Origin: Micromonospora yasonensis
Lineage (GTDB): Bacteria; Actinomycetota; Actinomycetes; Mycobacteriales; Micromonosporaceae
Reading direction: 5' to 3'
Assembly: GCF_026013475.1 (NCBI RefSeq)
Contig: NZ_JAPDPH010000009.1
Location: forward strand, 1 to 64,000
Length of the DNA: 64,000 bases
Shown here: positions 1 to 64,000 of the stretch, piece after piece
How positions within the stretch are numbered: position 1 is the first letter of the stretch
Layout: every line of letters begins with the position of its first letter
Translations under genes and position numbers: made by a program
Notes under the pieces: generated by a model
The model's input: only the letters and a program-made list of their open reading frames with translations
What the model was told of the DNA's origin: nothing
Database searches by the model: none

Positions 1-137
1 AGACGTACGAGGACCTGGTCGCCAAGGGCGTGGACATCACCGACGAGCCGACCGAGCGGCCGTACGGGATCGACTTCGGCATCCGCGACCCGTTCGGCAA
101 CCGGATCCGCATCGGCCAGATGCACCCGAAGGCCTGA
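1..137 (+). CDS. VOC (glyoxalase/bleomycin resistance) family protein, 3' end
   Basis: Only the last 44 codons are in the window; the gene begins upstream. The readable C-terminus contains YGIDFGIRDPFGNRIRIGQ, the typical last beta strand of a vicinal-oxygen-chelate fold (D-P-x-G-N followed by a short hydrophobic strand). VOC proteins are small metal-dependent or metal-free lyases, dioxygenases or antibiotic-binding proteins; the fragment does not allow a choice. The stop codon is TGA at 135-137. The next gene on the same strand starts 87 bases later, so an operon is possible but not shown. Confidence 0.75.
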   Translation, partial: TYEDLVAKGVDITDEPTERPYGIDFGIRDPFGNRIRIGQMHPKA

Positions 138-224
138 GGGGGACGCGGCCGGCTGACCGACGGGCACCCACGGCCGGGAAGGCATGGCCTAGGCTCGCGG
201 CTCAATGATCATGTGAGGTGACGG

Positions 225-836
225 ATGGCGAGTCGACTGCTCTACCTGGTCCGGCACGGCGAGCAGGACGGGGCGGAGGAGGGCGGGGACACCGGCCTGT
301 CGGCGCGCGGCCGGCGGCAGGCGGAACTGCTCGCGGAACGGCTGCGGGGAACGCCCTTCGTGGCCGTCCACCACGGGCCGGCTCGCCGGGCCGGGGAGAC
401 CGCCACGCTGGTCGCCGCCGCCCTGCCCGGCGTCCCCGTACACGAGACGGAGAGCGTCGGGGACCACCTGCCACACGACACCGACCCGGCCGGCCTGCCC
501 GAACGCTACGCGGCGTTCCTCGCCGGCTTCACCGAGCGGGAGCGGATCGACGGGCCGCGCCGGACGGCGGAGGCGGTGGCCCGCTTGGCGACGGCGCCGC
601 CGGAGGGCGACGTCCGCGAGCTGGTGATCACCCACAACTTCCTGATCGGCTGGCTGGTACGCCATGCGCTGGACGCCCCGGAGCGCCGCTGGCTCGGCCT
701 CAACCAGCACAACTGCGGCCTCACCGTCATCCGCTACAGCTCCGGCGGGCCGCCGAGTCTCATCGCCCACAACGACGTCGCCCATCTCCCGCCCGACCTC
801 CGGGCGACCGGTCTGCCGCCGGACTATCACGTCTAG
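225..836 (+). CDS. Histidine phosphatase (phosphoglycerate mutase-like) family protein
   Basis: A 203-residue protein opening with LLYLVRHGEQDG, the RHG motif whose histidine is phosphorylated in the histidine phosphatase superfamily. A second catalytic-type histidine lies in LVITHNFLIGWLV (about residues 132-144), and an arginine pair follows HHGPARRAGET (about residue 47), as in broad-specificity phosphatases and PhoE/GpmB-like enzymes. No signal peptide is visible, so it is cytosolic. The substrate cannot be deduced. The ATG start is preceded by a purine-rich GAGGTGACGG. A perfect palindrome just after the stop separates it from the convergent lipoprotein gene. Confidence 0.85.
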   Translation: MASRLLYLVRHGEQDGAEEGGDTGLSARGRRQAELLAERLRGTPFVAVHHGPARRAGETATLVAAALPGVPVHETESVGDHLPHDTDPAGLPERYAAFLAGFTERERIDGPRRTAEAVARLATAPPEGDVRELVITHNFLIGWLVRHALDAPERRWLGLNQHNCGLTVIRYSSGGPPSLIAHNDVAHLPPDLRATGLPPDYHV

Positions 837-848
837 AGAACTCGGGCA

Positions 849-890
849 CGGAAAGAGTGGCCATCGGCGCGCCGATGGCCACTCTTTCCG
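849..890. terminator. Perfect 42-bp palindrome, probable bidirectional terminator
   Basis: Positions 849-868 and 871-890 are exact reverse complements, and the central GC is itself symmetric, so the full 42 bases form one uninterrupted hairpin. It begins 12 bases after the phosphatase stop and ends 38 bases before the convergent lipoprotein stop. There is a short pyrimidine run (CTCTTTCC) within the arm rather than a long T tail. Its location between two convergent gene ends fits a shared terminator. Confidence 0.75.
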
Positions 891-928
891 CGTATCAGGG
901 GCGTCGAGCCCCGACCTGCTGACAGCTG

Positions 929-1405
929 TCACTCGGTGGCGCGGGTGAGCAGCTCGACCACCGCGGCGGTGGCGGGCGGCGGCGTCGCCTCCGGCGGGCA
1001 GTCCACGTAGCCGGTGGTCGTCGGCCCCACGGTGAGCCGGTAGGTGAAGGCGTCGGCGCACGTCGTTGCCGGGCCGGTGGCGGTGGCCTCGGCGGTCAGC
1101 CGTGGGTCGGCGGTGAGCTGCCGCAGCCGGTCGAGGTCCGCGGCGGTGAGCTGGCCGGTACGGCGGTTGTCGGACCGGTCGACCTTCGTCCAGCGGCCGT
1201 CGGGCCGGACCGTCAGGGTGTCCATCAGCCCGACGAAGCCGCCGGACTTCGTCAGCACCACCTCGCGGCCCGTCGAGCCACTGGGCGCGGTCGCCGAGTC
1301 GCTGCCGGCGGCCGGCGCGGAGTTGTCGCCGCCGGCCTGTGCGCACCCGGCGACGGGGGTGAGAAGCGCGGCGACCAGAGCTGTCGCGACGGGGATCGTT
1401 CGCAT
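929..1405 (-). CDS. Putative lipoprotein, paralogue of the one at 48693-49202
   Basis: A 158-residue protein from the ATG at 1405: MRTIPVATALVAALLTPVAGC is a short type II signal peptide with a lipobox (VAGC), so the mature protein should be lipid-anchored on the outer face of the membrane. The mature part contains DTLTVRPDGRW, then a stretch ending LTADPRLTAE, a conserved CADA and YVDCPPEATPPPA. The same order of motifs appears in the lipoprotein at 48693-49202, so the two are paralogues of an uncharacterised actinobacterial family. An upstream in-frame ATG would add 18 basic residues, which is less typical of a lipoprotein. Function unknown. Confidence 0.75.
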   Translation of the reverse strand: MRTIPVATALVAALLTPVAGCAQAGGDNSAPAAGSDSATAPSGSTGREVVLTKSGGFVGLMDTLTVRPDGRWTKVDRSDNRRTGQLTAADLDRLRQLTADPRLTAEATATGPATTCADAFTYRLTVGPTTTGYVDCPPEATPPPATAAVVELLTRATE

Positions 1406-1482
1406 GCCGATCGGACGCACGGCGGTGCCACGTGGTTCCGGCCACCTGCGCCGCCTCATCCGAACGGCCAATGTCTGCGGCA

Positions 1483-1534
1483 GGAAAGCGCTCCCCCTCT
1501 TCCACGTTCTTCGATGTATCGCTATATGTACATC
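1483..1534 (+). promoter_or_regulatory. Promoter region of the M4 protease with two operator-like palindromes
   Basis: Upstream of the secreted protease are GGAAAGCGCTCCCC at 1483-1496, centred on AGCGCT and matching 10 of 14 positions of the LacI/CebR-type operator known in actinomycetes, and GATGTA-N10-TACATC at 1513-1534, an inverted repeat in an unusually AT-rich segment. Either could be a regulator site; neither is proven. The protease start and its AGGAGG lie 35-45 bases further downstream. Confidence 0.4.
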
Positions 1535-1575
1535 AGTGACTATCGTCGTCACAACTTACCCCGTCAGGAGGGCAC

Positions 1576-3972
1576 GTGAAACGACCTCTCGCCGCCGTCA
1601 GCGCGGCGCTGCTCACCAGCGGCGTGCTGACCTGCGTCGCCACCTCGGCGTACGCGGCCACCCCCAGCTCCCCCGCCTCGGAATCCGCCGCCGCAGCTCG
1701 GGCGGACAGCCTGCTCCAGGCCAACCCCGGTGCCGTCCAGGGCACCAGCGGGGAGGCGTACCAGGCCGTCCGCACCAAGGTGGACTCATCCGGGGCCACG
1801 CACACCCGGTACGAGCGGACCTACCACGGCCTGCGCGTCTACGGCGGTGACTTCGTCATACACGCTGCCCCGAACGGCACCCTGGCCGGCACCTCGTCCG
1901 GCCTGGCCGCCCCGCTCACCCTGAGCACCACCGCCAAGGTCGGCGCGGCCGCCGCCAAGGCGAGCGCGCAGCGGGCGTTCTCCGGCACGCTCACCTCGGT
2001 GGGCAGCCCCGAGCTCTTCGTCGACGCCAGCTCCGGCAAGGGCCGGCTGGCCTGGGAGACCGTCGCCTCCGGCTGGAAGGCGGACGGGCAGACGCCGTCG
2101 AAGCTGCACGTCGTCACCGACGCCACCACCGGCAAGGTGATCGGCGCGTACGACGAGATCGAATCGGTGGTCGGCAGCGGCCAGGGCATCTACACCGGCA
2201 CGGTCAGCATCGACACGACGCTCTCCGGCAGCACCTACTCGATGGTGGACCCGTCGCACGGCAACGGCCGTACCTGCGACATGAACAACACCACCAGCGG
2301 CACCTGCACCACCTTCACCGACGCCGACAACGCCTGGGGCAACGGCACCAACTCGAACCGGCAGTCCGCCGGTGTCGACGCCCACTTCGGCGCGGCGAAG
2401 ACCTTCGACTACTTCAAGAACGTGCACGGCCGCAACGGCATCTTCGGCAACGGCACCGGCGTGCCGAGCCGGGTGCACTACGGCAGCAACTACGTCAACG
2501 CCTTCTGGGACGGCTCCCAGATGACCTACGGCGACGGCTCCAGCAACGCCCGCCCGCTGGTCTCGCTCGACGTGGCGGGCCACGAGATGAGCCACGGCGT
2601 CACCGAGGCGCTCGCCGGCCTGGTCTACTCCGGTGAGTCGGGTGGTCTCAACGAGGCCACCAGCGACATCTTCGGCAACATGGTGGAGTTTTACGCCGCC
2701 GCGCCGGCCGACCCGGGCGACTACCAGGTCGGCGAGAAGATCAACATCAACGGCAACGGCACCCCGCTGCGTTACATGTACAACCCGTCGCTGGACGGCT
2801 CGTCCGACTCCTGCTGGACGACCAGCACCAAGAACAAGGACGTGCACTACTCGTCCGGCCCGGCGAACCACTTCTTCTTCAACCTCGCCGAGGGCACCGG
2901 CGCCACCTCGTACGGCACCTCGCCGGTCTGCGGTTCGGCCCCGGCCGTGGTCGGCATCGGCCGCGCCAAGGCGGAGAAGATCTGGTACCGGGCGCTCGAC
3001 GTGTACTTCACCTCGAACACCTCGTACGTGAACACCACCACCCCGTCGAACACCGCCCGGGCCTACACCCTGAAGGCGGCCACCGACCTGTACGGCAACT
3101 GCTCCACCGAGTACAAGACCGTCCAGGCGGCGTGGACCGCGGTGGCCGTGTCGGGCAATGACGCGCCCTGCGGCTCGACCGGTAACGACTTCTCCGTCAC
3201 GCTCTCGCCGACCTCCGGCTCGGTGACCGCGGGCAGTGCCGTCTCCACCACCGTCTCCACCGCGACCACCAGCGGGACCGCGCAGACCGTGACGTTCTCC
3301 GCGTCCGGCCTGCCGAGCGGCGCGACCGCGTCGTTCAACCCCGCCTCGGTGACCTCGGGCGGCTCGTCCACCCTCACCATCAGCACCACGGCGAGCACCC
3401 CGTCCGGCACGTACTCGGTCACCGTCACCGGCACCGGTACGTCGGTGAACCACTCGGCGACGTACAGCCTGACGGTCAACGGCACCGGCGGTGGCTGCAC
3501 CGGAGCCGGGCAGAAGCTGGGTAACCCGGGCTTCGAGTCCGGCACCTCCCCCTGGACCGGGAACACCGGCAGCATCGGTTCGTACGCTGGCCAGGCCGCC
3601 CACTCGGGCACCCGGTTCTCGTGGCTGAACGGCTACGGCTACAGCAGCACCGAGTACATCGCCCAGTCCGTCGCCCTGCCGACCGGCTGCACCTCGTACA
3701 ACTTCAGCTTCTGGCTGCACATCGACAGCTCCGAGACGACCACCAGCGTCGCGTATGACACGCTCAAGGTGCAGGTGCTCAACTCCGCCGGCACCGTGCT
3801 GGCGACCCTGGCGACCTACTCGAACCTGAACAAGGCCGCCGGCTACACCCAGCGCTCCTTCTCCCTGGCCGCCTACGCCGGGCAGACCGTCACCCTGAAG
3901 TTCCTCGGCACCGAGGACGTCTACCTGCAGACGTCCTTCGTCATCGACGACACCGCGGTGAACGTCTCCTGA
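1576..3972 (+). CDS. Secreted M4 (thermolysin-like) metalloprotease with C-terminal accessory domains
   Basis: A 798-residue secreted zinc protease. A signal peptide spans about residues 1-28 (cut near SAYA-ATP), followed by an FTP propeptide (about 30-200) and the M4 catalytic domain. The zinc site is HEMSH (H336, E337, H340) with the third ligand E360 in GGLNEATSD, giving the 24-residue first-His-to-Glu spacing of thermolysin. After the alpha-helical lobe (ending about 530) come an Ig-like beta domain rich in Ser/Thr (about 535-640) and a C-terminal jelly-roll module (about 645-798, LGNPGFESGTSPW) like those in secreted actinomycete hydrolases. It starts at a GTG with AGGAGG 3 bases upstream. 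It probably degrades extracellular protein; the end domains may bind polymer. Confidence 0.93.
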   Translation: MKRPLAAVSAALLTSGVLTCVATSAYAATPSSPASESAAAARADSLLQANPGAVQGTSGEAYQAVRTKVDSSGATHTRYERTYHGLRVYGGDFVIHAAPNGTLAGTSSGLAAPLTLSTTAKVGAAAAKASAQRAFSGTLTSVGSPELFVDASSGKGRLAWETVASGWKADGQTPSKLHVVTDATTGKVIGAYDEIESVVGSGQGIYTGTVSIDTTLSGSTYSMVDPSHGNGRTCDMNNTTSGTCTTFTDADNAWGNGTNSNRQSAGVDAHFGAAKTFDYFKNVHGRNGIFGNGTGVPSRVHYGSNYVNAFWDGSQMTYGDGSSNARPLVSLDVAGHEMSHGVTEALAGLVYSGESGGLNEATSDIFGNMVEFYAAAPADPGDYQVGEKININGNGTPLRYMYNPSLDGSSDSCWTTSTKNKDVHYSSGPANHFFFNLAEGTGATSYGTSPVCGSAPAVVGIGRAKAEKIWYRALDVYFTSNTSYVNTTTPSNTARAYTLKAATDLYGNCSTEYKTVQAAWTAVAVSGNDAPCGSTGNDFSVTLSPTSGSVTAGSAVSTTVSTATTSGTAQTVTFSASGLPSGATASFNPASVTSGGSSTLTISTTASTPSGTYSVTVTGTGTSVNHSATYSLTVNGTGGGCTGAGQKLGNPGFESGTSPWTGNTGSIGSYAGQAAHSGTRFSWLNGYGYSSTEYIAQSVALPTGCTSYNFSFWLHIDSSETTTSVAYDTLKVQVLNSAGTVLATLATYSNLNKAAGYTQRSFSLAAYAGQTVTLKFLGTEDVYLQTSFVIDDTAVNVS

Positions 3973-3989
3973 CGTAACCGCCCGACCCA

Positions 3990-4030
3990 GGGGCCCGGCG
4001 GCCACCCCACGCGGGTGGTCACCGGGCCCC
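3990..4030 (+). terminator. Hairpin terminator after the M4 protease
   Basis: Arms 3990-4007 and 4013-4030 pair over 18 positions with one mismatch and one G-T pair (GGGGCCCGG at the outer end), with a loop of about 5 bases. It starts 17 bases after the protease stop and ends with GTCGTTATGG rather than a T run, as is common in high-GC actinobacteria. Confidence 0.7.
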
Positions 4031-4070
4031 GTCGTTATGGTCGGCCCGACCGGCGACGTGAGGGGGAGAC

Positions 4071-4838
4071 ATGGCGGACGCGGAGCTCACCGTCACGGTG
4101 GCGGGTCCGGTGGCGACCCTGCTGATCCACAACCCGGCCCGGCGCAACGCGCTGACTCCGGCCATGTGGCGTCAGCTCCCGATGCTGCTCGACGGCCTGG
4201 CGGCCGACCCCGCCGTACGCGCCGTGGTGCTCACCGGCGCCGACGGGACGTTCTGCGCTGGCGCCGACCTCGGCGACCTGGACGAGCTGCTGGAGGCCGG
4301 GGACGGCAGCATCGCGGTCATGGCCGAGGAGCGGTTGGCCGCGTTCGCCAAGCCCACCGTGGCCGCGATCCGGGGCGCCTGTGTCGGCGGGGGCTGCCAG
4401 CTCGCCGTCGCCTGCGACCTGCGGCTGGCGGCCGAGGACGCGCGGTTCGGCGTACCTCCGGCGAAGCTGGGGCTGGTCTACCCCGCGCCGACCACTCGCC
4501 GGCTGGCCCGGCTGGTCGGGCCGTCCGCCGCCAAGCACCTGCTGTTCACCAGCGAGCTGGTCGACGCCGGGCGGGCGCTGCGGATCGGTCTGGTCGACGA
4601 GGTGCTCCCCGCCGACGCGCTGGCCGCGCGGGTGGCGGCGGTCACCGCCGCCGTCGCCGAGCGCTCCCGGCTCACCGTCGCGGCAGCCAAGGAGATCATC
4701 GACGGCCGCGCCGACGACGAGCGGATCGCCTGGTGGCACGGGCAGGTCCGGGCCAGCGGCGAGGCCCGCGAGGGAGTGGCGGCAGTCAACGAGCGCCGCC
4801 CGCCGCGCTTCAGCTGGACCCCGCCCGCCGCCGGCTGA
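4071..4838 (+). CDS. Enoyl-CoA hydratase/isomerase (crotonase) family protein, catalytic glutamates absent
   Basis: A 255-residue crotonase-fold protein: NPARRNALTPAMW near the N-terminus, the CoA/oxyanion segment FCAGADLGDL (about residue 62) and GACVGGGCQLAVACDLRLA (about 102). Family members bind acyl-CoA and stabilise an enolate. In classical crotonase the two catalytic glutamates lie in GGGCEL and GQPEILLG; here the matching places read GGGCQL and GVPPAKLG, so both are missing. It is therefore unlikely to be a simple hydratase and may be an isomerase, a decarboxylase-like or a non-standard member. The ATG has GAGGGGGAGA upstream. It lies between a terminator and a convergent HNH gene. 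Confidence 0.85.
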   Translation: MADAELTVTVAGPVATLLIHNPARRNALTPAMWRQLPMLLDGLAADPAVRAVVLTGADGTFCAGADLGDLDELLEAGDGSIAVMAEERLAAFAKPTVAAIRGACVGGGCQLAVACDLRLAAEDARFGVPPAKLGLVYPAPTTRRLARLVGPSAAKHLLFTSELVDAGRALRIGLVDEVLPADALAARVAAVTAAVAERSRLTVAAAKEIIDGRADDERIAWWHGQVRASGEAREGVAAVNERRPPRFSWTPPAAG

Positions 4839-4930
4839 CGGCCGTCGATCCGGGTACGCCCGCAGGGGCCGGCGGGCGCCGCGCCGGAGGCGTACCCCCG
4901 ACACGGCCCCCTGTGCCCGCCGGCCGTCCG

Positions 4931-5374
4931 TCACCGCCCGGCCATCGCGGACCAGCTCGGCGTCACCGGCTCGCGGCGCAGCGGCATGGCCGCCTCGGCC
5001 GGCGTCCGGTCGCCCTTGCGCTGGTTGCAGTCGTAGCAGGCGGCGGTCGTGTTCTTCCAGGTGTTCCGGCCGCCACGGGAGCGGGGCAGGATGTGGTCGA
5101 CGGTGCTGGCCGGGGCGTCGCAGTACGCGCAGCGCCGGCCGTCGCGGCGCAGCACCCCGCCCCGGGACCAGGCCGGTCCGGCGCTGAACCGCCAACGGGT
5201 GACCACGTACCGGACGAGACGGACCACGCGCGGCATCGGGAACACGCCGATGACCTGGTCCGGCTCGGCCTCGTGGATCTCGGCGACCCGCCGGCAGAGC
5301 ATCCTGATCGCGTGCTGGACGGTGACCCGGTGCAGCGGGCCGTGGTCGGCGTTGATGACGAGGACGGCGTCCAC
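4931..5374 (-). CDS. HNH endonuclease
   Basis: A 147-residue protein with a complete HNH fold in its C-terminal half: CAYC (first zinc CxxC), VDHILPRSRGG (catalytic D-H), NTTAACYDCNQRKGD (second CxxC, Asn and the final N/K). The N-terminal half is a small alpha/beta region (PMPRVVRLVRYV) shared by a widespread actinobacterial family of about this size. It is probably a nuclease acting on DNA; no intein, restriction or phage partner is nearby. The GTG start at 5374 has GGGAGA just upstream. An intrinsic terminator lies 36-66 bases upstream of the start on the same strand. Confidence 0.85.
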   Translation of the reverse strand: MDAVLVINADHGPLHRVTVQHAIRMLCRRVAEIHEAEPDQVIGVFPMPRVVRLVRYVVTRWRFSAGPAWSRGGVLRRDGRRCAYCDAPASTVDHILPRSRGGRNTWKNTTAACYDCNQRKGDRTPAEAAMPLRREPVTPSWSAMAGR

Positions 5375-5409
5375 CGGGCTCTCCCTTCACGGTCGGTGGT
5401 ACGGCGACG

Positions 5410-5440
5410 AAAAACCGCCCGGTCCAGCGGGACCGGGCGG
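5410..5440 (-). terminator. Intrinsic terminator read on the minus strand
   Basis: CCGCCCGGTCC at 5415-5425 pairs exactly with 5430-5440, loop of four bases, and on the minus strand the hairpin is followed by five T residues (5414-5410). It would end transcription coming from the MSMEG_6728-type gene at 5647-6135 before the HNH gene, or act as a leader attenuator for the HNH gene. The 200 bases between it and 5647 hold no convincing gene. Confidence 0.75.
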
Positions 5441-5646
5441 CGGCGGGACGGACGCGGGTACGCGTCAGCCCGGCCACCCGGTGCGGGGACCTTCGGCTCG
5501 GCAACCATCGACGGGCAGCATCGACGACACGCACGTGACGTGCGGCAACGACATGGCATGCTCCCGACGGGCCGGTTGACCTTGCGCGGATCACGGTAGG
5601 CGGGGTGCGGTGGGCGGGCAACGGATTTCGATGCCTGCCGGTCGGC

Positions 5647-6135
5647 TCAGCCTTCCGGCGGCAGACAGCGTCGCTCGCGATCGGAGGCGGGCCAGATGTA
5701 CTCCAGGTCGGGCGGGACCGCGCCGAACCGGGGGCCGTAGTGCCCCGGGTTCTTGCGCAGCAGCGACGACTGGTGGCTGCGGTGCAGGTCCTCCCGGCCC
5801 AGCCAGGGCGGCAGCTCGCCGGCCTCGGCCAGCTCGGCCTGGGTGCGGACGGTCGTGACCCCGCAGGCGGTGGCGAGGTCGACGGTCATGGTCGCCGCAC
5901 AGGTGTCGGCCCGGCCCGGCTCGGACCACACCGCGCACATGTCCAGCCCGTACCGGGTCAGCGCCTCCTCGTACCCGGCCCACATCCTCACCGCCGGGTG
6001 GTTGCGCCAGCCGTAGTCGGGCCGGGTCAGGCCGCGCAGCACCTGGATGGTCTCCACCCGCTGCTTGCCGAGCCGCTGCTGGTCCAGCACCCGGGCGCTG
6101 GCCAGAAAGTCCGGGTACGGGAGGAACGTCTGCAT
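5647..6135 (-). CDS. MSMEG_6728 family protein (pyrimidine dimer DNA glycosylase-like)
   Basis: A 162-residue protein beginning MQTFLPYPDFLASARVLD, with QRLGKQRVE and GWRNHPAVRMWAGYEEAL shortly after. These segments resemble the MSMEG_6728 family and the Pyr_excise group related to T4 endonuclease V, where the N-terminus and basic residues take part in base excision. That suggests a DNA-repair or nucleic-acid role, but activity in this actinobacterial branch is not established to my knowledge. The ATG at 6135 has AGAGGA upstream. It is divergent from the channel-like gene at 6222, with an 86-base shared promoter gap. No signal peptide or membrane segment is seen. Confidence 0.75.
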   Translation of the reverse strand: MQTFLPYPDFLASARVLDQQRLGKQRVETIQVLRGLTRPDYGWRNHPAVRMWAGYEEALTRYGLDMCAVWSEPGRADTCAATMTVDLATACGVTTVRTQAELAEAGELPPWLGREDLHRSHQSSLLRKNPGHYGPRFGAVPPDLEYIWPASDRERRCLPPEG

Positions 6136-6221
6136 GCCGGTCCTCTACCCGTACCCGGGGACACCATGCGTTCATGATCACGGGGCTGCGCGTACCGCGA
6201 TCACCTGACTACCATCCGGGC

Positions 6222-8003
6222 ATGGCCGAGCCCCTGCGTGACCGCGCGCGCCGCGCGACCGGATGGCGGCTCCGGATGAACGGGGACTCCCGTCCGCACT
6301 ACGTGGTCTGCGGCAACGACCCGCTCGCGTACTGGGTGGCCCGGTCCCTGCTGGCCACCGAGTCACCGGCCGGGCGGGTCCGGGTCACCCTGGTCGTGCC
6401 CGAGCGCCGCCGCTCCGAGGGACCGGACGGCCGGGACCTCGCCGGCGTCCAGGTGATCCTCGCCGACCGGCTCGACGAGGCCACCTTCCACCGCGCCGGG
6501 CTGGCCGGGGCGGACGGGCTGGCGTTGCTGCACCAGGACGACGTGGGCAACATGCACGCGGCGCTCTGCGCCCAGGAGGTCGAGCCCCGGCTGCGCCTGG
6601 TGGTACGCATGTTCAACACCAGCCTCGCCAACGGCCTCCGGGAGTTCTTCCCCGACTCGGCGGTGCTCTCCGACGCCTCGATGGCCGCCCCGGCCTTCGT
6701 CGCTGCGGCGCTGGGCGAGCTGGCCCCCACCCACTTCCGGCACGCCGGCCGCACCCTCCACGCGGCCCGCCGCACCGACGTACGCCCGCAGGACGTGCTC
6801 TGCGGCCTGGCGGTCACCACCGACCCGGAGCTGATCCGGGTGCTGCCCGCCGACGAGGGGTCGGCCGACGTGGTGCTGGCCGAGGCGACCGGGCAGCCGG
6901 CCGGCACCGAGCTGGCCGCCCGGCGGCTGGTCCGGGCCCGGCGCCGCCGGCAGCCGGTGGTGGTGCTGCTCCGGGCGGTCCGCAGCTTCGCCACCCGCAA
7001 GATCGGCATGGCGGTGCTGGCGCTGCTCGGGGTGATCGCTGTCCTCGGCTGGCTGAACTCCGGCGCGGCCCACGTGAGCTGGTCGGACGCGCTCTACCTC
7101 ACTCTGGTCACCTCGTTGAGCGGGCAGGATCCCGACCTCGGCAAGCCGGTCGCCGCCCAGGTCATGCAGGTGGTGCTCACCCTCGCCGGGCTGGCGCTGA
7201 TCCCGTTGATCACCGCCGCCGTGGTCGACGGCATCGTCAACGCCCAGCTCGCCCTGCACACCGGCCGGATCCAACCCGACCGCGCCGGGCACGTGGTGGT
7301 GGTCGGGCTGGGCAACATCGGCACCCGGGTGATGGCCCAGCTCTACGACTTCGGGGTCGAGGTGGTCGCCATCGACAAGAACCCCGACGCGCGGGGCGCC
7401 GCGCTCGCGCACCGGCTCGGCGTACCGCTGATCGTCGGGGACGCCGGGCTGGAGGAGACCCTGCGAGCCGCTTCGGTGGCCACCTGCCAGGCGCTGGTGG
7501 TGGTCTCCACCGACGACGGCGCCAATCTGCGCGCCGCGCTGAACGCCCGCAGCCTCGATCCCGACCTGCGGGTGGTGCTGCGCCTGTTCGACGGCGACTT
7601 CGCCGAACGGATCCAGCGTGCGTTCGGCATCGGCACCTCGCGTAGCGTGTCGTACCTGGCCGCGCCCGCCTTCGCGGCGGCGCTGCTGGATCGCGCGGTG
7701 ATCGCCACCATCCCGGTCGGCCGGCACGCGCTGCTGGTCACCGAGGTGCCGGTGATGGCCGGCTCTCCGCTGGACGGCCGCCCGCTCGCCGCAGTGGCCC
7801 GTCCCGGCGAGGTACGCCTGCTCGCGTACACCCGGTCCGGGCAGAAGACCGACTGGTCGGCCGACCCGCGGATGGTGATCCAGGCGGGGGACCGGCTCAC
7901 CGTGGTGGCCCGTCGGGCCGGGCTCAGCGCCCTGCTCCGGGAGACCACCCCGGTCTCGGCCGAGCCGGCCGGCACACCGGCACCCCGGCAGCCGGAGGAG
8001 TGA
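6222..8003 (+). CDS. Two-RCK, two-TM channel-like protein with NAD-binding domains
   Basis: A 593-residue protein with a Rossmann/TrkA-N-like domain (HYVVCGNDPLAYWVARSLL, about residue 26), a two-helix membrane unit (helices about 255-279 and 310-340) and a second Rossmann/RCK domain (HVVVVGLGNIGTRVMAQL, about 357) ending in a TrkA-C-like region. The order RCK-pore-RCK recalls bacterial potassium channels gated by cytosolic RCK rings. The pore helix is followed by LVTSLSGQDPDLG where T-x-G-Y/F-G would be expected, so the potassium selectivity filter is absent. It may be a non-selective channel, a receptor or a transporter subunit. The ATG at 6222 was chosen because it starts just before the first domain; an upstream ATG at 6174 is possible. 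Confidence 0.8.
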   Translation: MAEPLRDRARRATGWRLRMNGDSRPHYVVCGNDPLAYWVARSLLATESPAGRVRVTLVVPERRRSEGPDGRDLAGVQVILADRLDEATFHRAGLAGADGLALLHQDDVGNMHAALCAQEVEPRLRLVVRMFNTSLANGLREFFPDSAVLSDASMAAPAFVAAALGELAPTHFRHAGRTLHAARRTDVRPQDVLCGLAVTTDPELIRVLPADEGSADVVLAEATGQPAGTELAARRLVRARRRRQPVVVLLRAVRSFATRKIGMAVLALLGVIAVLGWLNSGAAHVSWSDALYLTLVTSLSGQDPDLGKPVAAQVMQVVLTLAGLALIPLITAAVVDGIVNAQLALHTGRIQPDRAGHVVVVGLGNIGTRVMAQLYDFGVEVVAIDKNPDARGAALAHRLGVPLIVGDAGLEETLRAASVATCQALVVVSTDDGANLRAALNARSLDPDLRVVLRLFDGDFAERIQRAFGIGTSRSVSYLAAPAFAAALLDRAVIATIPVGRHALLVTEVPVMAGSPLDGRPLAAVARPGEVRLLAYTRSGQKTDWSADPRMVIQAGDRLTVVARRAGLSALLRETTPVSAEPAGTPAPRQPEE

Positions 8004-8009
8004 CCCCGG

Positions 8010-9257
8010 TCAGCCGCGGGTCATGGCGTGGCGGAGGGCGTACCAGAGCGCGCCGAGGGCCAGGACGCCGAAGCCGGCGATCACGCTGGCCACCGGCAGG
8101 CTCACCGCCAGCACCAGGCAACCGACCAGCCCCAGCGCGGCGATGAGCTGTACCGGGACCTTCCGGGCCGGCTCCCGGCCCAGGGTGAGCGCGGAGGCGT
8201 TGGTGATCGCGTAGTAGACCAGCACCGTGCAGCTGGAGAACCCGATCGCGCCGCGGACGTCGCCAAGTGCCACCACCACGATCACCACGGCGGCCACGGC
8301 CAACTCGGCGCGGTGCGGCACCTGGTAACGGGGATGCACGGCGGCCAGCGCGCCCGGCAGGTCCCGGCGGCGCGCCATCGCCAGGGTGGTCCGGCCGACC
8401 CCGGCGAGCAGGGAGAGCAGCACCCCGGCCACCGCCACGGTCGCGCCGGCCCGGACCAGCCAGGCCAGGTCGGGCAGCCCGGCGGCGGTCACCACGTCCG
8501 CCAGCGGCGCGTCGGCGGCGGCGAGCCGGCCAGGCCCGAGCACGCCGAGTGCCACCACGGCCAGCACCAGGTAGATCGCCAGCACGAGGCCGAGGGCCAG
8601 CGGCATGGCGCGCGGGATGGTCCGCTCCGGGTCACGGACCTCCTCGCCGAGGGTGGCGATCCGGGCGTACCCGGCGAAGGCGAAGAAGAGCAGGCCGGCG
8701 GCGGTCAGCACGCCCCGGACGCCGGTGCCGCCCAGGTCGCCGATTCGGGCCGGAGTCAGGTGGCCGCCGGCGACGCCGGTGACCGCCACCAGGGTCAGCA
8801 CGGCCAGCACGAGGCCGACCAGGATCCGGGTCGCGGTGGCGGTCTTGCCGATGCCGCGCAGGTTCACTGCGGTCACCGCCACCACCGCGAGGACCGCGAG
8901 GAGCCGCGCCCGCCCCGGCCAGAGGTAGGCCCCGATGGTCAGCGCCATGGCCGCGCAGCTGGCCGTCTTGCCGACCACGAACCCCCAGCCGGCGAGGAAG
9001 CCGGCGAACGGGTGCAGGCGTTCCCGGCCGTAGACGTACGTGCCGCCGGACTCGGGGTAGCGGGCCGCGAGCCGGGCCGAGCTGGTTGCGTTGCAGTAGG
9101 CGATGAAGCCGGCCAGAGCCAGCGCGGCCAGCAGCCCGACGCCGCCGGCCGCGGCCGCGGCGGGGGCGAAGACCACGAAGACGCCCGCGCCGAGCATCGA
9201 CCCCAGGCCGATGACCACCGCATCGGGTACGGCCAGCCGTCGGGCCAGTTCCGCCAT
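8010..9257 (-). CDS. APC superfamily amino acid/amine permease
   Basis: A 415-residue polytopic membrane protein with about 11-12 hydrophobic helices. It opens with VPDAVVIGLGSMLGAGVFVVF, the unwound first helix with the G-S/A-G motif that binds substrate amino and carboxyl groups in APC transporters. Later segments such as FFAFAGYARIATLGEEVRDPERTIPRA match the conserved region after TM6 (E-E-v-x-d-P-e-r-t-i-P-r). Substrate is unknown, probably an amino acid or amine. The C-terminal end meets the convergent channel gene with a 6-base gap. The PAP2 gene lies 9 bases upstream on the same strand, so the two may be co-transcribed. Confidence 0.88.
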   Translation of the reverse strand: MAELARRLAVPDAVVIGLGSMLGAGVFVVFAPAAAAAGGVGLLAALALAGFIAYCNATSSARLAARYPESGGTYVYGRERLHPFAGFLAGWGFVVGKTASCAAMALTIGAYLWPGRARLLAVLAVVAVTAVNLRGIGKTATATRILVGLVLAVLTLVAVTGVAGGHLTPARIGDLGGTGVRGVLTAAGLLFFAFAGYARIATLGEEVRDPERTIPRAMPLALGLVLAIYLVLAVVALGVLGPGRLAAADAPLADVVTAAGLPDLAWLVRAGATVAVAGVLLSLLAGVGRTTLAMARRRDLPGALAAVHPRYQVPHRAELAVAAVVIVVVALGDVRGAIGFSSCTVLVYYAITNASALTLGREPARKVPVQLIAALGLVGCLVLAVSLPVASVIAGFGVLALGALWYALRHAMTRG

Positions 9258-9266
9258 GCGCGCAGG

Positions 9267-10028
9267 TTACGGGGCCGAGATGAACGGACGGTCCCACCGC
9301 CGGAGCGCGGCGGGCAACGGCACGTCGTCCCAGGGCACCCGGTGCAGCAGTCGGTCCAGCAGCAGGCCGAGCAGCAGCCCGGCGAGACCGTCAGTGATCC
9401 AGTGGAAGTTCAGGTAGGTCGTGGTGACCAGCAGGATCGCCGGGGGTGCAACGCGGATCAGCCGGTACCAGCCGGCGGACAGGCGACCGTTCGTCAGCGC
9501 GACGAGCAGCAGCGCGATCAGCCCGTACCAGACGATGGCGTTGGCGACGTGCCCCGATGGATAGGACATCGAGTACGCGCCGGCCGGCAGGTGGTTGAAG
9601 ATCCGCACCGCCTCCTCGGGCGGCAGGAACGGCTCCTTCACCGAGGCACTGGGGGCGGCTCGGTCCGTCCAGGCCTTCAGCGGGCCGATGGTGAAGTAGG
9701 CGACCACGAAGGTGCCCGCGAACAGCACCAGCGGCCGGACCGAGTGCCGGCGCCAGGCGACCGCCAGGGCGAGTGCCACGGAGACCGGCGTCAGCAGCAT
9801 GCCGCCCTGGCCGAGCAGGTTGAACACCCGGGCCGTCCAGTAGAGCGGGGCGGGATCGTGGGCGAACGCCCACGCGCTCACCTCGAGGTCGAGGCCGAGC
9901 AGCCGTCCCTCGGCGAGCGCCACGGTCAGCCCGACCAGGGCGGCGAGCAGCAGCCCGTCCCACCACCAGCCGGCCGGCCGGACGGGCCGGAGCCGCGGCT
10001 TCTCGCGTGCCTCCCTGGTCTCCCGCAC
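9267..10028 (-). CDS. PAP2 family membrane phosphatase
   Basis: A 253-residue integral membrane protein with about six helices. The three phosphatase motifs are recognisable: LKAWTDRAAPS (motif 1, K-x4-R variant), YPSGH (motif 2, catalytic histidine) and FHWITD (motif 3, nucleophilic histidine with aspartate). Family members remove phosphate from lipid phosphates such as undecaprenyl pyrophosphate or phosphatidic acid at the outer membrane face. The GTG start at 10028 gives a basic cytosolic N-terminus. It is divergent from the DUF4032 gene with about 105 bases between starts and lies just upstream of the APC permease. Confidence 0.85.
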   Translation of the reverse strand: MRETREAREKPRLRPVRPAGWWWDGLLLAALVGLTVALAEGRLLGLDLEVSAWAFAHDPAPLYWTARVFNLLGQGGMLLTPVSVALALAVAWRRHSVRPLVLFAGTFVVAYFTIGPLKAWTDRAAPSASVKEPFLPPEEAVRIFNHLPAGAYSMSYPSGHVANAIVWYGLIALLLVALTNGRLSAGWYRLIRVAPPAILLVTTTYLNFHWITDGLAGLLLGLLLDRLLHRVPWDDVPLPAALRRWDRPFISAP

Positions 10029-10133
10029 GCGACCACGCTACCGGCCGCCGCTGACGCCGGACCGGCGCGGGCGTCGGCGGCTGTGTGCCGGCCCACGAAG
10101 GGCAGCGCTGTGCCGGGGGAAGAGGTCACACTT

Positions 10134-11351
10134 GTGGCCGTGCGGATCACTTCGGCCCTCGTCGACCCAGCGCTGCTCGACCTTCCCTGGTCGACCCCGT
10201 TGGAGGAGTGGCCTGCCCAGCACCTGGTCGCGCTGCCGCAGGGCATCTCGCGGCACATCGTGCGCTTCGTCCGGCTCGGCGACTACGTGTACGCGGTCAA
10301 GGAGACCGGCGAGCGGGTCGCCGAGCGGGAGTACGATCTGCTCCGGGCCCTGGAGCGGATCGACTTCCCCTCGGTCGAGGCGGTCGCGATCGTGGCCGAC
10401 CGGCAGACCGACGACGGCGAGCCGCTGGACCCGGTGCTGATCACCCGGCACCTCCAGTTCTCGCTGCCCTACCGGGCGCTCTTCTCCCGGACGCTGCGCC
10501 CGGAGACGATGAACCGGCTGCTCGACGCGCTGGCCGTGCTGCTGGTCCGGATGCACCTGACCGGCTTCTTCTGGGGCGACTGCTCGCTGTCCAACACGCT
10601 GTTCCGCCGCGACGCGGGCGCGTTCGCCGCCTACCTGGTGGACGCCGAGACCGGGGCGCTGCGCAACTCGCTCTCCAATGGCCAGCGCGGCGAGGACCTG
10701 GAGATCGCCCGGGTCAACATCTTCGGCGAGGCGCTGGACCTCCAGGCCGCCGGGCTGCTGCACGAGTCGATCGACCCGGAGGTGGTCTGCGAGGAGGTCG
10801 TGCAGCGGTACGAGCGGCTCTGGCACGAGATCACCTACGAGCAGCAGATCGAGCGGGAGGCCCGGCACCACATCGAGGGCCGCATCCGCCGCCTCAACGA
10901 GCTGGGCTTCGACGTCGCCGAGGTGGCCATGTCGACCGCGGACAACGGGCGGTACCTGGTGCGCCCGAAGGTGGTCGACGCCGGCTACCACACCCGCCGG
11001 CTGCTCCGGCTCACCGGCCTGGACGCCGAGGAGAACCAGGCCCGCAAGCTGCTCAACGATCTGGACGCGTACCGGGTGGAGAGCGACCTCACCGACGAGC
11101 AGCAGGCCGCGCACCGCTGGCTGACCGAGGTGTTCGAGCCGGTGGTCCGCGCGGTGCCGGCGCACTTGCGCCGGAAGCTGGAGCCGCAGGAGCTGTTCGC
11201 GCAGATCATCGAGCACAAGTGGCTGCTCTCCGAGCGAGCCGGCCGGGACGTCGGGATGCGCCACGCGGTGCAGTCGTACCTCTCGGACGTGCTCGTGCAC
11301 CGCCCGGACGAGCAGGCCGTCCTCGGCATCGAGGTTCCCACCGCCGGCTGA
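10134..11351 (+). CDS. DUF4032 protein with kinase-like N-terminal domain
   Basis: A 405-residue cytosolic protein. The first half resembles lipopolysaccharide-kinase/Rio-like folds: VYAVKETGERVAEREY gives the lysine and glutamate of an ATP site, WGDCSLSNTLFRR resembles a catalytic loop (D-x4-N spacing), and YLVDAETGAL stands where the DFG-type aspartate would be. The second half is the DUF4032 domain, rich in charged helices. This suggests an uncharacterised small-molecule or protein kinase; activity is inferred only. The GTG at 10134 follows GGGGGAAGAGG at a good distance; an upstream GTG at 10110 would add eight residues. Confidence 0.8.
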   Translation: MAVRITSALVDPALLDLPWSTPLEEWPAQHLVALPQGISRHIVRFVRLGDYVYAVKETGERVAEREYDLLRALERIDFPSVEAVAIVADRQTDDGEPLDPVLITRHLQFSLPYRALFSRTLRPETMNRLLDALAVLLVRMHLTGFFWGDCSLSNTLFRRDAGAFAAYLVDAETGALRNSLSNGQRGEDLEIARVNIFGEALDLQAAGLLHESIDPEVVCEEVVQRYERLWHEITYEQQIEREARHHIEGRIRRLNELGFDVAEVAMSTADNGRYLVRPKVVDAGYHTRRLLRLTGLDAEENQARKLLNDLDAYRVESDLTDEQQAAHRWLTEVFEPVVRAVPAHLRRKLEPQELFAQIIEHKWLLSERAGRDVGMRHAVQSYLSDVLVHRPDEQAVLGIEVPTAG

Positions 11352-11375
11352 CTCCGCCCGCAGCCCGCAGCCGCG

Positions 11376-12485
11376 TCACTCCACCCAGGCGCCGCCCCGC
11401 ATCACCCGGACCACATTCAGGTCGTCGTCGAGCACGAGCAGGTCGGCCCGGAGCCCGGCCTGGAGCGCCCCGACCTGATTGCCCAGGCCGATCGCCCGGG
11501 CCGGGGTGGTGGCGGCCATCCGGCAGGCGTCCGGCAGGGCGATGCCGGCCGCGACGGCGTGCCGCAGGGCGGCGTCCATGGTGAGGGTGCTACCGGCGAT
11601 GGCGCCGTCCCGGCTGAGCCGGGCCACCCCGTCGGCCACGGTGACGGCCTGGCCGCCCAGCTCGTACTCGCCGTCGGGCATGCCGGCGGCGGCCATCGCG
11701 TCGGTGATCAGGGCGGCCCGCTCCGGGCCGGCCACCCAGGTGGCGAAGCCGAGCATCCCGTCGTGCAGGTGCACTCCGTCGGCGACCAGCTCGCACACCA
11801 CGCTCGGGGCGTCCAACAGGGCCGCCACCGGGCCCGGCTCCCGGTGGTGCACCGGGCGCATCCCGTTGAACAGGTGGGTGCCGACGCTCGCCCCGGCCGC
11901 CACGGCGGCCCGGGTCTGCTCCCAGGTGGCGTCGGTGTGCCCCACGGCCGCGACCACGCCGCGCGAGACGAGCAGCTCGATCGCCTCCACCGCGCCGTCC
12001 CGCTCCGGGGCCAGGGTGACCATCCGGACCGCGCCGCCGCCCAGCTCGATCAGCTCGGCGAGTTCCTCGTTGGACGGGTCGCGGAGGAACTCCGGGTTCT
12101 GCGCGCCGCAGCGGTCCGCCGACAGGTACGGCCCCTCGAAGTGGATCCCGGCCAGCACCCCCGCCTCGACCAGCGGCCGGTACGCGGCGGTGGCGTCCCG
12201 CATCAGCGCGTACGGCGAGCTGACCAGACTGGCCAGCAGGGTGGTGGTGCCGTGCCGCAGGTGGAACGCGGCGGCGGCGCGGGCCGAGTCGGCGTCTCCG
12301 GTGGTGAAGGTGTGCCCACCGCCGCCATGGGTGTGCATGTCCACGAAGCCCGGCACGATCCAGTGCCCGTCGTGCACCGACGGGTACTCGGCGACGGCCC
12401 GGATCCGGTCGCCGGCGATCTCGACGCAGCCCTGCCGGATCACGCCGGTCGGGGTCACCACCTTGCCGGTCACGCGTACGGTCAT
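11376..12485 (-). CDS. nagA: N-acetylglucosamine-6-phosphate deacetylase
   Basis: A 369-residue amidohydrolase that removes acetate from N-acetylglucosamine-6-phosphate (or the galactosamine analogue), feeding amino sugars into glycolysis and wall recycling. Visible metal and substrate motifs in order are FVDMHTHGGGGH (about residue 50), HFEGPYLS, VGHTDATWEQTR, GTHLFNGM and LITDAMAAAG with the catalytic aspartate. Length is normal for NagA. It is the last gene of a three-gene operon; its ATG overlaps the end of the ROK kinase by four bases, implying translational coupling. The next gene downstream is convergent. Confidence 0.93.
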   Translation of the reverse strand: MTVRVTGKVVTPTGVIRQGCVEIAGDRIRAVAEYPSVHDGHWIVPGFVDMHTHGGGGHTFTTGDADSARAAAAFHLRHGTTTLLASLVSSPYALMRDATAAYRPLVEAGVLAGIHFEGPYLSADRCGAQNPEFLRDPSNEELAELIELGGGAVRMVTLAPERDGAVEAIELLVSRGVVAAVGHTDATWEQTRAAVAAGASVGTHLFNGMRPVHHREPGPVAALLDAPSVVCELVADGVHLHDGMLGFATWVAGPERAALITDAMAAAGMPDGEYELGGQAVTVADGVARLSRDGAIAGSTLTMDAALRHAVAAGIALPDACRMAATTPARAIGLGNQVGALQAGLRADLLVLDDDLNVVRVMRGGAWVE

Positions 12486-13414
12486 CGGCTCTTCGCCTCC
12501 AGGGTGTCCAGGGCCAGCAGGGCGGCACCGAGGCAGCCGGCCTCGTCGCCGAGGGCCGCCGCGACCAGGCGCGGCTCCCGGTGGAAGGTCAGTCGTTCGC
12601 GGAGCGCCGCGCGCAGCGGGTCGAGCAGCCCGGAACCGGCCTGGGCGAGCCCGCCGCCGATCACCATGGCAGCCACGTCGAAGAGCGCCTGGCCGGTGGC
12701 GAGTCCGTCGGCGAGCGCCTCGACCGCCTCCCGCCAGACCCGGCCGGCCAGGTCCTCGCCGGCCGCCGCCCGCTCCGCCACCTCGGCAGCGGTGGCCGGG
12801 AAGCCGGCCAGCCCGGTGTAGCGGCGCCCGATCGCCGAGGCCGACGCCACGGCCTCCAGACAGCCCGGGCGGCCGCAGCCGCAGCGTGGGCCGTCGGGGC
12901 GTACCAGGATGTGGCCGATCTCCCCGGCGGCGCCGTGCGCCCCGGTGGCGGTCGACCCGTCGACCACATGGGCGGCGGCGATTCCGGTGCCGATCGCGAC
13001 GAAGAGCACGTGGCCGGCGTCCCGCCCGGCGCCGAGCCGGGCCTCGGCCAGGCCGCCCACCCGCACGTCGTGGCCGAGCGCCGCCGGCAGGCCGAGCCGC
13101 GTCTGCGCCAGCTCCCGCAGCGGTACGTCCCGGAAGCCCACGTTCGCCGACCAGACCGCGACCCCGCGCGCCTCGTTGACCACCCCCGGTACGGCGATGC
13201 CGCAGGCCACCGGCGTCAGCCCGTCGGCGCGGGCCTTGCCGGCCAGCCCGTCGGCGACGTCGAGGATCGTCCCGACCACCGCCGCCGGGCCGCGCGCCGC
13301 CTCGGTGGCGTGCCGTTCGGCGTGCACCACGGTGCCGTCCGGGCGGACCAGGGCGCACTTCATCCCGGTGCCGCCGACGTCCAGCGCGACGACGACCGCG
13401 TCGTCTGAGGTCAC
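12482..13414 (-). CDS. ROK family sugar kinase, probably amino-sugar kinase
   Basis: A 310-residue ROK protein. The N-terminus VVALDVGGTGMKCALV is the phosphate-binding DxGGT loop; GEIGHILV carries the conserved E-x-G-H that contacts sugar and zinc, followed by the zinc motif CGCGRPGCLE. No N-terminal helix-turn-helix is present, so it is a kinase rather than a ROK repressor. In this operon, between a SIS isomerase/deaminase and nagA, the most likely substrate is N-acetylglucosamine, N-acetylgalactosamine or a related sugar. Overlaps of four bases at both ends indicate coupled translation. Confidence 0.9.
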   Translation of the reverse strand: MTSDDAVVVALDVGGTGMKCALVRPDGTVVHAERHATEAARGPAAVVGTILDVADGLAGKARADGLTPVACGIAVPGVVNEARGVAVWSANVGFRDVPLRELAQTRLGLPAALGHDVRVGGLAEARLGAGRDAGHVLFVAIGTGIAAAHVVDGSTATGAHGAAGEIGHILVRPDGPRCGCGRPGCLEAVASASAIGRRYTGLAGFPATAAEVAERAAAGEDLAGRVWREAVEALADGLATGQALFDVAAMVIGGGLAQAGSGLLDPLRAALRERLTFHREPRLVAAALGDEAGCLGAALLALDTLEAKSR

Positions 13415-14340
13415 GCGAGCACCACGGAGCGGGTCAGGTGCCGGGGCGCGTCCGGGTCGAGGCCGCGGCTGGTGGCCAGCGCGACGGCGAAGCGTTGGGC
13501 GAGGATCAGGTCGGCCATCGGGTCGACCGGGTTACGCCCGGCCGCCCAGCTGGTCAGCACGGTCCGGCAGCCGTGGGTGCGGCTGTGCGCGAAGGCGGCG
13601 CCGGTGGCGGCCACGTCCTCGGGCAGCCCCGCGGGGATGTCGCCGAACGCCCAGACCAGCCGGCCCGGGGCGGCGACCGAGATCGGGCCGTGCCGGTAGT
13701 CCATCGCCGGGTACGCCTCGGCCCAGAAGGTGGCCGCCTCCCGGCACTTCAGCGCGGCCTCCTGGGCCAGCCCGACCGTCCAACCGCGGCCGAGGAAGGT
13801 GACCTGTTCGATCCGGGCCGGGTCGATCGGCAGCGGGGCCCGGACGGCGACCTCCGCGTCGGCGGCCAGCCGGCCCAGGTCCTCGCCGAGGTGGGCGCGG
13901 AGCAGGGCGAGGGCGGTGGTGGCGAACCGGGTCTGCACGACCGAGCGCTCGTCGGCGAAGGGCAGGGTCACCGTGGCGTCGGCCAGCTCGACCGCCGGCG
14001 AACCGGGGTCGCCGACCAGCACCGTGGTGGCGACCCGGCCGCGCAGCGCGGCGAGCAGCTCGAGCACCTCGGTGGTGGTGCCGGAGCGGGTGATCGCGAT
14101 GAGCCGGTCGTAGCGGCGGTCGGTGGGGAACTCGCTGGCCTGGAAGGCGTCGGTCTCGCCCTGGCCGGCGTGCTCGCGCAGTCCGGCGTACGCCGCCGCC
14201 ATGAACCACGACGTGCCGCAGCCGACGACGGCGACCCGCTCGCCCGGACGCGGCAGCCGGTCGGCGACGGTCGGGGCGAGCTGCGCCGCCTCCCGCCAGC
14301 AGTCGGGCTGGCTCGCGATCTCCGCGTGCACGTACGCCAT
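13411..14340 (-). CDS. SIS domain sugar isomerase/deaminase, AgaS-like
   Basis: A 309-residue protein with two SIS sugar-phosphate domains. Key segments are VAVVGCGTSWFMAAAYAGLRE (first phosphate loop), LIAITRSGTTTEVLELL (S-x-S/T loop) and a second domain from VTFLGRGWTVGLAQEAALKCRE. It is shorter than GlmS and lacks the glutaminase half, matching AgaS/FrlB-like proteins that deaminate or isomerise hexosamine-6-phosphates. As the first gene of the operon it would convert the product of NagA to a fructose/tagatose phosphate. The ATG at 14340 has GAGGAG upstream. Whether the substrate is glucosamine- or galactosamine-6-phosphate cannot be told. Confidence 0.85.
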   Translation of the reverse strand: MAYVHAEIASQPDCWREAAQLAPTVADRLPRPGERVAVVGCGTSWFMAAAYAGLREHAGQGETDAFQASEFPTDRRYDRLIAITRSGTTTEVLELLAALRGRVATTVLVGDPGSPAVELADATVTLPFADERSVVQTRFATTALALLRAHLGEDLGRLAADAEVAVRAPLPIDPARIEQVTFLGRGWTVGLAQEAALKCREAATFWAEAYPAMDYRHGPISVAAPGRLVWAFGDIPAGLPEDVAATGAAFAHSRTHGCRTVLTSWAAGRNPVDPMADLILAQRFAVALATSRGLDPDAPRHLTRSVVLA

Positions 14341-14541
14341 CACCACTCCTCGCCCCGAGGGGAGACCCTGCGCAATACGGCGCGATATGGCCGTCTTTCG
14401 CGCGTCATTCTGCGCGAACCCGGGTGGCTGTGGCAACCGCCTCTCAGATCGCGCAGCTCAGGGTTTTGCGCCTCGGTAGTTTCGCGCACTACTGTGCACG
14501 CAATCAATCACCGTTCGTGCAGAGTCAGTGGAGGCCCCGCG
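14341..14541. promoter_or_regulatory. Divergent promoter region with repeated TTTCGCGC-like motifs
   Basis: The 201-base gap between the amino-sugar operon and the DeoR gene contains several copies of a TT(C/T)GCGC motif: 14396-14403 (TTTCGCGC), 14409-14417 on the minus strand (TTCGCGCAG), 14449-14456 (TCGCGCAG), 14464-14471 (TTTTGCGC) and 14480-14487 (TTTCGCGC). DeoR-family repressors often bind several TTTC-containing repeats, so these are candidate operators for the adjacent regulator. Confidence 0.5.
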
Positions 14542-15327
14542 GTGGACCGCTACGCCCGATGGAACGCGCTGCTGGAGATGCTGACCGAGAACGGACGGGT
14601 CAGCGTCGAGGAGGCGGCCGAGCGCCTGGACGTCTCCCAGGCCACCATCCGGCGTGACTTCGACCAGCTCGCCCAGCAGCAGATGATCACGCGTACCCGG
14701 GGTGGGGCGGTCGCCAACGGCGTCTCGTACGACCTGCCGCTGCGCTACAAGACCGCGAAGCACTCGGCCGAGAAGCAGCGGATCGGCGCGGCCGCGGCCG
14801 CGCTGGTCTCCCCGGGCACCGTGGTCGGCCTCAACGGGGGCACCACCAGCACCGAGGTGGCCCGGGCCCTCGCGGTCCGGCCGGACCTCAACACCAACGC
14901 CGAGGGTGCCCAGCTCACCGTCGTCACCAACGCCCTGAACATCGCCAACGAGCTGCTGGTGCGCTCCCGGATGAAGGTCGTGGTCGCCGGCGGCGTGGTC
15001 CGGCCGAAGTCGTTCGAGCTGGTCGGCCCGCTGGGCGGGGCGCTGCTGCGCGAGGTGACCCTCGACGTCGCCCTGCTCGGCGTGGACGCGATCGACCCGC
15101 AGCTCGGCGCCGCCGCCCACCACGAGGGGGAGGCGGCGATGAACAGCCTGATGGTGGCGCGGGCCAAGCGGGTGGTGGTGATCGCCGACTCGTCCAAGCT
15201 GGGCGGGCACGCCTTCGCCCGGATCTGCCCGGTGGACCGGGTGGAGACGCTGGTGACCGACTCCGGCGCGTCCCCCCTCGTGGTGCAGGCGTTCCGCGAC
15301 GCCGGTGTGCACGTCGTCTGCGCCTGA
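14542..15327 (+). CDS. DeoR/GlpR family transcriptional regulator of the amino-sugar operon
   Basis: A 261-residue regulator with the classic N-terminal winged helix (WNALLEMLTENGRVSVEEAA, then ERLDVSQATIRRDFDQLA, the DeoR signature) and a C-terminal DeoRC sensor domain with VVGLNGGTTSTEVARAL and a DVALLGVDAID segment, which binds a phosphorylated sugar. It probably represses the divergent SIS-ROK-nagA operon until a hexosamine phosphate accumulates, as AgaR does in enterobacteria. The GTG at 14542 has GTGGAGG 6 bases upstream and begins exactly at the helix-turn-helix domain. Confidence 0.9.
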   Translation: MDRYARWNALLEMLTENGRVSVEEAAERLDVSQATIRRDFDQLAQQQMITRTRGGAVANGVSYDLPLRYKTAKHSAEKQRIGAAAAALVSPGTVVGLNGGTTSTEVARALAVRPDLNTNAEGAQLTVVTNALNIANELLVRSRMKVVVAGGVVRPKSFELVGPLGGALLREVTLDVALLGVDAIDPQLGAAAHHEGEAAMNSLMVARAKRVVVIADSSKLGGHAFARICPVDRVETLVTDSGASPLVVQAFRDAGVHVVCA

Positions 15328-15355
15328 GCCCGCCCCCTTGACAGCGCGACACTTG

Positions 15356-15394
15356 CATACCCGGTATTGCGCCCCGCTGCATACCGCGTATGGT
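15356..15394 (+). promoter_or_regulatory. Tandem CATAC-N3-GTAT palindromes over the ABC transporter promoter
   Basis: CATAC-ccg-GTATT at 15356-15368 and CATAC-cgc-GTATG at 15380-15392 are two near-identical palindromes with starts 24 bases apart. A possible promoter, TTGCGC (15367-15372), 16-base spacer, TATGGT (15389-15394), overlaps both. This arrangement suits a repressor dimer pair controlling the ABC genes; no GntR, PadR or MarR regulator gene is adjacent. Confidence 0.45.
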
Positions 15395-15428
15395 GTCCGC
15401 TGTCACCTACTCATCGGGGGAGGTCAGC

Positions 15429-16436
15429 TTGACGGCTGTCCTGGAGATCGAGGGTCTCCGCAAGACGTACCGGAGCCGGAAACGCGGGGTGCGCCACGCG
15501 CTGGACGGCTTCGACATGCGGGTCGAGGCCGGGCAGGTGCACGGCTTCCTCGGCCCGAACGGCTCGGGCAAGACCACCACGCTGCGCACCCTGCTCGGCC
15601 TGATCCGGCCGAACGGCGGCCGGATGGCCATCCTCGGCCACGAACTGCCGCAGGCGCTGCCGGCCGTCGCCGGCCAGGTCGGGGCCATCGTGGAGAGTCC
15701 GCAGTTCTTCCCGCACTTCTCCGCCCGGGACACGCTCGGCCTGCTGGCACAGGCCGGCGAGCTGCCCGGGCAGCGGGTCGACGAGGTGCTGGAGCTGGTC
15801 GGGCTGCGCGACCGGGCCGGCGAGCGGGTGAAGACCTATTCGCTCGGTATGAAGCAGCGGCTGGCGGTCGCCTCCGCGCTGCTGAAGAACCCGAAGCTGC
15901 TGATCCTGGACGAGCCCGCCAACGGCCTCGACCCGGGCGGCATCCGGGAGATGCGCAGCCTGATGCGGGACCTCGCCGCCGCCGGGATGACCGTGGTGCT
16001 GTCGAGCCACATCCTCGGCGAGATCCAGCTCATCTGTGACTCGGTCACGATCATCTCGCTGGGCCGGCGGGTTGCGTACGGCCCGGTCGACGAGGTGCTG
16101 GCCGCGCACTCCCAGGGCAGCGTGCGGGTATGCCTGGAGGCGGTCGCCGACCTGCCCCAGGCGGCCGACACGCTCAGCGGGGCCGGCATCCGGGTCACCA
16201 CCGAGCCGGATCACCTGATGCTCGCCGGCGTCGACAAGCCGGCCACGGTCAGCCGCCTCCTCGCCGAGCGCGGCCTCTACGTCAGCGAGCTGACCCCGGT
16301 CGCGGTCGACCTGGAGAGCGTCTTCCTCGAACTGACCGCCACCGCGCCGGTCCCCGGCCAGCACCGGCAGGTCGACCAGTCCACGAAGGTCGGTGAGCCG
16401 GGCGTCGGCGGCACCACGGGAGGTTGGGGCGCATGA
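15429..16436 (+). CDS. ABC transporter ATP-binding protein
   Basis: A 335-residue nucleotide-binding subunit: Walker A GFLGPNGSGKTTTLRTLLG (about residues 38-56), signature YSLGMKQRLAVASALL, Walker B KLLILDEPANGLDPGG, and a H-loop in VVLSSHILGE. The C-terminal extension of about 110 residues (SVRVCLEAVADLPQA onward) is typical of export-type (BcrA/DrrA-like) ATPases. With the adjoining permease it forms an efflux or lipid/peptide export system of unknown substrate. The TTG at 15429 was chosen because GGGGGAGG lies 6 bases upstream; an ATG at 15390 falls inside the putative promoter. The stop overlaps the permease start. Confidence 0.88.
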   Translation: MTAVLEIEGLRKTYRSRKRGVRHALDGFDMRVEAGQVHGFLGPNGSGKTTTLRTLLGLIRPNGGRMAILGHELPQALPAVAGQVGAIVESPQFFPHFSARDTLGLLAQAGELPGQRVDEVLELVGLRDRAGERVKTYSLGMKQRLAVASALLKNPKLLILDEPANGLDPGGIREMRSLMRDLAAAGMTVVLSSHILGEIQLICDSVTIISLGRRVAYGPVDEVLAAHSQGSVRVCLEAVADLPQAADTLSGAGIRVTTEPDHLMLAGVDKPATVSRLLAERGLYVSELTPVAVDLESVFLELTATAPVPGQHRQVDQSTKVGEPGVGGTTGGWGA

Positions 16437-17446
16437 GCCTATACGTCACCGAGCTGCGCCGGCTGGCCAAGCGGCGGGTCACCCGACTGCTGCTGGTCCT
16501 GCTGGTGCTCGGCCTGGCCGGCGTGGCCACCGCCTTCAGCTTCTCCAGCCACAAACTCTCCAAGGAGGTGGTGGCGGAGGCGCAGGCGAAGGCCGACGCC
16601 GACTACCGCAAGGAGCTGGCGAACTGGCAGCGGGCGGTCGCCGACTGCGACACCGCCAAGGCCCGCGGCGAGAACACCGAGGAGCGGTTCGGGCCGAACT
16701 GCGGCCGGGACTGGCAGCCGCAGCCGGAGATGTTCGACCCGAAGTGGAACCTGCCCTACCAGTTCGACTTCCGGGCCGAGTTCCCCATGTTCATCGCGGT
16801 GTTCGCCGGGGCGGTGGCGCTCTTCGCGTTCATCGTCGGCGCCTCGTCCGTCGGGGCCGAATGGAGCACCGGCGGGATGATGAACCTGCTGCTCTGGCGG
16901 CCGAAACGGCTCGCCGTGCTGGGCACCAAGATGGCCGCGCTGCTGACCACCGTGCTCGGGGTCGGCGTGGTGCTCGGCGCGTTCTGGACGCTGGCCTTCT
17001 GGCTGATCGGCACATACCGGGGGACCACCGTCAAGATGACCGCCGGCGTGTGGCAGTCCATCGGGCTCGACGGGCTGCGGGCGGTCGGCCTGATCCTGGC
17101 CGTCGGGGCGGTGGCCTTCGCGCTCGCCTCGCTCGGCCGGCACACCGCGATGGCGCTCGGCGCGGCCGTGGCGCTGTTCGCGATCAGCGAGGTCGGCCTC
17201 CGGATCGCGGTCGGCGTGCTCTCGGTCCCGTTCGGCGAGCGGTACCTGCTGTCCACCTACGCCCAGGCGTGGTTCATGAAGCAGGTGAAGCTCTTCAACT
17301 ACGACGCGTGCCGGTTCGCCAAGGGCCAGTGCGAGCCGGCCGAGCTGCTGGTCTCCTGGCAGGACTCGGCCCTGGTGTTCGGACTCGGTGCCGCGGTGGC
17401 GCTGGTCGCCGCGTTCTGGGCGATGCGCCGGCGAGACATCAGCTGA
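16433..17446 (+). CDS. ABC-2 type transporter permease
   Basis: A 337-residue membrane protein coupled to the ATPase by an ATGA overlap. It has an N-terminal helix (TRLLLVLLVLGLAGVATAF), a long extracytoplasmic segment of about 90 residues with two cysteines (DCDTAKARGE and NCGRDW), then about five more helices, including FIAVFAGAVALFAFIVGASSVGAEWSTG where the S-x-G-x-E-W-s-x-G pattern is typical of BcrB/NatB-like ABC-2 permeases. It would form the membrane path for the neighbouring ATPase. Substrate unknown. Confidence 0.83.
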   Translation: MSLYVTELRRLAKRRVTRLLLVLLVLGLAGVATAFSFSSHKLSKEVVAEAQAKADADYRKELANWQRAVADCDTAKARGENTEERFGPNCGRDWQPQPEMFDPKWNLPYQFDFRAEFPMFIAVFAGAVALFAFIVGASSVGAEWSTGGMMNLLLWRPKRLAVLGTKMAALLTTVLGVGVVLGAFWTLAFWLIGTYRGTTVKMTAGVWQSIGLDGLRAVGLILAVGAVAFALASLGRHTAMALGAAVALFAISEVGLRIAVGVLSVPFGERYLLSTYAQAWFMKQVKLFNYDACRFAKGQCEPAELLVSWQDSALVFGLGAAVALVAAFWAMRRRDIS

Positions 17447-17568
17447 CCGTCCGCGCCGCTGACCGGCTCGGACACCACGTCCGCTGCGGCCGGGGCGGGC
17501 CCTGGTTACGCTGGGGTCCCCCCGGCCGGCGGTCGCCGCGCCGGCCGTCCGCCCTCCCGAGGAGCGCC

Positions 17569-18057
17569 ATGCCCGCCGACGCCTCCGCGGCCGCCACCGA
17601 CCGGCCCGAGCCGTCCGGTCCGGCCCACGCCGCGCGCCGGGAGGCCGGCGTAACCGTCCCCCCGCCCCGCTCCGCGCCCGCCGTCGAGGCCCATCCTGGC
17701 ACGCCGGCCGAGCGCCGCCCCGTGCCGACCCCCGAACCGGCCGACGAGCGTCCGGCGGTCGCCGCGGACGACGGACCGGGCGCGGACGACGAGACCCCGG
17801 CCGCCGACGCCCCGGCCGGCGGGTCGGGCGAGCTGACCGAGCGGGAGCGGGCGATCCTCGCCTTCGAGCAGCGGTGGTGGCGGCACGCCGGGGCCAAGGA
17901 ACAGGCGATCCGGGACACCTTCGGGCTTTCCGCGACCCGCTACTACCAGTTGCTCAACGCGCTGCTCGACCACCCGGCGGCGCTGGCCGCCGAACCGGTG
18001 CTGATCGGCCGGCTGCGTCGGTTGCGCTCCTCCCGGGCCCGCAACCGGCGGCGCTGA
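17569..18057 (+). CDS. DUF3263 domain protein
   Basis: A 162-residue protein. Residues 1-85 are a low-complexity, Pro/Ala/Glu-rich tail; the C-terminal part, LTERERAILAFEQRWWRHAGAKE then AIRDTFGLSATRYYQLLNAL, is the DUF3263 domain, a small helical unit resembling a helix-turn-helix that is conserved in actinobacteria. A DNA-binding role is suspected for the family but not shown. It ends in a very basic segment (RRLRSSRARNRRR). The ATG at 17569 has AGGAG 4 bases upstream. It stands between the ABC pair and the PP2C-like gene, each separated by about 100 bases. Confidence 0.85.
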   Translation: MPADASAAATDRPEPSGPAHAARREAGVTVPPPRSAPAVEAHPGTPAERRPVPTPEPADERPAVAADDGPGADDETPAADAPAGGSGELTERERAILAFEQRWWRHAGAKEQAIRDTFGLSATRYYQLLNALLDHPAALAAEPVLIGRLRRLRSSRARNRRR

Positions 18058-18153
18058 CCGGTCGTCTCTCGCGTTGACGCCACCACGGGCGAACCGGCCG
18101 GCATGGCCGCCGCCGGTCCGGGTAGGCGGAGCGGCGACGGAGGGAGGGCGTCG

Positions 18154-19056
18154 ATGGGGGCACCAGATCGCCGGTACGTGACCGGCAGCCGGCCGGCACG
18201 GCCGGTCGGGACGGCGCCGCTGATGCGGATGAGGTCCGCCTCCGACCCCGCACCCGGCAGGCTGGAGAACGAGGACGTGGTCTTCCGGTTCGGCCCGCTG
18301 GTCGGGGTCCTCGACGGCGCCACCGTGCCGGAGGGCTTCGACACCGGCTGCGTGCACGGGCCCGCCTGGTACGTCCGGCACCTGGCGGCCCGGATCGGCC
18401 TGGCCGTCGCGGCCCGGCCGGCGGCGACCCTGATGAGCAGCCTGGCCTCGGCGATCCTGGCGGTCCGTGCCGACCACGGCGACGAGTGCGACCTCGACCA
18501 TCCGGGCACCCCGTCGTCCACGGTCTGCCTGCTCCGGGAGGGCGGCGACCAGGTGGACTACCTGGTGCTCTGCGACAGCCCGCTGGTGCTCGACACCGGC
18601 GACGAGATCAGCGTGGTCTCCGACGACCGGCTGGCCAGCGCGATGGCGGACCTGCGCCGGGCGGCCGACGCCCTGGCGGGGACCGACGTCGACCCGGTGA
18701 CCCGATTCCGCCGTTCGGTGACCGTGCAGCGGGCGCGGATGAACCGGACCCATGGCTACTGGGTGGCCGCCAGCGATCCGGACGCCGCGTACCACGCGGT
18801 GACCGGGACGCTGCCGTTGCGCGGTCCGGGGGCGCTGCGGCGCGCGGTGCTGCTCAGCGACGGCGCGTCCTGCGCGGTGGACCAGTTCGGCCTGTTCGAC
18901 TGGGCCGGGCTGCTGGACGTGACGGTCGCGGAGGGGCCGGAGGGGCTGATCGGCCGGGTCCGGGCCGCCGAGCGGGACACTCCGGAGCGGCTGCGCCGGC
19001 ACAAGCGGACCGACGACGCGTCGGCGATCCTCTGCGAGTTCGATCCGGCCGGGTGA
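18154..19056 (+). CDS. PP2C-like phosphatase family protein
   Basis: A 300-residue protein with the outline of a PP2C serine/threonine phosphatase: ENEDVVFRFGPLVGVLDGAT (metal aspartates in E-N-E-D and v-x-D-G), SSTVCLLREGGDQVDYLVLCDSPLVL (core strand pair), RAVLLSDGAS (S-D-G) and TDDASAILCEF (D-D-a-s/t). Motifs are shorter than in eukaryotic PP2C and the usual DGMGG reads DGAT, so it belongs to a divergent actinobacterial group and activity is likely but unproven. The ATG at 18154 has GGAGGGAGGG upstream. No kinase gene is adjacent. Confidence 0.75.
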   Translation: MGAPDRRYVTGSRPARPVGTAPLMRMRSASDPAPGRLENEDVVFRFGPLVGVLDGATVPEGFDTGCVHGPAWYVRHLAARIGLAVAARPAATLMSSLASAILAVRADHGDECDLDHPGTPSSTVCLLREGGDQVDYLVLCDSPLVLDTGDEISVVSDDRLASAMADLRRAADALAGTDVDPVTRFRRSVTVQRARMNRTHGYWVAASDPDAAYHAVTGTLPLRGPGALRRAVLLSDGASCAVDQFGLFDWAGLLDVTVAEGPEGLIGRVRAAERDTPERLRRHKRTDDASAILCEFDPAG

Positions 19057-19205
19057 GCACGCTCACCCAGAACGATCCGGTCGGCTGACAACGCAGCGTG
19101 AGGCGGAACACCCCGGGGGTACGACCGGCCCATACCCTCGTCCGGACCGGCAGAACGGGCCCAAAGCGGTGGACTCAGGCCGGTACGGCGGGCAGACTGC
19201 GGCTC

Positions 19206-19715
19206 GTGACGGGAGCGGTACGACTGGAGCCGGTCGACGAGGGCAACCTGGAGCCGTTGCTCTCCGTAGCGGCTGCCGAGGCGGAGCCGGAGGACGTCAT
19301 GCCTCCGGTGGAGGCCCCGGCCGGCTGGTCGCTGGCCCGTCGCGACGCGTTCCGCGAGTTCCACCGGGCCAGCTTCGGCGGCCTGGACGGCCCGACCCGC
19401 ACCCGGATGTACGCCATCGTCGCAAGCGGTGAGGTGGTCGGCATGGTGCGGATGACCCGCTGCGCGGAGCCAGGGACGGTGGAGACCGGGATGTGGCTCG
19501 GTCGCTCCGCGCGGGGCCAGGGGCTCGGCGCGGCCGCCCTGCGCGAGTTGCTGAACGCCGCCGCGGCGGCCGGCATGCACACCGTCGTGGCCGAGACCAC
19601 TCCGGAAAATCGCGGCGCGGTGGCGGTCCTGAAGAAATGCGGCGCGAAATTGCGCGAGAATGACGGAAAGGTGCGCGCGGAAATGTGTCTTGATTCTGCG
19701 CTTCCGACTCGCTGA
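19206..19715 (+). CDS. GNAT family N-acetyltransferase
   Basis: A 169-residue GNAT of the RimJ/RimL-like type: VRLEPVDEGNLEPLL at the N-terminus, MWLGRSARGQGLGAAALRELLNAA (the R/Q-x-x-G-x-G/A acetyl-CoA loop) and ETTPENRGAVAVLKKCGAKL (the N-x-x-S/A-x-x-x-x-x-k-x-G motif) near the end. The acceptor is unknown, possibly a protein N-terminus or small amine. The GTG at 19206 was chosen because it lies just before the first conserved strand; in-frame upstream starts extend into non-conserved sequence. The last 60 bases and the intergenic DNA after it are distinctly more AT-rich than the surroundings. Confidence 0.8.
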   Translation: MTGAVRLEPVDEGNLEPLLSVAAAEAEPEDVMPPVEAPAGWSLARRDAFREFHRASFGGLDGPTRTRMYAIVASGEVVGMVRMTRCAEPGTVETGMWLGRSARGQGLGAAALRELLNAAAAAGMHTVVAETTPENRGAVAVLKKCGAKLRENDGKVRAEMCLDSALPTR

Positions 19716-19725
19716 AATTACTTCC

Positions 19726-19798
19726 TTGCCTTAAGGCAATTACCTCCTTTGCCCTGCTCGGCGCGGCGTGTCTGACCGCTTTGTGAGGTATATGCCTC
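19726..19798. promoter_or_regulatory. Two palindromes in the AT-richer gap upstream of the gas vesicle operon
   Basis: TTGCCTTAAGGCAA at 19726-19739 is a perfect 14-base palindrome 10 bases after the acetyltransferase stop, and GAGGTATATGCCTC at 19785-19798 is a near-perfect one. They lie 60-150 bases upstream of the predicted gas vesicle promoter and could be operators; the first could instead be a short terminator stem. Confidence 0.4.
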
Positions 19799-19855
19799 GC
19801 CGTGGCCAGCTATCCGGTTCCATTGTGACGAGCCAGTCGGTACCACTCAGGAAAT

Positions 19856-19880
19856 GTTTCGCGGGTGGCGGTACGGGTAC
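19856..19880 (+). promoter_or_regulatory. SigB/stress-sigma type promoter of the gas vesicle operon
   Basis: GTTT at 19856-19859, a 15-base spacer and GGGTAC at 19875-19880 fit the GTTT-N14-16-GGGTAT consensus of the SigB/SigF class in actinobacteria, differing only in the last base. It is correctly oriented, 126 bases upstream of the first gene of the operon, giving a leader of about 120 bases. No SigA-like promoter as good is seen nearby. Confidence 0.55.
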
Positions 19881-20006
19881 TGCCCGCCGGGTCCGCTGAT
19901 TCGGGACGCCGGTCGCAGGCCCATTTCCGCTGATCCCCGGTAGCTGTTTTCCGGGCCTGCTCCACGCAACAGGTGTCCGCTTCCGCCGGGGAGCGAAGGA
20001 GAACTG

Positions 20007-20468
20007 ATGAAGAGTGGAGCTCGGATCGCCCTGGCGGTCGGCTTCGGATACGTCCTCGGCCGACGGAGGAAGCTGCGTACCGCCCTTATCCTGGCGGCCG
20101 CGGTGGCCGCCGGGCGGGCCAGCCAGCAGCCCGGCGGGCTGAAGAAGGTCGCCTCCGACCTGTTGAACGTGAACCCCCAACTGGGCAACCTCACCAAGCT
20201 GGGCGCCCCGCTCGCCACCGCTGGCAAGGCCGCGGCCACCGCCGCCGCCGGCAGCGGCATCGACGCGCTCAGCGGCAAGCTGCGCGGCAGCGCCGACGCG
20301 CTGCGCCGCACGCCCGGCATGGGCCGGCCGGAGGAGGAGCCGGAGACCGAGGAGCACTCGGCCCCGGACGAGGAGCAGGAACTCGACGAGCAGCCCGAGG
20401 CGTTCGACGACGAGGACCCGGACGTGCAGCCGGTCCCCGCGCGCCGGCGGCGGGGACGGGGACGGTGA
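20007..20468 (+). CDS. Gas vesicle cluster accessory protein, GvpY-like
   Basis: A 153-residue protein opening with ARIALAVGFGYVLGRRRKLR and a hydrophobic, alanine-rich stretch (about residues 1-40) that could insert in or lie along a membrane, followed by a middle part (about 45-110) with amphipathic helices and a tail that is first very acidic (EEEPETEEHSAPDEEQE) and then very basic (RRRRGRGR). Small proteins of this build occur in actinomycete gas vesicle clusters and are called GvpY there; the assignment rests on layout and position. It is first in a ten-gene operon with AAGGAG 5-10 bases before the ATG. Confidence 0.65.
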   Translation: MKSGARIALAVGFGYVLGRRRKLRTALILAAAVAAGRASQQPGGLKKVASDLLNVNPQLGNLTKLGAPLATAGKAAATAAAGSGIDALSGKLRGSADALRRTPGMGRPEEEPETEEHSAPDEEQELDEQPEAFDDEDPDVQPVPARRRRGRGR

Positions 20469-20470
20469 GC

Positions 20471-21643
20471 ATGGCCAGCAACAGTCTCACCGACAAGGCA
20501 CGCGATCAGCTCGGCGGCGAGGTGCGCAACCTCGCCTCGGCGATCGGGGAGCGGGCCGTGCGGGTGGTGACCGAGCGGGTCACCGGCGCGGCCGGCCGGC
20601 TCAGCGAGTACGCCAAGCAGGGCGGCGGGCCCGGTCTGATCGCCGCCGCCACCGGTGCTCAGAAGCTCGCCGAGGGCGACTCCCCGATCAAGGCCATGTT
20701 CCATGCCGGCCTGGCCGGCGGTAAGGAGAAGTTGATGTCGGCGTTCGGCGGCGGTGGCAAGGGCGGCCAGGGCGGCGGCAAGAAGCTCAAGGTCACCAAC
20801 ATCGTCGAGGCGATCGAGGTCGGCGTGCCGGTACGGCTCGCCTACAACCAGTGGACGACGTTCGGCGACTTCCCGAGCTTCATGAAGAAGGTGGAGCAGG
20901 CCGACTTCGAGTCGGACGAGAAGGTGACCTGGAAGGCGCAGGTCTTCTGGTCGCACCGGAGCTGGGAGTCAACCGTCGTCCGGCAGATCCCGGACCGGCT
21001 CATCCACTGGCGGTCGAAGGGCGAGAAGGGCTGGGTCGACGGCACGGTCAGCTTCCACGAGATCGGCCCCGAGCTGACGAAGATCCTCGTGGTGCTGGAG
21101 TACCACCCGCAGGGCCTGTTCGAGCGCACCGGCAACCTGTGGCGGGCTCAGGGCCGGCGGGTGCGGCTGGAGCTGAAGCACTTCGTCCGGCACGTCATGA
21201 CGCACACGGTGCTCGACCCGGACTCCGTCGAGGGCTGGCGCGGCGAGATCGAGGACGCCCAGGTGGTCAAGGACCACGAGACCGCGCTCCGGGAGGAACA
21301 GGAAGCCCGCGAGCAGCCGGGCCCCACCGAGGAGCGTGAGGAGGAACCGGAGGAGGAGCGCCGGCCCGCCGAGCGCGGCCGCCGCCGTCCGCCGCAACGC
21401 CGTCGTCCCCCGGAGGAGCAGGAGTACGACGCGTACGACGAGGGCGACGACTTCGACGACGAGGAGTACGCCGAGGAGCCAGCGGAAGAGGAGCAGCCGC
21501 CGCGCCGCCGGCAGCCCGAGCGGGCCCGCCGCCCCCGGGAGGACCGTGAGCCCCGTGAGGAGCGGGCCCGCCCGGCCCGCCGTATCCCCGAGACCCCGCG
21601 ACGGCCGGTGGTCCGCCGCCGGCGAGAGGAGCGTGACCAGTGA
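20471..21643 (+). CDS. SRPBCC family protein of the gas vesicle cluster, GvpZ-like
   Basis: A 390-residue protein in three parts. Residues 1-100 are a helical region with a [13 protein letters not shown] linker. Residues about 105-245 are a START/SRPBCC-type domain ([42 protein letters not shown]), a fold that encloses hydrophobic ligands. Residues 270-390 are an extreme low-complexity tail alternating acidic and Arg/Pro-rich blocks. Actinomycete clusters call a similar protein GvpZ; its function in vesicle formation is unknown. The ATG at 20471 follows the previous stop by two bases; a GTG at 20465 overlapping that stop is an alternative. Confidence 0.7.
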
Positions 21644-22062
21644 GTATCGCCACGACGACAGGGCAGCCCGGCGGCGCGCTGGAACGTACTGGTGGTGGCG
21701 GCGGGGGCACCCTCGCCGACGTCATCGAGACGGTGCTGGACAAGGGCGTCGTGATCGACGCGCAGGTGTCGGTCGCCGTGGTCGGCATCCAGCTCCTGGA
21801 GATCAACGCCCGGATCGTGATCGCCAGCGTCGAGACGTACCTCCGGTTCGCCGAGATCGTCGACCGGCTGAGCATCACCCCGAAGGGCACGAAGGGCCTG
21901 CCGGACATCGTGGGCGACGCCGCCGGCGGCGCCACCAAGGGCAAGGCGATTTCCGGCCTCGGCAGGGCGGCCAAGGAGATCACCGGCGTGGTGGTGGATT
22001 CGCTGAGCGACCACGACGTCGACCGCCCGCGGCAGCGGCGTAGCTGGGAGGAGGAGCGCTGA
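21640..22062 (+). CDS. gvpA: Gas vesicle structural protein GvpA-type with C-terminal extension
   Basis: A 140-residue protein. Residues about 24-75 match GvpA closely: [20 protein letters not shown] and [21 protein letters not shown], the helix-strand-strand-helix unit that stacks to form the gas-permeable shell. Typical GvpA is about 70 residues; here a further 65 residues ([20 protein letters not shown] onward, rich in Gly/Ala/Lys) follow, as in other actinomycete homologues. It is the only member of the A/J/S family in this cluster with the shell-type [10 protein letters not shown] sequence, so it is called the main structural candidate. The GTG start overlaps the previous stop by four bases. 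Confidence 0.88.
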
Positions 22063-22817
22063 TGGCCGCGGAACGAGGTTTGTTCATCTACGGCATCGTG
22101 CCGTCCGACGTGGAGCCGACCCCCGACGCGGAGGGGGTCGGCAACCCGCCCGGCGAGGTCACCGCGATCCGGCACGGCGAGGTCGCCGCGCTGGTCAGCG
22201 AGGTCGGGTTGGCGGAGCCGATGGGCCGGCCGGCCGACCTGACCGCGTACGAGCGGCTGCTGGACGGCACGGCGGAGGTCGCGCCGGTGCTGCCGGTCCG
22301 GTTCGGCACGGTGGTGACCGGCGAGGACGCGGTGGGCGAACTGCTGGCGGCGCACCAGGAGCGGTTCGCCGCCGACCTGGCGGAGCTGGAGAACCGCCGG
22401 CAGTACACCGTGCACGGGCGCTTCGACGAGCAGGAGTTCATCGGCGAATTCCTGACCGAGAACCGCGCCGCCGCCGAGCTCGCCGATCAGGTGCGCGGCC
22501 GGCCGGAGGTGGAGAGCCGGGAGCAGCGGATCCGGCTCGGCGAGATGATCAGCCAAGCGGTCGAGCTGCGCCGGGAGGCGCAGAACGCCGCCCTGATCGA
22601 CGCCGTGGGCCGGCACACGGTGGCGAACGCGCCGCGCCAGCCCAGCCACGAGCTGGACGCGGTGAACGTCGCCTTCCTGGTCGGCGCGGATGACGAGGAG
22701 GAGTTCATCCGGGCGGTGGAGGAGTTCGCCGAGCAGCGCCGGGAGCTGATCCGGATGCGGCTGCTCGGCCCGCTCGCCCCGTACGACTTCGTCGGCGCGC
22801 ACCAGCTGGTGGAGTGA
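22062..22817 (+). CDS. gvpF: Gas vesicle protein GvpF (GvpF/GvpL family)
   Basis: A 251-residue GvpF/L protein: GLFIYGIVPSDVE at the start, a centre with EVAPVLPVRFGTVV (the P-v-R-F-G-t motif) and an end with LLGPLAPYDFVGAHQLVE (the G-P-x-a-P-Y-x-F motif). Family members bind GvpA and nucleate or chaperone shell assembly. Its ATG shares one base with the stop of gvpA, so the two are translationally coupled. A second, more divergent GvpF/L protein is encoded at 23850-24668. Confidence 0.92.
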   Translation: MAAERGLFIYGIVPSDVEPTPDAEGVGNPPGEVTAIRHGEVAALVSEVGLAEPMGRPADLTAYERLLDGTAEVAPVLPVRFGTVVTGEDAVGELLAAHQERFAADLAELENRRQYTVHGRFDEQEFIGEFLTENRAAAELADQVRGRPEVESREQRIRLGEMISQAVELRREAQNAALIDAVGRHTVANAPRQPSHELDAVNVAFLVGADDEEEFIRAVEEFAEQRRELIRMRLLGPLAPYDFVGAHQLVE

Positions 22818-22820
22818 CCC

Positions 22821-23156
22821 GTGGACATCCTCTGGGGACTGTTGACCCTGCCGTACGTCCCGGTGCGAGGGGTGACCGCGGTGGTCAAGGTGATCGCCCG
22901 GGAGGCGGAGTCGCAGCAGTACAGCCCGGTGAACATCCGGCGGGAGCTGGAGGAACTGGACCGGGCGGCGGCGGCCGGCGAGATCACGCCGGAGGAGCGC
23001 GACCGGGGCCAGGAGCGGATCCTGGCCCGGCTCACCCCGCCGGCCGGTGCCGCCGGCCGTACCTCCTCCCGGGGTACGGCCGGCACCCGCCGGCGGCCCG
23101 CTCGGCGGCGGCGCGCCGACCGTCCAGGTGAGCAGCGCCGCGGGCGAGGGAGATGA
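22821..23156 (+). CDS. gvpG: Gas vesicle protein GvpG
   Basis: A 111-residue protein beginning MDILWGLLTLPYVPVRGVTAVVKVIA, the conserved hydrophobic GvpG opening, followed by a helical middle (IRRELEELDRAAAAGEITPEE, as in all GvpG) and an Arg/Gly-rich tail. GvpG is an essential accessory protein that interacts with GvpF/L in assembly. The GTG start is 3 bases after the gvpF stop with GGTGGAG upstream. Confidence 0.9.
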   Translation: MDILWGLLTLPYVPVRGVTAVVKVIAREAESQQYSPVNIRRELEELDRAAAAGEITPEERDRGQERILARLTPPAGAAGRTSSRGTAGTRRRPARRRRADRPGEQRRGRGR

Positions 23157-23157
23157 G

Positions 23158-23496
23158 ATGACAGCAGAACGCATCCGCGGCGACGGAGGCCGCGACCGGG
23201 ACGATCAGGTCGCCGGCCGGTACGTCGACGAGGACGAGTACGAGGAGATCACCGCAGCCGAGGCGGCCCGCGAGGGGCTGCGCCAGATCGCCGGGCTGAC
23301 CGGCAAGGACCCACTGGGGGTCACCTCGATCGAGGCCACGGACGACGGCTGGCTGATCGGGGTGGAGGTGGTCGAGGACCACCGGATCCCCGCGTCGACC
23401 GACCTGCTCGGCCTCTACGAGGTGGAGCTGGACCTGGCCGGCAGCCTGCTCGGTTACCGGCGGACGCGCCGCTATCAGCGGGGCAAGGGGGACTGA
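23158..23496 (+). CDS. gvpO: Gas vesicle protein GvpO
   Basis: A 112-residue protein. After a charged, variable N-terminus it contains AAEAAREGLRQIAGLTGKDP, then WLIGVEVVEDHRIPAS and DLLGLYEVELDLAGSLLGYR with RRTRRYQRGKGD at the end; the final E-V-x-L-D-x-x-G-x-L-x-x-Y-x-R-x-x-R-Y-x-R pattern is diagnostic for GvpO. It is a cytosolic accessory protein, thought to be required for vesicle formation or gvp expression. The ATG at 23158 lies two bases after the gvpG stop with GAGGGAGA upstream. Confidence 0.9.
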   Translation: MTAERIRGDGGRDRDDQVAGRYVDEDEYEEITAAEAAREGLRQIAGLTGKDPLGVTSIEATDDGWLIGVEVVEDHRIPASTDLLGLYEVELDLAGSLLGYRRTRRYQRGKGD

Positions 23497-23497
23497 G

Positions 23498-23866
23498 ATG
23501 ACGGTTGGGCGGACGCCTTCGGTGGTGCAGAACTCCGGTCAGGTGCTGCCGGCCGGGCACGAGCCGGCGAACCTGGGCGACATCCTCGAACGGGTCCTCG
23601 ACCGGGGCATCGTCATCGCCGGTGACATCCGGGTCAGCCTGCTCGACATCGAGCTGCTGACGCTGAAGCTGCGGCTGGTCATCGCCTCCGTGGACACCGC
23701 GCGGCAGATCGGCATCGACTGGTGGGAGCACGACCCGTGGCTGAGCTCGCGGGCCCGCCCACCGGTCGAGCCGGGTCCGCGCGACCCCGAGGAGGTCGAG
23801 GCTTCCCGGCGGCCACGGGCGGCCGCCCGGGCCGAGAGGGAGGAGCGGGATGAGTACGACGGCTGA
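23498..23866 (+). CDS. gvpJ: Gas vesicle protein GvpJ (GvpA-related minor protein)
   Basis: A 122-residue member of the GvpA/J/M family: NLGDILERVLDRGIVIAGDI and LLDIELLTLKLRLVIASVDTA form the shell-like core and IGIDWWEHDPWL is the hallmark that separates GvpJ from GvpA. GvpJ is a minor vesicle protein thought to seed the conical tips. The basic/acidic tail is variable. The ATG follows the gvpO stop by one base, and the last 17 bases overlap the next gene. Confidence 0.9.
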   Translation: MTVGRTPSVVQNSGQVLPAGHEPANLGDILERVLDRGIVIAGDIRVSLLDIELLTLKLRLVIASVDTARQIGIDWWEHDPWLSSRARPPVEPGPRDPEEVEASRRPRAAARAEREERDEYDG

Positions 23867-24668
23867 GCCGACCCCGACGACGCCGGGCGCCGGGACCGGG
23901 GTCTGGCTGCACGGCGTGGTCGCCGGGGACACCCCGCCGGCGCCGGCCGGGATCACCGGCATCGCCGGCACGCCGGTCCGGACGGTGGCCGCCGCCGGCC
24001 TGGCCGCCGTGGTCAGCGACGCCCCGCTGACCGAGTACGGCGAGGAGGCGCTGCGCCGCAACCTGGAGGACCTGGCCTGGCTGGAGCGGGCCGCCCGGGC
24101 GCATCACGCCGTGGTGGACGTGCTGTCCCGGGCCGGCGCGGTGGTGCCGGCCCGGCTCGCCACCGTGCACCGGGACGACGGCCGGGTGGCCCGGGTGCTG
24201 GTCGAGCGGCACGACGAACTCGCCGGCACGCTGGCCCGGCTCACCGGCCGTGAGGAGTGGGGCGTCAAGGGGTACGCGGTCCCCGGTGCGACGCCGCGCG
24301 CCGACGAACCGGCCGGTGCGGGCGGCGGGGCCGGTGCGGCGTACCTGCGGCGGCGCAAGGCCCAGCTCACCGCCCGGGAGGAGGGGCAGCGGATCGCCGC
24401 CGACGCGGCGGCCGCCGTGCACACCGCCCTCGCCGGGTACGCGGTGACCGCCCGCCGGCACGCCCCGCAGGACCGGCGGCTCTCCGGCGCGCCCACCCCG
24501 ATGGTGCTCAACGGCGCCTACCTGGTCGACCGGGACCGGCTGGACGGCTTCGCCGCGCTGGTACGCGAACTGGGCGACCGGCACCCGGAGATCCGGCTGG
24601 AGCCGACCGGCCCCTGGCCGCCGTACTCCTTCGTGGCGGAACCCTCGGCGGAGCCGGCATGGGCGTGA
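23850..24668 (+). CDS. gvpL: Gas vesicle protein GvpL (second GvpF/GvpL family protein)
   Basis: A 272-residue, divergent GvpF/L protein: VWLHGVVAGDTPPAPAGI at the start, LERAARAHHAVVDVLSR and AVVPARLATVHRDDGRV in the centre (the P-x-R-l-a/f-T motif), and LEPTGPWPPYSFV at the end. Together with GvpF and GvpG it probably guides shell monomers. It overlaps gvpJ by 17 bases and gvpS by 10 bases, so the middle of the operon is strongly coupled. Confidence 0.88.
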   Translation: MSTTAEPTPTTPGAGTGVWLHGVVAGDTPPAPAGITGIAGTPVRTVAAAGLAAVVSDAPLTEYGEEALRRNLEDLAWLERAARAHHAVVDVLSRAGAVVPARLATVHRDDGRVARVLVERHDELAGTLARLTGREEWGVKGYAVPGATPRADEPAGAGGGAGAAYLRRRKAQLTAREEGQRIAADAAAAVHTALAGYAVTARRHAPQDRRLSGAPTPMVLNGAYLVDRDRLDGFAALVRELGDRHPEIRLEPTGPWPPYSFVAEPSAEPAWA

Positions 24669-24886
24669 CCACGCTGGCGCCGAACAGCGCCGACGATCCG
24701 CTGACCTACCGGCCGGTGGCCCTGGTCGACCTGCTCGACCGGGTGCTCGCCACCGGGGTGGTGATCACCGGGGACATCACCCTGGCCATCGCCGACGTCG
24801 ACCTGGTCCGCATCTCGCTGCGCGCCCTGATCGCCTCGGTGGGCGCGCTCGCCCCCGAGCCCGCCGCCCGGGACGGTGCGCCGTGA
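24659..24886 (+). CDS. gvpS: Gas vesicle protein GvpS (small GvpA/J/M family member)
   Basis: A 75-residue GvpA-fold protein: VALVDLLDRVLATGVVITGD and VDLVRISLRALIASVGAL match the core of the A/J/M family while lacking the [10 protein letters not shown] surface of GvpA and the WWEHDP of GvpJ. In actinomycete clusters this position is occupied by GvpS. It would be a minor shell or assembly protein. Its ATG lies inside the end of gvpL and its stop overlaps the gvpK GTG. Confidence 0.85.
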   Translation: MGVTTLAPNSADDPLTYRPVALVDLLDRVLATGVVITGDITLAIADVDLVRISLRALIASVGALAPEPAARDGAP

Positions 24887-25236
24887 CCGGCCGGGACGAG
24901 GCGGCCGAGCTGGCCGCGGCGCTGGGCGAGTCGCAGTGGCAGGCACCCCGGGTCCGGCCGCTGGACCGCCGGCTCGCCGTCGACCAGGACTCCGTCGAGC
25001 GCGGACTGGCCAGCCTGGTGCTCACCGTCGTCGAGCTGCTCCGGCAGCTGATGGAACGGCAGGCGGTGCGCCGGGTCGACCTCGGCGACCTCAGCGAGGA
25101 GCAGGTGGAGCGGATCGGCAGCACGCTGATGGCGCTGGAGGAGCAGATGACCCAGCTTCGCGAGTACTTCGGCCTGGCCCCCGAGGACCTCAACCTCGAC
25201 CTCGGCCCCCTGGGCCCGCTTCTCCCCACGGACTGA
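24883..25236 (+). CDS. gvpK: Gas vesicle protein GvpK
   Basis: A 117-residue protein with the GvpK hallmarks: LAVDQDSVERGLASLVLTVVE, LLRQLMERQAVRRVD and a closing LSEEQVERIGSTLMALEEQM, then FGLAPEDLNLDLGPLGPLL. GvpK is required for vesicle formation in several systems. It is the last gene of the operon. The GTG start overlaps the gvpS stop (GTGA). Its stop lies only 13 bases from the stop of the convergent AAA ATPase gene, without room for a terminator. Confidence 0.9.
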   Translation: MTGRDEAAELAAALGESQWQAPRVRPLDRRLAVDQDSVERGLASLVLTVVELLRQLMERQAVRRVDLGDLSEEQVERIGSTLMALEEQMTQLREYFGLAPEDLNLDLGPLGPLLPTD

Positions 25237-25249
25237 CCCCGGTCACCTG

Positions 25250-27541
25250 TCAGCGGTGGGTGGCGGCGTAGGCCTCGAGGTGGGCCAGTTGGGCGGGGTC
25301 GAGGGAGGGGCGGACGCGGGTGCGGGCCGCCGCCACGTGGACGGCGGTGACCGTGGTGGCGGTCAGCGATTCGCGCATCGCGGCGAGCGCCGCCTCGCGG
25401 ACCAGCGCCGCGCAGTCGGCGGCCGAGAAGCCGGCCAGCTCCTCGCCGAGCGCGGCCAGGTCCACGTCGGAGGCGAGCGGGACGTCGCGGGACGCGGCGC
25501 GGAGGATCTCCGCCCGGGCCGGACCGTCCGGCGGCGGCACGTACACCAGGCGTTCCAGCCGCCCGGGGCGGAGCAGCGCCGGGTCGACCAGGTCGGGTCG
25601 GTTCGTCGCCCCGACCACCACCACGTTCCGTAGCGCCTCCACCCCGTCCAGCTCGGTCAGCAGCGCGGCGACCACCCGGTCGGTCGTACCCCCGTCGGTG
25701 GCCTGGCCGCGCACCGGGGCGAGGGCGTCCACCTCGTCCAGGAAGACGAGGGTGGGCGCGGCCTCACGGGCCCGGCGGAACAGTTCGCGGACCGCGCGCT
25801 CGCTCTCGCCCACCCACTTGGAGAGCAACTCCGCGCCCTTCACCGACAGCACGTTCGCCCGGCCGGAGCCGGCCAGGGCGGTGACCAGGTAGGTCTTGCC
25901 GCAGCCGGGCGGTCCGTAGAGCAGCACCCCGCGCGGCGGGGTCACGCCCAGCCGGGCGAAGGTGTCCGGGTAGGTCAGTGGCCAGAGCACCGACTCGGTC
26001 AACGTCTCCTTGACCTCGTGCAGCCCGCCGACGTCGTCGAGGGTGACCGAGGCCAGCTCCAGCGTGGACGCCGCCATCGTGGTGGGCCGGACCACCTCCA
26101 GTGCCGCGGTGAAGTCGGCCATCGCCACCGTCGGCGTCTCGGCCGCCTTCTGCCGCAGCGCCGCCCGCACCCCGGCCTCGCGGACCAGCGCGGCCAGGTC
26201 GGCGGCGACGAACCCCGGCGTACGCCCCGCGACCTCGTCCAGCCGGACGTCCTCGGCCAGCGGCACCTGCCGGGTGAGCACGGTCAACTGCTCCCGACGT
26301 AGCGCGTGGTCGGGCAGCGGCACGGTGATCCGTAGCGAGAGCAGGTCCGGGGCGCGCAGCGCGGGGTCCACCGCCTCGGGCCGGCCGGTGGTGCAGACCA
26401 CGGCCGTACCGGCTCGGACCGTCTCGGCGACGACCTGCCGGAACACGGTGGCCAGCGGGCCGGGCTCGTCGGCCGGGGCCAGCGCCTCCACGTCGGTCAC
26501 CAGCAGCACGGCGGGGCGGTTGGCGCGGACCACCTGGGCGGCCTCCCGCAGCCGGCGGGCCGCCGCGTCGTTGCTCAGCGCGGCCAGCTCGGGCGCCCAG
26601 ACCGGCAACACCCGGGCGCGTACCCGGGCGGCGACCGCGCGGACCAGCGCCGACTTGCCCGAGCCGGCCGGCCCGCTGAGCAGCACGCCGAGCGAGACCT
26701 CGGTAGCGAGCCGGCTCAGCACCTCCCGGTGGTGGAAGCCCAGGTCGAGCAGTTCGGTCAGCTGCTCGGCCTGGGACCGCAGCCCGGGCAGCTCGTCCAC
26801 GTCCGGCGCGTCCTCGGGGCCGACCAGACCGACGGCCGCGGCGACCGGCCGGGCACCGTCCGGGCCGGCCGGCGCACCCGATCCGGTCGCCGGTGTCGGG
26901 CCCGCCCAGCCGGTGGGGGAGGCGGTGCCCGGGGTCGGGCCGGTCGACCGGGCCGCCCCGGTGGTGGCCGGCCCGTGCTCCCAGCCGACCACGGTGTCCA
27001 TGGTGACCAGCGCACCCGTTTCCGGCTCGGCCGCGACCACGGTGAGCAGGGTGCTCGTCCAGGCGTACCCGACGGAGTTGGCGAGGCTGCGGCGCGCGGC
27101 CTCGACCAGCCCGCGGACCGAGGCGTCGGGGAGCACGTCCTGGGGCAGCAGCGACACGTCGTCCCCGGCGGTGACCACCTTGCCGAGCAGGGCGAGACGG
27201 AGCATCTCCGGGGAGACCGCGGCGACCACCCCGACCGGCCCGGCCAGGGTCACCCGGCGGGCCGGAGTGACCGGCAGGGGGCTCACCGTCACCTGGCCGC
27301 CGTCCCTGATGCCGAGGTTGCCGAGCAGCAGGTCGTCGGCGTAGAGCAGGGCGGTGCTCGCCGTCGGCTCGGCCGCCGCCACGACACCGGCGGTCACCCG
27401 GCGGGCGGCCAGCCGGACCGGGTCGCCGGGGCGCAGCGCCAGCGCGGTCAGCACCTCGGGGTGCAGGCGGACGACGCCCCGCCGGGCGTCCAGCGCCGCC
27501 GGCCGCAGGCTCGCGGTGAGGGTCAGGTCGGGTTCCGCCAC
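25250..27541 (-). CDS. Cdc48-like AAA ATPase of actinobacteria (Cpa type)
   Basis: A 763-residue AAA protein. The N-terminal domain (about 1-190, LTASLRPAALDARRGVVRLH) resembles the substrate-binding N domain of Cdc48/VAT and is followed by a Pro/Gly-rich linker. D1 has Walker A LLSGPAGSGKSAL (about 290), but its Walker B reads LLVTDVEAL (about 345), without the usual DE pair. D2 is complete: LLYGPPGCGKTYL (about 544), TLVFLDEVDALAP (about 598) and arginine fingers in DPALLRPGRLERLV. Such proteins unfold or remodel protein complexes. The GTG at 27541 is chosen because it starts at the conserved domain; a GTG nine codons earlier is possible. Confidence 0.88.
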   Translation of the reverse strand: MAEPDLTLTASLRPAALDARRGVVRLHPEVLTALALRPGDPVRLAARRVTAGVVAAAEPTASTALLYADDLLLGNLGIRDGGQVTVSPLPVTPARRVTLAGPVGVVAAVSPEMLRLALLGKVVTAGDDVSLLPQDVLPDASVRGLVEAARRSLANSVGYAWTSTLLTVVAAEPETGALVTMDTVVGWEHGPATTGAARSTGPTPGTASPTGWAGPTPATGSGAPAGPDGARPVAAAVGLVGPEDAPDVDELPGLRSQAEQLTELLDLGFHHREVLSRLATEVSLGVLLSGPAGSGKSALVRAVAARVRARVLPVWAPELAALSNDAAARRLREAAQVVRANRPAVLLVTDVEALAPADEPGPLATVFRQVVAETVRAGTAVVCTTGRPEAVDPALRAPDLLSLRITVPLPDHALRREQLTVLTRQVPLAEDVRLDEVAGRTPGFVAADLAALVREAGVRAALRQKAAETPTVAMADFTAALEVVRPTTMAASTLELASVTLDDVGGLHEVKETLTESVLWPLTYPDTFARLGVTPPRGVLLYGPPGCGKTYLVTALAGSGRANVLSVKGAELLSKWVGESERAVRELFRRAREAAPTLVFLDEVDALAPVRGQATDGGTTDRVVAALLTELDGVEALRNVVVVGATNRPDLVDPALLRPGRLERLVYVPPPDGPARAEILRAASRDVPLASDVDLAALGEELAGFSAADCAALVREAALAAMRESLTATTVTAVHVAAARTRVRPSLDPAQLAHLEAYAATHR

Positions 27542-27595
27542 CCGCCCGACAGTAGCCGCCGGCACCACCTGGTGGCCGCAGCGTGTCCCGCCGGC

Positions 27596-27925
27596 TCAGC
27601 GCCCGACCCGTACCTCCGCGCCTGACCAGGCGACCCGCAGCGGGTACGCCTGCCCGCCCTGCTCCACCCGCAGGGTCACCGCCAGCCCGGGGTGCTCGGC
27701 GACCACCTGGCGGACCGCCTCGGCGATCTCCCGGACCGGATCCCGCTGCTCGGGGCGGGTCCCCCCGCGCAGCCGGTACGCGCCGTACCCGTCCCGCCCG
27801 GTCGGTGCCGCCACGGCACCGTCCTCGCCGCGGCCGGGCTCGTCCCCGGGCGCCGCCCCTCGGCGGCGCAGCGCGTCCTCGCGGCGCGCCAGCCGGGCCA
27901 GTGTGTCGTCCAGGTCTCCCCTCAT
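27596..27925 (-). CDS. Hypothetical protein next to the Cdc48-like ATPase
   Basis: A 109-residue protein I do not recognise. The first 35 residues form a charged, probably coiled helix (MRGDLDDTLARLARREDALR), the middle is low-complexity, and the last half (EIAEAVRQVVAEHPGLAVTL to the end) looks like a small alpha/beta unit. It sits between the AAA ATPase and the roadblock protein; its ATG overlaps the stop of the roadblock gene by four bases, so the three minus-strand genes probably form one transcript. No signal peptide or transmembrane segment is visible. Confidence 0.6.
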   Translation of the reverse strand: MRGDLDDTLARLARREDALRRRGAAPGDEPGRGEDGAVAAPTGRDGYGAYRLRGGTRPEQRDPVREIAEAVRQVVAEHPGLAVTLRVEQGGQAYPLRVAWSGAEVRVGR

Positions 27926-28383
27926 CGGTGGACGGCGTCCCTCAGCTCGGCGATCAGCTTGGGGCTCAGCGCCCCGCCCGCCCGGCCGGCGAAGAGCGTC
28001 ATCTCGTACGCCACGGTGCCGAGGTTCGCCGAGCGGTCGGCGACCACCCCGAGCACCGAACCGCTGCTGATCGCGCTGATCAGCAGGTAGCCGTCGGTCA
28101 TGTCCACGATCACCCGGTTGAGGCCGCCCAGCGAGTACCAGTTGGCGGCGCCGCCGGCGAGGCTGGTCATGCCGGAGACCACCGCGGCGAGCCGCTCCGC
28201 GTTGGACCGGTCCTTGCTGGCGGACATCGCCATCAGCAGCCCGTCCGCGGAGACCGCGATCGCCTCGATGACCCCGGCCGTGCTGGAGGTGAACGAGTCG
28301 AGCAGCCAGTTGAAGGTGCGCGCCTCCGGGCTGAGTTCGGTGCTGTTCCGGGCGACGTTGTCGTGCAGGAAGGGGCTGGTCAC
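27922..28383 (-). CDS. Roadblock/LC7 domain protein
   Basis: A 153-residue protein with one roadblock/LC7 domain: FNWLLDSFTSSTAGVIEAIA, VSADGLLMAMSAS, then LAGGAANWYSLGGLNRVIVD and GYLLISAISSGSVLGVVAD. This is the MglB-like fold found in Streptomyces conservons, where it pairs with a small GTPase, a histidine-kinase-like protein and DUF742. None of those partners is adjacent here. It may form a homodimer scaffold or regulate an unlinked GTPase. The GTG at 28383 has AAGAGGA upstream. Its neighbours downstream on the same strand are the hypothetical protein and the Cdc48-like ATPase. Confidence 0.85.
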   Translation of the reverse strand: MTSPFLHDNVARNSTELSPEARTFNWLLDSFTSSTAGVIEAIAVSADGLLMAMSASKDRSNAERLAAVVSGMTSLAGGAANWYSLGGLNRVIVDMTDGYLLISAISSGSVLGVVADRSANLGTVAYEMTLFAGRAGGALSPKLIAELRDAVHR

Positions 28384-28817
28384 CGTGGGCGGTCCTCTTC
28401 GTAACGGCGGTCTGGACTGACGTCGCGCGGGGCGACGGTCATGGTCTGTCTCCTGCGGCGACGGCGGGTGACGCTCCGGTGGCCGGCAGTCGCCGTACGC
28501 GGTCCCGTTCACCGGACCGGAAATTAGCCGACCGCGTCCGGGTATGACCGCCGGCGTCGAGTCGGCTTCGCGTCAGTTCGGGCCGGGTCACCTGGCGCTG
28601 ATCGTTCCGACACACAGCGTCCCGGGTGGTCGTCGGGATGCCCGGATCGGCGGTGATTCGCGAGCGTAGATGTGAATTCGCGGAATTCGAATTCATGCCA
28701 CTGAGATACCTCTTTACCGTCGGCGGTCGACGGACGTCGCGCACCGAACGGTGCAACCGGACGGACGTACGGCGGATCTCAGGCGACGCTCAGGTTCCGG
28801 GCCGTACCGTGTGCCGC
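28384..28817. other. 434-base divergent intergenic region with a GAATTC triple repeat
   Basis: No convincing gene lies here. The most striking element is at 28674-28694, where three GAATTC hexamers occur in 21 bases (starts 28674, 28683, 28689) within an AT-rich island that continues to about 28720. It lies about 125 bases upstream of the hydrolase-ABC fusion gene, a position suited to an operator or activator site. The half nearer to the roadblock gene shows nothing I can identify. Confidence 0.4.
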
Positions 28818-31682
28818 ATGAGATCACCGCTGGACGCTGCCCGGCGTGCCCTGGGCACCCGCCGTCGCCGGGTCGTCGCCGCGACGGTGGTGGTGGTCCT
28901 GGCGGCCGCCGCCGTGGCCTGGGCGGCCCGGCCGCAGCGACCCGGCTTCCGGGCCGAGTCGGCCGTGGTGACCGTCCGGTCCGGACCGGACGGGAACCAG
29001 CCGGTCGACCTGGACACCACGCTCTACCTGCCCGAGGACGCCTCGTCCGGGCACCGGGTGCCGGCCGTCCTGCTGGCGCACGGCTTCGGCGGCACCAAGG
29101 AGTCGGTGCGCACCGACGCCGAGGACCTGGTCGCCCAGGGGTACGCGGTGCTCACCTGGACTGCCCGCGGGTTCGGCCGCAGCGGCGGCGAGATCCACCT
29201 GGACAGCCCGGACTACGAGGTACGGGACGCATCCCGGCTGCTCGACCGGCTCGCCGCCCGCCCGGACATCCGCCTCGACGCCGCCGGCGACCCCCGGGTG
29301 GGGGTGGTCGGCGGCTCGTACGGCGGCGGCCTGGCGCTGCTGCTGGCCGCCCAGGACCCCCGGGTCGACGCGATCGTCCCCATGATCACCTGGAACGACC
29401 TGTCCCGGGCGTTCCTGCCGGAGAGCACCGGCCGGGCGCCCACCGACGGTGTGTTCAAGAAGGGCTGGGCCGGCATCTTCTTCGGCGGCGGCGGGAACGC
29501 GGGCTCCGGTCCGTCCGGCGTCTCCGGCAGCACCGCCGGCCAGCCCGAGGGCGCACCCGCCTCGGCCGGCGCGCCCAGCCCACAGCCCGGCGCCGGGCCC
29601 GGCACCGGCCCCGGCCGGGCCCCCGGCGGCGCGGCCGACCCGGCCTGCGGCCGGTTCGCCGCCGAGGTCTGCGCCGCGTACCTGCGGATCGCCACCACCG
29701 GCCGGGCCGACCAGGCGGCGGTGGACCTGCTCCGGCGGTCCTCCCCGGCCGGCGTGCTGGACCGGATCAAGGCCCCCACCCTGCTGGTGCAGGGGGAGGC
29801 GGACACCCTCTTCCCGCTCACCGAGGCGGACGCCAACGCGCGCGGCATCGCCGCCGCCGGCACCCCGGTCCGGGTCGCCTGGTTCACCGGCGGCCACGAC
29901 GGCGGCGCGGGACCCACGTCCGATTCGGACCGGGTGAAGTTCCTGACCGCGCAGTGGCTCGACCACTACGTCAAGGGCGAGGGCGCGGCACCCGGCCAGG
30001 GCTTCACCTTCTCCCGGATCGCCGGGTTCGACGCGCTCGACCGAGGCCTGGTGGCCACCGGCTACAAGATCACCGACTATCCGGGGGTGACCGGGCAGTC
30101 CCGCCGGGACGTCGCGCTGAGCGGCCCGGCCCAGATGGTCGCCAACCCGCCCAACGGGAACCCGGGGGCGATCTCCTCGGTGCCGTTCGCCGGGGCGCTC
30201 GGCTCCCTGGTGAGCGGGGTTGCCGGCGACATCCCCGGCCAGCACGCCCGGTTCGAGTCCGCCCCGCTGGACGAGCCGGTCGACGTGGTCGGCGCGCCGA
30301 CCGTGCGGATCCGGGCGGCCTCACCCACCGGCGAGGCGGTGCTGTTCGTCAAGCTCTACGACGTCGACCCGAAGGGCGCGGCCACCCTGCCCGACGGCCT
30401 GGTCGCCCCGGTCCGGCTCACCGGCCTGCCGCGTACCGTCGAGGCCGCCCAGCCGGTCGCCGTGACCCTGCCGGCCATCGTCCGGCGGATCGAGGCCGGG
30501 CACCGGCTGCGGCTCGTGGTCGCCACCTCCGACCAGGCGTACGCCACCCCGGCCGAGCCGGCCGTCTACCAGGTGGCCCTGGGCGACGGGCCGTTGGCGG
30601 TGCCCACCGTCGACGCCCAGCCGATCCCCACCTCGGCCGCGATCTGGCGCTGGGTGCTGGCCGGGTTGCTCGCCGCCATCGCGGTCGGGCTCCTGGTGGT
30701 CGTCCTGGTCGTCCGCCGCCGGCACCGCCGCCAGGACAGCTCCGTCCACCCGGAGTACGCGGACGTCCCGCTCGCCGTCCGGGAACTGCGCAAGGAGTAC
30801 GCGGACGGCTTCGTCGCCGTCTCCCACGTCGACTTCGAGGTGCACCCCGGTCAGGTCGTCGGCCTGCTCGGCCCGAACGGTGCCGGCAAGACCACCACCC
30901 TGCGGGTGCTGATGGGGCTGACCCAGCCCACCGCCGGTGAGATCTACGTGTTCGGGCACCGGCTGGTGCCCGGCTCGCCGGTGCTCTCCCGGATCGGCGC
31001 GCTGGTGGAGGGGCCCGGCTTCCTGCCGCACCTGTCCGGCCTGGACAACCTGAAGGCGTACTGGCGGGCGACCGGGCGGCCGTGGGCGGACGCGCACTTC
31101 GACGAGGCGCTGGAGATCGCCGGGCTGGGCTCGTCGGTCAACCGGAGGACGAAGAACTACAGCCACGGCATGCGCCAGCGGCTGGCCATCGCGCAGGCCA
31201 TGCTCGGCCTGCCCGAGCTGCTGGTGCTCGACGAGCCGACGGACGGCCTGGACCCGCCGCAGATCGCCGAGATGCGCCGGGTGCTCCGGCGGTACGCCAC
31301 CGATGGCCGGGCGGTGCTCGTCTCCAGCCACCTGCTGGCCGAGGTGGAGCAGACCTGCACCCACGCGGTGGTGGTGAACAAGGGCCGGATCGTCGCCTCG
31401 GGCCCGGTCGAGGAGATCGTCGGCGAGTCGCCGAGCGTGCTGTTCGACGTGAGCGACCCGGACGCCGCCCGGACCGTGCTCGACCGGCTGACCGGCGTAC
31501 GGGTGCTGCCCGACGGCGACGGCGGGCTGGTGGTGGACACCAACGGCACCGCCCGCAGCGAGGTGGTGGCCGAGCTGGTCCGGGCCGGCATCGGAGTGGA
31601 CCGGGTGGTGCCCCGGCGCCGCCTGGAGGACGCGTTCCTCGCCCTGGTCGGCGAGAACTCTCGGGGAAGCGGGGACCGGTGA
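28818..31682 (+). CDS. Membrane-anchored alpha/beta hydrolase fused to an ABC transporter ATPase
   Basis: A 954-residue fusion. TM1 (about 18-37) precedes an S15/CocE-type alpha/beta hydrolase with a full triad: S167 in GGSYGGG, D329 in QGEADTL and H360 in GGHDGG. A Gly/Pro/Ala-rich insertion lies at about 225-275 and an X-Pro-peptidase-like beta domain at about 470-600. TM2 (about 609-633) leads to a cytosolic ABC ATPase with Walker A LLGPNGAGKTTT (about 685), signature YSHGMRQRLAIAQ (about 781) and Walker B LLVLDEPTDGLDPPQ. The two helices would place the hydrolase outside and the ATPase inside. It probably pairs with the permease that follows. Start at the ATG before the first helix. Confidence 0.88.
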   Translation: MRSPLDAARRALGTRRRRVVAATVVVVLAAAAVAWAARPQRPGFRAESAVVTVRSGPDGNQPVDLDTTLYLPEDASSGHRVPAVLLAHGFGGTKESVRTDAEDLVAQGYAVLTWTARGFGRSGGEIHLDSPDYEVRDASRLLDRLAARPDIRLDAAGDPRVGVVGGSYGGGLALLLAAQDPRVDAIVPMITWNDLSRAFLPESTGRAPTDGVFKKGWAGIFFGGGGNAGSGPSGVSGSTAGQPEGAPASAGAPSPQPGAGPGTGPGRAPGGAADPACGRFAAEVCAAYLRIATTGRADQAAVDLLRRSSPAGVLDRIKAPTLLVQGEADTLFPLTEADANARGIAAAGTPVRVAWFTGGHDGGAGPTSDSDRVKFLTAQWLDHYVKGEGAAPGQGFTFSRIAGFDALDRGLVATGYKITDYPGVTGQSRRDVALSGPAQMVANPPNGNPGAISSVPFAGALGSLVSGVAGDIPGQHARFESAPLDEPVDVVGAPTVRIRAASPTGEAVLFVKLYDVDPKGAATLPDGLVAPVRLTGLPRTVEAAQPVAVTLPAIVRRIEAGHRLRLVVATSDQAYATPAEPAVYQVALGDGPLAVPTVDAQPIPTSAAIWRWVLAGLLAAIAVGLLVVVLVVRRRHRRQDSSVHPEYADVPLAVRELRKEYADGFVAVSHVDFEVHPGQVVGLLGPNGAGKTTTLRVLMGLTQPTAGEIYVFGHRLVPGSPVLSRIGALVEGPGFLPHLSGLDNLKAYWRATGRPWADAHFDEALEIAGLGSSVNRRTKNYSHGMRQRLAIAQAMLGLPELLVLDEPTDGLDPPQIAEMRRVLRRYATDGRAVLVSSHLLAEVEQTCTHAVVVNKGRIVASGPVEEIVGESPSVLFDVSDPDAARTVLDRLTGVRVLPDGDGGLVVDTNGTARSEVVAELVRAGIGVDRVVPRRRLEDAFLALVGENSRGSGDR

Positions 31683-32569
31683 TGGGACAGTCGACCTCGG
31701 TGGGCGCGGTGGCCCGGGCCGGCGCGGCGGCGGGCTACCGGCCCGCCGCGACGCTGCCCTTCCTGGCCGAGTTCCGCCGGCAGGCGTCCCGGCGGCGGAC
31801 CCAGCTCACGCTGGGGTTCATGGTGCTGCTGCCGTTGATCATCCTGGTCGCGTTCGAGTTCAACTCCGGCAACGCGGACCGGAACCGGAACAACGAGTTC
31901 GGCAGCCTGGTGGACCTGGCCACCGGGGGCGGGTTGAACTTCACCCTCTTCGCGCTCTTCGTCTCCTCGTCCTTCCTGCTGGTCGTGGTGGTGGCGCTGT
32001 TCTGCGGGGACACGGTGGCGAGCGAGGCGAGCTGGGGCAGCCTGCGCTACCTGCTGGCGATCCCGGTGCCCCGGGCCCGGCTGCTGGCGGTGAAGCTGCT
32101 GGTGGCGCTCGCGTACTCGGCGCTGGCCCTGCTGCTGCTCTTCGGCACCGCGCTGCTCGCCGGCACCCTCCGGTACGGCTGGTCCCCGCTGCGCAGCCAG
32201 GTCGCCGCCGAACTGTCCCCGGCCGACGGGCTGGTCCGCCTGTTCGCCGTGCTCGGCTATCTGGCCGTCGTCCTGCTGGTGGTGGCCGGCCTGGCGTTCC
32301 TGCTCTCGGTGACCACGGACGCGGCGCTCGGCGCGGTCGGCGGGGCGGTGCTGCTCTGGATCCTCTCCAGCATCCTGGACCAGATCACCGCGCTGGGCGG
32401 GCTGCGCGCGCTGCTGCCCACCCACTACAGCAGCGCCTGGCTGGGGCTGCTGTCCACCCCGGTGCAGACCGACGACGTGGTACGCGGCGCCGTCTCGGCG
32501 ATCGTCTACGCCACCCTGTTCTGGAGCCTCGCCTTCTGGCGCTTCACCCGCAAGGACGTCACCAGCTGA
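31682..32569 (+). CDS. ABC-2 type permease partner of the hydrolase-ABC fusion
   Basis: A 295-residue membrane protein with about six helices, including LGFMVLLPLIILVAFEF, FTLFALFVSSSFLLVVVVAL and the following FCGDTVASEASWGSLRYLLA segment typical of ABC-2 permeases (s-E-x-s-w-G-t/s-l). It starts on the A of the upstream TGA, so it is co-translated with the fusion protein and must provide the membrane channel for its ATPase domain. The substrate is unknown; the fused external hydrolase suggests an ester or peptide cargo. Confidence 0.85.
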   Translation: MGQSTSVGAVARAGAAAGYRPAATLPFLAEFRRQASRRRTQLTLGFMVLLPLIILVAFEFNSGNADRNRNNEFGSLVDLATGGGLNFTLFALFVSSSFLLVVVVALFCGDTVASEASWGSLRYLLAIPVPRARLLAVKLLVALAYSALALLLLFGTALLAGTLRYGWSPLRSQVAAELSPADGLVRLFAVLGYLAVVLLVVAGLAFLLSVTTDAALGAVGGAVLLWILSSILDQITALGGLRALLPTHYSSAWLGLLSTPVQTDDVVRGAVSAIVYATLFWSLAFWRFTRKDVTS

Positions 32570-32584
32570 ACCCGGAGCGGTTGT

Positions 32585-32890
32585 TCAGGCGCCTGCGGGC
32601 GCGGTGAGGACCGCGTCGAGCAGCCCCGGGTAGAGGCGGTCCAGCTCGTCGCGGCGCAGCCGGACGTACCGGCTGGTGCCGGCGACCCGGGTGCGGGTCA
32701 GGCCGGCCTCGCGCAGCACCTTGAGGTGGTGGCTGCGGGTCGCCTTGGAGACCCCGAACTCGAAGGTGCCACAGGCGTACTCGCCGCCCTCGGCGAGCGC
32801 CCGGACGATCTGCAGCCGGACGTCATCGGCCAGGGCCGCCAGCACGGTCGTGACCGGTACGTCCCGCAGCTCGGGCTCGTGCAGCTCCAT
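32585..32890 (-). CDS. ArsR-type winged-helix transcriptional repressor
   Basis: A 101-residue regulator. VTTVLAALADDVRLQIVRAL, then CGTFEFGVSKATRSHHLKVLREAGLTRTRV and SRYVRLRRDELD form the compact ArsR winged helix. There is no CxC metal motif in helix 3, so it is not an arsenic or cadmium sensor of the classic kind. It probably represses itself and the divergent EamA transporter through the two palindromes in the shared promoter. The ATG at 32890 is preferred over one at 32917, which lies inside the first operator. Confidence 0.85.
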   Translation of the reverse strand: MELHEPELRDVPVTTVLAALADDVRLQIVRALAEGGEYACGTFEFGVSKATRSHHLKVLREAGLTRTRVAGTSRYVRLRRDELDRLYPGLLDAVLTAPAGA

Positions 32891-32908
32891 GTGACCAGGG
32901 TAACCCAT

Positions 32909-32926
32909 GTTCGACATCCGTCGAAC
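32909..32926. promoter_or_regulatory. Operator 1 (ArsR-type palindrome)
   Basis: GTTCGAC-ATCC-GTCGAAC is a perfect inverted repeat, seven-base arms with a four-base spacer, 18 bases before the ArsR gene start. The same sequence recurs with one mismatch at 32951-32968. Confidence 0.7.
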
Positions 32927-32950
32927 AACCTCCTATGGTCGGTGTCGTTG

Positions 32951-32968
32951 GTTCGACGACACTCGAAC
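32951..32968. promoter_or_regulatory. Operator 2 (ArsR-type palindrome)
   Basis: GTTCGAC-GACA-CTCGAAC repeats operator 1 with a single mismatch in the right arm. Start-to-start distance is 42 bases, four helical turns, so two dimers would bind the same face of the DNA. It ends 12 bases before the EamA start. Confidence 0.7.
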
Positions 32969-32980
32969 ATTGGAGCTGTG

Positions 32981-33946
32981 ATGCGTCCTCGTCACGCCGC
33001 CTTCCCGCTCTTCGCCGTGTTGAGCTGGGGCGTCATGTTCCCCGTCCTGGCCAGCGCGCTCGCCCGGGTGGACGCGCTCAACCTGACCACCGCCCGGTAC
33101 GTGCTCGCCACCGCGGTGCTGCTCGCCCTGCTGCTGGCCCGGGAGGGGCTGGCCGCCCTCCGCGCCCTCGGGCGCGGGGTCGAGGTGGTGCTGCTCGGGG
33201 TGATCGGGTTCGCCGGTTTCAACGTGCTGACCAACCTCGCCCTCGGCCACGCCGCGCCGCAGCAGATCGCCCTCTTCGCCGCCACCACCCCGCTGGCCAC
33301 CCAGCTCGTCCGCTGGGCGCGCGACGGCGTCCGCCCCCGGCCGGTGCTGCTCGGCCTGTCGCTGGCCGCCCTGGTCGGGGTCGGCCTGGTGATCACCCGC
33401 GGCCGGCTCGACGGGCTGGGCCAGTTCGGCGTCGGCGGGCTGCTCATGATCGGCGCGGTGCTCGGCTGGGCTATCTACACCCACGGCGCGAGCCGCTTCC
33501 CCGAGTACTCCCCGCTGCGCTACACCACGCTGACCGCCATCGCCGGCACGCTCGCCATGGTCGCCGCCAGCGCCGTCGCCGACCTCACCGGGCTCCAGCA
33601 CGCGCCGGCCGCCGCCGACCTCGTCGCGATCGCCCCGCAGCTGGCGTACGCGGTGGTCGTCGCCGCGGTGCTCGCGGTCCTGGCCTGGAACACCGGGGTA
33701 CGCCGGCTCGGCGCGGCCGACGCCGCGCTGTTCATGAACCTGGTCCCGGTGACCACGTTCCTGGTGCAGATCCTGCGCGGCTACCGGCCCGGCGCGGTGG
33801 AGTTGATCGGCGCGGCGCTGACCATCGCCGCCCTGGTCGCCGCCAACCTCGCCACCCGTACCCGCAAGGCCCCCGCCACCCCCGCCCCGGCCGCGGTGGT
33901 CGACCGCCCGGCGGTCGTCGATCCCGTCGCCGCCATCGCCCGCTGA
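32981..33946 (+). CDS. EamA (DMT) family transporter
   Basis: A 321-residue membrane protein with ten hydrophobic helices in two EamA repeats: AAFPLFAVLSWGVMFPVLAS opens the first and GGLLMIGAVLGWAIYTHGAS the second. DMT/EamA proteins export or import amino acids, sugars or drugs. The last 30 residues are a Pro/Ala-rich cytosolic tail. The ATG at 32981 follows a GGAGCTGTG. Its promoter lies between the two ArsR-type palindromes, so expression is probably induced by a ligand of the divergent repressor. Confidence 0.87.
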   Translation: MRPRHAAFPLFAVLSWGVMFPVLASALARVDALNLTTARYVLATAVLLALLLAREGLAALRALGRGVEVVLLGVIGFAGFNVLTNLALGHAAPQQIALFAATTPLATQLVRWARDGVRPRPVLLGLSLAALVGVGLVITRGRLDGLGQFGVGGLLMIGAVLGWAIYTHGASRFPEYSPLRYTTLTAIAGTLAMVAASAVADLTGLQHAPAAADLVAIAPQLAYAVVVAAVLAVLAWNTGVRRLGAADAALFMNLVPVTTFLVQILRGYRPGAVELIGAALTIAALVAANLATRTRKAPATPAPAAVVDRPAVVDPVAAIAR

Positions 33947-34041
33947 GCCAGGCGGGCGGGTGGGCTCGCCGGCTCACACCGTGGGAACCCCGGGTGGCGG
34001 GCGCGGTGACTGGGCATAGACTCGGCGGCACAACTGCATAC

Positions 34042-34170
34042 CTCATCCAGAGGGGCTGAGGGATACGGCCCGACGACGCCCCGGCAACCACCCGCGCGCT
34101 CGACGACGAGCGACGCCGGGCAGGTGCCAATTCCGTCCCCGCCGCACGAGGCGATGCGGGGAAAGATGAG
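34042..34170 (+). promoter_or_regulatory. SAM-I (S-box) riboswitch upstream of a threonine synthase gene
   Basis: The RNA shows SAM-I hallmarks in order: CTCATC (P1 5' arm, 34042-34047), GAGGGGCTGAGGGATACGGC with CGACGACGCCCCGGCAACC, then GGTGCCAATTCC, a P4 stem (CCCCGC 34137-34142 with GCGGGG 34156-34161) and GAAAGATGAG whose GATGAG (34165-34170) closes P1. The ribosome-binding sequence GAGAGGA (34168-34174) overlaps the 3' arm of P1, so SAM binding would hide it and reduce translation. A -10-like TAGACT is at 34017-34022. Confidence 0.93.
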
Positions 34171-34184
34171 AGGAACTCCTCGAC

Positions 34185-35474
34185 ATGACGTCGATCCTTC
34201 CCGCCCCGTCCGGCATCGACACCACCCTCAGCCCGGCCCGCGCCCTGGTCTGTCGCGCCTGTTCCGCGCGCTACCCGCTCGCCGCGCAGCACGCCTGCTA
34301 CGAGTGCTTCGGCCCGCTGGAGGTCGACTACGACGCCGCGGCCCTGGCCGCCGTCACCCGGGAACAGATCGAGGCCGGCCCGAAGAACCTCTGGCGGTAC
34401 GCCGCCCTGCTCCCCGCCGGCCAGGACCCGGCCACCCGGGTGGCCCTCGACCCGGGGCTGACCCCGCTGGTCGCGGCCCCGCACCTCGGCGCCGAGCTGG
34501 GCTTCACCGCGCCGCTCTGGGTCAAGGACGACAGCGGCAACCCGACCCACTCGTTCAAGGACCGGGTGGTGTCGGTGGCGCTGACCGCCGCCCGCGCGCT
34601 CGGCTTCACCCGGTACGCCTGCGCCTCCACCGGCAACCTGGCCAACTCGGTGGCCGCCCACGCGGCCCGGGCCGGGGTGCCGTCGGTGGTCTTCATCCCC
34701 AGCGACCTGGAGCAGGGCAAGGTGGTGACCACCGCCGTCTACGGCGGCGACCTGGTCGCCATCGACGGCTCGTACGACGACGTGAACCGGCTCTGCGGCG
34801 AGCTGGTGGAGACCGACGAGTTCGAGGACACCGCCTTCGTCAACGTCAACGTCCGGCCCTACTACGCCGAGGGCTCCAAGACCCTCGGGTACGAGGTGGC
34901 CGAGCAGCTCGGCTGGCGGATCCCGGCTCAGGTGGTCATCCCGATGGCCAGCGGCGAGCTGCTCACGAAGATCGACAAGGCGTTCTCCGAGCTGGTCGAG
35001 ATCGGCCTGGTCGAGGCGCCGGCCGGCGGCTGGAAAGTGTTCGGCGCCCAGTCCGCCGGCTGCAACCCGATCGCCACCGCGCTGCACGCGGACAGCGACA
35101 CCATCACCCCGGTCAAGCCGACCGGCATCGCCAAGTCGCTGAACATCGGCGACCCGGCCGCCGGCCTCTACGCCCTTGAGGCGGTACGCCGCACCGGTGG
35201 CTGGATGGAGTACGCCGACGACGACGAGATCCGGGCCGGCATCCGGCTGCTGGCCCGGACCACCGGCGTCTTCGCCGAGACCGCCGGCGGGGTCACCGTG
35301 GCCGTGCTCCGCAAGCTGGTGGCGTCCGGAAAGCTCGACCCGGCCGCGGAGACCGTCGTCTTCAACACCGGTGAGGGCCTGAAGACCCTCGACGCGGTGG
35401 CCGCCCAGGTCGGCCCCACCCACCGCATCAAGCCGTCGCTGCGCGCCGCCCGCGACGCCGGCCTCCTCGGCTGA
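34185..35474 (+). CDS. thrC: Threonine synthase family PLP enzyme
   Basis: A 429-residue PLP enzyme of fold type II. The N-terminus LVCRACSARYPLAAQHACYECF is a small four-cysteine unit seen in the longer threonine synthase branch; DSGNPTHSFKDRVVSVAL contains the lysine that binds PLP; STGNLANSVAAHAARAGVPS binds phosphate. The canonical reaction makes threonine from O-phosphohomoserine. It is longer than the roughly 350-residue enzymes of thr operons and stands alone behind a SAM-I riboswitch, so it could be a specialised paralogue such as a cysteate synthase-like or sulfur-linked enzyme. The ATG at 34185 has AGAGGA ten bases upstream. Confidence 0.85.
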   Translation: MTSILPAPSGIDTTLSPARALVCRACSARYPLAAQHACYECFGPLEVDYDAAALAAVTREQIEAGPKNLWRYAALLPAGQDPATRVALDPGLTPLVAAPHLGAELGFTAPLWVKDDSGNPTHSFKDRVVSVALTAARALGFTRYACASTGNLANSVAAHAARAGVPSVVFIPSDLEQGKVVTTAVYGGDLVAIDGSYDDVNRLCGELVETDEFEDTAFVNVNVRPYYAEGSKTLGYEVAEQLGWRIPAQVVIPMASGELLTKIDKAFSELVEIGLVEAPAGGWKVFGAQSAGCNPIATALHADSDTITPVKPTGIAKSLNIGDPAAGLYALEAVRRTGGWMEYADDDEIRAGIRLLARTTGVFAETAGGVTVAVLRKLVASGKLDPAAETVVFNTGEGLKTLDAVAAQVGPTHRIKPSLRAARDAGLLG

Positions 35475-35489
35475 GCTCCTGGTCAACTC

Positions 35490-35512
35490 ATCCGCGCGGG
35501 GGAGGCGCGGAT
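35490..35512 (+). terminator. Hairpin after the threonine synthase gene
   Basis: ATCCGCGC (35490-35497) and GCGCGGAT (35505-35512) pair exactly around a 7-base loop, starting 16 bases after the stop. There is no T tail; identification as a terminator rests on position. Confidence 0.5.
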
Positions 35513-35590
35513 CGCCCGGGCGGGGGATCGGGGAGATCCGGTGGGTAACTGGCGATTTGCTGTGAGTGTGGAAAACCCGCCGACAAGGAC

Positions 35591-35743
35591 TTGACGGCAG
35601 GAACCGGACGGCGCAAGATGCTCGGTGCGGGAGGGCATCCGCCGAAGACTTTTTAAGTTCTTGCGACCCAACGCCGGAGGCGTTGTGCGGACGTCCCTCC
35701 CGACCAACGTCCGAAGGGGCCGGCGGAAAACCGCTGGCCCCTT
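35591..35743 (+). other. Structured leader or small RNA candidate upstream of a double-GNAT gene
   Basis: TTGACG (35591-35596) with an 18-base spacer and AAGATG (35615-35620) is a fair promoter. Downstream come a small hairpin CAACGCC-gga-GGCGTTG (35669-35685) and a strong 13-base stem AAGGGGCCGGCGG with CCGCTGGCCCCTT around AAAA (35714-35743, one G-T pair). The acetyltransferase start is 28 bases later, so this could be a leader with a regulatory hairpin or a short RNA ending at the last stem. I recognise no known family. Confidence 0.4.
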
Positions 35744-35770
35744 CGCCGTGCGTGCCGCAGGCTCACCCGT

Positions 35771-36790
35771 ATGGCCATCTCCGTCACGCCGCTCGACCCG
35801 AACGATCAGCCGACTCTCGACGCGGTGTACCGGATCGCGGTGGCGGCCCAGAGCGCGGACGAACCCGACCTTCCTCCGCCGTGCCGGCGCCGCTTCGAGG
35901 CGCCGCTGTGGCACCCGATGCCCGGCATCGACACCCGCTGGTCGGTGGCCCGCCTCGACGGGGTGCCCGTCGGCTGGCTCCGGCTGTACCTGCACACCCT
36001 CGACAACACCGAGAACGCCAGCGTCGAGCTGGTGGTGGACCCGGCGTACCGGCGGCGCGGGGTGGGGCGCGCGCTGCACGAGCACGGCCGGACGGTGCTG
36101 CGGGAGCACGGCGGCAAGCGAATGGTCGGCTCGACCGTCACCCCGCTGCCCGGTGCGGAGAACCGGGAGTTGCCCGGTGCGGCCTTCGCCGCCGCCGTCG
36201 GCGCGCGGCCGGCACTCGCCGACGTCCGCCGCCGGCTCGACGTCACCACGCTCGACCGGCCCCGGCTGGCGTCCCTGCTGGCGGATGCCCGCGCGGCCGC
36301 GGCCGGCTACCGCACGGTCCGCTGGGGCGATCATGTCCCCGAGGAGCACGTCGCCGACGTCGCCCACCTGGAGGGCCGGCTGCTGCTCGACGCCCCGCTC
36401 GGGGAGTTGGCGTGGGAGCAGGAGAAGATGGACGCGGAGCGCATCCGGGGCGTGGAGCGGGCGCTGGACGCCCGGGGCGTCCGCCGGTACAACGCCGGCG
36501 CGGTGCACGAGGCGTCCGGCCGGCTGGTCGCCTGGAGCCAGCTCAGCCTCGAGGCGAGCAGCGTCCAGCACGCCTGGCAGCAGATCACCATCGTCGACCC
36601 GGCGCATCGCGGCCACCGGCTCGGCCTGCTCTGCAAGGCCGAGAACCTGGAGCACACGCTGTCCCACGAGCCGGGGCTGCGCGTGATCGACACCTACAAC
36701 GCGGCGGAGAACACGCACATGATCGCGATCAACGAGCAACTCGGCTTCCGGCCGGCGGCCGGCTCGACGGACTGGCAGTTGACGATCTGA
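35771..36790 (+). CDS. Tandem-domain GNAT acetyltransferase
   Basis: A 339-residue protein with two GNAT domains. The N-terminal one is intact: VELVVDPAYRRRGVGRALHEHG carries the R-x-x-G-x-G/A acetyl-CoA loop. The C-terminal one (WSQLSLEASSVQHAWQQITI, then DPAHRGHRLGLLCKAENLE and NAAENTHMIAINEQLGF) retains R-G-x-x-L-G and the N-x-x-M-x-x-x-N-x-x-L-G-F ending. Such double GNATs occur in mycothiol and antibiotic modification, but no clear subfamily match can be assigned. The ATG at 35771 lacks a strong ribosome-binding site and follows a structured leader. Confidence 0.82.
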   Translation: MAISVTPLDPNDQPTLDAVYRIAVAAQSADEPDLPPPCRRRFEAPLWHPMPGIDTRWSVARLDGVPVGWLRLYLHTLDNTENASVELVVDPAYRRRGVGRALHEHGRTVLREHGGKRMVGSTVTPLPGAENRELPGAAFAAAVGARPALADVRRRLDVTTLDRPRLASLLADARAAAAGYRTVRWGDHVPEEHVADVAHLEGRLLLDAPLGELAWEQEKMDAERIRGVERALDARGVRRYNAGAVHEASGRLVAWSQLSLEASSVQHAWQQITIVDPAHRGHRLGLLCKAENLEHTLSHEPGLRVIDTYNAAENTHMIAINEQLGFRPAAGSTDWQLTI

Positions 36791-36843
36791 GTTTGTGACA
36801 GGCCCCTACTGATCTGGTGGCTTCCTGTTGCATGATGGCGGGC

Positions 36844-38517
36844 ATGACGGAGACCCCGCACCCCCTGTACGACAGGCACGCCGACACCCTCAACCGGGCG
36901 CTGACCGCGATCACGGAGCGCGGGTACTGGTCCGCCTATCCCGAGTCGCCGAGCCCCCGGGTCTACGGCGAGACCGCCGCCGCCGACGGCAAGGCCGCCT
37001 TCGAGGCGTACCTGAACGCCGACTTCCCGCTCGACCAGACGGGTGACGGCGGGACCGTCGCCACCGAGGTCAGCCCGTTCGGCGTGGACCTGAACGCGCG
37101 CTACCCGCACGCCGGCGCCGACCAGTTGGTGGGCGCCGCCACCGCCGCCCTGCCCGGCTGGCGCGACGCCGGTCCGCAGGCCCGGGTGGGCGTCTGCCTG
37201 GAGATCCTCGACCGGCTGCACAAGAACGTGTTCGAGCTGGCCAACGCGGTGCAGTTCACCAGCGGCCAGGCGTTCGTGATGGCCTTCCAGGCCGGCGGCG
37301 CGCACGCGCTGGACCGGGCGCTGGAGGCGATCGCCTACGCGTACGCCGAGATGACCCGCCACCCGGGGACGGCCGGCTGGGAGAAGGCCGCCGGCAAGGG
37401 CGACCCGCTGCGGATGAGCAAGACGTTCCACGTGGTGCCGCGCGGCGTGGCGCTGGTGATCGGCTGCAACACCTTCCCGACCTGGAACTCGTACCCGGGG
37501 CTCTTCGCCTCGCTGGTCACCGGCAACCCGGTGGTCGTCAAGCCGCACCCGCGCGCCGTGCTGCCCCTGGCCATCACCGTGAAGTACGCCCGCCAGGTGC
37601 TCGCCGAGGCCGGCTTCGACCCGAACCTGGTGCAGCTCGCGCCCGAGGCGGCGGACGAGAAGCTCGCCTCCTCCCTGGCCCTGCACCCGGCCGTGAAGAT
37701 CGTCGACTTCACCGGCTCCACCGAGTACGGCGACTGGCTGGAGGCCAACGCCCGGCAGGCCGCCGTCTACACCGAGAAGGCCGGCCTGAACACGGTGGTG
37801 ATCGACTCCACCGACGACTTCGTCGGCCTCTGCCGCAACCTGGGCTTCACGCTCACCCTGTACAGCGGGCAGATGTGCACCACCTCGCAGAACCTGCTCA
37901 TCCCCCGGGGCGGCATCGAGACCGACCAGGGGCACAAGAGCTTCGACGAGGTGGCCGCCGGCATCGCGGCGGCGGTCGGCAAGCTCACCGCCGACCCGGC
38001 CCGAGGCGTCGAGCTGACCGGCGCGATCGTCAACGACGGCGTGCTGGAGCGGCTGGAGGAGGTGACCAAGGTCGGCGAACCGGTGCTGGAGTCGCGGACC
38101 GTGGAGCACCCGTCCTTCCCGGGCGCGGTGGTGCGTACCCCGACCATCGTGAAGCTGGACGCGGCGGACACCGCGACCTACTCGCGGGAGTGGTTCGGGC
38201 CGATCTCGTTCGCCATCGCCACCGACTCCACGGCGCACAGCCTGGACATCCTGCGCTCGACGGTGGGGGAGAAGGGTGCGCTCACCGCAGGTGTCTACTC
38301 CACGGACGAGGCGGTGCTCGACGCGGCCGAGGCGGCGGCGATCGACGCCGGGGTGCACCTGTCCTGCAACCTGACCGGCGGGGTGTTCGTGAACCAGTCG
38401 GCGGCATTCTCGGACTTCCATGGTTCGGGGGCGAACCCGGCGGCGAATTCGGCGTTGACCGATGGGGCTTACGTGGCCAATCGTTTCCGGATCGTGCAGT
38501 CGCGGCGGCACGTCTGA
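36844..38517 (+). CDS. paaN: PaaN-type aldehyde dehydrogenase
   Basis: A 557-residue aldehyde dehydrogenase-superfamily protein of the phenylacetic acid degradation PaaN type: LYDRHADTLNRALTAITERG at the start, VVPRGVALVIGCNTFPTWNS (NAD-binding strand), VYTEKAGLNTVVI (catalytic-type glutamate) and LYSGQMCTTSQNLLIP (catalytic cysteine). PaaN proteins oxidise the ring-opened aldehyde of phenylacetyl-CoA or similar semialdehydes. No other paa gene is in this window, so it may act alone or serve an unlinked pathway. The ATG at 36844 is chosen at the start of conserved sequence; an upstream in-frame start at 36817 is less likely. Confidence 0.88.
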   Translation: MTETPHPLYDRHADTLNRALTAITERGYWSAYPESPSPRVYGETAAADGKAAFEAYLNADFPLDQTGDGGTVATEVSPFGVDLNARYPHAGADQLVGAATAALPGWRDAGPQARVGVCLEILDRLHKNVFELANAVQFTSGQAFVMAFQAGGAHALDRALEAIAYAYAEMTRHPGTAGWEKAAGKGDPLRMSKTFHVVPRGVALVIGCNTFPTWNSYPGLFASLVTGNPVVVKPHPRAVLPLAITVKYARQVLAEAGFDPNLVQLAPEAADEKLASSLALHPAVKIVDFTGSTEYGDWLEANARQAAVYTEKAGLNTVVIDSTDDFVGLCRNLGFTLTLYSGQMCTTSQNLLIPRGGIETDQGHKSFDEVAAGIAAAVGKLTADPARGVELTGAIVNDGVLERLEEVTKVGEPVLESRTVEHPSFPGAVVRTPTIVKLDAADTATYSREWFGPISFAIATDSTAHSLDILRSTVGEKGALTAGVYSTDEAVLDAAEAAAIDAGVHLSCNLTGGVFVNQSAAFSDFHGSGANPAANSALTDGAYVANRFRIVQSRRHV

Positions 38518-38529
38518 GGTTGCTGTTGG

Positions 38530-38603
38530 GGTTTCCGGGGGGAGCCCACCCGCTCCAGGCGGTCAGGCTTGATCCTTCCGCGGGCGGGCTCCCCCCGGAA
38601 ACC
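38530..38603. terminator. Large hairpin between convergent genes
   Basis: Arms 38530-38553 and 38580-38603 pair over 24 positions with one A-C mismatch; the outer 18 are perfect (GGTTTCCGGGGGGAGCCC). The loop is 26 bases. It starts 13 bases after paaN and lies 100 bases from the end of the convergent acetyltransferase, so it can terminate from either side. Size and symmetry suggest it may also be a dispersed element. Confidence 0.65.
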
Positions 38604-38705
38604 TTCCCGTGTCGCTCTGGTCGGGTGGCTTCGGCCGGCGGTCGGGGGTGGGTGATCTCAGGGGTGACCGCCCTGGGAAGGGTCCACGTTCAGCGGGGTG
38701 GGGTT

Positions 38706-39236
38706 TTACGCGGGGCGGCGCATCTGGAGTTCTCTGAGGGTGGGGATCTTGGGGTGGGGGACGCGGTTGCCGGTGTCCTCGAAGCCGAGCCTCTGGTAGG
38801 CCCGGTAGGCGCGCTCGTTGCCGACCACCACCTCCATCATCAGCTCCGGCCGGCCGCAGGCCCGGGACCAGGCCGCCACCTCGTCGACGAGCGCGTCGAG
38901 CAGCCCGTTGCCCCGCCAGGCCGGGTTGAGGTAGACGGCGTAGACGATGGTCAGCCCCGGTTCGTCCGGGGCGGCGATGCCGCCGGCGTGCCCGACGAAG
39001 CGGCCGCCCGGATCGGCGACGAACTGGGCGGAGGCGCCGCCCTGGGAGACCGCGGCGATCCGGGCCGCGTACTCGGCGTGCGGGCGGGCGGCCGCCTCCG
39101 CCACGGTCTCCAGGAACGCCAGCGGCGAGTCGGCGAGCATCTCCAGCCGCAGCGCCCGCATCCGGGCAGCGTCCTGCGGGCGGACCCGGCGAACGGCCGC
39201 GGTACCCGCCGCGGTCATGGTGGGCGCGCTGGTCAT
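38706..39236 (-). CDS. GNAT family N-acetyltransferase
   Basis: A 176-residue GNAT: RRVRPQDAARMRALRLEMLA, VYAVYLNPAWRGNGLLDALVDEV (R-G-x-G-x-x acetyl-CoA loop) and VGNERAYRAYQRLGFEDTG (N-x-x-A-x-x-x-Y-x-x-x-G-F, the closing motif). The acceptor is unknown. Start at the ATG 39236; an alternative ATG at 39218 is just before the conserved core. Neither has a strong ribosome-binding site. It is divergent from the cold-shock gene with about 220 bases between the starts. Confidence 0.82.
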   Translation of the reverse strand: MTSAPTMTAAGTAAVRRVRPQDAARMRALRLEMLADSPLAFLETVAEAAARPHAEYAARIAAVSQGGASAQFVADPGGRFVGHAGGIAAPDEPGLTIVYAVYLNPAWRGNGLLDALVDEVAAWSRACGRPELMMEVVVGNERAYRAYQRLGFEDTGNRVPHPKIPTLRELQMRRPA

Positions 39237-39458
39237 GCCGCAATGCATACCTGAGGGCCGCCGGGGGGCGCCCACCCGGGGCGGATGCCGGCCGGAATAT
39301 GCCCGATTTGTGGTCGTGCGCCGTCGTCACGCCTCGTGTAGCGTGCGATTTCGGTCACCGATTCAGCGGCCATCGCCGATCGCCGAACCGGTGGTCCACC
39401 GGTGCCGGTCTGCCGGCCTCCGGATTGTGGAACGCCGCGCAGAGTGAGGAAGTGCACC

Positions 39459-39662
39459 GTGGCACAGGGCACCGTCAAGTGGTTCAACGCCGAAAAGGGC
39501 TACGGCTTCATCGCCGTCGACGGCGGGCAGGACGTCTTCGTCCACTTCTCCGCGATCGAGATGGACGGCTACAAGGCGCTGGACGACGGCCAGCGGGTCG
39601 AGTTCGAGATCGCCCAGGGCCAGAAGGGCCCGCAGGCAGAGCGGGTCCGCGTCATCGCCTGA
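39459..39662 (+). CDS. Cold-shock domain protein (CspA family)
   Basis: A 67-residue single cold-shock domain, the exact family length: [17 protein letters not shown] contains RNP1 (K-G-Y-G-F-I), and [11 protein letters not shown] contains RNP2 (D-V-F-V-H-F). It binds single-stranded RNA/DNA and acts as an RNA chaperone in cold or growth-phase adaptation. The GTG at 39459 is preceded by GTGAGGA, and the 183-base gap upstream is long enough to hold a regulatory leader, though I see no specific motif. It is followed by an intrinsic terminator, so it is monocistronic. Its neighbour groEL is 1.6 kb downstream. Confidence 0.95.
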
Positions 39663-39667
39663 CCGGT

Positions 39668-39690
39668 CCGCCGCCCTCCGGCGGATTTTC
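39668..39690 (+). terminator. Intrinsic terminator of the cold-shock gene
   Basis: TCCGCCG (39668-39674) and CGGCGGA (39680-39686) pair perfectly around a 5-base loop and are followed by TTTT (39687-39690). It begins 6 bases after the stop codon. Confidence 0.8.
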
Positions 39691-39771
39691 ACCCCGATCA
39701 GGGGGCTGCGGTGCGGGCGCGCACCAGGGAAGATCGTGAGCCGTTCCAGCCATCGTCGCTGAGGAGGGTTC

Positions 39772-41031
39772 ATGTCCGACCAGCCCTCGTCGGGCTCCAC
39801 CGAGCCGGTGCTCCCGGCGTCGTCCGGTACGCCGGCCGACCCGAGCCCGTCGACACCGCCGGTCTCCGGGCCGGTGTCGACGCCGGGGCGCACGGACCAC
39901 CCCGCCACGTCCGGACAACCCACCCCGACGGATCCGACGTTGCCAGGTCAGCCCGCGCCGGGGTTCACCGCGCCCGGCCAGCCGGGGTATCCGGCCGCGC
40001 CGGACGAGCAGCCCTGGGGAGCGTACCCGGGCGGTCCGCTGAGCCAGCCACCTGGCTGGGCCTGGCCGACGGCGGCCGGCCCGGTGCCGGGCGGGGCCTA
40101 CCCCGATCCGGCGAACCAGCCGCACAACTGGGGCTGGCCGGCTCCCGTGCCGGGCGGCGTGTACCCCGGCCAGCCCTACGGCTGGTACCCGGGGGTCGAC
40201 CCGGAAGACCCGCTGGTCCCGCCCCCGTACGCGGGGTTCGGCGGCTGGTTCGCCCGGTGCACCGGCGCGCTGCGCCGGGGCTGGCGACAGTTGCTGCCGA
40301 TCATGCTGCTCACCCAGGCGGTGCCGGCGGCGGTGATCGGGATCCTCTCCATCGGCGCCGCCCCGTCCGCGGAGGTCACGTCCGGGCCGGACAGCGCCCC
40401 GGTGCTGCCCGATCTCGGGAGCGTGTTCGCCTTCTACGGCCTGGTGCTGCTCGCCGCCCTGCTCTTCGGCCCGCTCCAGGCGGCGGGCTGGGCCGCCGGC
40501 ACCTGGCTGGTCACCCGGCAGGCGGCCGGCGAGCGGGTCACCGTCGGGTCCGCCTTCCGGTACGGCTGGCGCCGGGCGATCGGGCTGTGGGGCTGGACGG
40601 TCCTCGCCTCGCTGCTGATCATGGTGGGCGTCTGCGCCTGTCTTCTCCCGGGGATCTACGTGATCTTCGCGATCGCCCTGTTCGGTCCGGTCTACCTCTT
40701 CGAGCGGCAGGACCCGATCGGCCGCTCGTTCGGGATGCTGCACCGGCGGCTCGGCATGGTGCTGGGCCGGGTCGCCCTGGTCGTGGCCGTGCTCATCGTC
40801 GCGGCCCTGGTCAACGGCGTGCTGGAGGCGGTCAGCCAGCTGGCTTTCGGGGTGGACCCGATGGACGCTCCGGGCACCGCGGTGGGCGCCGTCCTGGTGG
40901 CCGTGCTGAGCGCCGTGGTGGTCACCCCGGCCTATCTGGCCCAGCTCGTCGGGCTGGTCGTCACGTACGCCGAGCAGCGGGCCCAGGAAGGACCGGTGAA
41001 CGTCGCCCGACTCGCCGCGGAACTCGGCTGA
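39772..41031 (+). CDS. Proline-rich integral membrane protein, unknown function
   Basis: A 419-residue protein. Residues 1-150 are a Pro/Gly/Ser/Trp-rich, probably cytosolic tail with repeats such as GQPGYP and GWPAPVPGG. Residues about 160-400 contain about six hydrophobic helices, with [20 protein letters not shown] first and a glycine-cysteine helix [20 protein letters not shown]. The layout resembles actinobacterial proteins of the glycerophosphodiester phosphodiesterase membrane-domain type, which have no phosphodiesterase active site. Function unknown. The ATG has GAGGAGG upstream. It stands between the cold-shock gene and groEL, with the CIRCE sites just after its stop. Confidence 0.75.
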
Positions 41032-41045
41032 GCGGGGCCATCGTG

Positions 41046-41107
41046 CTTGCACTCGGCTAGGGAGAGTGCTAAACAGGTCATTGGCACTCGCGTATGGTGA
41101 GTGCCAA
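41046..41107 (+). promoter_or_regulatory. Two tandem CIRCE (HrcA) operators and the groEL promoter
   Basis: CIRCE 1 is CTTGCACTC-N9-GAGTGCTAA at 41046-41072 and CIRCE 2 is TTGGCACTC-N9-GAGTGCCAA, a perfect palindrome, at 41081-41107. The reference element is TTAGCACTC-N9-GAGTGCTAA. A possible promoter, TTGCAC (41048-41053), 16-base spacer, TAAACA (41070-41075), overlaps CIRCE 1, so HrcA binding would block initiation. A leader of about 200 bases with GC-rich hairpins follows (41108-41305). Confidence 0.9.
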
Positions 41108-41122
41108 TGGTCGGGGCGGTAG

Positions 41123-42928
<1,806 letters not shown>

Positions 42929-42951
42929 GTCCAGCTTCACCAGCACGCCGA

Positions 42952-42987
42952 AAGGGGGGCGGGCCGCGTCAGCGGTCCGCCCCCCTT
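42952..42987 (+). terminator. Terminator of groEL
   Basis: AAGGGGGGCGGGCCGC (42952-42967) pairs with 42972-42987 over 16 positions with one G-T pair and a 4-base loop. The right arm ends CCCCCCTT then CCGTCG. It starts 24 bases after the groEL stop. Confidence 0.8.
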
Positions 42988-42996
42988 CCGTCGTGC

Positions 42997-43239
42997 TCAG
43001 GTCGGCAGCCGCCGCTGGTTGCGGCGCTTGTGCCCCCGGTCGTACGGTGGCGCGATGCGGATCGGCTCGTCCACCGGTTGCCGCGCTTCCTCGGGGTACG
43101 GCTCCCCGCCACCGGTCATCTCCGCGAGCTGTTCGGCGTCCCCGTAGTCGAGCCGGTCGAACGGCAGTTGCCCGGGGAGTTCGTCGACCGGACGCCAGCT
43201 CACCGGCTGGTCGTCGGTGCGTTCGTCTTCCGTGGTCAT
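42997..43239 (-). CDS. Small hypothetical acidic protein
   Basis: An 80-residue protein that I do not recognise: an acidic N-terminus, VSWRPVDELPGQLPFDRLDY in the middle and a basic ending HKRRNQRRLPT. No signal peptide or membrane helix is present. The ATG at 43239 has a perfect AGGAGG 6 bases upstream, and third-position GC is high throughout, which makes it a credible gene rather than noise. It is convergent with groEL across the terminator. Confidence 0.65.
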   Translation of the reverse strand: MTTEDERTDDQPVSWRPVDELPGQLPFDRLDYGDAEQLAEMTGGGEPYPEEARQPVDEPIRIAPPYDRGHKRRNQRRLPT

Positions 43240-43304
43240 GGCTGCCTCCTCTACGCCCGACGGTAGGCGGCGGTCGATGACCTATGCGGCAGAATTGCGT
43301 TACG

Positions 43305-44234
43305 TTACTTATGTCCGTTAAGTGCCTTGCGGTACAGGAAGAACACCCGCTCGATCCGGGCGCCCGCCGCGCCCGAGTAGAACGGCACCGGGCCCACCCA
43401 GCCGATCTGCGCCGCACCGATCCCGGCCGCCGCCTGATCGCGCAGGCAGCGGCGCAGCAGCACGCCGCCGATGCCCGAGCCCTCGGCCGCCGGGGCCGTC
43501 CCCATCGGACCGAACCAACTGGGCCGCGACGAGCCGTACGCGGCGAAGCCGAGGATCGCACCGTCCCGTTCGGCCAGATGCGCGCCCGCGTCCGGCCGGC
43601 CCAGCGATCCGGCCAGTTCGCCGTCCCACGCCCCGCCGAAGGTGTCCCGGGCGAACGCGGCCAGCGCCGGCAGGTCCGCCGGCTCGGCCCGGCGTACCGT
43701 GACGCCGCCCTCGGCCAGCCGGCGCTCGGCGGCCTCCGTCGAGCGCAGCGCCGGGGACCCCGCCGCCAGGTCGGCGGTCATGTTCCAGGCGGTACGGTCC
43801 TGCCGATAGCCGAGGCGCAGCGCGGCGCAGACCGCCGGGGTGTACCGCACGTCGATGCCCGGCCAGGCGTAGTACGGCGGGTTCCCGGCCAGCAGCAACT
43901 CCTCCGCGCCGAGGCCGGCGAGCCGCCGTTCCGCCTCGGTCAGCAGCGCCCGCCCGACGCCGCGCCGCCGCTCCGCCGGGGCCACCGCCAGCAGGTCGAC
44001 GTGCCCGAGCCGGGGATCGCGCGCCGACACCGAGCCGACCAGCACCCCGATCAGCTCCCCGGCGCGTACCGCACCGAGCCGCAGCACCGGCCGGTCGGCG
44101 GCCGCGCGGGCGGCCAGGGTGTCCACCACGGCCGGTGCCTCGGCGGCGTCCTCCGGCAGGTCGAGGGCCCGCCGGCAGAGGTCGACGACCGCGGGCAGGC
44201 GGTCGAGGTCCAGCTCGATGATCTCCGCGTCCAT
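43305..44234 (-). CDS. Double GNAT-domain acetyltransferase
   Basis: A 309-residue protein of two GNAT halves. The first has VDLLAVAPAERRRGVGRALLTEAERRLA with the full R-R-x-G-V-G-R-A loop. The second (VTVRRAEPADLPALAAFARD onward) has AEGSGIGGVLLRRCLRD as its acetyl-CoA loop and ends FYSGAAGARIERVFFLYRKA. The linker includes NPPYYAWPGIDVRYTPAV, characteristic of a family of actinobacterial double GNATs. Substrate unknown. The ATG at 44234 is at the start of conserved sequence and is preceded by a weak purine stretch. It is followed downstream by the small acidic protein gene. Confidence 0.83.
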   Translation of the reverse strand: MDAEIIELDLDRLPAVVDLCRRALDLPEDAAEAPAVVDTLAARAAADRPVLRLGAVRAGELIGVLVGSVSARDPRLGHVDLLAVAPAERRRGVGRALLTEAERRLAGLGAEELLLAGNPPYYAWPGIDVRYTPAVCAALRLGYRQDRTAWNMTADLAAGSPALRSTEAAERRLAEGGVTVRRAEPADLPALAAFARDTFGGAWDGELAGSLGRPDAGAHLAERDGAILGFAAYGSSRPSWFGPMGTAPAAEGSGIGGVLLRRCLRDQAAAGIGAAQIGWVGPVPFYSGAAGARIERVFFLYRKALNGHK

Positions 44235-44280
44235 GGTCGCCGACCCTAGGCCATCGGGCAGGGTTCCTAACAGAGGGCGG

Positions 44281-46734
44281 TCAGCGTTCCGCCCGCGCGG
44301 CCCGCACCGCCGCATACGCGTCGACCAGCCCCGCGCCGACCAGATCCCGGTCGCCACCGCAGCGGTCCGTGCCCGCCGGTACGCCGGCCGGAGCGGCGGT
44401 GTCCAGCAGGATCCGGCGGGTCCGGGCCAGGTCGCCGACGAGCGCCGGGTTCGCCGACCACATCAGCGCCACCACCCCGGCCACCTGCGGCGTGGCCATC
44501 GAGGTGCCGTCCAGGGTGGCGTAACCGCCGCCGGGGAACGCGGACGTCACCCCCGCCCCGGGTGCCACCAGGTCCGGCTTGGCGAGGCCCCCGGCCGCCG
44601 GGCCCCGGCCGGAGAAGCGGGTGAGCTGCCGGGCCCGGTCCACCGCGCCCACCGTCAGCACATCGGAATACGGGGCCGGCGGGTCGGCCACCGAGGCGCA
44701 GGACGGGCCGGTGTTGCCGGCGGCGGCCACCACCAGGATCCCGGCCGCCGTGAGCGCGGCGGTCGCCGGCCGCAGCGCCCCCGGGTCGCAGCCCTCGATC
44801 GGCGGGCAGCCCCACGAGTTGGTCAGCACGTCCGGGGCGCGTTGCGGCCGGCCGTCGGTGAACGGGTCACCACCGGCCGAAAACGGGGCCAGCATGAACT
44901 GCAGGCAGTCCAGGTAGTGCGCCGGACTGCCGAGGTTGCGGTCCAGGTTGACGCAGCCGACCCACTGCGCCCCGGGTGCCACCCCGATGCCGTCCCGGCC
45001 CACCGCGCTGCCCACCGTGTGGGTGCCGTGCCCACCCCGGTCGTGGGGTGTGCGGGTGTGCTCGCGCGGGTCGTACCAGGAGTCGTCGCCACCCCGGAAG
45101 CCGGCGGCCAACGCCGGGTGCCGACCGTCCACCCCGGAGTCCGAACTGCCGACCACCACGCCCGTGCCGGTGACACCCAGCTGCGACCAGACCCGGTCCG
45201 CGCCGATCAGCGAGACGTTCCAGGCCGGACCGGTCGGCGCCGGCTGGTTGCCCCGGGCCGGGGGCGGCGCCGCCGGCAGCGGGCGCAGCCGCTGGCTGAC
45301 CAGCACCCGGGCCACCTCCGGCCGGCCCGAGAGCCAGGCCCGCACCGCCGGCCCGCCGTCCGTCTCGATGGCGTTGACCAGGTAGTACGGGGTGGGGTGC
45401 AGGCGGAGCCGGGTCAGCTCGCGGCGCAGGTCGCCCTGGGTCCGGTCGGCGGTGGCCACCAGCCGGCGGTAGACCTCGGCCGCGCGGGCGTCCCGCCCGG
45501 CCCGGCCCGGCGCCCCGGCCGGGATCCCGGTCAGGTCGGCCTGCTCGCGCAGCACCACCAGCAGCCGTTCCCCGTACAGGCCGGGCTGGCCGGGGACCAC
45601 GTACACCACGGCCACGGCGGCGAGCAGACCCGCCGCGACCAGCCCGGCCACCCCGCGCCGGGGGGCGCGGGCACGGGGCCGGGCCAACAGCACGCCGTAC
45701 CCGACGGCGAGCAGGACCGCGACGGCGAACGCGACGCCGGTCCCGACCGCGGCCCAGAACGGCACGTCGCGGCTGGTCGCCAGCAGGAGGGTGATCTCCT
45801 CCGGGTCGGCGAAGGCCAGCGGCCCGAGCAGCGCGAGGCCGACCAGGCGGCGGACCGGGGCGCGCCCGGCCGGTCCGTCGGCGCGGCGGGCGGCGGCGTC
45901 CAGCACGAAGCCGAGCGGCGGCAGCAGGAACAAGCCGGGCAACTGTGCCCCGGACTGCCCGGCCCCGGCCGCGACCAGCACCAGGGCCACCCCGGCGACC
46001 AGACCGCCGACCAGCACCAGGCGGGCCGGCCGGGGTGGCACGCCGACCGCGAACCGGCCCCAGAACGCGGCGTCGAGCAGCGCCCCGGCGAGCGCCCCGA
46101 GCGCGGCGGCGGCGAGCACCGCCAGCAGCGTCTCCAGGAAGCCCCCGAGCGCGCCCACCCAGGCCCAGGGCAGGAGCATCGCCAGCCCGGCGGCGACCGC
46201 CAGCAGCCGGACGGGAGTGGACCACCGGCCGCGGGCCGCCCCGCCGCCGGCACCGCCCGCGCCCGTCGGGCCGGCGGCATCGGTCGGGACCGTGCCGGCC
46301 GCGCGCCGCGACCAGCTGGCCAACAGCAGGGCGAGCAGGGCGGCGACGGCGGCCAGCGCGGCGAGGTACGCCTCCCGGTGCACCGGCGGCAGCGCCCGGA
46401 GCAGGGTCATCGCGCCGAACGCGAGGGTGCCGAACAGCCAGACCCGGCCGGTGGCCCGGACCACCGGGGCGCGGGGAAGCAGGGCGAGCGCGAGCGTCGG
46501 CCCGCCCACCAGCAGCACGGTGACCAGCGCGATCACCGGCCAGAGCAGCACCGCCCGGGGCTGACCACTGGCCAGCACCGCCTGGTCGATCACCCAACCG
46601 ATCACCTGGCCGACCACGGTGACCAGCACCGCCCAGCCGCCGGTGAACACCGCGGCGACCACCGGCCACGGCCCACCCGCCCGGGGCCCGGGAACCGGCG
46701 GTGGTGGCGGGGCTGCGGGCGGTCCGACCGTCAT
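44281..46734 (-). CDS. Polytopic membrane protein with extracytoplasmic subtilisin-like protease domain
   Basis: An 817-residue protein. About residues 25-400 hold roughly ten hydrophobic helices, an unusual N-terminal half. A helical linker follows, then an S8 peptidase domain (about 510-815) with a complete triad: D532 in SSDSGVDGRHP, H569 in GGHGTHT and S745 in DGTSMATPQ, plus the oxyanion Asn in AAAGNTGPS. Pairs of cysteines (CVNLDRN, CLQFML, CPPIEGCD) suggest disulfides, so the protease faces outside. It may process surface proteins or sense through the membrane half. The ATG at 46734 is chosen; a GTG three codons earlier is possible. It is divergent from glpD. Confidence 0.88.
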   Translation of the reverse strand: MTVGPPAAPPPPPVPGPRAGGPWPVVAAVFTGGWAVLVTVVGQVIGWVIDQAVLASGQPRAVLLWPVIALVTVLLVGGPTLALALLPRAPVVRATGRVWLFGTLAFGAMTLLRALPPVHREAYLAALAAVAALLALLLASWSRRAAGTVPTDAAGPTGAGGAGGGAARGRWSTPVRLLAVAAGLAMLLPWAWVGALGGFLETLLAVLAAAALGALAGALLDAAFWGRFAVGVPPRPARLVLVGGLVAGVALVLVAAGAGQSGAQLPGLFLLPPLGFVLDAAARRADGPAGRAPVRRLVGLALLGPLAFADPEEITLLLATSRDVPFWAAVGTGVAFAVAVLLAVGYGVLLARPRARAPRRGVAGLVAAGLLAAVAVVYVVPGQPGLYGERLLVVLREQADLTGIPAGAPGRAGRDARAAEVYRRLVATADRTQGDLRRELTRLRLHPTPYYLVNAIETDGGPAVRAWLSGRPEVARVLVSQRLRPLPAAPPPARGNQPAPTGPAWNVSLIGADRVWSQLGVTGTGVVVGSSDSGVDGRHPALAAGFRGGDDSWYDPREHTRTPHDRGGHGTHTVGSAVGRDGIGVAPGAQWVGCVNLDRNLGSPAHYLDCLQFMLAPFSAGGDPFTDGRPQRAPDVLTNSWGCPPIEGCDPGALRPATAALTAAGILVVAAAGNTGPSCASVADPPAPYSDVLTVGAVDRARQLTRFSGRGPAAGGLAKPDLVAPGAGVTSAFPGGGYATLDGTSMATPQVAGVVALMWSANPALVGDLARTRRILLDTAAPAGVPAGTDRCGGDRDLVGAGLVDAYAAVRAARAER

Positions 46735-46799
46735 GACCTTCACGGTACGGCCTGGGCCGGCAGATGCCGCCGGAGCGCCCGGACGGTTACCGTGGACGG

Positions 46800-48629
46800 G
46801 TGCGCGACCCCAACGTGTCCCGATCCGTGGCCGGTCAGCTCTCCGCCGAACGCCGCGCCGACGACCTGCGCCGACTCCGCGCCGAGCGGTTCGACGTGCT
46901 GGTCATCGGCGGCGGGGTGACCGGTGCCGGCGCAGCGCTCGACGCCGCGTCCCGTGGGCTCAAGGTGGCCCTGGTGGAGGCGCGGGACCACGCCGCCGGC
47001 ACCTCCAGTCGGTCCAGCAAGCTCATTCACGGCGGCCTGCGCTACCTGGAGCAGTTGGAGTTCCACCTGGTCCACGAGGCACTCACCGAGCGCGGGCTGC
47101 TCGCCACCCGGCTCGCCCCGCACCTGGTGCGCCCGGTGCCGTTCCTGGTGCCGCTGCCCGCCGAGGGCGGCCTGCGCGACCTGCCCCGGCGATTCTTCCG
47201 CCGGTCCTACTACGGCGCCGGGGTGGCCACCTACGACGCGTTCGCCGGGGTCTTCGGCGGTGGGCGCGGCATGCCGCTGCACCGGCACCTGACCCGGGAG
47301 CACACCCGCCGGATCTTCCCGAGCCTGCGGACCGACAAGCTGGCTGGCGCGATCCGCTACTACGACGGGCAGGTCGACGACGCCCGCCTGGTGGTGACCC
47401 TGGCCCGCACCGCGGCCAGCCTCGGCGCGACCGTGGTGACCAGTGCCCGGGCCGTCGGGCTGATCCGGCAGGCCCGCGAGGTGACCGGGGTCCGGGTCCG
47501 CGACCTGGAGGCGCCCGCCGGCTCGCCGGACGCCGAGTTCGAGGTCCGCGCCCGCACCGTGATCGCCGCGACCGGGGTGTGGAGCGACGACATGTCCCGG
47601 ATGCTCAACGACGTCGGGCTGCGCCCGGGCGTACGGGTCCGGGCCTCGAAGGGCGTGCACCTGGTGGTGCCCCGCTCGGCGATCACCGGCGAGACCGGGC
47701 TGATCCTGCGGACGGCCACCAGCGTGCTCTTCGTGATCCCGTGGGGCGGCCACTGGATCATCGGCACCACCGACACCGACTGGCGGCTCGACCGGTCGCA
47801 TCCGGCGGCCACCGCCAAGGACATCGACTACCTGCTGGAGCAGGTCAACACGGTGCTGGACCGGCCGCTGACCACCGCCGACATCGAGGGCGTATACGCC
47901 GGGCTGCGCCCGCTGCTGGCCGGCGAGGCGGACTCCACCTCCAAGCTCTCCCGTGAGCACGCGGTGGTCGAGCCGATGCTCGGGCTGCTGCTGGTGGCCG
48001 GCGGCAAGTACACGACGTACCGGGTGATGGCCTCGGACGTGGTCGACCGGGCGGCGCACCGGCTCGGCTGGACCCGGCCGTCGCGTACCGCCGACCTGCC
48101 GTTGCTCGGCGCCGACGGGTACGCGGCGATGTGGCGGGACCGGGCCGACCTGGCCCGCCGGCACGGCCTGCCGGTCGGCGTGGTCGAGCACCTGCTGGAG
48201 CGGTACGGCACCCTCACCCGCGACCTGCTCGCCCTGGTCGAGGCCGATCCACTGCTCGGTTCCCCGCTGGCCGGCGCCCCCGAATACCTGGCCGCCGAGG
48301 TGACGTATGCGGCCCGCGCCGAGGGGGCGCTGCACCTGGAGGACGTGCTGACCCGGCGTACCCGGATCTCCTTCGAGACCAGCCACCGCGGCCTGGAGTC
48401 GGCGGAGCACGCCGCGGAGTTGATGGGCGCGGTGCTCGGCTGGGACGAGGCGACCCGCGCCCGCGAGGTCGCCCACTACCGGGCCCGGGTCGAGGCCGAG
48501 CGGCTGTCCCAGGAGATGCCGGACGACGTGGCCGCCGACGCGGCCCGGCTGGGTGCGCCGGACGTCCGCGGCTTCGCGGCCGACCGGGGTGCCGACGGCG
48601 ACAGCGCCGAGCTGCCGTCCGCCCGGTGA
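46800..48629 (+). CDS. glpD: Aerobic glycerol-3-phosphate dehydrogenase
   Basis: A 609-residue FAD enzyme: FDVLVIGGGVTGAGAALDAA (dinucleotide-binding motif), SSRSSKLIHGGLRYLEQLEF (conserved FAD/substrate loop), FVIPWGGHWIIGTTDTDW and a C-terminal domain with YAARAEGALHLEDVLTRRTR. It oxidises sn-glycerol-3-phosphate to dihydroxyacetone phosphate and passes electrons to quinone at the inner membrane face. The GTG at 46800 is chosen because it lies just before the conserved region and leaves room for the divergent promoter; an in-frame start at 46764 is possible. No glpF or glpK is adjacent. Confidence 0.93.
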   Translation: MRDPNVSRSVAGQLSAERRADDLRRLRAERFDVLVIGGGVTGAGAALDAASRGLKVALVEARDHAAGTSSRSSKLIHGGLRYLEQLEFHLVHEALTERGLLATRLAPHLVRPVPFLVPLPAEGGLRDLPRRFFRRSYYGAGVATYDAFAGVFGGGRGMPLHRHLTREHTRRIFPSLRTDKLAGAIRYYDGQVDDARLVVTLARTAASLGATVVTSARAVGLIRQAREVTGVRVRDLEAPAGSPDAEFEVRARTVIAATGVWSDDMSRMLNDVGLRPGVRVRASKGVHLVVPRSAITGETGLILRTATSVLFVIPWGGHWIIGTTDTDWRLDRSHPAATAKDIDYLLEQVNTVLDRPLTTADIEGVYAGLRPLLAGEADSTSKLSREHAVVEPMLGLLLVAGGKYTTYRVMASDVVDRAAHRLGWTRPSRTADLPLLGADGYAAMWRDRADLARRHGLPVGVVEHLLERYGTLTRDLLALVEADPLLGSPLAGAPEYLAAEVTYAARAEGALHLEDVLTRRTRISFETSHRGLESAEHAAELMGAVLGWDEATRAREVAHYRARVEAERLSQEMPDDVAADAARLGAPDVRGFAADRGADGDSAELPSAR

Positions 48630-48666
48630 CCGGCGGGTAACGTCGTCCCGGAGGGTACCGGGCGCT

Positions 48667-48684
48667 ACCTACGGAAGTGTAGGT
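48667..48684. promoter_or_regulatory. Inverted repeat upstream of a lipoprotein gene
   Basis: ACCTAC-N6-GTAGGT is a perfect six-base inverted repeat ending eight bases before the lipoprotein GTG at 48693. Its place over the expected ribosome-binding/promoter region fits an operator of a TetR-like repressor; AGG in the right arm may also serve as a weak ribosome-binding site. Confidence 0.4.
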
Positions 48685-48692
48685 TCCCGTGC

Positions 48693-49202
48693 GTGTTGCG
48701 CCCATCGTGGTCGCGCGTCCGCGCGCTGTCCGCCGGCGTTCTGCTGGCGATCGCCCTGACCGGCTGTTCGGTGTTCGGCCGAGCCGAGGGTGCCACCACA
48801 CCCCGGCAGCCGGGGGACGGCTCGACAGCGGCGGCCGGGCTTCGGGTCTCGCTGGTGCAGAAGCTCGGGATTGACGGTCCGGTCCGGACGCTCGACGTGG
48901 ACCCGAGCGGGCGGTGGCAGTGCAAGGACTGCGCGGGCGACGGGGTCGACTCGAACGGCCAGCTCAACCCCGAGCAGGCCCAACGGTTGCAGCGGATGCT
49001 CGCCGATCCGGCCCTGGCGAAGGAGACCGACGAAGCCCGGCAGTACAAGCAGGGCTGCATCGACGCGTTGACCTCCAGCCTGCTGATCACGCCGGGGCTG
49101 ACCATCACCATCCAGGACTGCCCCGGGGAGCCGAAGCCGCCGGCGGCCTACCAGATCCTGCTGCTGCTCACCCAGACCACGCCGGCCGAGGACAAGGGCT
49201 GA
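48693..49202 (+). CDS. Putative lipoprotein, paralogue of 929-1405
   Basis: A 169-residue protein with a type II signal peptide: VRALSAGVLLAIALTGC, lipobox cysteine at about residue 25. The mature part has RTLDVDPSGRWQCKDCAGDG, RMLADPALAKETDEA, GCIDALTSS and IQDCPGEPKPPAAYQILLLL. The order D-x-S/D-G-R-W, D-P-x-L, C-x-D-A, D-C-P-x-E and P-P-x-A matches the lipoprotein at 929-1405, so both belong to one family of unknown function. Its four extra cysteines could form disulfides. It starts at a GTG directly after an inverted repeat and ends 3 bases before the convergent FAD oxidase gene. Confidence 0.75.
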   Translation: MLRPSWSRVRALSAGVLLAIALTGCSVFGRAEGATTPRQPGDGSTAAAGLRVSLVQKLGIDGPVRTLDVDPSGRWQCKDCAGDGVDSNGQLNPEQAQRLQRMLADPALAKETDEARQYKQGCIDALTSSLLITPGLTITIQDCPGEPKPPAAYQILLLLTQTTPAEDKG

Positions 49203-49205
49203 CCG

Positions 49206-50606
49206 TCAGAACACCTTGCCGGGGTTGAACAGCCCCGCCGGGTCGAGCGCCGCCTTGATCGCCTGGTGCACCCGGACCCCCACCGGGCCGATCTCGCGGG
49301 CCAGCCAGTCCCGCTTGAGCAGCCCGACGCCGTGCTCGCCGGTGCAGGTGCCGCCCAGCTCCAGGCCGAGCCGCATGATCTCGTCGAAGGCCCGCCGGCC
49401 GCGCGCCAGGCTGGCCGGGTCGGACCGGTCCACCACGATGTTCGGGTGCATGTTGCCGTCGCCGGCGTGCCCGACCACGCCGATCGGCACGGCGCACTCC
49501 TCGGCGATCCGGGCCACCCCGTCCAGCAACGCGGCGAGAGCCGCGCGTGGCACCGCCACGTCGTCGATGACCAGCCCGCCGTTGCCGCCGGGGAAGGTGT
49601 CGGCGGCGAACTTCTCCATCGCCGGGTGGGCCAGCCGCCGGGCCTGGAGCAGGGCGGCGGCCTCGGCCGCGTCGGTGGCCGCGTACACCTCGTCGGCGCC
49701 GGCCGCCGCGCACACCTCGGCGAGCCGGGCCAGGTCGTCCGCCGCCCGGGCGCCGGTGTCCACGGCCGCCAGCAGCAGCGCCTGCGCGTCGGTGCGCAGC
49801 CCCATCGGCCGGTACGCCTCGATGGCGCGCAGGTGGGTCCGGTCCAGCAGTTCCAGCAGGCTCGGGGTGAGCCCGTGCTCGGCGATGCCGGCGACCGCCG
49901 TGCCGGCCTCGGCGGTGGTGGGGAAGACCGCGACCAGGGTCAGCGACTCCTCCGGCGCGGGCCGCAGCGAGACGGTCACCTCGGTGATCACGCCGAGGGT
50001 GCCCTCGGAACCGACGAAGAGCCGGGTCAGGTCGTAGCCGGCGACCCCCTTGGCGGTACGCCGTCCGGTGCGCAGCACCTCGCCGGAGGCGAGCACCACC
50101 TCCAGGCCGAGCACGTACTCGGTGGTCACGCCGTACTTGACGCAGCACATCCCGCCCGCGTTGGTGGACACGTTGCCGCCGATGGTGGACGACTCCCAGG
50201 AGCCCGGATCCGGCGGGTAGTAGAGGCCGTGCTCGCGGACCGCGCCGGCCAGCCTCGCGTTCACCACGCCGGGCTGCACCACGGCGATCCGGCTCACCGG
50301 GTCGATCTCCAGGATCTGGTCCAGCGCGACGGTGCTCAGCAGGATGGCGCCGTCGATCGCGTTCGCCGCGCCGGCCAGCCCGGTCCGCGCCCCCTGCGGC
50401 ACCACCGGTACGCCGTGCCGGCCCGCCGCGCAAACCACCGCCACGACCTCCTCGGTGCTGCCCGGGCGCACCACCACCAGTGGCGTACCGGCGGCGCAGA
50501 GGTCGGCCTCGTCCCGCTGGTGGGTGCGCAGCAGGTCCGGGTCGGTCAGCACGGCGGCGTCCCCGAGGGCGGCGCGCAGCTCGTCGAGGAGGAGGTTGAC
50601 GGCCAT
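49206..50606 (-). CDS. FAD-linked oxidase, D-lactate/glycolate dehydrogenase (GlcD) type
   Basis: A 466-residue VAO-family flavoenzyme: VVPQGARTGLAGAANAIDGA and GGNVSTNAGGMCCVKYGVTT bind FAD, and the C-terminal part HAGDGNMHPNIVVDRSD, then TCTGEHGVGLLKRDWL, carries the histidines and arginine of the GlcD/Dld active site. It oxidises a 2-hydroxy acid such as D-lactate or glycolate to the keto acid. GlcE and GlcF partners are absent, which favours a single-subunit D-lactate dehydrogenase. The ATG at 50606 has GAGGAGG upstream. It is convergent with the lipoprotein and divergent from DUF4031. Confidence 0.9.
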   Translation of the reverse strand: MAVNLLLDELRAALGDAAVLTDPDLLRTHQRDEADLCAAGTPLVVVRPGSTEEVVAVVCAAGRHGVPVVPQGARTGLAGAANAIDGAILLSTVALDQILEIDPVSRIAVVQPGVVNARLAGAVREHGLYYPPDPGSWESSTIGGNVSTNAGGMCCVKYGVTTEYVLGLEVVLASGEVLRTGRRTAKGVAGYDLTRLFVGSEGTLGVITEVTVSLRPAPEESLTLVAVFPTTAEAGTAVAGIAEHGLTPSLLELLDRTHLRAIEAYRPMGLRTDAQALLLAAVDTGARAADDLARLAEVCAAAGADEVYAATDAAEAAALLQARRLAHPAMEKFAADTFPGGNGGLVIDDVAVPRAALAALLDGVARIAEECAVPIGVVGHAGDGNMHPNIVVDRSDPASLARGRRAFDEIMRLGLELGGTCTGEHGVGLLKRDWLAREIGPVGVRVHQAIKAALDPAGLFNPGKVF

Positions 50607-50663
50607 GCCGGAAGGCTAGGTCGCCTCGGCGGTGATCATCAACCGGGCGTACCGTTGGTCGCC

Positions 50664-50981
50664 ATGCTGTACGTGGACCGGCCCGCGGTGCCCTCGCGGG
50701 GCCGGCTCTGGTCACACCTGGTCAGCGACGTCTCGTACGCCGAGCTGCACGCCTTCGCGGAGGCGCTGGGCGCGCCCCGCCGGGCCTTCGACCGCGACCA
50801 CTACGACCTGCCAGCCGAGCGCTTCCCGATGGCCGTCTGGCTCGGCGCCCGGGTCGTCCCCAGCCGCGAGATCGTCCGCCTCCTCCAGACCGCCAACCTC
50901 CGCCGCCCCAAACACCTCCACCGCCCGATCCCCGCGTCCCCTGCCCGCGATCTTGCACTCTCGGTTGACCATTCCGGGTGA
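50664..50981 (+). CDS. DUF4031 domain protein, end encoded by a repeat
   Basis: A 105-residue protein with the DUF4031 pattern: MLYVDRPAVPSRGRLWSHL, SYAELHAFAEALGAPRRAFD and HYDLPAERFPMAVWLGARVV followed by S-R-E-I-V-R-L-L. The family is small and widespread in actinobacteria; its function is unknown, though some members fuse to hydrolases. The last 11 residues (RDLALSVDHSG) come from the left arm of an inverted repeat at 50948-51017, so the natural C-terminus may have been altered. Start at the ATG 50664. Confidence 0.8.
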   Translation: MLYVDRPAVPSRGRLWSHLVSDVSYAELHAFAEALGAPRRAFDRDHYDLPAERFPMAVWLGARVVPSREIVRLLQTANLRRPKHLHRPIPASPARDLALSVDHSG

Positions 50982-51017
50982 TGCGCGCCCTTTGTCGGTG
51001 CCAAGCCTGCAAGATCG
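50948..51017. repeat. REP-like inverted repeat element between convergent genes
   Basis: CGATCTTGCA at 50948-50957 and TGCAAGATCG at 51008-51017 are perfect inverted arms 50 bases apart, between the end of DUF4031 and the end of the convergent HD gene. The arms and the CTCTCGGTTGACC that follows the left arm resemble, from memory, a small dispersed intergenic palindrome common in Micromonosporaceae genomes. Copy number cannot be judged from one window. Confidence 0.5.
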
Positions 51018-51032
51018 TCGAGGGCTGGGTGG

Positions 51033-51671
51033 TCAGGGGCGCAGGGTGGCGAGCTCGCGGGTGAGGTTGGCGCGGGCGGGGGACTCCCAGCGGGCGTGTG
51101 GTTCGGGGAGGCGGTAGAGGGTGGGGAGGGCCAGGAGGGACTCCAGGACCGCCGCCCGGCCGGCGCGGAAGGCCGGGTCGGGGACGTGGGCGTACTCGCG
51201 GCGGACGGCGGCGGCGTAGCGGTCGTAGGCGGCGGGCGGGGCGGCCAGGATCGCCAGGTCGGCGTCGCAGAGCAGGGCGCCGTCCGGGTCGCCGGGCGGC
51301 ACCGCGTGCCCGGCGGTGAGCAGCACCAGCCGACGTACCTCGGTCACCACCTCCGCCGGCAGCCCGGCGTCGGCGAGCAGTTCGGCGGCCAGTTCGGCGC
51401 TGGCCCGCTCGTTGGCGTCCCCGCCGGCCCGGGGGTCGTAGACCGCGTCGTGGCACCAGGCCGCCAGCCGGACCAGTTCCGGGCGGCGGGCCGCCCCGGC
51501 GTACCGGTCGACCACGTCCAGCACCGCCCGCAGGTGCGGCACGCCGTGGTAGTGCCGGTGCGGCTCCTGCCAGGCCGCCAACAGCCGGTTCCCGGCCCGC
51601 TCGGCGCCGGGCGGGTCGGACGCCCCCGCCGCGTCGGCCGCGTCCCGCCACCGCTCGATCAGCTCTCCCAC
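51033..51671 (-). CDS. HD domain metal-dependent phosphohydrolase
   Basis: A 212-residue HD-fold protein: HYHGVPHLRAVLDVVDRYAG (first helix with the first histidine), LAAWCHDAVYDPRAGGDANE (the H-D pair) and LLCDADLAILAAPPAAYDRY (late aspartates), consistent with the small predicted metal-dependent hydrolases widely annotated in actinobacteria. The substrate is unknown, possibly a nucleotide. The GTG at 51671 is a guess that begins at conserved helix VGELIERWRDAAD; no strong ribosome-binding site supports it. The gene is divergent from FUSC with 67 bases between starts. Confidence 0.78.
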   Translation of the reverse strand: MGELIERWRDAADAAGASDPPGAERAGNRLLAAWQEPHRHYHGVPHLRAVLDVVDRYAGAARRPELVRLAAWCHDAVYDPRAGGDANERASAELAAELLADAGLPAEVVTEVRRLVLLTAGHAVPPGDPDGALLCDADLAILAAPPAAYDRYAAAVRREYAHVPDPAFRAGRAAVLESLLALPTLYRLPEPHARWESPARANLTRELATLRP

Positions 51672-51738
51672 CCGGTGCAGTCTGCCGCACGCCCCAGAAC
51701 GCGAGGATTCACCGGGTGCGGGACGGGTAGTCCCGGCC

Positions 51739-53004
51739 ATGGCCGAGGCCCGGGAGCGACGCCCATCGTTCGTGCGCCGTGCCCCGCTGCGCGAAGGACT
51801 GGTGGACCTGGACGGGCCGCGGATCGCCGAGGCGATGGAGGAGTTGCGGAGCCGGGGCAAGGCCACCCTGCACGACCGGATGCACCGGGTGCGTACGGCC
51901 GCCGGGCTCGCGGTCCAGGCCGGCCTCGCCGCGGGGCTGGCCTACGTGGTCTCCCACCGGTTGCTCAAGAATCCGCAACCGGTGTTCGCCCCGATCTCGG
52001 CGGTCGGCACCCTGGCGGCCTCGGTGGGCCAGCGGTTCCGCCGGACCGTCGAGCTGATCATCGGCGTCGCGGTCGGGGTGGGCGTCGGCGACTTCCTGGT
52101 CTACCTGCTCGGCACCGGGGCCTGGCAGCTCGGCCTGGTGGTGACCGCGGCGATCCTGCTGACCATCTTCGCCGGCGCCAGCGTGGCCATCGTGATCCAG
52201 GCGGCGGCCACCGCGGTGCTGATCGTCACGCTCAGCCCCTCCACCGCGAACCTGGAGATTCCCCGCTTCGTGGACGCCGCCATCGGCGGTGGCATCGCGC
52301 TGCTGGTGACCGCGATCCTGCTGCCGCTCAACCCGCTTCGGGTGATCAACCGGGCCGCCCGGCCGGCGTTGGACCTGCTCGCCCAGCAGCTCGACGGGTG
52401 CGCCGAGGCGCTGCGAAAACGGGACCGGCAGGCGGCGCAGCAGGCGCTGTTCCGGCTGCGGGAGAACAAGGACGAGTTGGCCGCGCTCGCCGAGGCGATC
52501 GAGGGCGCCAAGGAGACCGCCACCATCTCGCCGGCCCGCTGGCACCGGCGCAGCGAGCTGACCCACTACGCCGAGGCGGCCGACCCCATCGACCGGGCGA
52601 TGCGCAACAGCGGCACCCTGATCCGCCGCTCGGTCACGATGATCGAGGACGAGGAGCCGATCCCGGAGCCGATGCCGGACGCCATCTCGCACCTCGCCGA
52701 GTCGGTACGCCTGCTCCGGCACGAGTTCGCCGCCGGGCAGGAGCCGCAGAAGGCCCGGGAGCGGTCGCTGCGCGCGGTCAGCGAGGCCGGCCGGGCGTAC
52801 GGCGAGGGGGTCGGCTTCTCCGGCAGCGTGGTGATCGCCCAGGTGCGCACCGCCGCCAGCGACCTGCTGGTGGCCTCCGGCGTCGATCAGGAGGAGGCGA
52901 ACCGGCTGGTCCGGCAGGCGTTCGGCGAAAAGGAGCAGCGCACCGGCGAGACCACCGAGCAGAGCCCCGCCCCCAAACCCCCCACCGCACCCCCCGTCGG
53001 CTGA
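51739..53004 (+). CDS. FUSC family membrane protein (aromatic acid exporter-like)
   Basis: A 421-residue protein. After a 60-residue polar N-terminus, six hydrophobic helices span about 70-200 (AGLAYVVSHRLLKNPQPVFA, LIIGVAVGVGVGDFLVYLLG, ILLTIFAGASVAIVIQAAAT), followed by a long helical cytosolic region (about 210-390) and a Pro/Thr-rich tail. This matches the half-size FUSC/AaeB-like exporters, which move aromatic acids or similar compounds. Substrate unknown. The first ATG of the gene is used. It ends convergent with the class V aminotransferase gene, 28 bases apart. Confidence 0.82.
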   Translation: MAEARERRPSFVRRAPLREGLVDLDGPRIAEAMEELRSRGKATLHDRMHRVRTAAGLAVQAGLAAGLAYVVSHRLLKNPQPVFAPISAVGTLAASVGQRFRRTVELIIGVAVGVGVGDFLVYLLGTGAWQLGLVVTAAILLTIFAGASVAIVIQAAATAVLIVTLSPSTANLEIPRFVDAAIGGGIALLVTAILLPLNPLRVINRAARPALDLLAQQLDGCAEALRKRDRQAAQQALFRLRENKDELAALAEAIEGAKETATISPARWHRRSELTHYAEAADPIDRAMRNSGTLIRRSVTMIEDEEPIPEPMPDAISHLAESVRLLRHEFAAGQEPQKARERSLRAVSEAGRAYGEGVGFSGSVVIAQVRTAASDLLVASGVDQEEANRLVRQAFGEKEQRTGETTEQSPAPKPPTAPPVG

Positions 53005-53032
53005 CCTCTCTCCCTCCAGCTGGGCGGGGCGG

Positions 53033-54295
53033 TCAGGGAAGGGTGGCGAGGGCGGTGAGGAGGGCGTCGACGTCGGCCTCGGTGGTGCCAAGGCCGAGGC
53101 TGGCCCGCAGCGCGGTGGGCGGCAGGTCGTCCCGGCCGCTCCGGGCCGCCGCCTCGACCAGCAGCCGCCGGGCCAGGGGGTGGGCACAGAAGAGACCATC
53201 CCGTACCCCGATCCGGTGCACCCGCGCCAGGTGGGCCGCGACGTCGGCGGAATCCCGCCCGGCGACCACGAAGGAGGCGATGCCCACCCGGGGCGCGTCC
53301 GGGCCGAAGGTACGCAGCTCCACCACGTGCGGCAGGGCGGCGAGCCCGTCCCGCAGCCGGGACAGCAACGCCTGCTCCCGGGCGTGCAGCGCGCCCCGGT
53401 CGGCGTCGGCGAGGGCGGCACAGACCGCCGCCAGGGCCACCGCGCCGAGCAGGTTCGGCGTGCCCGCCTCGTGCCGGGCCGGCCCGGTCGCCCAACGCAC
53501 CTCGTGGGTGGCCGCACCGACGTGGCTGGTGGCCCCGCCGCCGGACAGGTACGGCGGGGCCTCGTCCAGCCAGTCGCCCCGCCCGACGAGGACGCCCGCG
53601 CCGAACGGGGCGTACAGCTTGTGGCCCGAGAGCGCCAGGTAGTCCACGTCCAGCCGGGCCAGGTCCACCGGGGCGTGCGGGGCGAGCTGGGCGGCGTCCA
53701 CCAGGATCCGGGCACCGTTGCGCCGGGCGACCCGGGCCAGCTCGGCCACCGGCCAACGTTCCCCGGTCACGTTGCTCGCCCCGGTCACCGCGACCAGCAC
53801 CGGCAGACCGGGCCGGGCGTCGCGGGCCAGCTCGCCGAGGGCGGCGTCGAGCGCGCGTACCGCCCCGGCCGGGCTGGCCGGCACGGGCAGCCGGACCGAG
53901 CCGCGCGGCCAGGGCAGCAGGTTGGCGTGGTGCTCGCCGCCGAAGGTGACCACGGTGGTGCCGGCGGGCAACGCCCGGGCCAGCAGGTTGATCGCGTCGG
54001 TGGTGTTCCGGGTGAAGATCACATGATCCTCGGGGCGGGCGCCGACGAAGTCGCCGACCGTCTGCCGGGCCCGCTCGTAGGCCAGCGTGCAGCGCTGCGA
54101 GAGCGCGCCGGCGCCGCGGTGCACGCTCGCGTACCAGGGCAGCAGCTCGGCCACCGCGTCGGCCGCGGCCCGCGCGCACGGCGCGCTCGCGGCGTGGTCC
54201 AGGTTGATCTCCCCCGGTACGCCGAGGACGCCGAGCGGATCCGGCCGGGTGGACGCCGGCAGCGTGGGCAGCGAGGGTACGAGGGTGACGGTCAT
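53033..54295 (-). CDS. Class V aminotransferase (cysteine desulfurase-like) under SAM-IV control
   Basis: A 420-residue PLP enzyme of the class V/cysteine desulfurase fold: INLDHAASAPCARAAADAVA, FTRNTTDAINLLARAL (phosphate loop), VTGASNVTGERWPV, VDAAQLAPHAPVDL and LALSGHKLYAPFGAGVLVG, where K in S-G-H-K is the PLP lysine. Cysteine desulfurases proper have a cysteine loop in the C-terminal third; here only RRLL and GLFCAHPLARRLL are seen, so desulfurase activity is uncertain and another sulfur-linked aminotransferase is possible. A SAM-IV riboswitch directly upstream ties it to methionine/cysteine metabolism. The ATG at 54295 has GGGAGGT 7 bases upstream. Confidence 0.87.
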   Translation of the reverse strand: MTVTLVPSLPTLPASTRPDPLGVLGVPGEINLDHAASAPCARAAADAVAELLPWYASVHRGAGALSQRCTLAYERARQTVGDFVGARPEDHVIFTRNTTDAINLLARALPAGTTVVTFGGEHHANLLPWPRGSVRLPVPASPAGAVRALDAALGELARDARPGLPVLVAVTGASNVTGERWPVAELARVARRNGARILVDAAQLAPHAPVDLARLDVDYLALSGHKLYAPFGAGVLVGRGDWLDEAPPYLSGGGATSHVGAATHEVRWATGPARHEAGTPNLLGAVALAAVCAALADADRGALHAREQALLSRLRDGLAALPHVVELRTFGPDAPRVGIASFVVAGRDSADVAAHLARVHRIGVRDGLFCAHPLARRLLVEAAARSGRDDLPPTALRASLGLGTTEADVDALLTALATLP

Positions 54296-54356
54296 GCGGG
54301 AACCTCCCGGGTCCAGGGGACCCCGGGGTTGGGCACCGGGACGGGGTCCGCGCTTG

Positions 54357-54470
54357 CCCAGCACGCGGTTCGGGCTGGGCCCGGTCATCACCCGGGGCAC
54401 CCCACCGCGAACTCGACGAGGGTTGCCGGCCAGCAAGCCGGGGCTTGACGCTGGCACTCGTGACCTGTCC
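54357..54470 (-). promoter_or_regulatory. SAM-IV riboswitch
   Basis: On the minus strand the RNA reads GGTCA (54465-54461), GAGTGCCAGCGTCAAGCCCC, GGCTTGCTGGCCGGCAACCC, later GGTGGGGTGCCCCGGGTGAT and TGACC (54387-54383) closing P1, then a hairpin CCCAGC...GCTGGG (54379-54357) 3' of the core. The GAGTGCCAGC...GGCTTGCTGG P2, the GGCAACCC core and the extra 3' hairpin mark SAM-IV rather than SAM-I. A roughly 60-base expression platform with GC-rich stems lies between it and the gene's GGGAGGT. A -10 region should lie near 54480-54500; I see no clear one. Confidence 0.93.
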
Positions 54471-54530
54471 CGGAGCATAGCGGGCGGAATGCACCCGGAG
54501 AAGAGGGGCCGGGGTGACTACGCTGACCGC

Positions 54531-55976
54531 ATGGCCGACACCCCGCCCGGCGGAGCGCTGCCGCCGCCGACCGCGCCCGCCGTCCCGCCCCCGGGGTCGC
54601 CGACCCCCCGGATGCCGCTGCGCCGGCTCGGCTGGCGGCGGATCCTGGCGCTCGCCGGGGTGGTGCTGCTGATCGCCGCGGGCGCGGTGTTCATGGTCTA
54701 CACCCTCGGCGAGAGCCTGGGCGCCCAGGCGCTGCTGGTCGGCGTGATCGCGGCGATCCTGCCGGTGCCGGTGCTGGTCTCCTGCTTCCTCTGGCTCGAC
54801 CGGTACGAGCCGGAGCCCGTCCTGTACCTGATCTTCTGCTTCGTCTGGGGCGCGTTCGTCTCCACCGCCATCTCGCTGCTGGTCAACGAGACCGGCGCGA
54901 AGCTCTTCAAGGACTGGGGGCTGCCCACCGCGCTGACCGCCGTGCTGGTCGCCCCGTTCATCGAGGAGCTGACCAAGGCGGCCGGGCCGATCCTGCTGCT
55001 GATCTTCCGCCGCCGGGAGTTCTCCGGGATCACCGACGCGTTGGTCTACTGCGGGCTTTCCGCGATCGGCTTCGCCATGGTGGAGAACATCCTCTACCTG
55101 GGCGGCTACGGCTACCGCACCGGCGTCCAGGAGCACGGCCCGGCCACCGGCGCCCAGCAGGTGATCGCCATCTTCATCGTCCGGATCCTGCTCTTCGGCT
55201 TCGCCCACCCGCTCTTCACCTCGATGACCGGGGTGGGGCTCGGCATCGCCGCGCGCACCGCCGACCGCCGGGTACGCATCCTCGCCCCGGTCGCCGGCCT
55301 GCTGCTCGCGATGATGCTGCACGGCACCTGGAACCTGCTGCCCTCGCTGGCCGCCGCCACCGGGCAGCCGATCATCGTCCTGTACGGCTACATCGGCGTG
55401 ATGGTGCCGATCTTCTTCGGCATGGTCGGCCTGGCGATCTGGCTGCGCGCCTGGGAGGGCCGACTCACCGAGCGGACCCTGCCGGACTACGTCCGGGCCG
55501 GCTGGCTCACCCCGCCCGAGGTGGCCGCGCTGGGCAGCCTGGGGCGGCGGCACGCCGCGCGTACCTGGGCCCGGCGGGTGGCCGGCGACGGCGGGGTGAA
55601 GGCGATGCGGGGCTACCAGTTCGCGGCCACCCGGCTGGCGCTGCTGCGGGACGGGATGCGTCGAGGGCTGGACCGGAAGCCGGCCGAACGGGAACGGACG
55701 TTACGGGAGGAGCGGCAGCTGCTGGACGCGATCGGTGCGTACCGGTCGTTCTTCGTGGGCCGAGACCCGCAGGCGCCGGTCGGGGTCTGGGACGGGCAGC
55801 GCTACCACCTGCGGTTCCCGGACGGGTCGCAGCGGGCGGTCGAGGCGCCGGACGAGCCGGTGGTGCCGATCCCGGTGGTGCTCGCCCCGCCGCCGCCTCC
55901 GGCCTACCCGGCCGGCTACGGCCCGCCCGGCTGGTACGGCCCGCGCCCGGCCGCCCCCTGGCCGCCGGGCGCCTGA
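54531..55976 (+). CDS. PrsW family intramembrane metalloprotease
   Basis: A 481-residue protein with about eight helices between residues 35 and 320 and a Pro/Gly-rich C-terminal tail. The family motifs are present: FIEELTKAAGPILLLIF (E-E-x-x-K), GYGYRTGVQEHGPATG region with the conserved FGFAHPLFTSMTGVG (H) and MMLHGTWNLL (H). PrsW-type proteases cleave anti-sigma factors or other membrane proteins. No obvious anti-sigma substrate is encoded next to it. The ATG at 54531 follows GGGGTGACTACGCTGACCGC with no strong ribosome-binding site. It is divergent from the class V aminotransferase and its riboswitch. Confidence 0.85.
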   Translation: MADTPPGGALPPPTAPAVPPPGSPTPRMPLRRLGWRRILALAGVVLLIAAGAVFMVYTLGESLGAQALLVGVIAAILPVPVLVSCFLWLDRYEPEPVLYLIFCFVWGAFVSTAISLLVNETGAKLFKDWGLPTALTAVLVAPFIEELTKAAGPILLLIFRRREFSGITDALVYCGLSAIGFAMVENILYLGGYGYRTGVQEHGPATGAQQVIAIFIVRILLFGFAHPLFTSMTGVGLGIAARTADRRVRILAPVAGLLLAMMLHGTWNLLPSLAAATGQPIIVLYGYIGVMVPIFFGMVGLAIWLRAWEGRLTERTLPDYVRAGWLTPPEVAALGSLGRRHAARTWARRVAGDGGVKAMRGYQFAATRLALLRDGMRRGLDRKPAERERTLREERQLLDAIGAYRSFFVGRDPQAPVGVWDGQRYHLRFPDGSQRAVEAPDEPVVPIPVVLAPPPPPAYPAGYGPPGWYGPRPAAPWPPGA

Positions 55977-56025
55977 ACGGCCCGCCCGGCTGGTCCGGCA
56001 CCGGGCTGCCGGGCGCGCGGTGGGG

Positions 56026-56193
56026 TCAGGACATCAGGCCGGTCATGAAGTCGCCGAAGCCCTGGAAGATGGCCATCAGGCCCGCCCCGATGCCCTTGAA
56101 GACCTGCGCGGCGCCGTCCGGCCGGAACGCCAGGAAGTAGATCAGGAACGCGAAGAATCCCCAGGTCAATATCTTCTTCAGCAGTACCGGCAT
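56026..56193 (-). CDS. Small single-helix membrane protein
   Basis: A 55-residue protein: LLKKILTWGFFAFLIYFLAF is one clear transmembrane helix and VFKGIGAGLMAIFQGFGDFM a second, amphipathic one. I do not recognise it; conserved tiny proteins of this build occur in many actinobacteria. Start at the ATG 56193 with GGGAGGGA upstream, which is one of the best ribosome-binding sites in the region and argues that it is translated. It is convergent with PrsW and downstream of the GroES-like gene. Confidence 0.7.
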   Translation of the reverse strand: MPVLLKKILTWGFFAFLIYFLAFRPDGAAQVFKGIGAGLMAIFQGFGDFMTGLMS

Positions 56194-56273
56194 CGTCCCT
56201 CCCCAGGGCGCTGAGGTGCCTGGGCTTCCCGCCGGGCAGCGGTACAAACGGCGCCCGGGGGCGGGTGGGGGTC

Positions 56274-56621
56274 CTACAGGTAGAGGCCGGTCGAGCCGGT
56301 CGAGGAGTTCTCCACCCGCTCGGCGGCGACGGCGTGCACGTCGCGCTCGCGCAGCAGCACGTACGCCCGGCCGTGCAGTTCGACCTCGGACCGGTCGTCG
56401 GGGTCGAAGAGCACCCGGTCACCCGCGACGATGGCGCGCACGTGCGGGCCCACGCCCACCGCGGTGGCCCAGGCCAGCCGCTTGCCCACGGCGGCGGTCG
56501 CCGGGATCACGATGCCGGCGGTGGATCGGCGCTCACCCTCGCCGTTCTCGGTACGCACCAGCACACGGTCGTGCAGCAGACGGATCGGCAGGCCGGTGTC
56601 GAGGTACTGGTCGGCGGTCAC
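56274..56621 (-). CDS. GroES-like co-chaperonin, stand-alone
   Basis: A 115-residue GroES-fold protein: RLLHDRVLVRTENGEGERRS, TAGIVIPATAAVGKR, VGVGPHVRAIVAGDRVLFDP and YVLLRERDVHAVAAE follow the order of GroES strands. It differs from typical GroES in a longer N-terminus, an altered mobile-loop region (S-T-A-G-I-V-I-P) and a 14-residue C-terminal tail (ENSSTGSTGLYL at the end). It may cap a chaperonin, perhaps the groEL 14 kb away, or be a stand-alone paralogue. No CIRCE site is seen upstream. GTG start at 56621. Confidence 0.8.
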   Translation of the reverse strand: MTADQYLDTGLPIRLLHDRVLVRTENGEGERRSTAGIVIPATAAVGKRLAWATAVGVGPHVRAIVAGDRVLFDPDDRSEVELHGRAYVLLRERDVHAVAAERVENSSTGSTGLYL

Positions 56622-56774
56622 GCGAAGACGCTACCGCGTGCGCCAAGGTCGATTCTCCGGTGGTTGAGCGCAACAGGCGGGGGGCAAGTGTGGCGGAGTC
56701 GCCCTAGGGTGGGGCGGACGGACGTATCCTGACCCCCCTGTGACGTGGGTGGGCCAAGTTAGCGGGAGGTGCGC

Positions 56775-58064
56775 TTGAGCCGCTTCGAGGCGCTGCGTGA
56801 ACGGCTCCGCCGCGCGTACGAATCCGGCCGGCAATCGGCGCGGGCCAACCGGGTCGACCCGGAGCGCGCGCCGGAGGACCCGGGTGTGCCCTCGCCGAGG
56901 CCGGAGGCGCCGGCTACGGCGACCGTGGCCGGCGCGCAACCGCCCGCGGCGGGGTACGCCACCACGTCGAGCCGGGACGACACCGAGGTGCCGCACGCGC
57001 TGCGGATCGCCGCGGCCTGGTCCTGGCGGCTGATCGTGGTCGGCCTCGTGGCCTGGGCGCTGCTCAGGATCATCGGCACGATCCGCGTCGTGATCATCCC
57101 GCTGGCGATCGCGCTGCTGCTCTCGGCGCTGCTCGCCCCGGCGGTCGGCTGGCTGCTCAAGGCCCGTTTCCCGCGCTCGCTGGCGACCGGGGTGGTGCTG
57201 GTCGGCGGCCTGGCCGCGGTGGTCGGCACGCTCACCCTGGTGGTGAACGAGTTCATCGCGGGCGTGCCGGAGCTCAGCGACAAGTCGTCGCAGGGCGTCC
57301 GGCAGATCCAGGACTGGCTCAAGACCGGCCCGCTGCACGTGTCGGACAGCCAGATCAACCACTACATCGACCAGGCGCAGGAGTGGATCAGCGGCAACTC
57401 CAAGACGTTCACCAGCGCCACCCTCTCCACCGCCGCCACCCTGGCCGAGGTGCTCACCGGCATCATCCTGGTGCTCTTCGCGACCTTCTTCTTCCTCCGC
57501 GACGGCAACAAGATCTGGCGCTTCCTGGTCCGGCTGCTGCCCGTGAAGGCGCGCTGGAAGGTCGACGACGCGGGCCGGGCCTCCTGGGCCACGCTGGGCG
57601 CGTACGTCCGGGCCACCGTGCTGGTCGCCTTCATCGACGCCGTCGGTATCGGCATCTTCCTGGTCATCTTCAATGTCCCGTTCGCGTTCCCGCTGGCCGC
57701 GCTGGTCTTCCTGGGGGCGTTCATCCCGATCGTCGGAGCCGCGCTCTCCGGTGGGGTCGCCGTGCTGGTGGCGCTGGTCGACAGCGGACCGGTGACCGCG
57801 TTGATCATCCTCGGCGCGGTGATCGGGGTGCAGCAACTGGAGGGGCACGTGCTCCAGCCGCTGATCATGGGTCGGGCGGTGGCCGTCCACCCGCTCGCCG
57901 TGATCATCGGGATCGCCGCCGGGGTGGTGCTCGCCGGGATCGCCGGCGCGCTGGTCGCGGTGCCGCTGATCGCCGTGCTGAACACGGCGGTCCGCCGGCT
58001 CGCCGCGCGTACCGTGCCGGACACCCCGCCGGACGCCGTGGTGGTCGCCGCCCAGGCACGCTGA
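56775..58064 (+). CDS. AI-2E family transporter
   Basis: A 429-residue membrane protein. After a polar N-terminal 75 residues, about eight helices follow, with IRVVIIPLAIALLLSALLAP, VLFATFFFLRDGNKIWRFLV and the conserved FPLAALVFLGAFIPIVGAAL plus VQQLEGHVLQPLIMGRAVAV, both diagnostic for the AI-2E/PerM family. Members have been linked to autoinducer-2 export or to sodium/proton transport. Substrate unknown. The TTG at 56775 is chosen because GGGAGGT lies 5 bases upstream; a GTG at 56769 overlaps that site. Its end overlaps the DinG terminator region. Confidence 0.87.
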   Translation: MSRFEALRERLRRAYESGRQSARANRVDPERAPEDPGVPSPRPEAPATATVAGAQPPAAGYATTSSRDDTEVPHALRIAAAWSWRLIVVGLVAWALLRIIGTIRVVIIPLAIALLLSALLAPAVGWLLKARFPRSLATGVVLVGGLAAVVGTLTLVVNEFIAGVPELSDKSSQGVRQIQDWLKTGPLHVSDSQINHYIDQAQEWISGNSKTFTSATLSTAATLAEVLTGIILVLFATFFFLRDGNKIWRFLVRLLPVKARWKVDDAGRASWATLGAYVRATVLVAFIDAVGIGIFLVIFNVPFAFPLAALVFLGAFIPIVGAALSGGVAVLVALVDSGPVTALIILGAVIGVQQLEGHVLQPLIMGRAVAVHPLAVIIGIAAGVVLAGIAGALVAVPLIAVLNTAVRRLAARTVPDTPPDAVVVAAQAR

Positions 58065-58101
58065 CGCTCGCGTCGCCCGCAGGGGAGGCGCGGGCGTCAG
58101 C
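58060..58101. terminator. Hairpin spanning the ends of two convergent genes
   Basis: GCTGACGC (58060-58067) and GCGTCAGC (58094-58101) pair exactly; the stem includes both stop codons. A further GC-rich partial stem lies inside. It can serve the AI-2E and helicase genes alike. Confidence 0.55.
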
Positions 58102-60238
58102 TCTTGCCGAGGCGTTCCAGGGCGCCGCGGGCCACGTCCGGGCGGGTGGTGTACCAGAATGGCGGCAGCGAGCGCCGCAGGAACGGGCCGTAGCCGCGGG
58201 CGGTCTCCAGCCGGGAGTCCAGCACCGCCACCACGCCCCGGTCACCGGTGGCCCGGATCAGCCGGCCGACGCCCTGGGCCAGCCGGACCGCCGCGATCGG
58301 CACGCTGACCGCCGCGAAGCCCGAGCCGCCGCCGGCGTCCACCGCCGCCGCCCGCGCCGCCGCGAGGGGCTCGTCCGGCCGGGGGAACGGCAGCCGGTCG
58401 ATCACCACGAGCTGGCACGAGTCACCCGGCACGTCCACCCCCTGCCAGAGCGACATCACCCCGAACAGGCAGCTCTCCCGCTCCGCCCGGAACCGGCGGA
58501 CCAGCAGCGGCAGCGCCTCCTCGCCCTGGAGCAGCACCGGCAGGTCGGTCCGCACGCGGAGCAGTTCCGCCGCCTGCTGCGCGGCCCGTCGCGAGGAGAA
58601 GAGCCCGAGGGTACGCCCACCGAGCGCCCCGACGAGCGCCAGCAACTCCTCGCCGGCCGCCTCGGGCAGGCCCGAGACGCTGGGCCGGGGCAGGTGCGCG
58701 GCGACGTACAGGATGCCCTGCCGGGCGTAGTCGAACGGCGAGCCGACGTCGAGCGACCGCCAGCCCGGCCCCTCGGTGGCCGGTACGGTGCCGGTTGCGG
58801 CCCGGCTGGCCTCGGTGCTCGCCACCGGGGCGGGGGCGGTGGCGCGGCCGGCGGCGGCCGCAGTGGCCAACGCGGCGGCGGCCGGGGAGGGCGGGGTGGG
58901 CGGGGGCGCCTCCAGCCCCAGCGCCCGGGCCACCGTGTCGAAGCGACCGCCCAGCGCCAGGGTGGCCGAGGTGGCGACCACGGTGCGCTCGTCGTACAGG
59001 TGGGTGGCGAGGGTGCCGGCGACCGAGAGCGGTGCGACCACCAGCGCCCGCCGGCTGCCGTTCTCCGGCCTCTCCACCCAGGCCACGTCGTGGTCGGCCT
59101 CCTCCAGCAGCCGCTGCGCGGTGGTGGAGAGCTCGTCCAGCACCGCCTTGGCCTGCTGCTTGCGGACCGGGTCCGGGTCGTCCGCCTTGACCTCCCCGAT
59201 CGCCTCCAGCGCGGCCCGGGTCGCCGCGTCGAGCAGGGTGCACGCCTCGCGGAGCGCGGGTGGCAGGCCGGCGGTGAGCCGCCCGGCCGGCGCCTCGGCC
59301 AGCCCCACCGCGAGGGCGTCGCCCGCCTCGGTGAGCCGCTCGGCGACCTCGGGGCGGAGCAGCGGCCGGGCCCGGCGGGCGGACCGGTCGATCAGCTCGG
59401 GAACCAGCTCGGCCTGCGCCGCCGAGGAGACCCGGTCGGCCAGCTCGTGCGCCTCGTCGACGATGAGCAGCTTGTGCGGCGGCACGATGTGCCGGCCGGC
59501 GAGCATGTCCACGGCGAGCAGGCTGTGGTTGGTGACCACGATGTCCGCCTCCCGGGCCCGGGCCCGGGACGCTTCCGCGAAGCACTCCTGCCCGAACGGG
59601 CAGCGGGTCGCGCCCACGCACTCCCGCGCCGGCATCGAGACGGTCCGCCAGACCTGGTCGTCGACGCCCGGATCCAGCTCGTCGCGGTCGCCGGTGGCGG
59701 TCTCCTCGGCCCAGTCGCGCAGCCGCTGCACCTGCTTGCCCAGCCGGCCGGCCTCGCCGAGCCACTTGGTGCCGCCGCCGGCTCGGGGGGCGTCGAAGAG
59801 GGTGTCCTCCGGCTCTTCCTCGGTGGAGCTGTCGAGCCGGGCCAGGCAGAGGTAGTGGTGTCGCCCCTTGAGCACCGCGTAGGTGGGGCGGCGGCCCAGC
59901 AGAGGTTCCACCGCCTCGGCCAGCCGGGGCAGGTCGTGGTCGACCAGTTGGGACTGCAGGGCGAGGGTGGCGGTGGAGATCACCACCGGGCCGTCCACGG
60001 TCAGTGCCGGGGCCAGGTACGCCAGCGACTTGCCGGTGCCGGTGCCGGCCTGCACCAACAGGTGCTCGCCGGAGGTGGCGCTCCGCTCGATCGCCTCGGC
60101 CATCAGCTGCTGGCCGGGCCGGGCCGCGCCGCCGGGAACCGCGCCGATCGCGGCGGCCAGCAGCTCACCGCCGCCGGGCCGGGCACCTCGGCGCTTCTTA
60201 CCGACGGTGGGACCGGTGGCGGTGCGGGGCGGGGTCAC
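58097..60238 (-). CDS. DinG/XPD-type ATP-dependent DNA helicase
   Basis: A 713-residue superfamily 2 helicase with an iron-sulfur domain: Walker A QAGTGTGKSLAYLAP, the cysteine cluster (YLCLARL, ECVGATRCPFGQECF: four Cys for a 4Fe-4S group), DEAH in LLIVDEAHELADRV, and late motifs TVVATSATLALGG, LFSSRRAAQQ and RLAQGVGRLIRATGDRG. DinG-type helicases unwind 5'-tailed DNA, G-quadruplexes and R-loops. An unusual Ala/Pro/Thr-rich insertion (about residues 445-485, PPPTPPSPAAAALATAAAAG) separates motifs in the second half. The GTG at 60238 was chosen because upstream sequence is non-conserved; an ATG at 60364 would overlap the divergent gene. Confidence 0.88.
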   Translation of the reverse strand: MTPPRTATGPTVGKKRRGARPGGGELLAAAIGAVPGGAARPGQQLMAEAIERSATSGEHLLVQAGTGTGKSLAYLAPALTVDGPVVISTATLALQSQLVDHDLPRLAEAVEPLLGRRPTYAVLKGRHHYLCLARLDSSTEEEPEDTLFDAPRAGGGTKWLGEAGRLGKQVQRLRDWAEETATGDRDELDPGVDDQVWRTVSMPARECVGATRCPFGQECFAEASRARAREADIVVTNHSLLAVDMLAGRHIVPPHKLLIVDEAHELADRVSSAAQAELVPELIDRSARRARPLLRPEVAERLTEAGDALAVGLAEAPAGRLTAGLPPALREACTLLDAATRAALEAIGEVKADDPDPVRKQQAKAVLDELSTTAQRLLEEADHDVAWVERPENGSRRALVVAPLSVAGTLATHLYDERTVVATSATLALGGRFDTVARALGLEAPPPTPPSPAAAALATAAAAGRATAPAPVASTEASRAATGTVPATEGPGWRSLDVGSPFDYARQGILYVAAHLPRPSVSGLPEAAGEELLALVGALGGRTLGLFSSRRAAQQAAELLRVRTDLPVLLQGEEALPLLVRRFRAERESCLFGVMSLWQGVDVPGDSCQLVVIDRLPFPRPDEPLAAARAAAVDAGGGSGFAAVSVPIAAVRLAQGVGRLIRATGDRGVVAVLDSRLETARGYGPFLRRSLPPFWYTTRPDVARGALERLGKS

Positions 60239-60362
60239 CGTGCGACCGTACCCGCCCCCGCCGACAGGGGCTGCGCCCTGTGGCGCGTGGCGCTTCCCGG
60301 CGGGTCGCGTCCGGTTACCTGCCGATCGCGTCGCGTGGCCGGAATCGGCTAGGGTGCCAGTC

Positions 60363-60869
60363 ATGCCGAGCGACGTGGTCCGCGTGATCTACCGCAAGTA
60401 CGACGGCAGCGCCCACCGCGACTACCCGGCCCGCCGGCTCGCCGAGGACGACCTCGGGGTGTGGCTCGGCGTACCGGCCGGCACCGAGTCGGTCTACCAC
60501 GGCCGGCCCTCGGTCGAGCAGATCCCGTTCGTCCTGCTGGTGCCGCGGCACGGCTGGTGGACCGGCATGTTCAACCCACCGCCCCGCACCAGCGAGGTCT
60601 ATTGCGACATCGCCACTCCGGCCCGCTGGGAGGGGGAGGACACCGTCCACCTGGTCGACCTCGACCTGGACGTGGTGCGCCGCCGGGAGACCGGCCTGGT
60701 CGAGCTGCGTGACGAGGACGAGTTCGCCGAGCACCGGGCGCGCTGGGGCTACCCGGACGACGTCGTCCGGGAGGCCGCGGCGGCGGCCGGCTGGCTCCTC
60801 GGTGCGCTCGGTGACGGCACCGAGCCGTTCGCCACGTCGTACCGGAAGTGGCTGGCGCTGGTGGTCTGA
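60363..60869 (+). CDS. DUF402 domain protein
   Basis: A 168-residue protein with the DUF402 pattern: VYHGRPSVEQIPFVLLVPRH, then YCDIATPARWEGEDTVHLVD, LDLDVVRRRETGLVELRDED and EFAEHRARWGYPDDV. This fold has a metal- or nucleotide-binding beta barrel; family members include FomD-like nucleoside phosphoesterases, so hydrolysis of a nucleotide derivative is possible. The conserved aspartates (D-I, D-L-D-L-D-V, D-E-D-E-F) are all present. ATG at 60363, divergent from the helicase. Confidence 0.85.
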   Translation: MPSDVVRVIYRKYDGSAHRDYPARRLAEDDLGVWLGVPAGTESVYHGRPSVEQIPFVLLVPRHGWWTGMFNPPPRTSEVYCDIATPARWEGEDTVHLVDLDLDVVRRRETGLVELRDEDEFAEHRARWGYPDDVVREAAAAAGWLLGALGDGTEPFATSYRKWLALVV

Positions 60870-60876
60870 GCCGGCG

Positions 60877-61833
60877 TCAGTCGCGCCGCGGCCAGGCCGC
60901 GTCCGGCGCGAGCGCCGGCACGTGGCCCACCTTCTCCGGGTTGAGCTGGTTGAACACGCCGGTGATCGCCCCTTGGTGCACGGCGAACGAGGTGACCATG
61001 CGGATCAGTCGTCCGTCCCGGTACACCGTCTCCGCCTGCCAGCCGAGCGTCCCGTTGACCAGGGTGGGCCGGGCCAGCAGCGTCGGGCCGTACCGGCCGG
61101 CCTGACCGAAGAGGCCGAGGATGAACCGGCCGACCAGGTCGGCGCCGACCACCGGGCGGCGGGCCGCCGGGAAGTGACCGCCGCTGTCACCGATCAGCAC
61201 CACGTCCGGGGCGAGCACCCGGACCAGCCGGTCCAGCTCGCCGGACTCCACCGCCGCGAAGAAGGCGGCCAGCACCCGCTGCTGCTCGGCCAGGTCGGCG
61301 GTGTGCCGGGGCGCGTCGGGGGCGGTGACCGCGCGCCGGCCCCGCGAGGCGAGCTGCCGGGCCGCGGCGGGCGTGGTGCCGAGCACCTCGGCGACCGTGT
61401 CGAACGGCACCGCGAAGACGTCGTGCAGGACGAACGCCACCCGCTGCTCGGGGGTCAGCCGCTCCAGCACCACCAGCAGCGCGGTGCCGAGCTGGTCGGT
61501 CCGGACCGCCCGCTCGGCCGGGTCGGGGGCGAAGCCGTCCGGCGTCGGCAGGTCGCGCACGATGGGCTCCGGCAGCCACTGACCGGGGTACGCCTCCCGG
61601 CGTACCCGGGCGGAGCGGAGCACGTCGAGGCAGATCCGCGAGCACGTGGTGGTCAGCCAGGCGCGGAGCTGGTGCACCCGGGCCCGGGCGGTCGGATCGG
61701 CGAGCGCGCCCGAATACCGCAGCCAGGTCTCCTGCACCGCGTCCTCGGCCTCGCTCCAGCTGCCCAGCATCCGGTACGCGACGGCGAGCAGGTGCCCGCG
61801 TTCCGCCTCGAACTCCGCCGCCAGATCGCCCAC
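60877..61833 (-). CDS. ECF41-type RNA polymerase sigma factor
   Basis: A 318-residue extracytoplasmic-function sigma factor: region 2 LAAEFEAERGHLLAVAYRML, region 4 RLTPEQRVAFVLHDVFAVPF then FDTVAEVLGTTPAAARQLAS, and a SnoaL-like C-terminal domain. ECF41 signatures are all visible: WLPEP in the linker, IGDSGG (DGGGK-like position) and NQLNPEKV (NPDKL-like end). In ECF41 the fused C-terminal domain replaces an anti-sigma factor and gates activity, perhaps by a small ligand. The GTG at 61833 is chosen with GGGGAGGGA upstream; a start at 61902 would lie upstream of the predicted transcription start. Its own promoter carries an ECF41 consensus. Confidence 0.92.
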   Translation of the reverse strand: MGDLAAEFEAERGHLLAVAYRMLGSWSEAEDAVQETWLRYSGALADPTARARVHQLRAWLTTTCSRICLDVLRSARVRREAYPGQWLPEPIVRDLPTPDGFAPDPAERAVRTDQLGTALLVVLERLTPEQRVAFVLHDVFAVPFDTVAEVLGTTPAAARQLASRGRRAVTAPDAPRHTADLAEQQRVLAAFFAAVESGELDRLVRVLAPDVVLIGDSGGHFPAARRPVVGADLVGRFILGLFGQAGRYGPTLLARPTLVNGTLGWQAETVYRDGRLIRMVTSFAVHQGAITGVFNQLNPEKVGHVPALAPDAAWPRRD

Positions 61834-61874
61834 GACCCGCTCCCTCCCCGCGCGCACATTCTCCCCGTCCACTG

Positions 61875-61901
61875 GACGCCCCACCGCCCCCGAACGTGAC
61901 A
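61875..61901 (-). promoter_or_regulatory. ECF41-type autoregulatory promoter
   Basis: Reading the minus strand: TGTCACG (61901-61895), a 16-base spacer, CGTC (61878-61875). The published ECF41 target consensus is TGTCACA-N16-CGTC, so this matches 10 of 11 specified positions with the exact spacing. It lies 42 bases upstream of the chosen sigma start. Confidence 0.85.
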
Positions 61902-61990
61902 CCTATTCTCCGTGCCGGAGGCCCTCGGGCGTGCCCGGGCACCTGCCTGCTCGGGAGGCGGGGGTGGGCGGGGTGGGTGAGGATCGGGGG

Positions 61991-62968
61991 ATGAGCGGAG
62001 TCGACGAGGTGGTGCGGCCCGAGGGCGGGTCGATGCGGGAACTGCTGCGGGTGGGCCCCGGCGCGGTGGACCTGGCGGCGCTGGATCCCCGGTCGACCCC
62101 AGGGCTGCCGGCGGCGGCCGGCCGCGGCGAGGGGCGCAAGGAGTGGGCGCGGGCGCAGGTGGAGTTGCTCGGCGCGGGGCTCGGCCGGCAACAGGAGATG
62201 CTGTACGCGGCCGCGAAGGGCGCCGCCGGGCCGGAGACGCCGGCCAGCGCGCCCAGCCAGGCGGACGCCCACCTGGCTGGCGGCCGGCCCCAGCGGGTGC
62301 TGCTGGTGCTCCAGGCGATGGACTGCGGTGGCAAGGACGGCACGATCAAGCGGGTGGCCGGCGCGATGAACCCGCTCGGGCTGCACATCCGCTCGTTCGG
62401 CCCGCCCACCGGGGAGGAGTTGCGGCACGACTTCCTCTGGCGCATCCGCCGGGCCCTGCCGCCGCCCGGGTACGTGGGGATCTTCAACCGCTCGCACTAC
62501 GAGGACGTACTGGTCGCCCGGGTGGAGTCGCTGGTCGACGAGGCCACCTGGCAGGCCCGGTACGACCTGATCAACGACTTCGAGCGGGAGTTGGCGGACG
62601 GCGCGGTGACCCTGGTGAAGGTGATGCTGCACATCTCGTACGTCGAGCAGGGCGAGCGGCTGATGGAGCGGCTCACCGACCCGACGAAGTACTGGAAGTT
62701 CAACCCGAGCGACCTGGACACCCGGGCCCGCTGGGACGACTACCAGGCCGCGTACGCCGATGCCCTGACCCGCTGCGGCACGGACACCGCGCCCTGGTTG
62801 GTGGTGCCGGCGGACCGCAAGTGGTACCGGGACTGGGCGGTTTCGCACCTGCTGCGGGAGACGTTCGATGCGCTGCATCTGGGGTATCCGCCTGCCGATT
62901 TCGACGTCGACCGGGAGCGCCAGCGGTTGCGAAGCGGAAGCGGGACGACGAAGGTGAACAGCGGGTAA
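61991..62968 (+). CDS. ppk2: Polyphosphate kinase 2 (PPK2) family protein
   Basis: A 325-residue PPK2: LLVLQAMDCGGKDGTIKRVA (Walker A), PPPGYVGIFNRSHYEDVLVA (Walker B-like N-R-S-H-Y-E-D) and a lid region LMERLTDPTKYWKFNPSDLD. PPK2 enzymes use polyphosphate to phosphorylate nucleoside mono- or diphosphates, or the reverse. The first 70 residues form a variable N-terminal extension. The ATG at 61991 has GGATCGGGG upstream. Together with the DUF47-Pit pair that follows, and the PHO box at its 3' end, it makes a phosphate-storage/uptake locus. It is divergent from the ECF41 sigma gene. Confidence 0.92.
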   Translation: MSGVDEVVRPEGGSMRELLRVGPGAVDLAALDPRSTPGLPAAAGRGEGRKEWARAQVELLGAGLGRQQEMLYAAAKGAAGPETPASAPSQADAHLAGGRPQRVLLVLQAMDCGGKDGTIKRVAGAMNPLGLHIRSFGPPTGEELRHDFLWRIRRALPPPGYVGIFNRSHYEDVLVARVESLVDEATWQARYDLINDFERELADGAVTLVKVMLHISYVEQGERLMERLTDPTKYWKFNPSDLDTRARWDDYQAAYADALTRCGTDTAPWLVVPADRKWYRDWAVSHLLRETFDALHLGYPPADFDVDRERQRLRSGSGTTKVNSG

Positions 62969-62981
62969 ACGAGCGGTGAAT
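62953..62981 (-). promoter_or_regulatory. PHO box (PhoP site), three direct repeats
   Basis: GGTGAAC (62953-62959), GGTAAAC (62964-62970) and GGTGAAT (62975-62981) recur at an exact 11-base period. On the other strand they read GTTCACC-type repeats spaced by four bases, the arrangement of actinomycete PhoP PHO boxes. The array overlaps the ppk2 stop codon and lies 120 bases before the phosphate transporter operon. Confidence 0.75.
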
Positions 62982-63100
62982 CGGGCCTGACCAGGGGTGG
63001 GCCGGCCGATGCCCGGTTCTGCGGGGTACCTAGCATGCGCAGAGCGGACGCCCTTCAGGGCGGGCGGCCACCCTTCCACCGACACGACGAGGTCCGTGCT

Positions 63101-63727
63101 GTGAAGTTTTCCTTCCGTCCCACCGAGGGCGCTTTCTACGAGCTCTTCACCAGGGCCGCGCAGAACCTGGTGCGGGGTACCGAGCTCCTCAACGAGTTGG
63201 CGCTGCCCGGCGTCGACGTGCAGTCGGTCAGCGAGCGGCTGACCGAGGTCGAGCACGACAGCGACCAGATCACCCACGATCTGTTCAAGAAGATCAACTC
63301 TACCTTCATCACCCCGTTCGACCGGGAGGACATCTACCGTCTGGGCTCGCTGCTCGACGACGTGATGGATCACCTGGAGGCGGTCGGCAACCTGCTCTAC
63401 CTGTACGGCCTGACCAAGCTCCCCGCGCTGCCGCGCGAGCTGCACGAGCTGGTGAACGTGCTCGACCAGCAGGCCAAGCTCACCGCCGACGCCATGCCGC
63501 AGCTGCGGTCGATGAAGAACCTCGAGGACTACTGGATCGAGTGCAACCGCCTCGAGAACGACGGCGACCAGGCGTACCGGATGCTGCTGGTCCGGCTCTT
63601 CTCCGGTGAGTACGACGCGCTGACCGTGCTGAAGATGAAGGAGGTGGCCGACGAGCTGGAGGCCGCCTGCGACGCCTTCGAGCACGTGGCCAACACCGTC
63701 GAGACCATCGCGGTCAAGGAGTCCTGA
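63101..63727 (+). CDS. DUF47 (PhoU-like) phosphate transport accessory protein
   Basis: A 208-residue helical protein: FSFRPTEGAFYELFTRAAQN, LTEVEHDSDQITHDLFKKIN and ITPFDREDIYRLGSLLDDVM match the Pit-accessory/DUF47 family, with conserved E-x-x-x-D metal-binding pairs as in PhoU. It is believed to regulate or support the Pit transporter encoded next, at the inner membrane face. The GTG at 63101 follows GAGGTCC and starts at the conserved core. It is spaced 4 bases from pit, so they are co-transcribed. Confidence 0.92.
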   Translation: MKFSFRPTEGAFYELFTRAAQNLVRGTELLNELALPGVDVQSVSERLTEVEHDSDQITHDLFKKINSTFITPFDREDIYRLGSLLDDVMDHLEAVGNLLYLYGLTKLPALPRELHELVNVLDQQAKLTADAMPQLRSMKNLEDYWIECNRLENDGDQAYRMLLVRLFSGEYDALTVLKMKEVADELEAACDAFEHVANTVETIAVKES

Positions 63728-63731
63728 GCCT

Positions 63732-64000
63732 GTGAGTCCCGAACTCATCGCCGTGCTGGCGGTGATCGTGGCCGCCATGGCGTTCGACTACACGAACGGT
63801 TTCCATGACGCGGCCAACGCGATCGCCACCAGCGTCTCCACCCGGGCGCTGACCCCCCGGGTCGCCCTCGCCCTGGCCGCTGTCGGCAACTTCGTCGGCG
63901 CGCACTTCGGTGCCGGGGTGGCCAAGACGGTCGGCGACGGCCTGGTCACCCTGCCCACCGGGGTGGCCAGCCTCGGTGTGGTCTTCGCCGGCGTGCTCGG
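63732..64000 (+). CDS. pit: Inorganic phosphate transporter, Pit family (5' part)
   Basis: The first 89 codons are present; the gene runs off the window. The N-terminus LIAVLAVIVAAMAFDYTNGF, then HDAANAIATSVSTRALTP, is the PiT signature (G-F-H-D-x-A-N-x-I/V-A/S-T), followed by helices VALALAAVGNFVGAHFGAGV and VASLGVVFAGVL. Pit proteins import metal-phosphate complexes with protons. The GTG at 63732 is just after the DUF47 stop. A PHO box lies upstream of the pair, suggesting induction in phosphate limitation. Confidence 0.93.
   Translation, partial: MSPELIAVLAVIVAAMAFDYTNGFHDAANAIATSVSTRALTPRVALALAAVGNFVGAHFGAGVAKTVGDGLVTLPTGVASLGVVFAGVL

Follow-up and report, generated by a model that had tools for sequence, protein, structure and literature searches.

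SAM-I Leader and Predicted Mode of Control

The window, by which is meant the whole 64,000-nt stretch of Micromonospora yasonensis DNA analysed here, carries on its plus strand a complete SAM-I (S-box) riboswitch aptamer (34040-34172), the end of which lies 12 nt before a metM-like gene (34185-35474, +). From the ORF, profile, alignment, tree, and structure searches, this gene encodes a 429-residue fold-type II PLP enzyme with the profile label threonine synthase. The full SAM-I core described in a first-pass annotation of the sequence was borne out by cmscan, which matched RF00162 over model positions 1-108 with 69.1 bits (E 4.8e-14). As this score lies above the gathering score of 44.4, the element belongs to RF00162 by its aptamer core and fold. 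It was the single SAM-I found in the genome, where 150 of 363 candidates were scored.

In the minimum-energy fold of the leader (z -3.48; 2 of 200 shuffles folded equally well), the 5' arm of P1, CUCAUC (34042-34047, +), pairs with the 3' arm, GAUGAG (34165-34170, +). As had been claimed from the sequence, the 3' arm shares bases with the likely ribosome-binding site, a probable Shine-Dalgarno sequence GAGAGGA (34168-34174, +) located about 10 nt 5' of the ATG. The same fold also pairs 34171-34174 with 34195-34198 inside the coding start, to which little weight was given because the folded stretch ended at 34200. A similar 5' arm and a like arrangement of the Shine-Dalgarno sequence were seen in related leaders, of which 42 of the 79 named were examined (from Micromonosporaceae, Glycomyces, Geodermatophilaceae, Frankia, Streptomycetaceae, Streptosporangiales, and one Nanopelagicales). 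The 3' arm was kept as GATGAG in 41 of these 42, and an in-frame start codon lay 7 to 26 nt past the aptamer in 40, the exceptions being L135 and L137 as scanned. The sequence of P1 was almost invariant among the 42 leaders, which was counted against the overall reading of the locus given in the Discussion.

A search of 33900-35800 turned up no terminator-like site, and terminator-type control of the metM-like gene was rejected on this basis. The simplest reading of the leader is a translational OFF switch, in which plentiful SAM would stabilise P1, allowing its 3' arm to mask the ribosome-binding site and silence the gene, while scarcity of SAM would free the site. The first-pass annotation had also raised an ON direction, with high SAM favouring threonine. 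Its one support was the earlier argument from an assumed threonine role; nothing was found pointing to ON, whereas the overlap of P1 with the likely ribosome-binding site and the lack of a terminator-like site make up a layout in which a stabilised P1 should prevent translation. Such a switch is not needed here and is considered highly improbable.

A Probable MetM-Type Protein Behind the Leader

Profile searches placed the 429-residue protein among PALP/ThrC-like proteins. The N-terminal four-cysteine unit noted at first pass (C23, C26, C38, and C41; 34251-34307, +) proved invariant in 22 aligned MetM-like proteins, taken from MetM loci picked for spread and leaving out L054, which has an in-frame TGA. 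K125 of the motif NPTHSFKDR (34557-34559, +) was likewise invariant in the alignment and is expected to be the PLP lysine. Compared with solved bacterial threonine synthases (2d1f, 6cgq, and 1uim), the protein shares the fold and the PLP site, but has the extra four-cysteine unit, shows NPTHSFKDR where these align NPTGSFKDR, and stands behind a SAM-I leader. The NCBI threonine synthase profile TIGR00260 was passed with 237.4 bits against a cut-off of 167.1 (308 for the genome's own hom-linked ThrC), while PRK08197 remained below its cut-off (278.9 versus 303 bits).

The gene is not part of a thr operon, in agreement with the first-pass annotation: an EamA-type transporter gene lies upstream, GNAT and aldehyde dehydrogenase genes lie downstream, and neither hom nor thrB is linked to it. 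The separate ThrC of roughly 350 residues whose existence had been raised as a question is present, being a 349-residue protein encoded beside the homoserine dehydrogenase gene (hom) on another contig (C117) and 35% identical to the 429-residue protein. A third ThrC-like paralogue, of the PRK08197 type (599 bits) and 396 residues long, is encoded on contig C142 (L210:3305-4495, +) and is 36% identical. Identity to the SAM-I-led, metO-linked orthologues of family f4, which we take to be Streptomyces, was by contrast 57-60%. A quick 83-row tree set 81 MetM-like rows (of 139 MetM loci, picked for spread, with L054 left out) apart from both own paralogues, which had very long branches; the separating branch was valued at 93 and was not starred. 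By identity and by tree, the protein groups with the MetM clade. The premise of a threonine gene was therefore likely an error, given this grouping and the separate ThrC beside hom, and the 429-residue protein is probably a candidate MetM-type, O-phosphohomoserine-dependent homocysteine synthase and not the housekeeping ThrC.

Plant threonine synthase is activated by SAM at the protein level. It was an Arabidopsis threonine synthase with SAM (2c2b) that gave the best fold match (Z 46.7, rmsd 2.3, 405 aligned residues) to an AlphaFold2 model of the 429-residue protein (mean pLDDT 89.7); the two would share a branch point, but the mRNA would be the target of SAM in the present case. The next matches were bacterial ThrC proteins (1v7c, Z 41.6, rmsd 2.3, 347 aligned), with 32-34% identity to those solved. 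As modelled, the fold alone does not separate MetM from ThrC. These matches, together with the TIGR00260 score, would also suit a genuine second threonine synthase that high SAM represses at translation. In addition, a cyanobacterial (Microcystis) MetM-like ThrC, 51.6% identical to S. albulus MetM, makes threonine in vitro and on high expression brought no rise of methionine in the cell, according to PMC12172450. Against this explanation stands, at this level, the separate ThrC beside hom.

A further possibility had been a paralogue with a sulfur-linked role, such as cysteate synthase-like chemistry. The sulfur-linked role holds up in the form of a MetM-type candidate; the cysteate part does not. 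The fold type is the same, and the structure search also returned CapA2 of Alistipes, presumably cysteate synthase-like judging from its name (Z 38.9, rmsd 2.8, 368 aligned). Its identity was, however, only 21%, the cysteate synthase profile TIGR03844 scored 33.2 bits where the cut-off is 324.9, which places the protein outside that family, and neither SAM-I nor the methionine gene swap described below fits such an enzyme, leaving this explanation with next to no probability.

According to PMC12172450, MetM was identified by Hasebe et al. 2024 (doi 10.1128/aem.01247-24) as a Streptomyces homocysteine synthase that converts O-phosphohomoserine; it relieves methionine auxotrophy and is important for methionine prototrophy in S. 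albulus, where a SAM riboswitch lies upstream of metM and metO is named as a sulfur carrier family gene. The protein type, the upstream SAM riboswitch, and the O-phosphohomoserine branch point are alike in the present case. SLIV_16930-SLIV_16925 of S. lividans, which has RF00162 in front and is filed under threonine biosynthesis, shares both of these properties with the metM-like gene, but is listed as a two-gene unit where a single gene is found here, and the available part of PMC8079986 does not link it to methionine.

SAM-I Linkage and the Methionine Route in Related Genomes

MetM-like proteins, at E up to 1e-60, were found in 75 of 198 genomes sampled across the phylum and in 115 of 121 sampled Micromonosporaceae genomes, the source genome being counted in both. 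All 115 of the latter carried SAM-I directly upstream of the gene, with 4 to 264 nt (median 26) between the aptamer end and the start of the match, and the five Micromonosporaceae genomes without any SAM-I match were all without MetM. Among the best 80 named loci from species genomes, a sample that leans toward close relatives, SAM-I lay upstream in 79, and the 80th had no upstream sequence. Outside the family, SAM-I reached the gathering score at 18 of the 29 best loci of the phylum sample and was absent at that score from 11. Nine further SAM-I copies were found in Micromonosporaceae, five of which were inspected. On inspection, the second copies in four genomes (L215, L216, L217, and L219) precede amino-acid ABC transporter-like genes, possibly for methionine uptake, and that at L218 precedes an acetyltransferase-like gene.

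A single sampled Micromonosporaceae genome, G227, has SAM-I yet no MetM match. Downstream of its aptamer (L115:2470-2591), and in the same orientation, are metX, metB, and a homoserine dehydrogenase-like ORF; the MetX (homoserine O-succinyltransferase) and cystathionine gamma-synthase models were passed (421.8 versus 296 and 562.5 versus 504.6 bits, respectively), and the third ORF was below its cut-offs. A carrier profile search found no CysO/MetO-type carrier in this genome. Since SAM-I leads metX-metB here, the switch appears to stay with the enzyme feeding homocysteine. This swap, as well as the tight link of MetM to SAM-I and, as set out below, to sulfur carriers, also argues against the second, SAM-repressed threonine synthase considered above, which is regarded as unlikely.

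MetX was found neither in the source genome (best 20.5 bits) nor in any of eight Micromonospora genomes, and matched in 33 of the 115 Micromonosporaceae MetM genomes, the match in G240 being weak. In the 198 phylum genomes, MetM and MetX tended to avoid each other (Fisher p 0.0012, relatedness not corrected): 16 genomes had both, against an expected 26.9, so that MetX was present in 16 of 75 MetM genomes, while 59 had MetM alone, 55 had MetX alone, and 68 lacked both. The source genome had 15 PF01053 matches, the six strongest of which were scanned against profile models. None of the six passed an O-acetylhomoserine/O-succinylhomoserine sulfhydrylase cut-off among the best 25 models each; one passed the cystathionine gamma-synthase model PRK07811 and one the cystathionine gamma-lyase model PRK07582. 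Taken together, the placement with MetM, the separate ThrC, the absence of any MetX match, the SAM-I linkage, and the G227 swap give the locus the look of a conventional methionine OFF switch.

Absence of metO from the Locus

Hasebe et al. are said to have described, in 2024, thiocarboxylated MetO as the sulfur donor, encoded by metO downstream of metM. In the window, the usual Streptomyces metO site (35475-35770, +) is without a carrier-protein ORF, as judged from the ORF list and a carrier HMM. This 296-nt gap contains no ORF and the HMM was empty over 1.5 kb downstream (L026), and a hidden metO in the gap was rejected. A divergent metO elsewhere in the genome was also rejected: the four PF02597 matches were read as CysO (beside CysM), ThiS, MoaD (after a moaA-like ORF), and the TGS domain of RelA, none of them as metO, and the A1 carrier model gave one match. 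As metO does not follow metM, the known two-gene system is incomplete in this genome, which, unlike S. albulus, has neither a metO downstream nor one found elsewhere, and only CysO.

Across Streptomycetaceae, Streptosporangiales, and the majority of distant relatives, metM is followed by a gene, often overlapping its stop codon, for a small protein with AVAGG at its C-terminus. Such a carrier followed metM at 24 of the 29 phylum loci (L054 counted by carrier match) and at 36 of the best 80 named loci. It was absent from 42 of these 80, belonging to Micromonosporaceae, Phytomonospora, Glycomyces, Geodermatophilaceae, Frankia, and several metagenome assemblies, and from all 28 Micromonosporaceae loci whose downstream sequence was long enough to judge (L057-L084, representing 28 of 114 family MetM genomes besides the source genome). 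Loci L056, L144, and L193, with less than 100 nt downstream, were uninformative, and one metO-less record, titled Bacillus and flagged unverified, groups with Blastococcus in the MetM tree. Mapped on the MetM protein tree, presence of metO needs six changes, their direction not being inferred.

The surroundings of metM are recognisable even without metO. In G193, of family f4, cold-shock protein (csp) and groEL motifs lie 742 and 1298 nt after metM, with metO between. The Pfam CSD and Cpn60 matches and a synteny scan identified the same metM-(metO)-csp-groEL neighbourhood in the window, where a csp gene (39402-39662, +) and a groEL-like gene (41147-42928, +) have their motifs 4002 and 5843 nt after metM, behind the GNAT and aldehyde dehydrogenase genes. 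In Geodermatophilaceae, the csp motif was located 196 to 262 nt after metM in 10 of 10 informative loci. Since this neighbourhood is conserved, metO is missing from its usual place. Two side observations may be added: in the Geodermatophilaceae loci L140, L142, L143, L145-L150, and L152, the cold-shock gene directly follows metM, in the position of metO in Streptomyces, and an ORF at 28626-31682 (+) of the window encodes a 1018-residue protein in which an X-Pro dipeptidyl-peptidase-like hydrolase is joined to an ABC ATPase domain.

CysO as the Remaining Carrier

The sole CysO/MetO-type carrier found in the genome is encoded on contig C157, in a cluster of a JAB-domain protein, CysO, and CysM. 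Mec-CysO-CysM is a cysteine pathway of M. tuberculosis, and the cluster is like it in having a JAB-domain protein, a ThiS-type carrier, and a CysM-like protein; it differs in that CysO is tailed after GG and is proposed to serve MetM too. A CysM-like motif was seen close behind the best carrier in 27 of the 30 Micromonosporaceae loci read; in three of the 30 (L103, L104, and L114) the pattern took a wrong frame for the carrier. In a quick, weakly resolved carrier tree (73 rows of 103 carriers found, 91 columns, L205 left out), the Micromonosporaceae rows were placed with the CysO of family f4, and CysO and MetO split at 97. In each of the seven f4 genomes two carriers were found, with one of the pair encoded next to MetM. 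Six of eight Micromonospora genomes have exactly one.

Carriers were present in 115 of 115 Micromonosporaceae MetM genomes. The three genomes among the 121 in which no carrier matched (G227, G230, and G256, two of which belong to one genus) were all without MetM (p 7e-5), and the other three MetM-less genomes had carriers. In the phylum sample, 75 of 75 MetM genomes had a carrier, compared with 52 of 123 MetM-less genomes, a comparison with some circularity, since the count includes metO itself. Five phylum genomes had no metO adjoining MetM; four of them had one carrier and one had three. This co-occurrence fits CysO serving MetM, as an association and not as proof.

As no dedicated metO was found in the genome, the carrier for MetM is most likely CysO, and its use by MetM is given about an even chance. 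The alternative would be MetM acting as proposed with sulfur from free sulfide or another donor, such as MoaD, ThiS, or something unrecognised. This would agree with the lack of a dedicated carrier and with the tree, by which the remaining carrier is CysO and not MetO; MetM was, however, seen solely in company with a CysO/MetO-type carrier, in the family as in the phylum, with the circularity just mentioned, and the alternative donor is held to be rather unlikely.

Many Micromonosporaceae CysO proteins (L012/L116 on contig C157; L085-L114) have a C-terminal tail after GG, beginning AFGFAAAA in the source genome. A few in the family have 0-5 residues there; 10 of 11 other CysO proteins read had 0-2, and one had 13. 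Such a tail should need trimming, for which the JAB-domain protein encoded next to CysO is a possible candidate.

A SAM-IV riboswitch (54345-54465, minus strand, 102 bits) lies about 18 kb from metM and leads a gene for a SufS-like cysteine desulfurase homologue (53033-54295, minus strand), which scored 256 bits, under the cut-off of 475. PMC8079986 has a similar SAM-IV/desulfurase-like pair in S. lividans. The SufS-like protein could be a sulfur mobiliser for CysO and MetM.

Discussion

The locus as a whole is most readily understood as a standard translational SAM-I OFF switch on a metM orthologue making homocysteine, a reading in which we have good confidence and in which SAM binding, the direction of switching, and the reaction are inferred. 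Weighing against it are the missing metO, the passing score on TIGR00260, the threonine made by the Microcystis enzyme, the genomes that carry both MetX and MetM, the 11 distant loci without SAM-I at the gathering score, and the match of one protein of the genome to a cystathionine gamma-synthase model. For methionine synthesis, MetM would draw O-phosphohomoserine from the threonine branch and turn it into homocysteine, using sulfur brought in by a small carrier protein. That carrier would most likely be CysO, which otherwise feeds the cysteine synthase CysM. The pairing of SAM-I with metM is already known, and the absence of metO, with the likely borrowing of CysO, makes the present case a variant of it. 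No description of MetM without metO was recognised in the literature searched; the original 2024 MetM/MetO study may discuss it.

With the protein placed beside MetM, the apparent paradox of a SAM off-switch on threonine synthesis is removed. The placement also suggests a methionine role for genes of the phylum that databases label threonine synthase and that stand behind SAM-I leaders. The metO-less form raises the question of whether cysteine and homocysteine synthesis can both draw on one sulfur carrier. For the Micromonosporaceae and their kin, we tentatively propose, at somewhat less than even probability, that one thiocarboxylated CysO feeds both CysM and MetM and that SAM-I on metM sets the share of the carrier pool and of O-phosphohomoserine that goes to methionine. 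If true, such a shared carrier would tie the cysteine and homocysteine pathways together in a large actinobacterial group.
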